This document shows positions 1-21,511 of a DNA stretch of 21,511 nt, piece after piece. The position numbers were made by a program, and so were the translations under genes. The notes beneath the pieces were generated by a model, which made no database searches, had not been told where the DNA came from, and worked only from the letters and a program-made list of their open reading frames with translations. This stretch comes from a virus, in IMG/VR virus record IMGVR_UViG_3300010403_000062, positions 1 through 21,511 of that record; one strand, 5' to 3'. The first letter of the stretch is position 1. The number at the start of each line of letters is the position of its first letter.

Positions 1-913
1 CCCATGCCTTTCGGAATGGCGTACTCACATAGACCCCGGTGGCCGACATGAATCCAGTCAATTCATATGGCGTTGAGATGGCACCGTTACTGATGAATTC
101 ACATTCAAGAGCCTTGGCGACCATGCGCGCCGCCGTGGTTTTTCCTGATCCGGCGGGACCAGCCAACCAGATATTCAAACGCATACCATCGTGCGTTCTG
201 GCGCTGACCGCCTTCAACAGTATTTCAAAGTTCTTATGCTGAACACCAACATTGATCGGCTGCTTTTCTGGAATCTTCACTTCAATAGTGGCAACCTTAT
301 CCTTCTTGATTTCCTTGATGATTCGATCAATGGAGGATTGCACAATCGCATTGATGCGATCTTCGTTGGCCGCTTGCCGCGCCTCATGCGCCACTTGGCC
401 GGAAATGGACGCAAACAAGGCTGCAATCTGTCCGGCGGTATCGCCTTCCTTGAAGACCGGCGTAGGAGCAGGCGGAGTCGATCCAGGCTCCACGAATAGC
501 GGCGGGATATGCCCAATCTTCTCATTGATCTGCTGTTCTGTATAGGAACTCTTCACCAGCGATGCCCTACCGAACCTGTTCAGGCCATTCATTCTGGCCC
601 TATCCCCGCCGAGTTTCTCAAATAGCTCGGCCAATTGCTCCGACTTCATACCGATTAGCTTCTCCCACATTGGTCCCACCTCCAATTCATCTGGATTGTA
701 TTCACACCTAATAATATTTACATATTTTGGATCGAAGTCGCACGCGTCATACGGGCTTTCCCTGTGAGCCTCACATGGATCGCAACCGATCCAATAGCGA
801 TACCCTTCGGAGACATCAATGCCTGAACATCTATTCCAATGATGTTCCCGCATTCTGCAACCACATGGCATTCCATCAAATCCAACCGATGCTTTTGGGG
901 CCAACCCTGCCAT
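1..913 (-). CDS. AAA+ ATPase (dynein-related/CobS-MoxR type), C-terminus cut by window edge
   Basis: Minus-strand gene starting at 913 with AAGGAG five bases upstream; 304 codons are visible and the frame is still open at base 1. A Walker A motif GPAGSGKTT lies at residues 252-260, followed by the segment STPYELTGFMSATG and then STPFRKAW, a pattern typical of the AAA_5 (CobS/MoxR, dynein-related) family, in which a ring ATPase remodels a protein partner. Walker B, sensor and arginine finger would lie beyond the edge. The first 80 residues are cysteine-rich (C17, C19, C29, C44, C47, C58, C70) and may bind zinc; residues 82-250 contain Pro-rich and charged helical stretches. A second start at residue 82 (base 670) has its own GGAGGT site seven bases upstream, so a shorter form may also be made. 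The ATPase family call is firm; the substrate is unknown. Confidence 0.85.
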   Translation of the reverse strand, partial: MAGLAPKASVGFDGMPCGCRMREHHWNRCSGIDVSEGYRYWIGCDPCEAHRESPYDACDFDPKYVNIIRCEYNPDELEVGPMWEKLIGMKSEQLAELFEKLGGDRARMNGLNRFGRASLVKSSYTEQQINEKIGHIPPLFVEPGSTPPAPTPVFKEGDTAGQIAALFASISGQVAHEARQAANEDRINAIVQSSIDRIIKEIKKDKVATIEVKIPEKQPINVGVQHKNFEILLKAVSARTHDGMRLNIWLAGPAGSGKTTAARMVAKALECEFISNGAISTPYELTGFMSATGVYVSTPFRKAW

Positions 914-1059
914 AGTATCTCCTTATGGTATGGTTATAATTCCGACGGCTTCCGCTCATGCATGTTTATGTTGACGCCATGTATGCGATCTTGGGGGAGG
1001 GCATATGCGATGGTCGCCCCGAGCTAGAATTTAACCCACTTAAGGGAACCGTATTAAGA

Positions 1060-1566
1060 TTACTTCTTGAGGGCGAGAATCTTCTCTTTGATGATCATGG
1101 CCGTTGCATAGGTGCAACCATGATCAATGCGCGTGAAATCTTCACGGGACACATCGAAGCGATCCAGAATGTTCTGCGGCACAGGTCCGGCTTCATCGAT
1201 GATCTTTTGATGATCGCACAGGGCTGCAATCTGATCAATCAGCGCATTGTGCCGCTCTGTCTGTTCGTCCTTCGGCGCGGAAGGTGCCACCGAAAAGACG
1301 CACACTTGCTCATCACCAATCGTCATGTTGTCCCCATGGCGGAACATCCCGGGATATCCGCGCTGCTTACATTCCATGTCGATGGCCGTCTTCAGCAATC
1401 CGATTCCACGCTGACAGTCTTCCGGTGTGTCCGACTTATCGTGGAAGCATTCAATGTTGCCATTGGCGGCAACACGAATGCCCCGCGTAAGATGAAAAAT
1501 CTTCGGGATCATCCCGATCGCTTCAACCACCTCTTTGACTTCCTTAATCGCCTGTTCTTTGGTCAT
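1060..1566 (-). CDS. Hypothetical phage protein, 168 aa
   Basis: Starts at 1566 with AGGAGG four bases upstream of ATG and ends 146 bases before the ATPase gene. The protein begins with a Lys/Glu-rich helix (MTKEQAIKEVKEVVEAIG) and has a mixed centre with five cysteines but no zinc-site spacing I recognise. No family is recognised. A 203-codon frame runs antisense to it, but only this strand has a strong ribosome binding site and matches the direction of the neighbouring genes. The 146 bases between this gene and the ATPase hold no gene I can support. Confidence 0.75.
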   Translation of the reverse strand: MTKEQAIKEVKEVVEAIGMIPKIFHLTRGIRVAANGNIECFHDKSDTPEDCQRGIGLLKTAIDMECKQRGYPGMFRHGDNMTIGDEQVCVFSVAPSAPKDEQTERHNALIDQIAALCDHQKIIDEAGPVPQNILDRFDVSREDFTRIDHGCTYATAMIIKEKILALKK

Positions 1567-1593
1567 TGATCCTCCTGTTAAATTACTTAATAG

Positions 1594-1773
1594 TCACTCT
1601 TGACGATTTGGATTGCCTCGCCCGAAATTCTCTGAAAACTTCAGCAAAAGGTCGCACGCCCCGAAGGCCGCCAATCCGGCGATCCACCCAAATTGATACC
1701 AGACAAACGATGAGACGAGAAGGTAATCAGCAATCTCTCCCAAGGATGTCTTTGCCACCACCGATGCTTTCAT
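1594..1773 (-). CDS. Small membrane protein, 59 aa
   Basis: ATG at 1773 follows AGGAGG with a four-base spacer, and the frame ends with TGA at 1594, 27 bases before the start of the next gene. The product has one probable transmembrane segment at about residues 20-44 (from SSFVWYQFGWIAGLAAFGAC), preceded by a short polar head and followed by a charged tail ending in NPNRQE. It is too small to assign; phages often carry such single-span proteins with lysis, superinfection or host take-over roles, but nothing here decides between them. It is the first gene left of the structured stretch that begins at about 1800. Confidence 0.6.
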   Translation of the reverse strand: MKASVVAKTSLGEIADYLLVSSFVWYQFGWIAGLAAFGACDLLLKFSENFGRGNPNRQE

Positions 1774-1785
1774 GTGTCCTCCTGT

Positions 1786-1794
1786 TGATATAAG
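1786..1794 (+). promoter_or_regulatory. Extended -10 promoter-like box before RNA 1
   Basis: TGA followed by TATAAG (TATAAG at 1789-1794) matches an extended -10 element on the plus strand. The expected start, about seven bases downstream, falls at 1801, the first base of the outermost helix of the structured stretch. No convincing -35 hexamer is visible, so this is an inference from position. Confidence 0.35.
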
Positions 1795-1800
1795 TCCTTT

Positions 1801-2215
1801 CGCGGTGATGTTTATACCATTTAAGGCGGAGCGACCGCCTCACCGCGCACCCCATCATAGCTATAGCCTAGATGTTGCTGTTCATTAGTGAGCAGCGGGT
1901 GATTTGTCCGACCCGAGTTGTCGGCTTTGTATTTATCGTTTAACGTCCGATAGCTGCGACGAGAGGGCCGAATGGTCATTACATGTATCATCCCTCAATT
2001 GCTTCCATGGCAGCTTTTATGGAAAAGAGTGCAAACCCTCGCCGTTGTTTACGGGGTGCGAGCGTCCGACCGTGCCACATTGCGTGGTTTTACACGCTCT
2101 CTTGGTCTGCGAATGGTAGTAACCCGTATATGGGCGCTTGCCACGATTACCGTGCGTCATTCTTATTCGCCTAATGTGGACTTTTCAGCACGCATACGAG
2201 AACCGTACACAATGC
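1801..2215 (+). ncRNA. Putative structured RNA 1 (about 0.4 kb), no convincing gene
   Basis: This stretch between two minus-strand genes has no frame with a ribosome binding site but many inverted repeats. CGCGGTGA (1801-1808) pairs with TCACCGCG (1840-1847) around an inner hairpin GGCGG/CCGCC. An eight-pair hairpin 1877-1884/1889-1896 has a TTAG loop and contains one U-G pair that exists only if the plus strand is the RNA. Further hairpins are CGGGT/ACCCG (1896-1900/1911-1915), TATCG/CGATA (1934-1938/1948-1952), TTCCAT/ATGGAA (2003-2008/2019-2024) and CTCGC/GCGAG (2038-2042/2058-2062). Most helices are short, so this is the weakest of the three RNA candidates. The 3' end is not evident: the next gene on the other strand ends at 2216 and no U-tract terminator is seen. 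Confidence 0.45.
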
Positions 2216-2575
2216 TTACTTATTAGTCCGGTATTCCCGCGAAAACTTCTCAAAATCCAGCCAATCTTCCTTTAGGAGATTCCCTATTGCTTCCACCTTG
2301 CAATATGTCGCCCTGACGCGGATATGTTTTCCGGGGATATCTTCCCATTTGTCTACCCCTACAACTTCAAGAATCCTCATAATGAGAGCCATTCCATACA
2401 TGGTCGGAATACGCTTTGCCTTTTCCGGGCTAAAGGTATCCATACAATACCCACCAGTACCCTGCCCTGATCCGCCATAGTCAAGCTGGATATTGAATGT
2501 GAAGATTCCGTGATCTTCGTAACCCAAGGACGTCCCCTGGATTTTGGCGTTCTTCACCTCTGCCGGTTCATTCAT
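2216..2575 (-). CDS. Conserved phage hypothetical protein, 119 aa
   Basis: ATG at 2575 follows AAGGAG with a five-base spacer and overlaps the end of the 51-residue gene upstream. The protein opens with MNEPAEVKNAKIQGTSLGY and contains GYEDHGIFTFNIQLDYGG, a pattern I associate with a widespread phage protein of unknown function; the second half (GMALIMRILEVVGVDKWEDI, then GKHIRVRA) fits a small mixed alpha/beta domain. No catalytic motif or membrane segment is visible. It is the last gene of a run of overlapping small genes (3208 to 2216) and ends where structured RNA 1 is presumed to end on the other strand. Coding status is firm; function is unknown. Confidence 0.85.
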   Translation of the reverse strand: MNEPAEVKNAKIQGTSLGYEDHGIFTFNIQLDYGGSGQGTGGYCMDTFSPEKAKRIPTMYGMALIMRILEVVGVDKWEDIPGKHIRVRATYCKVEAIGNLLKEDWLDFEKFSREYRTNK

Positions 2576-2723
2576 TGTTGCTCCTTATCAGCCTTGCAAG
2601 CTGTTCTGCCATGGAAGGCATACGCAGCCGCTCATGTTTGGCAAGTTCTTTGGCTGCTTCCCGCGCCGATTCCTGATGCTTTTTAGCCGCGATCCGGCCA
2701 ACGCCATCCTTTTGATTGTCCAT
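2568..2723 (-). CDS. Small charged helical protein, 51 aa
   Basis: ATG at 2723 is preceded by GGAGG with a five-base spacer, and the TGA stop at 2568 overlaps the ATG of the next gene (2575) by eight bases, which suggests translational coupling. The product (MDNQKDGVGRIAAKKHQESA at the start, RLIRSNNE at the end) is rich in Ala, Lys, Glu and Arg and is probably a single amphipathic or coiled-coil helix. No family is recognised. Confidence 0.65.
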   Translation of the reverse strand: MDNQKDGVGRIAAKKHQESAREAAKELAKHERLRMPSMAEQLARLIRSNNE

Positions 2724-2844
2724 AGGAACCTCCATAGCTTAAGAATAGTCCGGCAATCAATCCTCCACACAACCATGCCTGACAGAGCGTTGCCCATGAA
2801 CGAGGATTCATGGAATCCCATAGGGTGAGCAGAAGATTATCCAT
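2683..2844 (-). CDS. Small membrane protein, 53 aa (tentative)
   Basis: The ATG at 2844 overlaps the stop codon region of the upstream gene (ending 2837), so translation could be coupled, but no clear Shine-Dalgarno is present. The product has one probable membrane span at about residues 18-38 (AWLCGGLIAGLFLSYGG) and a short basic tail. It fills the otherwise empty 110 bases between its neighbours and overlaps the next start at 2723 by 41 bases in another frame. It resembles the 59-residue membrane protein at 1594-1773 only in architecture. Confidence 0.45.
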   Translation of the reverse strand: MDNLLLTLWDSMNPRSWATLCQAWLCGGLIAGLFLSYGGSYGQSKGWRWPDRG

Positions 2845-3076
2845 TGGTGGCCCGTGCGATGGCGGCGCGGGCGCGTTTCGCGTGACGTTTGGCGGCACCT
2901 TCGTTTGTCCCGCCATAGCCGCATGTTTCAACGTAATTGGTCATTGATCGCAGGATTCCCAGAAGGTCCGCGTTGATCGCCTTGAGCCGCGCATTCTCAT
3001 CCTCTAGGTCTGGGGCGGTTGCGATCTTGGCTGTCTCGCCGTGATTGACTCCATTTAGAAAACAGGCATTGCACAT
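2837..3076 (-). CDS. Small hypothetical protein, 79 aa
   Basis: ATG at 3076 lies eight bases after AGGAG, which is itself inside the last codons of the upstream gene. The product starts with a Cys-containing peptide (MCNACFLNGV; C2 and C5), continues with a helical segment DLEDENARLKAINADLLGIL that looks like a short coiled coil, and ends with a basic Ala/Arg-rich tail. The CxxC could bind metal or be structural. No family is recognised. Confidence 0.7.
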   Translation of the reverse strand: MCNACFLNGVNHGETAKIATAPDLEDENARLKAINADLLGILRSMTNYVETCGYGGTNEGAAKRHAKRARAAIARATNG

Positions 3077-3079
3077 AGT

Positions 3080-3208
3080 TTATTCTCCTGACTTGTGCGC
3101 GGGAACCGGAGGAAGCATATAGGCCATCCCATCTTCCACCTTCCACGTCTTCCACCCATGGTTGACTAATTCAAGCCATGCAGATGAGTTGTATTCGATT
3201 TTAAGCAT
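3080..3208 (-). CDS. Small hypothetical protein, 42 aa
   Basis: ATG at 3208 follows GGGAGG with a four-base spacer; TAA at 3080 is three bases before the next ATG (3076), whose Shine-Dalgarno overlaps this gene's end. The sequence (MLKIEYNSSAWLELVNHGWK, then WKVEDGMAYMLPPVPA) is of the kind seen in short phage ORFs, with aromatic residues spaced as in a small beta sheet. It is the first gene of the minus-strand run that ends at 2216 and starts immediately left of structured RNA 2. Confidence 0.65.
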   Translation of the reverse strand: MLKIEYNSSAWLELVNHGWKTWKVEDGMAYMLPPVPAHKSGE

Positions 3209-3234
3209 TGGACCTCCCCATCATCAGTCGTGGA

Positions 3235-3240
3235 TATAAT
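3235..3240 (+). promoter_or_regulatory. Consensus -10 box TATAAT before RNA 2
   Basis: A perfect TATAAT on the plus strand ends six bases before the first helix of structured RNA 2 (3246). The only -35-like hexamer (TTGGAC, 3208-3213) is 21 bases away, too far for a standard sigma70 site, so an activator or a phage-specific factor would be needed. The box lies just upstream of, and opposite to, the minus-strand gene starting at 3208. Confidence 0.4.
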
Positions 3241-3245
3241 GCCGT

Positions 3246-3655
3246 GTGGGATATCGGGTGCCCACTCCCGCCGATGCTTGTATGCCGCACCAGGAGCATA
3301 TCAGTTTATGGACATGATTGGTCGCATCATAAAAATGATGCCATAGCGCGTTATGCGTTATCAACGCATACAGCTTGCAATTATCCACTACTTTTTGGTG
3401 GAGTGGCGCGCTATTTCGGGGTACAAAACAATCATGTGTGGCGGGATTCCCACTCCGCTCCCAGACAAAAACACAGGCCGACTTTATTTCCACTAGCTTA
3501 AAGCCCTAGTTTAGCTCTCACTCCGGTTTAGCTTCGGAACGGCCTTATCTTACCCACCACCAGCTACGGTGGTCACACATGAATTAAGCCACGGGGTTGA
3601 TGACGCACTTACCCCTTGTGCGACAGGCTTATACCGCTGATCCTGTACGCGGCCG
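3246..3655 (+). ncRNA. Putative structured RNA 2 (about 0.4 kb) with nested helices and a pseudoknot
   Basis: Perfectly complementary segments nest inside one another: GTGGGA 3246-3251 with 3448-3453; TCCCGCC 3266-3272 with 3440-3446; ACATGATTG 3312-3320 with 3429-3437; ATAGCGCG 3343-3350 with 3407-3414. The last helix closes a three-way junction holding TATGCGTT/AACGCATA (3352-3359/3363-3370, loop ATC) and TCCAC/GTGGA (3384-3388/3398-3402). A side hairpin GCATCAT-AAAA-ATGATGC occupies 3324-3341. The right part has ACCACC/GGTGGT (3556-3561/3568-3573) and TAAGCC/GGCTTA (3585-3590/3626-3631). The latter encloses an H-type pseudoknot in which GGGG (3593-3596) pairs with CCCC (3612-3615) inside the CGCAC/GTGCG hairpin loop (3604-3608/3618-3622). 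Possible G-U extensions (3273-3439, 3351-3406) favour the plus strand. Protein frames here lack ribosome binding sites. Confidence 0.65.
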
Positions 3656-3660
3656 GAATG

Positions 3661-3930
3661 TCAAACCTTGGCGAACGCGATCTTCGTCTCGACCACCAGC
3701 CCCGTGGCCTTGACCTGATCCGGGGTGGGAGCGAACCCGAGCAGCTTGATCTGGGTCGCCTTGTCCTGACTGACCAGCAGCGAACCAACAGCCGTGATGG
3801 GGTCACCCAATTCCGCCAGCGTGAACCCCATGTTCTTCAGAACATTCATGGCCTGATCCTTCTTGACCCCCGACTTCACCAGAATGCTTTCCGCGAACCG
3901 GGCCTGTTTATTCGACATGAGCATGGACAT
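3661..3930 (-). CDS. Small hypothetical protein, 89 aa
   Basis: ATG at 3930 follows AAGGAG at a rather long ten-base spacing; the ATG at 3919 (residues MSNKQ) is an alternative start. The product is Ala/Val/Leu-rich with a Lys-rich amphipathic pattern (SNKQARFAESILVKSGVKKD, later GSLLVSQDKATQIKLLGFAP) and no cysteines, consistent with a small folded helical or alpha/beta protein. No family is recognised. It lies alone between structured RNAs 2 and 3 on the opposite strand; a plus-strand transcript running past 3655 would be antisense to it. Confidence 0.7.
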   Translation of the reverse strand: MSMLMSNKQARFAESILVKSGVKKDQAMNVLKNMGFTLAELGDPITAVGSLLVSQDKATQIKLLGFAPTPDQVKATGLVVETKIAFAKV

Positions 3931-4029
3931 GGTTATACTTCTCCTTGACATTAGTTGCCCATGACTTCGGGCTATAAGTCCTACCCCACCCAATTATCCC
4001 TGCGCTTTTCACAGTGTGATTGTAAAGAA

Positions 4030-4058
4030 TTAACAGGTATTGGAATGAGGTATATATA
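4030..4058 (+). promoter_or_regulatory. Sigma70-like promoter of RNA 3
   Basis: TTAACA (4030-4035), a 17-base spacer and TATATA (4053-4058) form a good sigma70-type promoter on the plus strand. The expected start is at about 4065, the first base of helix ACGGTCC of the large structured RNA. A TCACA-G-TGTGA palindrome lies just upstream (4008-4018) and could be an operator. Confidence 0.55.
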
Positions 4059-4064
4059 AAGCCG

Positions 4065-5196
4065 ACGGTCCCCGCGTCCAAGTTTTGGATCATGGATATT
4101 GGACCGTGTTTCATGCGCGGGAATGAGCGGGAAAATGCCATGCGTCCCCGGTCCCTATTCTACCGAGAAGGTCAGGCCGTAGCATCGTAGCGGCCTATTC
4201 TGACGCGTGTATGGTTAACCTTGCCACCATCAGGGAATCTAGCTATGGTTCGAGCTAGCGCGCAGCCTTCTTTTATATTTACTGTCCGCGCATTTTCTCA
4301 CCTCGGGCTAGTGTTTCATACTCATGCGTGGGCCCATAGGGTTGCCATCCCGCTATTAGCGATACGTTTTTCAATAGGCGTCGTAAGCCTATGCATATTT
4401 TATAATGCCAGCACGCATATCACCCAGTCATTTTTATAGTTGCAATAGATTAGACGATCTAGGCAACCTTGTACCCAGGGTATTAGCCTGATAGACAACA
4501 GGTGATAGCGTGCAAAATCTAAACACCATGCAACAGGACGCAAGTTAGATTGCATGGTTACTCACGGGATATATACTCATGTCAGGTAACAGCATTGGAT
4601 ATGCCATACCCCAACATATACACCATCGCGCATACGGTACTTCTAGGTCTATTGTCGTATGGGGCTAGGTTGTCGTCGTTTCCCGCTATCAAGGTACGCT
4701 ATGGTGATTACTGTGTCCCGGCTTCGTCCGACTAATTGGACCTCACCCGCCATTTCACGGTTTACGCGGGCGAACAGCCATACTTCGGCCATCCGACTAG
4801 GGGCGACTAATCGCTATTGCCTATCCCGCTACGCTACTACGGTTTATCCATAGTGCCAGCACCTTGATATCGCAGCTTGCCATATACACGCTATCCAATG
4901 TTCCCGCAGCGATTCTATGCACCTTGCATAGCGCCCTATCCGGCCCGTTTCGGCCTTAGCGGTCGGTCTATATACCGTGTATACCTTTGGGGTAATCCGT
5001 GTGAAACTATTGCAACCCCTTGTGTCTAGCTCGTATCCCGCGTTGTATCAGTCCTACCGCGCTATCGGCTGGCCGTTCCGCCTCGCCCGCGCTGGCAGTC
5101 TACCATACTGCAATCACCGTGCCAACCTTGAAATGCGCGCCAGCAACGGCGCGACGGGGTTAGCCGGTGTCAGATTGTCACCACCTGACACTTTTT
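4065..5196 (+). ncRNA. Putative giant structured non-coding RNA (about 1.13 kb), RNA 3
   Basis: No frame of this 1.1 kb has a ribosome binding site or protein-like sequence, yet perfect inverted repeats run through it. Hairpins: 4065-4071/4101-4107 (ACGGTCC), 4077-4089 (triloop), 4174-4179/4191-4196, 4239-4258 (CTAGCT/AGCTAG), 4374-4392 (ATAGGC/GCCTAT, seven-base loop), 4526-4533/4550-4557 (eight pairs), 4631-4636/4656-4661, 4803-4814, 4915-4931 (CTATGCA-CCT-TGCATAG). Long-range helices enclose domains: GCACGC and ATCAC (4411-4423) with GTGAT and GCGTGC (4502-4513); TATCAAGGT and CTATGG (4687-4704) with CCATAG and ACCTTGATA (4848-4869); TATACACG (4883-4890) with CGTGTATA (4976-4983). A promoter-like sequence precedes the first helix and an intrinsic terminator ends the stretch. 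The architecture recalls the ornate phage RNAs ROOL and GOLLD, which also sit near phage tRNA genes; membership cannot be judged by eye. Confidence 0.7.
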
Positions 5197-5338
5197 GATC
5201 TGACACTTGACACTGCTTCATTTTGCAACGTTCGCCATACAGTCGTGCATCTGCAATCAGCCTGGCCTCAAGCACCTTGAGTCTGACTGCCTTCTGTGCG
5301 GCCGTCATGTTGTCCATGTCGCCATTGTATGCAGGCAT
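5114..5338 (-). CDS. Doubtful small protein, 74 aa
   Basis: The frame is open further upstream, but protein-like sequence begins at ATG 5338 (MPAYNGDMDNMTAAQKAVRL) and continues with an Ala/Leu/Arg-rich helix to about residue 45; the C-terminal third looks random. No Shine-Dalgarno is visible before this or the internal ATGs. Its last 80 bases run through the terminator of RNA 3 on the other strand, where codons read the TGACAC repeats. It may be a real minor gene or an accident of the antisense strand. Confidence 0.3.
   Translation of the reverse strand: MPAYNGDMDNMTAAQKAVRLKVLEARLIADARLYGERCKMKQCQVSDQKVSGGDNLTPANPVAPLLARISRLAR
5167..5196 (+). terminator. Intrinsic terminator of RNA 3
   Basis: GTGTCAG (5167-5173) and CTGACAC (5185-5191) form a seven-pair stem with an 11-base loop, directly followed by five T residues on the plus strand. 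This fits rho-independent termination of rightward transcription. The half-site TGACAC recurs just downstream (in TCTGACACTT and TTGACACTGC), so the cluster may also bind a protein. Confidence 0.7.
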
Positions 5339-5935
5339 CGTGCCAACACAAAAGCATGACAGGCACGCACGGAATATGTTGCACAATGCAACGATTGTCC
5401 GAAAAACAAACACGGCGGGGAAAAGCCCACAAAGACAATGCTTTTCGTGTGTTCAGATGTAGGACATACCGTAAGGAACCTGGACACAGACAGAATGATG
5501 CAGAATGAAACATGGTGGTTACTTATGGTAACTAGCATAATGCAAGCCTGTAAGCATTTATGGTGTAGTGTTGAGCATCATTCTTCCAATCCCATTGTCA
5601 TTACAGCATTTATGCACACCATCATCCTGGCTTCATGCTGCATCGCACGCAATATTGATGGAATCATGATATATCAACCATGGATAGCTATATGTCATGA
5701 CATAGCTATGGCCATGCTATTGCATAGAGCGTGCCATGATGGGAGGCTCACCCAACTTGAGCATGATAAAGGGGGGAAAGGATCATCTCCCTTCAAATTG
5801 CCATTTTGAAGCATACCCTGTCATGTTTTTAGCACATGGGGACCCATTCTGGCTAGAAGGGGACCCACAAAAAGGCTGGAATATTCCCTGAATTAAATAT
5901 GCCGATATTCATTGAATTTAATCTTTGATTGCCTA
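5200..5935. other. Palindrome-rich intergenic stretch without a convincing gene
   Basis: Beyond the doubtful minus-strand frame ending near 5338, this stretch shows no supported gene. A 123-codon plus-strand frame (5438-5809) has no ribosome binding site and an odd composition rich in Cys, His and Met. It contains perfect short inverted repeats: GTTGCA-CAA-TGCAAC (5378-5392), GTTAC-TTATG-GTAAC near 5515, and overlapping palindromes between about 5660 and 5715, including TGTCATGACA (5693-5702) flanked by ATAGCTA and TAGCTAT. The right end (5880-5930) is AT-rich and holds ATTAAAT/ATTTAAT. It could be a replication origin, a regulatory region or another structured RNA. Confidence 0.4.
5838..5867 (+). 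repeat. Two GGGGACCCA sites 21 bp apart (possible operator pair)
   Basis: GGGGACCCA occurs at 5838-5846 and again at 5859-5867. The 21-base spacing places both on the same helix face. The first copy extends to the palindrome ATGGGGACCCAT. They lie about 70-100 bases upstream of the strong promoter at 5936, a position suited to an activator or repressor; the binding protein is unknown. Confidence 0.35.
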
Positions 5936-5964
5936 TTGACATTTGACTCCGGATATGCTAGACT
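5936..5964 (+). promoter_or_regulatory. Strong sigma70-type promoter
   Basis: A perfect TTGACA (5936-5941), a spacer of exactly 17 bases ending in TGC (extended -10), and TAGACT (5959-5964) make this the best promoter in the window. The predicted start is about 5971, the first base of the tRNA-like structured RNA, and the transcript would continue rightward through the tRNAs and small genes. Confidence 0.8.
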
Positions 5965-5970
5965 CCTATC

Positions 5971-6111
5971 GTGCAGTGATTCGGCAGTGCCAACTATCGG
6001 TAATGTTGGGTCCTAGTCTAGCCACTAACTGCTAGCGTGGATTGATGGGCGGGGATGGAATCCGTAAGTCCCACCTATGTAGGTTCGACCCCTACCTGCC
6101 CTTTCCTGCAC
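5971..6111 (+). ncRNA. tRNA-like structured RNA of about 140 nt
   Basis: GTGCAG (5971-5976) pairs with CTGCAC (6106-6111) and GGCAG (5983-5987) with CTGCC (6096-6100), closing a multibranched structure. Inside are CCAAC/GTTGG with a D-loop-like TATCGGTAAT, CTAGC/GCTAG (6018-6022/6031-6035) with an eight-base loop, GGATT/AATCC (6039-6043/6059-6063) extendable by two G-U pairs valid only on this strand, and a perfect T-arm GTAGG-TTCGACC-CCTAC (6079-6095). The order D-like, anticodon-like, variable and T-arm imitates a tRNA, but the 8-base loop, weak acceptor and about 123-nt core rule out an ordinary one. Because the promoter start coincides with its first base it is probably expressed. It could be a degenerate tRNA, a mimic or a regulatory leader. 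Confidence 0.5.
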
Positions 6112-6122
6112 GGGTTTCATAC

Positions 6123-6242
6123 ATGGCGCGGTCGGGGGATAAACAGGAGGGGAACTGCACGGTGAATTACCTAAACCTGCCTACTGATCCTACGCCACAG
6201 TTTCTTGGCGTCTCCCGCGCCTATTTCCGGGAAAAGGATTGA
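6123..6242 (+). CDS. Tentative small ORF, 39 aa
   Basis: The frame from ATG 6123 (MARSGDKQEGN) ends with TGA one base before the ATG of the next gene. An AGGAGG lies inside it, 11 bases before an in-frame GTG (VNYLNLPTDPTPQFLGVSRA), so a 26-residue product from the GTG is equally possible. The end looks protein-like, but no family is recognised. It may serve as a leader coupled to the following gene. Confidence 0.35.
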   Translation: MARSGDKQEGNCTVNYLNLPTDPTPQFLGVSRAYFREKD

Positions 6243-6243
6243 C

Positions 6244-6414
6244 ATGATTGACGTAAGCCGATGGACCCGCAAGCAATGTGAACGTGCCATTCAAGCAGCA
6301 CGAACGCTGGCGGCAGAGGATCGAGCCTATGGCCGGACCCGCTCCGTGGATGAGCAGGATCGGATTGATGCTCACATTGAAGCAGTTCGTGAACGCCTGT
6401 CAGCATTAAAGTGA
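6244..6414 (+). CDS. Small helical protein, 56 aa
   Basis: ATG at 6244 has AAGGA five bases upstream, within the end of the preceding small frame. The product (MIDVSRWTRKQCERAIQAAR, then AHIEAVRERLSALK) is strongly charged and helical, with a heptad-like pattern, and probably forms one or two alpha helices; there is no membrane segment. A longer frame exists upstream to 6205, but the start at 6244 has the ribosome binding site. It is the first clearly protein-like gene after the strong promoter at 5936. Function unknown. Confidence 0.65.
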   Translation: MIDVSRWTRKQCERAIQAARTLAAEDRAYGRTRSVDEQDRIDAHIEAVRERLSALK

Positions 6415-6543
6415 AGAAACGGCCTTTTTCTCACATAGAGGCCCTAAACAGGCATTCTTGCCTGCGGATGGTATGCCAGCATGTTTTAGGCGGCATGATG
6501 GCCTCCTTGGGCTTCCCTGTGAGTTCTAGGGGTATCCTGCGGT

Positions 6544-6699
6544 CGTGACGATACGCAACTTCGGCTCGGTTGCAAGTGTGGCATGGGATGAGCAGGGACT
6601 CTACTGGCTGGCCTTTCCCGGCTTTCGGTTTAGGGCGACCCGCGGAATCAATGGTGTCTGGCGTGGGTATACCAGAATATTCGGTGTATTTATTCGATG
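6544..6699 (+). CDS. Doubtful small protein with GTG start, 51 aa
   Basis: A GTG-initiated frame (VTIRNFGSVASVAWDEQGLY, then WLAFPGFRFRATRGINGVWR) ends with TGA two bases before the first tRNA. It is rich in aromatic residues and Arg; the only ribosome binding site is AGGGG at an unfavourable 12-base spacing. The opposite strand has an equally protein-like, HNH-resembling reading. The 130 bases from 6415 to 6543 hold a CAGGCA-TTCT-TGCCTG hairpin (6449-6464) and no supported gene. Confidence 0.3.
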
Positions 6700-6701
6700 A
6701 A

Positions 6702-6772
6702 GCCGGATTCGTCCAGCGGTAGGATGTCCGGTCTGTACCCGGAAGACGGGAGTTCAAATCTCTCATTCGGCT
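6702..6772 (+). tRNA. tRNA, anticodon UGU (Thr) by cloverleaf geometry
   Basis: A complete cloverleaf can be drawn: acceptor GCCGGAT/ATTCGGC, D-arm GTCC-AGCGGTA-GGAT, anticodon stem TCCGG/CCGGA with loop TCTGTAC, four-base variable loop, and T-arm GGGAG-TTCAAAT-CTCTC, discriminator T. The anticodon at 6734-6736 is TGT with A37. Position 33, almost always T, is C here, and the discriminator is T rather than the usual A. The CCA end is not encoded in full. Confidence 0.85.
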
Positions 6773-6781
6773 GGCATGATT

Positions 6782-6865
6782 GTAGTCGTGGCGTGAATGG
6801 CAGACGCGGCAGACTGTAAATCTGCTGTCCAAATGGGCATGGTGGTTCAAGTCCATCCGGCTACA
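6782..6865 (+). tRNA. tRNA-Tyr (GUA)
   Basis: A class II tRNA: acceptor GTAGTCG/CGGCTAC with one T-G pair, D-arm GCG/CGC, anticodon arm GCAGA-CTGTAAA-TCTGC giving anticodon GTA, a long variable arm with TCC/GGG stem as expected for bacterial tRNA-Tyr, T-arm GGTGG-TTCAAGT-CCATC and discriminator A. It follows the first tRNA by nine bases, and CCA is not encoded. Confidence 0.92.
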
Positions 6866-6878
6866 CGGAATTATAAAA

Positions 6879-6922
6879 GCGGGGAGCAGCGGTCGTCAGG
6901 GCAACTCTACGGCCTACCCCGC
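6879..6922 (+). other. Structured element between tRNA-Tyr and the next gene
   Basis: GCGGGG (6879-6884) pairs with CCCCGC (6917-6922), enclosing GGTCGT (6891-6896) paired with ACGGCC (6909-6914), with one U-G pair valid on this strand. Words such as GGAGCAGCGGT and CGTCAGG resemble pieces of bacterial initiator tRNA, so it might be a deleted tRNA. There is no U-tract. It ends about 20 bases before the ribosome binding site of the 6955 gene and may be its leader. Confidence 0.45.
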
Positions 6923-6954
6923 CCGAACTTATTCACCATCAACAAGGAGATTCA

Positions 6955-7185
6955 ATGCTGAAATGCACAGCAGTTCTGATTACCAAGTGTGGCTGCTCAA
7001 AAACCATTGAAAATACTGACGCCTCGAAGTGGGATATCTGTATTCCGTTTTGCGAAAGGGCGGTCACCGTTCATGATTGCTGGTATGATAGGATCGCAGC
7101 CGGAGTCACCTACAGGGCATTTCGATTTAACGGGAAGACCCTTGGAACGAAAGATAATCTGTTTAGGGAGTACGTCGAAGTATGA
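6955..7185 (+). CDS. Hypothetical protein, 76 aa, cysteine-containing
   Basis: ATG at 6955 follows AAGGAG with a five-base spacer. The product starts MLKCTAVLITKCGCSKTIEN and has five cysteines (C4, C12, C14, C28, C33) plus C42 near an aromatic patch, ending with KDNLFREYVEV. A small beta-rich fold, possibly metal-binding, is plausible; I do not recognise the family. Its stop overlaps the next start by four bases (ATGA), so it is the first gene of a four-gene coupled run to 8021. Confidence 0.75.
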   Translation: MLKCTAVLITKCGCSKTIENTDASKWDICIPFCERAVTVHDCWYDRIAAGVTYRAFRFNGKTLGTKDNLFREYVEV

Positions 7186-7472
7186 TCCTCAATCCGCTGA
7201 CTGTCGCACTTGAATTCAACAGCTTCAAGGATAAGGATTCTGGCGGCACGATCAACACGATTGGCTATCGCCTTCAGTGGGGAGCCGACAAGCCCAAGGG
7301 CAAGTTTGCCATGCGTAAAGCCCTGGAAACCACCGGACAGGACTTGGTGATGATTCTCTGTGAACTGTCCGCTGATCTGGTGCGTGAACTGGATAGATTG
7401 GGCTACACGCGAGCGATGGCCAATCCCGCCGAGGGTTCCGCGCCGAAGGAGAGCCTTGATGTCAGCAAATAA
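7182..7472 (+). CDS. Hypothetical protein, 96 aa
   Basis: Starts inside the stop of the upstream gene (ATGA overlap) and overlaps the next gene by 14 bases. The first half (MILNPLTVALEFNSFKDKDS, then GYRLQWGADKPKGKF) looks beta-rich, the second half is helical with a Leu pattern, and the tail is Pro/Ser-rich. No motif or family is recognised. Position and overlaps indicate a real gene expressed with its neighbours. Confidence 0.75.
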   Translation: MILNPLTVALEFNSFKDKDSGGTINTIGYRLQWGADKPKGKFAMRKALETTGQDLVMILCELSADLVRELDRLGYTRAMANPAEGSAPKESLDVSK

Positions 7473-7893
7473 GACTTCGTTTCCCAAGAACCCGGACGTT
7501 CCAGCCCGAACCACCTCTGTTCGTACTGTGAAGCGGTACGTCTATGATGCCGACCTTCCATTCAATGAATGGGCGGAGGAATGCGAGACACTGGCAGACC
7601 GCATGCTGGAATCCATCTATCACGGCAATGAAGTGATTCTACTGGTGGGGAAGGTCTTCAAGGGTATCCAGAATAAGCCGGGAGAGGTCGGATACAAGTC
7701 CTATCAGGATCAGATTGATTCTGAAACGCCCAAGGAAAGCCTGAAGGTGCAGCGGCTTGTCAGTGTGTTTGGATTGAAGCCGCATGTTCACTATACAGAA
7801 GTTCGGATGGTCGTTGGCCCGACAGCGGGCGATGTGGACAACATGAAAGCTAGGATTATCAAAGAAAATCACGCCAAGGAGATTATCAAATGA
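7459..7893 (+). CDS. Hypothetical protein, 144 aa
   Basis: The frame is open from 7360, but ATG 7459 has AAGGAG seven bases upstream and fits the overlapping layout. The protein begins MSANKTSFPKNPDVPARTT, has an acidic helical segment around NEWAEECETLADRMLESIYH, a short hydrophobic strand EVILLVGK and a later strand-rich part (HVHYTEVRMVVGPTAGDVDN). No catalytic motif, signal or membrane segment is seen, and no family is recognised. Confidence 0.75.
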   Translation: MSANKTSFPKNPDVPARTTSVRTVKRYVYDADLPFNEWAEECETLADRMLESIYHGNEVILLVGKVFKGIQNKPGEVGYKSYQDQIDSETPKESLKVQRLVSVFGLKPHVHYTEVRMVVGPTAGDVDNMKARIIKENHAKEIIK

Positions 7894-8021
7894 GCGATAC
7901 GCTGAAGAAGGAATTGTCGGATTTTGCGGGGAACCTTGCCCTACTGACCCTGAAGGTGGTTGTGGTGGTTTCGGTCCTGAAGTATTTCAATCTTGTTGCG
8001 CTGATTGGCGTGAAGGTCTGA
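7890..8021 (+). CDS. Small membrane protein, 43 aa
   Basis: ATG at 7890 overlaps the previous stop (ATGA) and has AAGGAG eight bases upstream. The product is mostly one hydrophobic helix (ALLTLKVVVVVSVLKYFNLV) after a short charged head MSDTLKKELSDF, so it is probably a single-span inner-membrane peptide. It ends the coupled run that begins at 6955 and is followed by the control region of the packaging genes. Function unknown. Confidence 0.6.
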   Translation: MSDTLKKELSDFAGNLALLTLKVVVVVSVLKYFNLVALIGVKV

Positions 8022-8222
8022 AGATCGTTTCATTTTGAAACATCCTGTCGGGCCAGTGGCCCCCGGAGCAGCCACCCCGGCAAGTGTCTCAAATGAGACA
8101 GTGAATTTTGGGAACTTTTTGGTCAGAAAAACGATTTAAACATCTGGAGAGGGCGACAGCCAATTCCAGAATATGAATATTAAGAAATAAAACCAAGAGC
8201 ATGTATCATGTATATATACATG
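8022..8222. promoter_or_regulatory. Control region with three palindromes before the packaging genes
   Basis: GTTTCATTTTGAAAC (8027-8041) and TGTCTCAAATGAGACA (8085-8100) are near-perfect inverted repeats sharing GTYTCA/TGARAC arms, suggesting two operator copies about 58 bases apart. Between them is GGGCC-AGT-GGCCC (8050-8062). CATGTATATATACATG (8207-8222) is a perfect 16-base palindrome that contains a possible -10 box. No consensus -35 is visible. Binding protein and role are inferred only. Confidence 0.4.
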
Positions 8223-8411
8223 GCAAGAATTCGGACGGCTTTTAGCCGTTAAGGAAGAAGAACATCCATTTCCAGACACAGCAGACCCAACGGCATCCGG
8301 ACTCCGAAACGGAACCCACCCGTTTCCGCGACCCCCTCCCTTCCATCTACGGATTCTACTTCGACGGAACCGGCAAGCGACACCTCATCCTCAACGGAAG
8401 TTATTCCGAGG

Positions 8412-9080
8412 TTGAAGCGCCCACGGGTTCGGGGCCGGAGTGCGGCCATCAAACTCACGCAGGAGGAATCGCTGGCATGGGTGTATCAGGATGTCTACCA
8501 GATCGCCCCACGGCTGACCAAACACGTCCTGGGAATCCTGTGCGACATGGAGAAACAGCAGGAAAAGCCGAAGGACGAGCATCACGCGAAACTCCTGATG
8601 CAGCAATCGCGGGAGCGGGCAGCGGCGAATCAAATGGTGATGGAGATTTCGGACTTGATTTTGCCAGTCGTTTTCAAGCTTCCCGTGAAAGAGCGGGCCA
8701 ACTGGCGGGATTACAGTCTGGACGAGAAGAAGAAGATGGTGGCCGCGAGGCTTTTGAAATTGGGTCTTGCTACCGAGAAGAAAGACAGCGATGATGAATC
8801 TCCCAAGCACGAAGGAGATACAGAAGCTCCTGTCGAGCAAGCACCCGCAAGCGGTGGACGAACTGATGGAACTCCTGGAGGGGATCGCGGAGGACGAGCG
8901 GCACTCGGCGTGGGAGCGGTACGAGCCGATGCCGAGCCAGTTGAAGTTCCACAAAAGCCTAGCGAGGGTGAGGCTGTACTGTGGCGGGAACCGGGCGGGG
9001 AAGACTACGGCGGGAATGATCGAAGCCATCTGGTACATGATGGGCCGCCACCCCTACAGGACAGTTTTATCACCGAATAG
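8412..9080 (+). CDS. terS: Probable terminase small subunit
   Basis: Located directly upstream of terL and of suitable size, with a basic N-terminus (KRPRVRGRSAAIKL) followed by helical, charged segments (ESLAWVYQDVYQIAPRLTKH, later EKKKMVAARLLKLGL); terminase small subunits recognise phage DNA and regulate the large subunit. Assignment rests mainly on position. TTG 8412 is the first usual start codon, but the frame is open back to 8253 with a Ser/Thr/Pro-rich, protein-like sequence (STDSTSTEPASDTSSSTEVI) and an AAGGA site at 8251-8255, so the real start may be a rare codon such as ATT 8268. The frame runs to 9080, 290 bases into terL; that tail is Gly/Pro/Glu-rich with a different codon bias. 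Confidence 0.6.
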   Translation: MKRPRVRGRSAAIKLTQEESLAWVYQDVYQIAPRLTKHVLGILCDMEKQQEKPKDEHHAKLLMQQSRERAAANQMVMEISDLILPVVFKLPVKERANWRDYSLDEKKKMVAARLLKLGLATEKKDSDDESPKHEGDTEAPVEQAPASGGRTDGTPGGDRGGRAALGVGAVRADAEPVEVPQKPSEGEAVLWREPGGEDYGGNDRSHLVHDGPPPLQDSFITE

Positions 9081-10206
9081 CGGCTGGATTGTCGCCCTCG
9101 ACAACGAGGTGTTGGCTGACGTTATTCTTCCTAAGCTGTTTGAGTATCTTCCTGAAGACCTGATTAAAAGTTTCAACAAAGTCAAGGGTGTTCTTGAACT
9201 CAAGAATGGCAGCCTGTGTAAATTCAAGTCCTGTGATTCGGGAGCCGAGAAATTCCAGTCGGCGGAACGCCGCTGGATATGGTTTGATGAGGAACCGCCA
9301 CAGGAAGTCTGGAATGAATGTCTAATCCGAGTGGGGGCACGCTACCCGCTCGATGTCTGGATGACCATGACACCCCTCAAGGGCATGGATTGGAGCTATG
9401 ATGAAATCGAACAGAAGCAAAAGCCCGGAGAGATTGAAGTATTTGGTGCCAGCTTTGTTGACAATTACCATATTCTGCCTTCTGAGCGTCAGCGCATCAT
9501 TGAAAAGTATGAACACACAGATGAAGCAAATGCGCGGCTCCATGGGCACTATTTCCACAAAAGTGGACTCATTTACAAGGGTCTTAGACCGGAGCTACAT
9601 CTGGTGGACCCCTTCCCCATACCTGAGCATTGGCCCTTCATTCGGATCATCGACCCCCATCCAAGAAAACCGAGTGCCGCCATATGGGTTGCCGTGTCTC
9701 CCGGGAACCATCTATACGTTACCGACGAACTTAACGATCCAGAGGAAATCCTTCTCAGTGAATTTGCCCAACGAGTTAAGGAAATCGACGGGAAGCGTTA
9801 CATTGTACGGTCCCTTATTGATCCAGCAGCTCGACAGGGAACAGCCCAAACCGGAATGTCAACCCAGGAGTATCTCTCTCAACCCGAGATAGGGCTGCAT
9901 TGCGAGTTTGCCAATAACAATGTCACGTTTGGATATGATGCAGTTCGGAAACGGCTTCAGGGGCCGGACGGGCCGACCATCCATATCTTCAATAACTGCT
10001 GGAAGACATGGAAGCAGCTGACCCATTTAGTGTATGAAGAATGGCGTCATCGGGGGGCCAACAGGGACGTTCGGGAGGTTCAAAGAAAAGTCAATGATGA
10101 TTTAGCCGACTGCGTCCGATATGCTTGCTCAGAGCAATTTGAGTATTCCGATCCACGGATGCCTCCTCCTGATTATGTTCCAAGAAGTAGCACTACTGGA
10201 TATTAA
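8791..10206 (+). CDS. terL: Terminase large subunit (packaging ATPase-nuclease)
   Basis: The 471-residue protein has Walker A GGNRAGKTT at 65-73, Walker B as IWFDEEPP at 163-170, a coupling motif MTMTPLKG at 191-198, and an RNase H-like nuclease domain with acidic residues expected near D288 (IRIIDPH), D344 (SLIDPAARQG) and D437/D440 (DDLADCVRY). It drives DNA translocation into the procapsid through the portal and cuts concatemers. Start is ATG 8791 or 8794, with a weak AGAAG site; a frame to 8767 exists. By hand count, third codon positions are about 85% G/C up to roughly 9060 and about half afterwards, a break inside one gene. The TAA stop directly abuts the following endonuclease gene. 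Confidence 0.95.
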   Translation: MMNLPSTKEIQKLLSSKHPQAVDELMELLEGIAEDERHSAWERYEPMPSQLKFHKSLARVRLYCGGNRAGKTTAGMIEAIWYMMGRHPYRTVLSPNSGWIVALDNEVLADVILPKLFEYLPEDLIKSFNKVKGVLELKNGSLCKFKSCDSGAEKFQSAERRWIWFDEEPPQEVWNECLIRVGARYPLDVWMTMTPLKGMDWSYDEIEQKQKPGEIEVFGASFVDNYHILPSERQRIIEKYEHTDEANARLHGHYFHKSGLIYKGLRPELHLVDPFPIPEHWPFIRIIDPHPRKPSAAIWVAVSPGNHLYVTDELNDPEEILLSEFAQRVKEIDGKRYIVRSLIDPAARQGTAQTGMSTQEYLSQPEIGLHCEFANNNVTFGYDAVRKRLQGPDGPTIHIFNNCWKTWKQLTHLVYEEWRHRGANRDVREVQRKVNDDLADCVRYACSEQFEYSDPRMPPPDYVPRSSTTGY

Positions 10207-10701
10207 ATGATGACAGACCGCGAACGGAAACTAAAGGCTGCGTCGGATAGGGCTTACTATCTAAGAAATAGAGATAGGATTAAGGCGTCAGTAAAGGCGT
10301 ATAAGGAAAATAACAAGGAGAAGGTCGCTGAGGCGGTTCGCAGGTGGCAGGCGGACCATAAGGAACAAAGGTATAGATATAATGCTGAGTATCAAAGAAT
10401 GAATCCGGAAAAAAGATTCAATCATCTCTTGATGTATCATTACGGTCTTCGACGCGAAGAGTACGATGAAATGCTTAAGCGTCAGTCCGGATTGTGTGCT
10501 ATTTGCTTCGGCGGCCCCGGTCCAGGTCGCAACAGGTTAGTCGTAGATCACAGGCATGGCACTGATCGCGCCACCCGCAGGGAGCGCGTCAGGGAGTTGC
10601 TGTGCCATAGGTGTAACGCCGCAATCGGCCTTGCGCTAGAGAACCAATCCACACTCGGAAGGATGATAGAGTATCTTGCGAAGCATTCCCCGAAGCAATG
10701 A
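10207..10701 (+). CDS. Endonuclease VII-like HNH endonuclease (free-standing)
   Basis: The 164-residue protein has the recombination endonuclease VII zinc/HNH core: C97/C100 (CAIC), DHRH at 114-117 and CHRCNAAIG at 133-141, with N137 at the usual catalytic position. Residues 1-70 form a basic helical arm that probably contacts DNA. T4 endonuclease VII resolves branched DNA, but small relatives placed between phage structural genes usually behave as homing endonucleases. It starts on the base after the terL stop with only a weak ribosome binding site, which suggests insertion of a mobile gene. A second family member lies at 19242. Confidence 0.9.
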   Translation: MMTDRERKLKAASDRAYYLRNRDRIKASVKAYKENNKEKVAEAVRRWQADHKEQRYRYNAEYQRMNPEKRFNHLLMYHYGLRREEYDEMLKRQSGLCAICFGGPGPGRNRLVVDHRHGTDRATRRERVRELLCHRCNAAIGLALENQSTLGRMIEYLAKHSPKQ

Positions 10702-10704
10702 CCA

Positions 10705-10713
10705 TGATATAAT
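10705..10713 (+). promoter_or_regulatory. Extended -10 promoter-like box before the 63-aa gene
   Basis: TGA directly followed by a perfect TATAAT gives an extended -10 element just after the HNH gene and ten bases before the GTG of the next gene. No matching -35 is seen. If used, the transcript would begin almost at the start codon. Confidence 0.35.
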
Positions 10714-10722
10714 GGATATACC

Positions 10723-10914
10723 GTGGCAAACTACGAGCATGCTCTAAATTCATCGAAGAAAAAGAAAGTCGGGGACTGGATTCGTGAAATGAAACATGAA
10801 CAGTCTTCTGGCTCTGGCCCGCATTTTGGAAAATCATCCAAGCTGGTCCACAAGAATCGTCCGGACATTATCGCTGCGATTGCCTATTCCAAAGTAAAGA
10901 ATCACAAAGGATAA
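10723..10914 (+). CDS. Small basic protein, 63 aa
   Basis: A GTG-initiated frame between the HNH gene and the portal gene; its stop is immediately followed by the portal ATG. The product is Lys/Ser/His-rich (NSSKKKKVGDWIREMKHEQS, later AIAYSKVKNHKG), without membrane segment or cysteine. The ribosome binding site is poor (GGAT), but the spacing to both neighbours and the protein-like composition support it. The role in packaging or head assembly is unknown. Confidence 0.65.
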   Translation: MANYEHALNSSKKKKVGDWIREMKHEQSSGSGPHFGKSSKLVHKNRPDIIAAIAYSKVKNHKG

Positions 10915-12690
10915 ATGGAACCACTTATTCAATCTCCCTCCGCTTCGGTCCCTCCGATTGATTCATTCAATATCAATTCCGGAGCAGGCAATCCCATTGA
11001 AGCCAAGATTCTTGAATTAGTTCGTTCCGACATTACATCAACCGCCAAAGAGCGGTCTGAAACCAAGCGTAAGGTGGCTCTGCGGCGGGCCATCTACAAT
11101 TCCCAGCAGCCCAATCCCACCTATCGCGGTCGATCCAATGTCCGCGTGCCCTTCCCGTATGTCACTGTTCAATCCATGGTGCCTCGCTACATGAATTATA
11201 CGTTCTCCGGCACTGATGTTCTCAAGTCCTACCCTCGCGGCCATTCCGCCGACTGGGGAAAGGCCCGCAATGCCCAGTATCTCATCAATTTCCAGCTAAT
11301 GTTTGAAGCGGATTTCTTTATGAACGCCATGAACTTCTATATCGCGCTTTCCCGCGACGGATTGGCGATACAGAAGATCAAGTGGGACGCGGAAATTGGC
11401 TCTCCGGTTATCTATCAAATTCAGGGAGAGGATTTCTGTATGGACAAGTCCATGTCGTTCATCAACCGACAGACGAAATGGGCTGGACATCTTGTTGGCA
11501 AGACACGCCAGGATTTGATTGACGGCCTATCGGACCCCAGTAAGGGATATAATCCTGAAACCGTCAATGAGATTCTCAAGGGTGAGCCAGATACGACCCT
11601 TCCCGACGGAACCAGCGTGCCGAAGAGTCGCGGCATCTACAAGATTTGGGAATGGTGGGGCATCTGCGACCTTGGCAACGGGCCGGAGCGGTGCATTATC
11701 AATCTGGTGGATGGCAAGGACAAGATTCTTTCCTATGTGAAGTCTCCCTACGGAAACATTCTTCCGTTCGTCGCCCTGAATGATGTTGACGATCCCTTTC
11801 ACTTCTCCGACGGCAAAAGCGAACTTGATGTCATGGAGCCGCTGTATGAGATGGCGAATTCCGTGTGGAATCAGCGACTCGATAACGTCACGCAAGGCAT
11901 TAATGGTCACTTTATCGTTAAAAAGGGGTCCGGGTTAGACCTGAATCGCCTGACCAGTACACCTTGGGGCGTAACGCTCGTTAATCAGCCCGGGGACATC
12001 ACGAAACTTGAGACGCCGAACGTCACACAGAATGCCTATGTAGAAGTGCGAGAGATTATTGAGGCCATGAAGGATTCCAGTGGCCTGACGGACATGATGC
12101 GCGGCGCTGTCCAGTCCGGCGCGGGTACGGCCACGGAATCCACACAGATTGCTCAGGGGGCCGCCATGCGTCCCGGTCTCAAGCAGATGAAGGTGGCCCA
12201 TCAGTACGTCAAGCGCGTTGGTGAACTCTTCCTTGCCATGGATCAGATGTTCATGTCCACCGAAAAAGCCATCGCCGTGACCGGGGACCGTAACGCTCCC
12301 GCCTCTATTGCTCCGAATGACATCATCGGCCAGTACGAGATGATGCCCTCCAACTTCCGGCTGGTGACGGACATCAATGGCCGCATTGCTCAGTTGAGCA
12401 GCATGCTCAATATGGCCGGAAACAACCTCGGGAAAGAAATTGTCGCCATCAAAATCTGGAAAGAGATGTGCGGCCTTGCCAATATCGACATCAGCGAAGA
12501 GGAATGGACGATGGCGCTGCAATTGGCAACAGGGCAGCAGGCCAAACAGATGGAAATGCAGACTTATGATGGAGCCTTGGGCGGACCTGCCAATAAACCC
12601 ACTGGACCCATTGGGGTTCCGCGTGTCGCCAACACGCCGTCCGGGCCGCCGCAGGGAGCCTCACGGCCAGCCAATCAGGAGGTTAAGTAA
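10915..12690 (+). CDS. Portal protein
   Basis: 591 residues, placed between terL and the scaffold and capsid genes, the standard portal position. Early segments VPFPYVTVQSMVPRYMNYTF and KSYPRGHSADWGKARNAQY and the central NILPFVALNDVDDPFHFSDG followed by LYEMANSVWNQRLDNV match what is usual for podovirus-like portals, whose twelve subunits form the DNA channel and dock terminase. The C-terminus (from about residue 560) is a Pro/Gly/Gln-rich tail. AAGGA lies close before the ATG and the gene abuts its upstream neighbour; the final A of its TAA is the first base of the next ATG. Identification is by pattern and context rather than a catalytic motif. Confidence 0.88.
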   Translation: MEPLIQSPSASVPPIDSFNINSGAGNPIEAKILELVRSDITSTAKERSETKRKVALRRAIYNSQQPNPTYRGRSNVRVPFPYVTVQSMVPRYMNYTFSGTDVLKSYPRGHSADWGKARNAQYLINFQLMFEADFFMNAMNFYIALSRDGLAIQKIKWDAEIGSPVIYQIQGEDFCMDKSMSFINRQTKWAGHLVGKTRQDLIDGLSDPSKGYNPETVNEILKGEPDTTLPDGTSVPKSRGIYKIWEWWGICDLGNGPERCIINLVDGKDKILSYVKSPYGNILPFVALNDVDDPFHFSDGKSELDVMEPLYEMANSVWNQRLDNVTQGINGHFIVKKGSGLDLNRLTSTPWGVTLVNQPGDITKLETPNVTQNAYVEVREIIEAMKDSSGLTDMMRGAVQSGAGTATESTQIAQGAAMRPGLKQMKVAHQYVKRVGELFLAMDQMFMSTEKAIAVTGDRNAPASIAPNDIIGQYEMMPSNFRLVTDINGRIAQLSSMLNMAGNNLGKEIVAIKIWKEMCGLANIDISEEEWTMALQLATGQQAKQMEMQTYDGALGGPANKPTGPIGVPRVANTPSGPPQGASRPANQEVK

Positions 12691-13019
12691 TGTCTGATGG
12701 TATAATGGATGTAGAGAAAGAAGAGATATTCAATGCCAGGGTATCCAATCTTCAGGCCAAGATTCAAGAAGCCAGCCTCTTAATCGCCATGATGAACATG
12801 CCCGCATGGGACCTGTTGTGTAAGAAATTTTCCAATCGTATTGACAGTCTCATGGACGGCGATCTCATGTTTGCGAAAGACTCCCATCATGTCTTTGATG
12901 TGCGTGGCGAGGTTCGCGGTCTCAAAAATTTGATTAACGTCAGGCAAGCGGTCCAGGACGAAGGCGAAGACGCAGCGCGTCAACTCGCTGAAATTCTCAA
13001 GACCCGAGAGGATAAGTAA
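12690..13019 (+). CDS. Hypothetical protein between portal and scaffold, 109 aa
   Basis: Starts on the last base of the portal stop (TAATG) with GGAGG nine bases upstream inside the portal gene. The protein is mostly helical and charged (MDVEKEEIFNARVSNLQAKI, later EDAARQLAEILKTREDK), with two short hydrophobic patches around SLLIAMMNMPAWDLLCKKF. No family motif is recognised. Tight coupling suggests a role in head assembly, for example a small scaffold-like or connector component. Confidence 0.75.
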   Translation: MSDGIMDVEKEEIFNARVSNLQAKIQEASLLIAMMNMPAWDLLCKKFSNRIDSLMDGDLMFAKDSHHVFDVRGEVRGLKNLINVRQAVQDEGEDAARQLAEILKTREDK

Positions 13020-13021
13020 CA

Positions 13022-13744
13022 ATGCCAGTCGAAGCGGCTCCCGTGAGCAATGTGGTAATTCCGGTCACTTCAGGCACGCCCCCGGCGGCGGCCAGTCAGG
13101 AACCCGCAGGCGGAACAGGACAACCCTCAGTAGGTACTCAGTTTAGCATTCCGGATACATTCAAGGATAAGGGCTGGAAGGGACCCGATGATGTCTTTAA
13201 GTCATACGGCGAACTCGAAAAGACCTATAGCCAAATCCAGAATCAACTGAACGAGTATGCAGACTATTTCAGGAGCATTGCCCCGATTGCGGGTGACATC
13301 GACGCCTTTGTGGCGGAAAAGATGGCCGCGCTAACCGGCAAGGCTCCGGACAACAAATCGGGTAAGGGAATTGATCCCGCACTCGAACAGCGATTGCTCG
13401 CCAATGAGCGTGCCGTTCAGGAACAGAATGAGCGCACCATCATGACGGCGAAATCGAATGCTTCCGATGAGTTCCAGCGAGCGCATCCGGAACATGAGCA
13501 GTACCGTCAGGAAATCATGGACATTCTGAAGTCCGGCATCGTTCAGTCGAGCGATCCCGCGAACGTCAGGGCGAACGTGACAGCCTATGAGTCTGCGCTG
13601 TTCATTGCCAAGCAGCGTGCCGCCGATAAGGCCGAACGGGCCAAGGCGGCTGCGGGCGTTCATGGGGCATCAGGTGATCTTCGCGGCGGCGGGAATGTGG
13701 ATATGTCCAATCTCGACTCCGTTCGGGACAGCCTGAAAACCTAA
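13022..13744 (+). CDS. Probable scaffolding protein
   Basis: 240 residues directly before the capsid gene, the usual scaffold location. The N-terminus is an Ala/Pro/Gly/Ser-rich disordered tail; residues 40-90 contain TFKDKGWKGPDDVFKSYGEL, a motif common at the start of phage scaffolds; the middle (QRLLANERAVQEQNERTI) is a predicted coiled coil; and the C-terminus is basic and helical (AKQRAADKAERAKAAAG). Scaffolds guide capsid assembly and leave or are cleaved before packaging. It starts two bases after the previous gene with GAGAGGA nine to ten bases upstream. Confidence 0.82.
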   Translation: MPVEAAPVSNVVIPVTSGTPPAAASQEPAGGTGQPSVGTQFSIPDTFKDKGWKGPDDVFKSYGELEKTYSQIQNQLNEYADYFRSIAPIAGDIDAFVAEKMAALTGKAPDNKSGKGIDPALEQRLLANERAVQEQNERTIMTAKSNASDEFQRAHPEHEQYRQEIMDILKSGIVQSSDPANVRANVTAYESALFIAKQRAADKAERAKAAAGVHGASGDLRGGGNVDMSNLDSVRDSLKT

Positions 13745-13779
13745 TCCGGTTTAACACAGTTTTCTAGGGAGAATTTGAA

Positions 13780-14769
13780 GTGGCTATTACCATTACGACA
13801 ACCAACCAGTACAGCGATACGCTCCGGACCTTCTACGAGATGAAATTTTTGTCCGGACTGACGACTAATCTGGTGTTCTACAACTTTGCGACGGAATATC
13901 CGATTGCGAAGGGCTTTGGTCCCGTGGTGCAGTTTACCCGGTACACGCCGAGCGTTTCGACGCCTGCGGACCGCCTGCTCTCGGAAGGTACGCCTCCGTC
14001 CAGCATTCAGCTTTCAATTGAGAAGGTGAATGCGACTGCTCTTCAGTATGGCAACTTCGTTGACATCTCTGATTGGCTGTATGCCAACTATATGTCCGGC
14101 TATTCGGAGCAGGTCGAGCAGACGCTCGAAGTCCTGTCTCTGGAAGCGCAGGATGTCATTGACCAGATCGTGCGGAACGGCCTTGGGGCCTCTTCGGGCG
14201 CGAATTCCACGTTCGCCGGGAGCGCGACTTCGGTGGCGACACTGAATCCGACCAGCGACCTTATCTCTGCGGATCAGGTCCGCAAGGTCGTGCGGACGCT
14301 GAAGCGTCGGTTTGTTCCGTTCTTCGATGGCAGCAACTACATCGGGATCATCTCGCCGGGTCAGTCCTTTGACCTTCAGGGCGAGACCGGCGTGGGTAGC
14401 TGGATCGACGTGAACAAGTATACCGGCACCACGAAGGCTGAGAAGGGCGAAATCGGCAAGCTGTATTCGGTGCGATTCGTTGAATCTCAGAACCTCACGG
14501 TTGCGGGTGGCGTCGGCGTTGGTGCCTCGGGCACGGTGCAGAGCTACTTCTTCGGGAAGGATGCCCTTGGCGTGGTGAACGTCAAGGATGTGACGAGCGG
14601 GAACCGCAAGTCCATGAAGCACATTGAGTTGTTCATCAAGGAGCCGGGTTCTGCGGGAACGGCCGATCCTCTGAACCAGCATGGCACGATTGGTTACAAG
14701 TTTAACATCGCGGCTGTGCGACTTCACAATGCGCGTGTCCAGTTGTTCGAGTCGGGCGAAGGCGCGTAA
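13780..14769 (+). CDS. Major capsid protein, N4-gp56 family
   Basis: 329 residues starting at GTG 13780 with GGGAG eight bases upstream. The N-terminal arm (TTTNQYSDTLRTFYEMKFLS), the conserved PVVQFTRYTPSV with the following LLSEGTPPS, and the central long helix around EQTLEVLSLEAQDVIDQIVR fit the N4-gp56 branch of HK97-fold capsid proteins. The C-terminal half carries FVPFFDGSNYIGIISPG and a late GTIGYKFNIAAVRLHNAR segment typical of the family. It forms the icosahedral shell. Codon use is strongly G/C-ending and regular, as expected for a highly expressed gene. Confidence 0.92.
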   Translation: MAITITTTNQYSDTLRTFYEMKFLSGLTTNLVFYNFATEYPIAKGFGPVVQFTRYTPSVSTPADRLLSEGTPPSSIQLSIEKVNATALQYGNFVDISDWLYANYMSGYSEQVEQTLEVLSLEAQDVIDQIVRNGLGASSGANSTFAGSATSVATLNPTSDLISADQVRKVVRTLKRRFVPFFDGSNYIGIISPGQSFDLQGETGVGSWIDVNKYTGTTKAEKGEIGKLYSVRFVESQNLTVAGGVGVGASGTVQSYFFGKDALGVVNVKDVTSGNRKSMKHIELFIKEPGSAGTADPLNQHGTIGYKFNIAAVRLHNARVQLFESGEGA

Positions 14770-14778
14770 GGAGAAACC

Positions 14779-15351
14779 ATGAAAAAGATTCTACTCTCCC
14801 TTGCGCTGATTCTGGTTGCATCTGGCGGCAATACCGCTCAGGTCAACCCGATCCGCAATAACATTCGCGGTGTGGCGTACGGCACCGGTGTTGGCGCGGC
14901 CCCTGCGGCGGTGGGCAAGCCTGATTCCAATGGAGTCATGCAGCAGCCCGTGAAGCTGTTTGAAACCCTGGCGTGGTCGGTGACGCCGACCATGGTGACG
15001 GGTAGCAACACGATTTCCGGTGGTTCGCAGTCGAACACATCGTGGTTCGATACGACCGCCTATACCAGCCTGCTCTTGCAGACTGAATTCCATGGCGGGT
15101 CCGCGACCGTTGTGGTGGAAACGTGCTTCACATGGACACAGACCGGTATTGAGCCTACGCCGTCGGCGGCGGGCACGTCCGGGAACGTCCATACCTATGT
15201 GGTTGTGGCGACCGTCATTGGATCGAACACCGTAACTTCCGTGACCAACCTTGGAAAGATCACGCGCATTCGCATCACGGCCAATCAGGCCGACGAGATG
15301 AAGAATTGTGCGACGGTTTCCCTCGGCTGCGCTCTGCGGACCTCCCTGTAA
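14779..15351 (+). CDS. Probable exported protein with signal peptide, 190 aa
   Basis: ATG at 14779 follows AAGGAG five bases upstream and lies nine bases after the capsid gene. The first 20 residues (MKKILLSLALILVASGGNTA) form a textbook Sec signal peptide with a likely cleavage before Q21. The mature part is Thr/Ser/Val/Gly-rich and beta-type, with cysteines late (CFTWTQTG, then NCATVSLGC) that could form disulfides outside the cytoplasm. By position one would expect a head decoration or fibre protein, but a signal peptide is unusual for that. No family is recognised. It is the first of five consecutive genes with such N-termini. Confidence 0.78.
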   Translation: MKKILLSLALILVASGGNTAQVNPIRNNIRGVAYGTGVGAAPAAVGKPDSNGVMQQPVKLFETLAWSVTPTMVTGSNTISGGSQSNTSWFDTTAYTSLLLQTEFHGGSATVVVETCFTWTQTGIEPTPSAAGTSGNVHTYVVVATVIGSNTVTSVTNLGKITRIRITANQADEMKNCATVSLGCALRTSL

Positions 15352-15450
15352 ATGAAGTATACCGTCAATCACGATTCAAACTCTGTGGTTGGCGGTAGGT
15401 ATCTTTCTATGTCATGGCTGCGTAATTCAACACTGAGGACAAACACACAC

Positions 15451-17157
15451 ATGAGGACGATGATTGCGGGCCTGTTGGCCCTGATGATTACAGGCTCGGC
15501 GCTCGCCGTGCAGCCCAAGCAGACCGTTTCACCGGGCCAGACATTGACCGCGAATACGGGCGGGGCCAGCCATACTGTCATTTGGGGCCAGATTCGTCCC
15601 TCCACCACCTATGGCGGATGGGAAATCGTTCCATTGAGCGCCACACTGGATGGGTCCGGCAATATGGCGCTGATTGTGAAAATGGCGGCGGGAAGTGCCG
15701 GATCGCCTGCGAGTTTTTCTCAGGTGGTGTCTGGTTCTGCCTTCATCGGAGCCAACGGTGCCACAGGTCCGTTTGTGACCATTGCCAATACGATTTCCCA
15801 GGGTGACATCACAGGTGCTGGCAAGGCCGTCAACTTCAGCGTGACCAATGGTGGCACCTACGTCAACGCTCCGGGCAACGTGCTGGTACTGGGGAATGGT
15901 GGACAGTTCCCTGTGGTGGGCGGGACGTACTTCTACGGTGCGGTCGGCTCTGCCGGTCCAGCGGTGACGATGCAGGGCCATGCGCCGGGGAGTGCGACCC
16001 AGTGGGCAATCAAGGTGCCCGGTGCGTCAACAGTCGCCGCAGACCCCATTGTGGCTATTGGCGGGTCAAACGTGGCGGGAGGTACCATCAAGTACGCAAC
16101 GGTCGCCCCCATGGGAGCTTCGGCTCAGAACTTTAATATGGGAACCAATCAAGGATTCTTGACAACGAGTGGACTTGCATTCTACAACGTCACGGGGGCG
16201 ACGACGAGTGCGAACAACTGGATGTCAGGTTCGGCCACACCATTCATTGATAATCTGTATTCGACCCCAGCAACCCCCTTAGCGGCCCCCTTCTCCATTC
16301 CGCTGGGCCGCTACAACTCTGCGGCGACGTACTACGCGGGCGCGGTGTTCACCATGACCCCCACCGGCACCAACGGGGATATGGCGCTGATCCTGACGGG
16401 CAACTGGCAGACGGCGGATGCTGCACTCGGAGCGACGACGAACGCGCTGGCCGTCCGCATGGTGCAGCCCACGGATGGGGTGGGGGCGGTGTATCGGGCT
16501 GGATTGAATGCTGCTACTGCCACAGCGACGATCTTGGTGGTAGGGGGAACACGGGGGGACACGACCGGAAACGCAACTCCCGTCGGTATGATTAACTTGG
16601 GTGCTCTTAGCGCACCATCGACTGTCATTAATACTAATTCAGCATTTCAGACAGTTGCTGCACCTTTTCTCAGAACCAATGGACCGCAGGCGTCACCCAA
16701 CTATGCTTCTCAGACTGGTGCAACCCAGTGGCAATCCGCGTCCATGCCAACTAATCAGATGACTGCCACCGGCTCAGGCGGTGTCGCCGCCGACGTTCGC
16801 AGCGTCGGCGCGGCGGGGTTGGGGACCGTCACCGCCTATGACGTGGGTTCGACGCAGGCGCTGGGCGTCACGCGCACGGTTGACTCGACCATCGCTGGCG
16901 GGAATGAAATGTGGATCGGGCTGGACCCCTCGGCGGCAGAGGCGGGGGTGGTCTACATCTCGTTCACGTCCTGCAACGATGCCAAGCTGAACGGCTTCCC
17001 CATCACGCACATCGGGGCCACGCTGGCGGCGGGGGCGAACGCCAACTTCATCGGGCCGTACCACCGGGGCAACCTGAACCTGAAGGTGGGCGACAAGTGG
17101 TATCTCTACGCCGCCTCCACGCTGGCGGTGCGAGAACACATCACGCAGACGCGGTGA
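15451..17157 (+). CDS. Large beta-rich surface or exported protein with signal peptide, 568 aa
   Basis: The frame opens at 15352, but ATG 15451 places a signal peptide MRTMIAGLLALMITGSALA at the N-terminus (predicted cut before V20), so I prefer it; its GAGG site is distant. The mature protein is Gly/Ala/Thr-rich with many repeated short strands and two similar GATQWQS- and SATQWAI-type segments, as in phage fibres or surface adhesins. The C-terminal part (from about 16790) is markedly richer in G/C and includes YISFTSCNDAKLNGFPITHI and NLNLKVGDKWYLYAAS. That tail resembles small beta-sandwich head fibres or decoration domains. No enzyme motif is visible. Confidence 0.72.
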   Translation: MRTMIAGLLALMITGSALAVQPKQTVSPGQTLTANTGGASHTVIWGQIRPSTTYGGWEIVPLSATLDGSGNMALIVKMAAGSAGSPASFSQVVSGSAFIGANGATGPFVTIANTISQGDITGAGKAVNFSVTNGGTYVNAPGNVLVLGNGGQFPVVGGTYFYGAVGSAGPAVTMQGHAPGSATQWAIKVPGASTVAADPIVAIGGSNVAGGTIKYATVAPMGASAQNFNMGTNQGFLTTSGLAFYNVTGATTSANNWMSGSATPFIDNLYSTPATPLAAPFSIPLGRYNSAATYYAGAVFTMTPTGTNGDMALILTGNWQTADAALGATTNALAVRMVQPTDGVGAVYRAGLNAATATATILVVGGTRGDTTGNATPVGMINLGALSAPSTVINTNSAFQTVAAPFLRTNGPQASPNYASQTGATQWQSASMPTNQMTATGSGGVAADVRSVGAAGLGTVTAYDVGSTQALGVTRTVDSTIAGGNEMWIGLDPSAAEAGVVYISFTSCNDAKLNGFPITHIGATLAAGANANFIGPYHRGNLNLKVGDKWYLYAASTLAVREHITQTR

Positions 17158-17591
17158 TGAAGAACTTCGTCGCGCTTCTCTTCCTGCTGGCGGGTCCAGC
17201 CTCCGCGTGGAACCCCGCGATCCCGTTTACCGCCACGGGGACGGCGGCGGCGGGGAGCGCGGTCACCGTCACGATCCCGGCGGGCGGGGCGAACACCTAC
17301 AGCCTCATCACCCGGATCGAAGTCACCATGTACGCGACGGCAGCGATCACAGCCTCCGCGACACCGCTGCGCGTGACCACCACCAACATGAGCAACATGA
17401 GTTTCGTGTTCGCCAATGTGGCGGCGGCAGCGGCGGCCGTTCAGCAGAAACCAAACGATGCCTCGTTCAGTCCCGGTGTCATGAGCCTGACGCCCAATAC
17501 GGCGGTCACCATCGTTTGCCCCGCCACGGCGAACGTGATCTGGAATGTGTGCGTCTGGTATACGAACGTACCGATGCCGGTGACGTGGTGA
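17157..17591 (+). CDS. Exported or surface protein with signal peptide, 144 aa
   Basis: The ATG shares a base with the upstream stop (TGATG), so translation is coupled. A signal peptide MKNFVALLFLLAGPASA is followed by a Thr/Ala/Val-rich beta-type mature part (TATGTAAAGSAVTVTIPAGG, later NTAVTIVCPATANVIWNVCV) with two late cysteines. The size and beta content recall capsid decoration or receptor-binding domains, but no family is recognised. The gene is very rich in G/C-ending codons, like its two neighbours. Confidence 0.72.
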   Translation: MKNFVALLFLLAGPASAWNPAIPFTATGTAAAGSAVTVTIPAGGANTYSLITRIEVTMYATAAITASATPLRVTTTNMSNMSFVFANVAAAAAAVQQKPNDASFSPGVMSLTPNTAVTIVCPATANVIWNVCVWYTNVPMPVTW

Positions 17592-17875
17592 TGACCCGCT
17601 GCATCGCGTTGTCGCTGCTGATCGCCGTGAGCGGCTATGCGCAAGCGGACCTGACCCTGCCGGGCGCTCCGGTCATGGTGACGGTGCCTGCGGAATCCTC
17701 GGTGATCGAGCAGGGGGACATGATGATCCTCTCGGACCCGCCCCAGTACGTCCTGACCGCGCAGCATCAGGCGCAGCGGCAGACGGCGGCGTTTTGGGGC
17801 GGCACGATCTTCGGGGTGGTCATCTCGCTGGCGCTGGTCAGCTTCATCGGGACCAAGATGGTGGAGGGGCGGTAA
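17591..17875 (+). CDS. Small protein with signal peptide and C-terminal membrane anchor, 94 aa
   Basis: Coupled to the previous gene by a TGATG overlap. Residues 1-19 (MTRCIALSLLIAVSGYAQA) look like a cleavable signal peptide, residues 20-65 are a periplasmic-type stretch, and residues 68-87 (AFWGGTIFGVVISLALVSFI) are a transmembrane segment followed by a short basic tail. This single-pass, C-terminally anchored topology resembles unimolecular spanins in outline, but no lipobox is present. It may alternatively anchor the neighbouring exported proteins. Confidence 0.7.
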   Translation: MTRCIALSLLIAVSGYAQADLTLPGAPVMVTVPAESSVIEQGDMMILSDPPQYVLTAQHQAQRQTAAFWGGTIFGVVISLALVSFIGTKMVEGR

Positions 17876-18657
17876 TGCGTAAGCTGCTGTTCGCCGCCTC
17901 CCTGCTGGGGTGCATGGCGTTTGGGCATGGGGGTGGAACACCCTGTGTTGTCGGTAAGGGAGCATTCACCTCTGCCGTTCTGGCCCCCGGCCCTGTGGTC
18001 TGGTATCGCTGTAACGAGTTGACCGGGGCCTCCATGGCTGATTCTTCTGGCAACGCCCGAAACGGTAGCTACTCCGGTAGCCCGACGCTTGGATCAACCG
18101 GACTAACGCGAGATTGGGGAAACTGCGTCAATCCCAACACGTCCATTGTCACCGCCAGTGGAAAGTTTGGCTCAGTGGGTACGACAAGCTGGATCAACCT
18201 CGACAAGTTCACCCTGATTGTGTTCGTCCTGAGCGGAGCCACCAACGGGACGAACGCCTTCATCTTCGGGTCTATGGGGTCCGCACTTGATTCGGGGTTC
18301 GGCGTGTACCGTGCCGCCAACCAGACCTACTTCTCGGCTCTGCTGTATACATCGGCTGGTCTGGAAAACTTCAACGCGTCCACGTCCATCACCAATGGCG
18401 CAGCGCATATGCTCACCTACCTGTTCAACGGAACCAAGGTGGAGTTGCACACCGATACAGCGGTGGACCTTGCGGCCACGTCAACATCGTCCACAATCAT
18501 CACCTACTCCACGTCCACGGTACAGGTGGGGGCGACGGGCGGGCCAGCGTTTGACCTTCCGTGGAACTACAACGTCTCCGATTGCATCCTGTACTCCTAC
18601 ACCATCACGGGAGCGCAGGAGACAGCGATCTATAATGCTTCTGTGGGTTTACCGTAA
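17875..18657 (+). CDS. LamG/concanavalin-like lectin-fold protein with signal peptide, 260 aa
   Basis: The ATG shares a base with the previous TAA and has GGAGG seven bases upstream. MRKLLFAASLLGC at the start is a signal peptide with a lipobox-like LLGC (C13), so it could be a lipoprotein. The mature part has the LamG_3-like pattern: VVWYRCNELTGASMADSSGN, NARNGSYSGSPTLGSTGL, a WINLDKFTLIVFVLSG strand and AAHMLTYLFNGTKVELHTD, ending with a strand typical of jelly-roll folds. Such domains bind glycans or surface proteins. In phages they occur on fibres or decoration proteins; export would be a different use. Confidence 0.75.
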   Translation: MRKLLFAASLLGCMAFGHGGGTPCVVGKGAFTSAVLAPGPVVWYRCNELTGASMADSSGNARNGSYSGSPTLGSTGLTRDWGNCVNPNTSIVTASGKFGSVGTTSWINLDKFTLIVFVLSGATNGTNAFIFGSMGSALDSGFGVYRAANQTYFSALLYTSAGLENFNASTSITNGAAHMLTYLFNGTKVELHTDTAVDLAATSTSSTIITYSTSTVQVGATGGPAFDLPWNYNVSDCILYSYTITGAQETAIYNASVGLP

Positions 18658-18722
18658 TGGTGAATCCATTGAAGTTGATCGGACTATATTTCAAATTCAA
18701 CAAACAAGTGGAGGATAGCAAC

Positions 18723-18986
18723 ATGGATATTAAGTCATTTATGAAGTCGGGATGGAAGACCTCGGAGGGATGGCTGCACGCTTTCGTGGTGGTCGCTGGA
18801 TTGGCAGGGCAGTATTTCGGAACCAACCCGTATGTACAGATCGCAGGAACGATTGCTGCGGCGATTAGCGCGTCCAACTACGCGATTACTCGCGCCCAGG
18901 TCAAGAATGCTGCGGTGGCCGGACTGGCCGCTGCGGTGGTTGCCGGGGCTGGATCGGTGAAGGCCGACGCGGAGAAGGCCAAGTAA
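18723..18986 (+). CDS. Holin-like membrane protein, 87 aa
   Basis: A longer frame starts at 18657, but ATG 18723 follows GGAGG with an eight-base spacer. The protein opens with MDIKSFMKSGWKTSEGWLHA, a start I associate with small phage holin-like proteins, and has two hydrophobic segments (HAFVVVAGLAGQYFG and YVQIAGTIAAAISASNYAI), then an Ala/Val-rich stretch and a charged tail KADAEKAK. Two or three membrane spans, the size and its placement before a Rz-like protein suggest a holin that opens the inner membrane at lysis. No endolysin is visible in the window, so the assignment is tentative. Confidence 0.6.
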   Translation: MDIKSFMKSGWKTSEGWLHAFVVVAGLAGQYFGTNPYVQIAGTIAAAISASNYAITRAQVKNAAVAGLAAAVVAGAGSVKADAEKAK

Positions 18987-18987
18987 C

Positions 18988-19245
18988 ATGACGCTCAAGG
19001 CTCTCGTTCGACATGAGAATGGCGATCTGAATAAGATTGCTATTGCACTCATCACGGCAGCCATGATTGGTATTGGTTCATTCTGGACCGTTGGATCGGT
19101 GAAAGCCTATACCACTGAAACAAAAGTTACAGACATGAATGATAATATCAAGAGAATTTTGGATATTCTTGAGCATCGCCAGAATAGGGATGCCAAGAAA
19201 GAGCATGATAGCCGTAACGCTAATACACCAAAGGTGGTTGGATGA
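18988..19245 (+). CDS. Rz-like (i-spanin) or membrane-anchored coiled-coil protein, 85 aa
   Basis: Begins one base after the holin-like gene. A basic N-terminus is followed by one transmembrane segment at residues 17-38 (IAIALITAAMIGIGSFWTVG) and a coiled-coil-like region (DMNDNIKRILDILEHRQNRD). This is the layout of inner-membrane spanin subunits, which link the inner and outer membranes at lysis, although the periplasmic part is short. No Rz1 partner is evident in another frame. Its stop overlaps the HNH gene start (ATGA). Confidence 0.55.
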   Translation: MTLKALVRHENGDLNKIAIALITAAMIGIGSFWTVGSVKAYTTETKVTDMNDNIKRILDILEHRQNRDAKKEHDSRNANTPKVVG

Positions 19246-19622
19246 TGGCTACCGGAAGTTACGAGAACACTAAAAGGTGGATGGAGAAGTATCCGGAGAG
19301 GTCCAAGGAATCCAAGAAAAGGTGGCTCCTGAAAAATAAAGAAAAAATGAAAAGCTATATTAGGGATTGGAAACTGAAGAAGAGATATGGAATATCAAAC
19401 GAGCAGTTCCTTTCTATTCTCGCGGAGCAAGACGGCAGGTGCCGTATATGTAACAGAAATAAATACGAACTTGGCTCCACTCATCTGGTGGTGGACCACA
19501 ACCATCTCACGGGAAAGGTTCGAGGTATTCTCTGCTCTAAGTGTAACGTTGCCATTGGATTGCTAGGAGATGATTCTCCGACAGCATATCGGGCATCCAA
19601 ATATCTGGAGTTAACAAATTGA
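19242..19622 (+). CDS. Endonuclease VII-like HNH endonuclease (second copy of the family)
   Basis: 126 residues with C67/C70 (CRIC), DHNH at 85-88 and CSKCNVAIG at 98-106, the endonuclease VII core with the conserved Asn. The basic helical N-terminus (YENTKRWMEKYPERSKESKK) parallels that of the 10207 gene, but sequence similarity is limited to the core. It starts within the stop of the Rz-like gene and its own TGA overlaps the next TTG start, so it appears embedded in the lysis/tail segment, most probably as a mobile homing-type gene. Confidence 0.9.
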   Translation: MMATGSYENTKRWMEKYPERSKESKKRWLLKNKEKMKSYIRDWKLKKRYGISNEQFLSILAEQDGRCRICNRNKYELGSTHLVVDHNHLTGKVRGILCSKCNVAIGLLGDDSPTAYRASKYLELTN

Positions 19623-20056
19623 TAAAGATTAGGGCGTCCGGCGGAATGTTTTCTGGGGAACTGGAATGCCTTCTGCGAGAACTCAATCCTCGACTTCAAA
19701 TTAGACGAGGCAATAGGGAGCATACGCATAACAGGGCAGGCATTTACCACTATGAGAAAAAGTACAACGTGGATAACGAAGATCAGGATAATGGCATTAC
19801 TGGCTTCTGGAATCGGATTTGCAGTATTGGCGTTAATTATCTACCTGAGCGGACTCGGTGGGATGAAGCGGGACATCATGTTACACGGGGATGGAGAGAA
19901 ACCATAGCCATGCTGCATGATAAGGGGCTGGTGAAGATTCCCGGCGGGCAAGATGCCAGAAGGAGATTTCTTGATCCTCATTTGCATGGCTATCCCATGG
20001 TGGTGAATAAGCATGGTAAAGAGATTGGCATTGCCAACCGGAATTGGGTGAAATAA
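19619..20056 (+). CDS. Hypothetical protein, 145 aa
   Basis: Starts at TTG 19619, overlapping the HNH stop, with TGGAG eight bases upstream. The protein opens MIKIRASGGMFSGELECLLR, contains ENTHNRAG-like basic stretches and a C-terminal part HHVTRGWRETIAMLHDKGLV then GYPMVVNKHGKEIGIANRN. The composition is His/Arg/Gly-rich with no membrane segment. I do not recognise the family, and it is not an obvious endolysin. Position between the lysis genes and the adaptor suggests a minor virion or assembly function. Confidence 0.7.
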   Translation: MIKIRASGGMFSGELECLLRELNPRLQIRRGNREHTHNRAGIYHYEKKYNVDNEDQDNGITGFWNRICSIGVNYLPERTRWDEAGHHVTRGWRETIAMLHDKGLVKIPGGQDARRRFLDPHLHGYPMVVNKHGKEIGIANRNWVK

Positions 20057-20057
20057 C

Positions 20058-21053
20058 TTGTCTTTAGTTACATTCCAAGATATTTACACAGAGGTTCTCA
20101 CTCTGACGATGGCAGCCCAATCCCCGACCACATTGCAGACAACCAGGGCCAAGGCGTGGACGAATCAGGCCCTCAACAGGGTGGTTCGGGACATTGATTA
20201 TCCATTCCTGCGGAGACAGACTTCATTTGTCACGGTGGCCGGTCAGCGCCTTTATGTTCCTGAGCCGGAAGCTATGGAAATCCTTAATATTCGTATTCCA
20301 TCAGAGAATCGCTACTTGAACAAGATTTCCAATCAGAAGATTGACAGGCTGCGCCCTGAATACTTCACAGATACCAATACAGCCCTCCCGAGCAATTGTT
20401 ATTACGAGGATAGCATTGGTGTGGCAACCGCCATTGCATCGGCGGGAGCCGTCGTGTATGCGGCCTCGGATGCCACAGAGACAGCGGCCACCACGATCAC
20501 GATTGAGGGATATTCTGGATCGGAAATTCAGCGGGAAGTCCTGACGCTTGCCGCCGCTGCCACGCCAACCGCCACCGGAACTAAGTCATTCACAGAGATT
20601 CTGTCTGTCTCCAAAAGCGGAGCGACAGTTGGAATTGTCACCCTGAAGCAGACCAATTCATCTGGCACAACACTGGCAACATTGGGTCCTTATCGCCGCA
20701 CGCGGCGCTATATCCGTATCGGTCTGGAAAATATCCCGGGACAGGTCTATACCTGCTACATGCGCTTCATTCCATGGATGGCTGATCTGGTGAATGATTC
20801 CGATGTGCCGCGTATTCCTGAGCCTGATAATAATGCCATCTTGAATGCCGCCATGTTGATTGCAGCGGAATATAATTCTGATGCCGATTTGCTGGCTTCC
20901 CGTGAGCGCAAGTATGCCGATGCGATTGCGAAGATTCGTGAGCGCGTGAAAGATGGCGGCGATGAAGTGCCGAGATTCAGGTTTGATTCCGGCATGGATA
21001 CCGGATTGGGATGGACGTTTGAAGATTTCATGCGATCCGTGTACTTCGGTTAA
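20058..21053 (+). CDS. Head-tail (neck) adaptor-like protein, 331 aa
   Basis: Begins at TTG 20058, two bases after the previous gene. The N-terminal part (FQDIYTEVLTLTMAAQSPTT, later ALNRVVRDIDYPFLRRQTSF and TVAGQRLYVPEPEAMEIL) matches the helical start and beta strand of phage adaptor proteins that sit below the portal. A Thr/Ser-rich insert (TTITIEGYSGSEIQREVLTL, TSFTE-like and GIVTLKQTNSSG) looks like an immunoglobulin-like beta domain. The C-terminus (NAAMLIAAEYNSDADLLASR) is helical again. It probably connects the portal with the tail; the exact family is uncertain. Confidence 0.72.
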   Translation: MSLVTFQDIYTEVLTLTMAAQSPTTLQTTRAKAWTNQALNRVVRDIDYPFLRRQTSFVTVAGQRLYVPEPEAMEILNIRIPSENRYLNKISNQKIDRLRPEYFTDTNTALPSNCYYEDSIGVATAIASAGAVVYAASDATETAATTITIEGYSGSEIQREVLTLAAAATPTATGTKSFTEILSVSKSGATVGIVTLKQTNSSGTTLATLGPYRRTRRYIRIGLENIPGQVYTCYMRFIPWMADLVNDSDVPRIPEPDNNAILNAAMLIAAEYNSDADLLASRERKYADAIAKIRERVKDGGDEVPRFRFDSGMDTGLGWTFEDFMRSVYFG

Positions 21054-21068
21054 GTAAGGAGATTAAGA

Positions 21069-21511
21069 ATGTCTTGGATTTCAGATGATGCAGATGACAA
21101 GTATAAGAATTACCAGAAGGCAAGTGCCGCCAAGGCTGGACTGACTCCTGAAGAGATTAATGCCATTTACGAGCAGCAGGCCGCGCTGGCCCGCAAGTCT
21201 CTCCCAACACGTCAGGCATATCAGGATGCACTCAATTCCGCCGCTGGCATCACTGGACAGCAGCAGGCCGAGCAGTTCAACATGCGTGGACAGACCCCGC
21301 AAAGCGGTGTATTTGCCGATGCGCTGACGCGCAATCTGGCCCAACAGGCCGCCAGTTCAGAATTGAGCCGAGCGCAGCTTGAGGCTGGACAGGTTGGTGA
21401 TTTCTACAAGATGGGCTATGGTGGTGCCCTGAATGCCAATATGCAGAATGCTCAGACGCAGAATGACATCATGGCTGCACAGGATTACGCTCACCAGCAG
21501 AACGTTCAGGG
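21069..21511 (+). CDS. Gln-rich helical virion protein, cut by window edge
   Basis: ATG 21069 follows AAGGAG with a seven-base spacer; 147 codons are visible and the frame is open at the end. The sequence starts MSWISDDADDKYKNYQKASA and is rich in Gln, Ala and Asn with helical heptads (EEINAIYEQQAALARKSL, later NANMQNAQTQNDIMAAQ). This is typical of internal virion, ejection or long tail-associated proteins of podoviruses. Without the C-terminus the role cannot be fixed. Confidence 0.75.
   Translation, partial: MSWISDDADDKYKNYQKASAAKAGLTPEEINAIYEQQAALARKSLPTRQAYQDALNSAAGITGQQQAEQFNMRGQTPQSGVFADALTRNLAQQAASSELSRAQLEAGQVGDFYKMGYGGALNANMQNAQTQNDIMAAQDYAHQQNVQ

Follow-up and report, generated by a model that had tools for sequence, protein, structure and literature searches.

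In an uncultured tailed phage (IMG/VR record IMGVR_UViG_3300010403_000062), a stretch of approximately 1.05 kb at the junction of the leftward and rightward gene arms is non-coding, carries an excess of inverted repeats, and contains a 150-nt unit that folds strongly, and this stretch is accompanied by three leftward -24/-12 promoter matches and a cluster of TGTCA/TGACA boxes. From these features we infer that the stretch would be transcribed, probably leftward, and that its RNA would fold and function in the cell. The stretch may represent an orphan structured non-coding leader or non-coding RNA, and this is the reading we favor, at somewhat below even confidence. The whole record of 21,511 bases was analyzed and is referred to here as the window; its layout around the stretch is as follows.

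Positions 1060-1566, 2216-2575 and 3661-3930, minus strand: genes of the leftward arm.
Positions 3661-3930, minus strand: an 89-aa gene, the first leftward gene past the non-coding stretch; function not assigned by match.
Positions 4045-5100: the non-coding stretch, a candidate structured RNA or leader on the basis of codon signal, inverted repeats, and MFE z.
Positions 5114-5413, minus strand: a possible small gene, a 99-aa ORF (approximately 70 aa from an inner start) that overlaps the claimed 3' end of the RNA.
Positions 6701-6866: two tRNA genes, starting 1.5 kb past the end of the non-coding stretch.
Positions 8767-10206, 10915-12690 and 13780-14769, rightward arm: terminase, portal, and major capsid protein.

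The best relatives of the TerL protein among IMG/VR, GenBank phages, and GTDB genomes were at most 38% identical, and the phage is thus isolated in the collections searched. The left 6.7 kb of the window looks unusually gene-poor, and further sizeable non-coding stretches lie at 1800-2215, 3090-3610, and 5420-6200. A tRNA-like element that is absent from the ARAGORN calls was observed at 5966-6115 on the plus strand (z -2.6); its T-arm is perfect (GTAGG-TTCGACC-CCTAC), a hairpin resembling a D-arm contains GGTAA, approximately 68 nt lie between the two arms, a stem (CGTGCAG/CTGCACG) closes the element, and a TTGACA-17-TAGACT element lies ahead of it at 5936. In the distant relatives L010 (2612-2684) and L011 (94-168), whose TerL proteins are 33-34% identical, a tRNA-Thr(UGU) is encoded just upstream of the terminase, and this phage likewise has a tRNA-Thr(UGU) upstream of its terminase (6701-6773). 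ORF-poor stretches are also found directly upstream of the terminase in relatives (L008, 9020-9820; L010, 2100-2610), where they contain many repeated AGCT/GTAGC words and have no sequence similarity to the stretch in this phage. Recombination endonuclease VII (Pfam Endonuclease_7) is encoded twice on the plus strand, at 10207-10701, directly 3' of the terminase gene, and at 19242-19622, by separate genes that both match one and the same region of the phage locus L074.

The first-pass annotation had described 1.1 kb without a supported gene, and the coding analyses agree with that description: codon log-odds were negative in all six frames from approximately 4045 to 5113, and the ORF fragments of the stretch gave no Pfam or PHROG match, a result on which the idea of a decayed gene was also rejected. 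Read-through of any single stop codon did not recover a plausible gene in 4045-5113. Stop-codon recoding was rejected as well, as the longest frame with TAG read through comprised 202 codons (4590-5198, plus strand) and its codon usage was unsupportive. The flanking gene at 3661-3930 displayed a strong minus-strand codon signal and a GGAG-type ribosome site ahead of its ATG, with no Pfam or PHROG family match, and the minus-strand ORF at 5114-5413 displayed a weak codon signal and likewise no Pfam or PHROG match.

The same annotation had reported many perfect inverted repeats, and these are indeed present in excess. Between 4045 and 5100, 17 perfect inverted repeats of at least 8 bp were counted, compared to 7.5 +- 2.8 in dinucleotide-shuffled sequence, and 7 of at least 9 bp, compared to 2.0 +- 1.4; none of the 400 shuffles reached either observed count. 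This excess was the strongest among 21 windows tiled along the contig, and it is only moderately significant once the 21 tiled windows are corrected for. The three sets of paired arms named in the annotation were all located, but one of them, 4687-4704 with 4848-4869, is not a single continuous perfect block; it consists of 9 bp and 6 bp flanking a 3x7 internal loop. The pair 4883-4890/4976-4983 is a perfect 8-bp helix, and 4411-4423/4502-4513 comprises two 6-bp runs with a single bulged A. Four long-range helices, two of them from this set, are mutually nested and compatible, and they occur together in the plus-strand MFE fold.

Positions 4439-5016: long-range nested helices, namely 4439-4448/5007-5016 (10 bp), 4607-4614/4987-4994 (8 bp), 4687-4704/4848-4869, and 4883-4890/4976-4983.
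Positions 4411-4513: core structured domain, in which two hairpins sit on a long basal stem (GCACGC-A-TATCACC / GGTGATA-GCGTGC).
Positions 4525-4558: a separate second hairpin with a perfect 9-bp stem, ACCATGCAA / TTGCATGGT.

The strongest folding was confined to a short part of the stretch. Positions 4411-4558 were the best-folding of 1,068 windows of 150 nt across the whole contig, with z of -6.6 on the plus strand and -4.2 on the minus strand (200 shuffles), and 4405-4520 on the plus strand gave z of -5.3. At a scale of 150-200 nt, nearly all of the stretch except 4411-4560 was similar to shuffled sequence, and the full-length MFE z (4040-5200) was -2.6 on the plus strand and -1.7 on the minus strand, while adjacent non-coding stretches scored as well (-2.3 to -3.0). 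The proposal of a giant structured RNA is therefore upheld for a 150-nt unit that folds well, but not for strong folding across 1.1 kb. These full-length values, no better than those of the neighboring non-coding DNA, together with an inverted-repeat excess that is moderate after correction for 21 windows and the lack of detected conservation, are what would be expected if the stretch were intergenic DNA that for the most part has no function or is under weak constraint, and in which chance helices were noticed because helices were sought. We consider this unlikely, because the z of approximately -6.6 at 4411-4558 and the absence of any shuffle among 400 that matched the repeat counts are hard to obtain by chance; it also counts against this explanation that phage genomes rarely retain 1 kb of useless DNA.

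Two genuine ROOL RNAs, both recognized by the ROOL model, were used as a yardstick for these statistics. The ROOL controls gave z of -3.3 and -3.0 in the sense orientation and -2.3 and -2.7 in the antisense orientation, with little inverted-repeat excess. The 580-nt segment 4411-4990 gave z of -3.2 on the plus strand and -1.0 on the minus strand, and its inverted-repeat excess was above that of the controls. As the plus-strand value lies within the range of the ROOL controls, single-sequence statistics neither rule out nor establish a giant RNA here, and such statistics hardly discriminate between true giant RNAs and the usual non-coding DNA of phages.

The boundaries of the claimed RNA rested on a plus-strand promoter and a terminator at its 3' end, which correspond to the following elements.

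Positions 4030-4058, plus strand: a weak sigma-70-like TTAACA-17-TATATA element (TTAACA at 4030-4035, TATATA at 4053-4058).
Positions 5167-5213: five TGTCA/TGACA boxes; 5 of the window's 46 boxes lie here, inside 45 bp.

The proposed plus-strand promoter exists as described, but it is weak, matching 5/6 and 4/6 consensus positions (9/12 in total), and it was missing from the listing of the consensus scan. Similarly, the stem of the proposed terminator (GTGTCAG at 5167-5173, an 11-nt loop, and CTGACAC at 5185-5191) and the TTTTT that follows it (to 5196) could be located; however, the stem belongs to the cluster of five TGTCA/TGACA boxes and is not supported as a terminator. Its position within this cluster and within the possible minus-strand ORF at 5114-5413 makes it doubtful where the claimed RNA would end on its 3' side. 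Altogether, the boundary signals are weak, or better read as parts of a sigma-54-type regulatory region of the opposite direction, for which three candidate promoter sites were identified.

Positions 5109-5125, minus strand: sigma-54-type (-24/-12) promoter, TTGGCACGGTGATTGCA, an exact consensus match with a predicted start at approximately 5098.
Positions 5330-5346, minus strand: second sigma-54-like site, TTGGCACGATGCCTGCA, the second-best match in the window.
Positions 5721-5737, minus strand: third sigma-54-like site, ATGGCACGCTCTATGCA, the third-best match in the window.

The three best -24/-12 matches in the 21.5-kb window are thus all leftward, in tandem, and inside 5109-5737. The site at 5109-5125 has the GG (-24) and GC (-12) elements at 10-bp spacing and matches the TGGCACG-N4-TTGC consensus exactly. 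The -24/-12 consensus is established for sigma-54; with the consensus weights used here the top two sites scored 17.6-18.4, the best match per window in 20 shuffled windows was at most 16.9, and 1.42 Mb of other loci contained only 2 sites scoring at least 17.6. In a lax blastn search, 5109-5140 matched (30 of 32 nt) an intergenic site in many Nankokuvirus phages of Pseudomonas, including KPP10 and CHA_P1. A scan of IMG/VR for the promoter element matched only one contig. Furthermore, approximately 70-115 bp separate the predicted leftward start from the box cluster at 5167-5213 on its upstream side, a distance that is usual for sigma-54 activator sites.

The direction of transcription was also considered from base composition and folding. 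Plus-strand purine content was 0.45 in 4045-5100, 0.41-0.45 in the leftward genes, and 0.48-0.51 past 5100; a content that is low as in the leftward genes and shifts at approximately 5100 favors a leftward reading. Fold z was better on the plus strand for both 4411-4990 and 4411-4560, and this favors the plus strand. Juxtapositions of G-U versus A-C in the helices pick no strand, and the ROOL controls were separated poorly by this measure too. No terminator for a leftward RNA was found. With the promoter sites, the box cluster, and the purine skew for it and the folding z against it, transcription of the stretch is probably leftward.

The alternative closest to the original proposal is a rightward, stand-alone giant RNA of the GOLLD/ROOL kind outside Rfam, which would form a multi-domain, RNA-only assembly in lytic growth. 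The better plus-strand fold z, the nested long-range helices, and the tRNA genes 1.5 kb away are consistent with such an RNA, as are precedents of approximately 0.8-1 kb outside known families in ICP1 (PMC7567579) and phage K (PMC9241854). Nevertheless, it appears fairly unlikely, given a weak plus-strand promoter, a terminator that is re-read as part of the box cluster, a purine skew and a best promoter that point leftward, and a stretch of 1.1 kb that is mostly similar to shuffled sequence at 150-200 nt and for which homologues were not found. At about the same level of doubt, the stretch could be a DNA-level control region between the divergent arms, with the hairpins of 4411-4558 acting as a cruciform or single-strand origin. 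The hairpins are strong on both strands (z of -6.6 and -4.2), as DNA palindromes would be, a promoter match and a box cluster are present, the stretch lies between divergent arms, and smaller ORF-poor stretches are found ahead of the terminase in related phages; however, ROOL, a known structured RNA, also has negative z on both strands, and notable iterons or tandem-repeat arrays are absent from the stretch.

Under the favored reading of a structured leader or non-coding RNA, RNA polymerase would start at approximately 5098 from the predicted sigma-54-type promoter at 5109-5125 (minus strand), and the TGTCA/TGACA boxes of 5167-5213 would be the site of action of a host enhancer-binding protein. 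Transcription would then extend through 4045 and give either a non-coding RNA in its own right or, for the leftward genes that begin at 3930, a long 5' leader. The folded unit at 4411-4558 and the nested long-range helices may then form a structured RNA that would act at the RNA level, either in control of the leader or, as has been proposed for large RNAs of other phages, in scaffolding or sequestration.

The stretch was compared to known RNA families and to other phage sequences. A covariance search of Rfam (4227 models, both strands, including OLE and HEARO) found no family matching the stretch, and at lax thresholds, with the window and its sub-stretches as queries, the only significant matches were the two tRNAs. 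The suggested membership in ROOL or GOLLD did not survive these searches: the ROOL covariance model gave no match even at E<=10, while the same model detects the two real ROOLs, and GOLLD gave no match at the gathering score, at E<=10 for 3400-6900, or at E<=10 in a family-specific search. Low-stringency blastn against 50,697 phage records and the PLSDB plasmids revealed no homologue of the stretch; the sole notable phage match was the 32-nt piece over the -24/-12 motif and its flank, and the plasmid matches lay mostly at tRNAs. Distant relatives were collected from IMG/VR with TerL, the major capsid protein, the portal, and a pair of leftward proteins as queries, and from GTDB with TerL, and a similar stretch was present in none of those searched. 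A single-sequence covariance model of 4405-4562 matched only itself among 50 whole phage records and 3 genomes, and two exact-pattern scans of IMG/VR (17- and 18-mers from the core unit) gave chance matches, none of which was confirmed by the model. The collection of homologues proposed in the first-pass annotation hence yielded none from phage records, plasmids, neighboring proteins, the core model, or IMG/VR patterns, in collections from which records very close to the window's own may be missing. It is improbable on present evidence that the stretch belongs to a family of large structured phage RNAs not yet described (approximately 0.6-1.1 kb, neither GOLLD nor ROOL), in which nested long-range helices accompany the compact branched core at 4411-4558 and expression depends on regulation by host sigma-54 and an enhancer-binding protein.

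If a discrete RNA is made from this stretch, it would be one more unrelated lineage among the few such RNAs known, and sigma-54-type control, if true, would link the RNA to a definite host regulatory state and thereby make its function testable. If not, the case illustrates that inverted-repeat counts and loose promoter and terminator matches can yield a convincing but misdirected "giant RNA".

Similar to ROOL (RF03087), which is phage-borne, non-coding, hundreds of nt in length, and located near tRNA genes, the stretch displays a comparable overall fold z; dissimilar from ROOL, whose sense strand is purine-rich in the controls, the plus strand claimed here is pyrimidine-rich. GOLLD RNAs are phage-borne, exceed 800 nt, and lie near tRNA genes (PMC12286853). 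The stretch, approximately 1.05 kb long and with two tRNAs starting 1.5 kb past its end, may resemble GOLLD (RF02032) in length and setting, depending on where a candidate RNA would begin and end, but it does not match the GOLLD model at E<=10. In ICP1, an RNA of approximately 800 nt outside known families was found by RNA-seq to be the most abundant transcript (PMC7567579), and RNA-seq of phage K revealed two lncRNAs outside known families (PMC9241854). These are, like the present stretch, ORF-less phage spaces of approximately 1 kb without family membership, but their transcripts were seen by RNA-seq, whereas the stretch described here is known from its sequence. Lastly, the predicted RpoN promoter agrees with known RpoN promoters in its exact TTGGCACG-N4-TTGCA element, and the cluster of repeated inverted boxes, as putative activator sites, lies at the usual distance upstream.

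Follow-up and report, generated by a model that had tools for sequence, protein, structure and literature searches.

The virion proteins of tailed phages are regarded as purely cytoplasmic, and the phage proteins known to exclude competitors are usually encoded singly and often expressed early, in contrast to the five late genes described here. The closest described systems are small phage proteins that pass the inner membrane to act in the envelope: Llp of phage T5, an exported lipoprotein that shuts the receptor and stops adsorption to infected cells as well as to lysed fragments (PMC9586334), and Spackle of phage T4, which the same article cites as an exported superinfection-exclusion protein (PMC9586334). 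The block analyzed here resembles Llp and Spackle by virtue of its predicted export signals, and the likeness would be one of purpose. Unlike the block, which consists of five late genes of a structural operon, both Llp and Spackle are encoded by single genes and lack a virion-type domain; further, Llp is a lipoprotein, whereas the lipobox of the only candidate in the block (g5) is doubtful.

Genomic context of the five-gene block

The window, i.e. the whole stretch of DNA analyzed, is a virus record of 21,511 nucleotides (21.5 kb) from a short-tailed phage. It belongs to the SU10/N4-gp56-type podoviruses, with capsid (TIGR04387), portal (SU10_portal) and adaptor (SU10_adaptor) families all matched (Table 1), and with a capsid identity of ~23-33% at best (to Bacillus Pagevirus and to gut and spring phages) it stands far from annotated phages. 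Unlike the relatives of this type that were seen, the window carries a run of signal-peptide genes between the capsid and adaptor genes. These five consecutive genes, g1 to g5 (14779-18657, plus strand), follow nearly gapless 3' of the capsid gene, which forms the 5' border of the block, while the adaptor gene is the 3' border of the variable slot.

Table 1. Features of the window (aa, amino acids; SP, predicted signal peptide; slash, predicted cleavage site).
Feature	Position	Strand	Length	Details
tRNA genes Thr (tgt) and Tyr (gta)	6701-6866			adjacent
Terminase	about 8791-10206
Endonuclease VII/HNH-like gene	10207-10701			assigned by eye
SU10-type portal	10915-12690			PF23899, E 1.9e-24
Scaffold-like gene	13022-13744
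N4-gp56 family major capsid protein	13780-14769	+		TIGR04387 (NCBIfam), E 6.7e-46; phrog_1357, E 2.4e-48
g1	14779-15351	+	190 aa	SP about 14779-14838; highest-scoring cleavage behind aa 16
g2	15451-17157	+	568 aa	SP 15451-15507 (ALA/V)
g3	17157-17591	+	144 aa	SP 17157-17207 (ASA/W); mature part 17208-17588
g4	17591-17875	+	94 aa	SP 17591-17647 (AQA/D); C-terminal anchor about 17792-17854
g5	17875-18657	+	260 aa	weaker SP about 17875-17925, possible site after Gly17; LamG-like domain about 18196-18615
Holin-like small membrane protein	18657-18986	+		likely start 18723
Endonuclease VII/HNH-like gene	19242-19622			PF02945, E 2.7e-20
SU10-type adaptor protein	20058-21053	+		PF24175 (Pfam), E 8e-11

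The stop codon of one gene overlaps the start codon of the following one at g2-g3 (TGATG), g3-g4, g4-g5 and between g5 and its 3' neighbor, and these overlaps tie g2 to g5 together; g1 is preceded by a good ribosome-binding site (aaggag). For g2 the mechanically called start at 15352 was dropped in favor of ~15451, as the signal peptide is visible only when the gene starts at ATG 15451 or 15409 and is concealed in the longer frame. The base composition of g3-g4 (17157-17875; GC 0.64-0.66, GC3 0.84-0.92) lies above that of the other genes (GC 0.43-0.61), which suggests a recent acquisition of this pair and a mosaic origin.

Two small membrane proteins are encoded directly 3' of the block (18657-19245). 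The first, with hydrophobic segments, lies outside the signal-peptide block and gave no match in family searches; the second is weakly holin-similar (phrog_1296, E 0.006). Within the window we saw no recognizable endolysin and neither an integrase nor any other sign of a temperate phage, and PADLOC returned no match to defense genes. Two endonuclease VII/HNH-like genes of the free-standing homing type occur in the structural region, one adjoining the terminase gene and the other inside the capsid-adaptor slot, and the two tRNA genes sit between the early and terminase regions.

Predicted signal peptides of the five genes

N-termini were evaluated with a rule-based scorer that looks for a basic tip, an uncharged hydrophobic core and small residues at -3/-1. 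At a threshold of ≥6.2, calibrated on three regions of E. coli K-12, it passed 28/28 of the proteins that we classed as secreted, 0/65 of those classed as cytoplasmic and 8/27 of those classed as membrane proteins. The original prediction of five consecutive genes with Sec-like signal peptides was borne out, with scores of 8.8 (g1), 9.5 (g2), 9.7 (g3), 9.9 (g4) and 7.4 (g5), and all five N-termini present a basic tip, a short hydrophobic core and a small-residue site. None of the terminase, portal, scaffold, capsid and adaptor genes of the window passed; outside g1-g5, a small transmembrane protein at 18988 did (6.6). When residues 2-40 were shuffled, the observed score was reached in 1.2% (g1), 0.05% (g2), 0.6% (g3), 0% (g4) and 9.4% (g5) of cases, and g5 is therefore the weak member of the run.

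Sec/SPI signal peptides combine a basic n-region, an uncharged h-region of 7-15 residues and small residues at -3/-1. This pattern is complete in g2, g3 and g4, while g1 and g5 have weaker sites. Thus, the prediction of Ala-type cleavage sites held for g2, g3 and g4, each with a canonical AxA, and not for g1 and g5, whose candidate sites are weaker Gly sites.

In 165 loci of capsid-family relatives, for which gene calls were crude and of which some end shortly after the capsid gene, only 12 of the 889 genes in the 7 kb that follow the capsid gene passed the scorer, at most one per locus, which makes a run of five exceptional. The overall pass rate was 2.9% of 5006 crude gene calls, and the sole other run of at least three passing genes among them, a run of four in L224, is a lysis cassette and was rejected as a parallel to the block. 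This background rate is conservative because it includes errors of the scorer, among them a collagen-like fibre in L196 and, in L083, two head-operon proteins of FADG type, all of which clearly lack a signal peptide. Cumulatively, the five signal peptides, taken as a block, exceed chance.

Three of the capsid relatives encode one predicted exported protein each, of ≤1324 aa (L010 16111-16902, L120 16003-17154, L133 15299-19273). These proteins lie downstream of tail and lysis-type genes, two of them in Clostridia-type genomes, and are likely cargo.

Mature parts of g1, g2 and g4

The mature part of g1 is beta-rich as judged by eye and has 3 Cys, and that of g2 is rich in Gly, Ala, Ser and Thr, with 7% charged residues. 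No homologue of either was found in PHROGs, Pfam, the phages and viral contigs searched or the relative loci, and hhalign comparisons of both with g3 and with the first half of its relatives, which would have revealed g1 or g2 as a distant copy, were negative. A membrane anchor at the C-terminus of one gene, also foreseen in the original prediction, is present in g4, where a short outside domain is followed by the transmembrane segment and a basic tail; g4 had no homologue in the relative loci searched. We found no relative among solved structures, and for g1-g5 no match to lysis families (endolysin, spanin, SAR) in PHROGs, Pfam or NCBIfam; weak NCBIfam matches (MFS, hydrolase, LptA) were judged to be due to chance.

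g3 carries a domain of virion operons

The mature part of g3 shares 38% identity with the C-terminal half of a Caulobacter phage BL47 protein, gp135 (L173), and the homology begins at aa 19 of g3, directly behind the predicted cleavage at 17. Using the alignment of g3 with BL47 gp135 as query, we retrieved 43 viral loci. Identity over the mature g3 domain is 30-51% in family members such as those of BL47 and L204; g3 carries the family core motifs PATxxVIW and VTTTN, with an identity of 30-45% to the family. Most relatives are ~250 aa long, with the domain forming the second half behind an extra N-terminal domain, and in a tail completion protein (L184) and a GH16-like protein (L176) it is the terminal domain. 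The family had zero matches to Pfam or PHROGs families, and no member was found as a virion component in the phiCbK proteome (PMC3556154).

As to genomic position, the g3-family gene stands directly behind a tail-fibre-like gene in ~23 of the 43 loci, and in L204 (7252-8004) it is placed between the capsid gene and the head-tail adaptor Ad3, i.e. in the slot that holds the block in the window. The tail-fibre-like gene followed by the g3-family gene constitutes a recurrent unnamed pair (L204 6581-8004 and ~22 other loci). In L183, a small Cys-rich protein with a strong predicted signal peptide (1047-1394) is encoded close downstream of the g3-family gene.

g3 shares with its family (BL47 gp135; the L204 gene) the mature domain and, in L204, the capsid-adaptor slot, beside fibre-like genes. 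It departs from the family habit at its N-terminus: in 42 of the 43 loci the gene was readable, and 0/42 of these relatives passed the scorer, so that no relative combining a g3-type domain with a signal peptide was found among them, whereas in g3 a predicted signal peptide replaces the N-terminal domain. Because the relatives are devoid of signal peptides, placed in virion operons and ~250 aa long, we read g3, from sequence comparison, as a virion-operon domain in which the N-terminal half has been exchanged for a predicted signal peptide. Mature g3 contains two Cys, one family-typical and the other, C132, unique, its place being taken by Thr in most relatives.

g5 resembles phage LamG domains

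The LamG-like fold ascribed to one gene was found in g5, in the form of a Laminin_G_3-like (PF13385) domain that falls below the Pfam cut-off (E 7e-4, 20.2 bits vs 27.6) yet is clearly similar to phage LamG domains. In its N-terminal third it is 36-50% identical to the LamG/ConA-like tail/fibre domains of Burkholderia phage FLC9 gp310 and of L218-L224, to which it is homologous. The relatives are larger phage proteins of tail/fibre type without a signal peptide, in which the domain is internal or terminal, while g5 is a stand-alone version behind a signal-like tip, and the region matching phage proteins starts ~10 residues past the signal peptide. Mature g5 has four Cys; at two of these positions, C46 and C237, the relatives mostly carry hydrophobic residues.

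A lipobox, [LVI][ASTVI][GAS]C, ends the h-region, with Cys usually at residue 15 or later. The lipobox-like LLGC of the last gene does exist, at residues 10-13 of g5, but it has Leu at -2 and further hydrophobic residues behind it and does not fit the SPII pattern. Since Cys13 occurs very early and within the hydrophobic core, the lipobox is poor, and the reading of g5 as a lipoprotein, being weak and doubtful, was set aside.

Discussion

We consider Sec export the likely and simplest reading of five consecutive signals, and actual translocation of the proteins quite probable. This part of the original proposal, that phage-coded proteins are sent to the host envelope, stands on a signal-peptide block beyond chance and on mature domains of g3 and g5 that match phage proteins lacking signal peptides; for the same reason at least two signal peptides (g3 and g5) appear to have been grafted onto virion-type domains. 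Even numbers of Cys occur in the mature parts of both (2 in g3, 4 in g5), and since C132, C46 and C237 are Cys at positions where relatives mostly differ, the pattern fits disulfides gained outside the cytoplasm and folding in an oxidizing compartment, a sign that is weak on its own. Counting against export are the occurrence of the block on a single contig, the failure to find a relative that unites domain and signal peptide and would show export to be conserved, the chance-level shuffling result of g5 (9.4%) and the sub-optimal cleavage sites of g1 and g5.

The latter sites invite the explanation that the N-termini are hydrophobic tips that stay uncleaved on virion proteins synthesized in the cytoplasm, the signal-peptide match being partly a by-product of their brief hydrophobic starts. 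The scorer does pass the collagen-like fibre, the two FADG-type proteins and some E. coli membrane proteins, and such tips are conceivable above all for g1 and g5. However, a basic tip and short core in five consecutive genes, with a perfect AxA in three of them, the lack of such a tip in g3 relatives and the start of the domain directly behind it make this explanation unlikely. The main rival, and a more novel one, is that g1-g5 are real parts of the virion, such as head fibres or decoration. They would fold or acquire disulfides on their way through the periplasm and be added to the particles at lysis. The block fills the capsid-adaptor slot where g3 relatives and fibre-like genes sit, and virion-type mature domains, Cys pairs and the late operon position all agree with this idea; nevertheless, relatives produce this domain without exporting it, the membrane-anchored g4 is ill-suited as a virion part, and the open literature searched yielded no precedent in tailed phages, which does not prove absence. 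We regard virion parts of this kind as unlikely. The more specific version, a split assembly line in which appendages are routed through Sec, folded with disulfides in the periplasm and joined to the particle outside the cytoplasm, is in our opinion distinctly unlikely, and we know of none in tailed phages.

Single exported proteins downstream of tail and lysis-type genes in the prophage-type relatives L010, L120 and L133, together with the high GC and GC3 of g3-g4 that hint at recent acquisition, would suit cargo of benefit to the host, i.e. secreted surface proteins with effects on host attachment, biofilm or susceptibility to phages but without specific receptor masking. Yet the block is embedded in the structural operon and not at an operon end or in an immunity region, and no mark of a temperate phage was seen in the window, which renders cargo quite improbable. 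As to lysis, the third purpose originally envisaged, envelope proteins aiding the neighboring holin-like genes could be imagined from the two small membrane proteins directly 3', one of them weakly holin-like; but no match to endolysin, spanin or SAR families was found in g1-g5, neither LamG nor virion-type domains count as lysis domains, and the lysis-like genes follow directly downstream of the block. A lysis role for g1-g5 is thus unsupported and we hold it to be very improbable.

We tentatively favor a late-operon cassette of five Sec-exported proteins, at least two of them retargeted virion-type domains, which may serve receptor masking. According to this proposal, g1-g5 would be made late, together with the capsid proteins, and would cross the inner membrane via the host Sec system, with the signal likely removed from g1-g4 and less surely from g5. 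The mature proteins would then remain in or on the envelope, a location that seems probable from their predicted features, and g4 would be held in the inner membrane by its C-terminal anchor. Late expression with the capsid, an adhesin-like LamG domain, virion-type domains and one membrane-anchored member would fit occupancy of the cell surface or receptor. Free copies of the virion-type binding domains, with those of g3 and the LamG-like type as putative receptor binders, may mask the receptor or surface sugars used by the phage itself, such that neither infected cells nor envelope fragments left by lysis would trap progeny or admit rivals. By analogy with Llp, receptor masking as the purpose of export is possible but doubtful.

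If export of the block is correct, phages would be able to convert parts of their own particle into envelope-acting proteins through the gain of signal peptides, and the converted parts may represent either receptor-masking agents or appendages assembled outside the cytoplasm.
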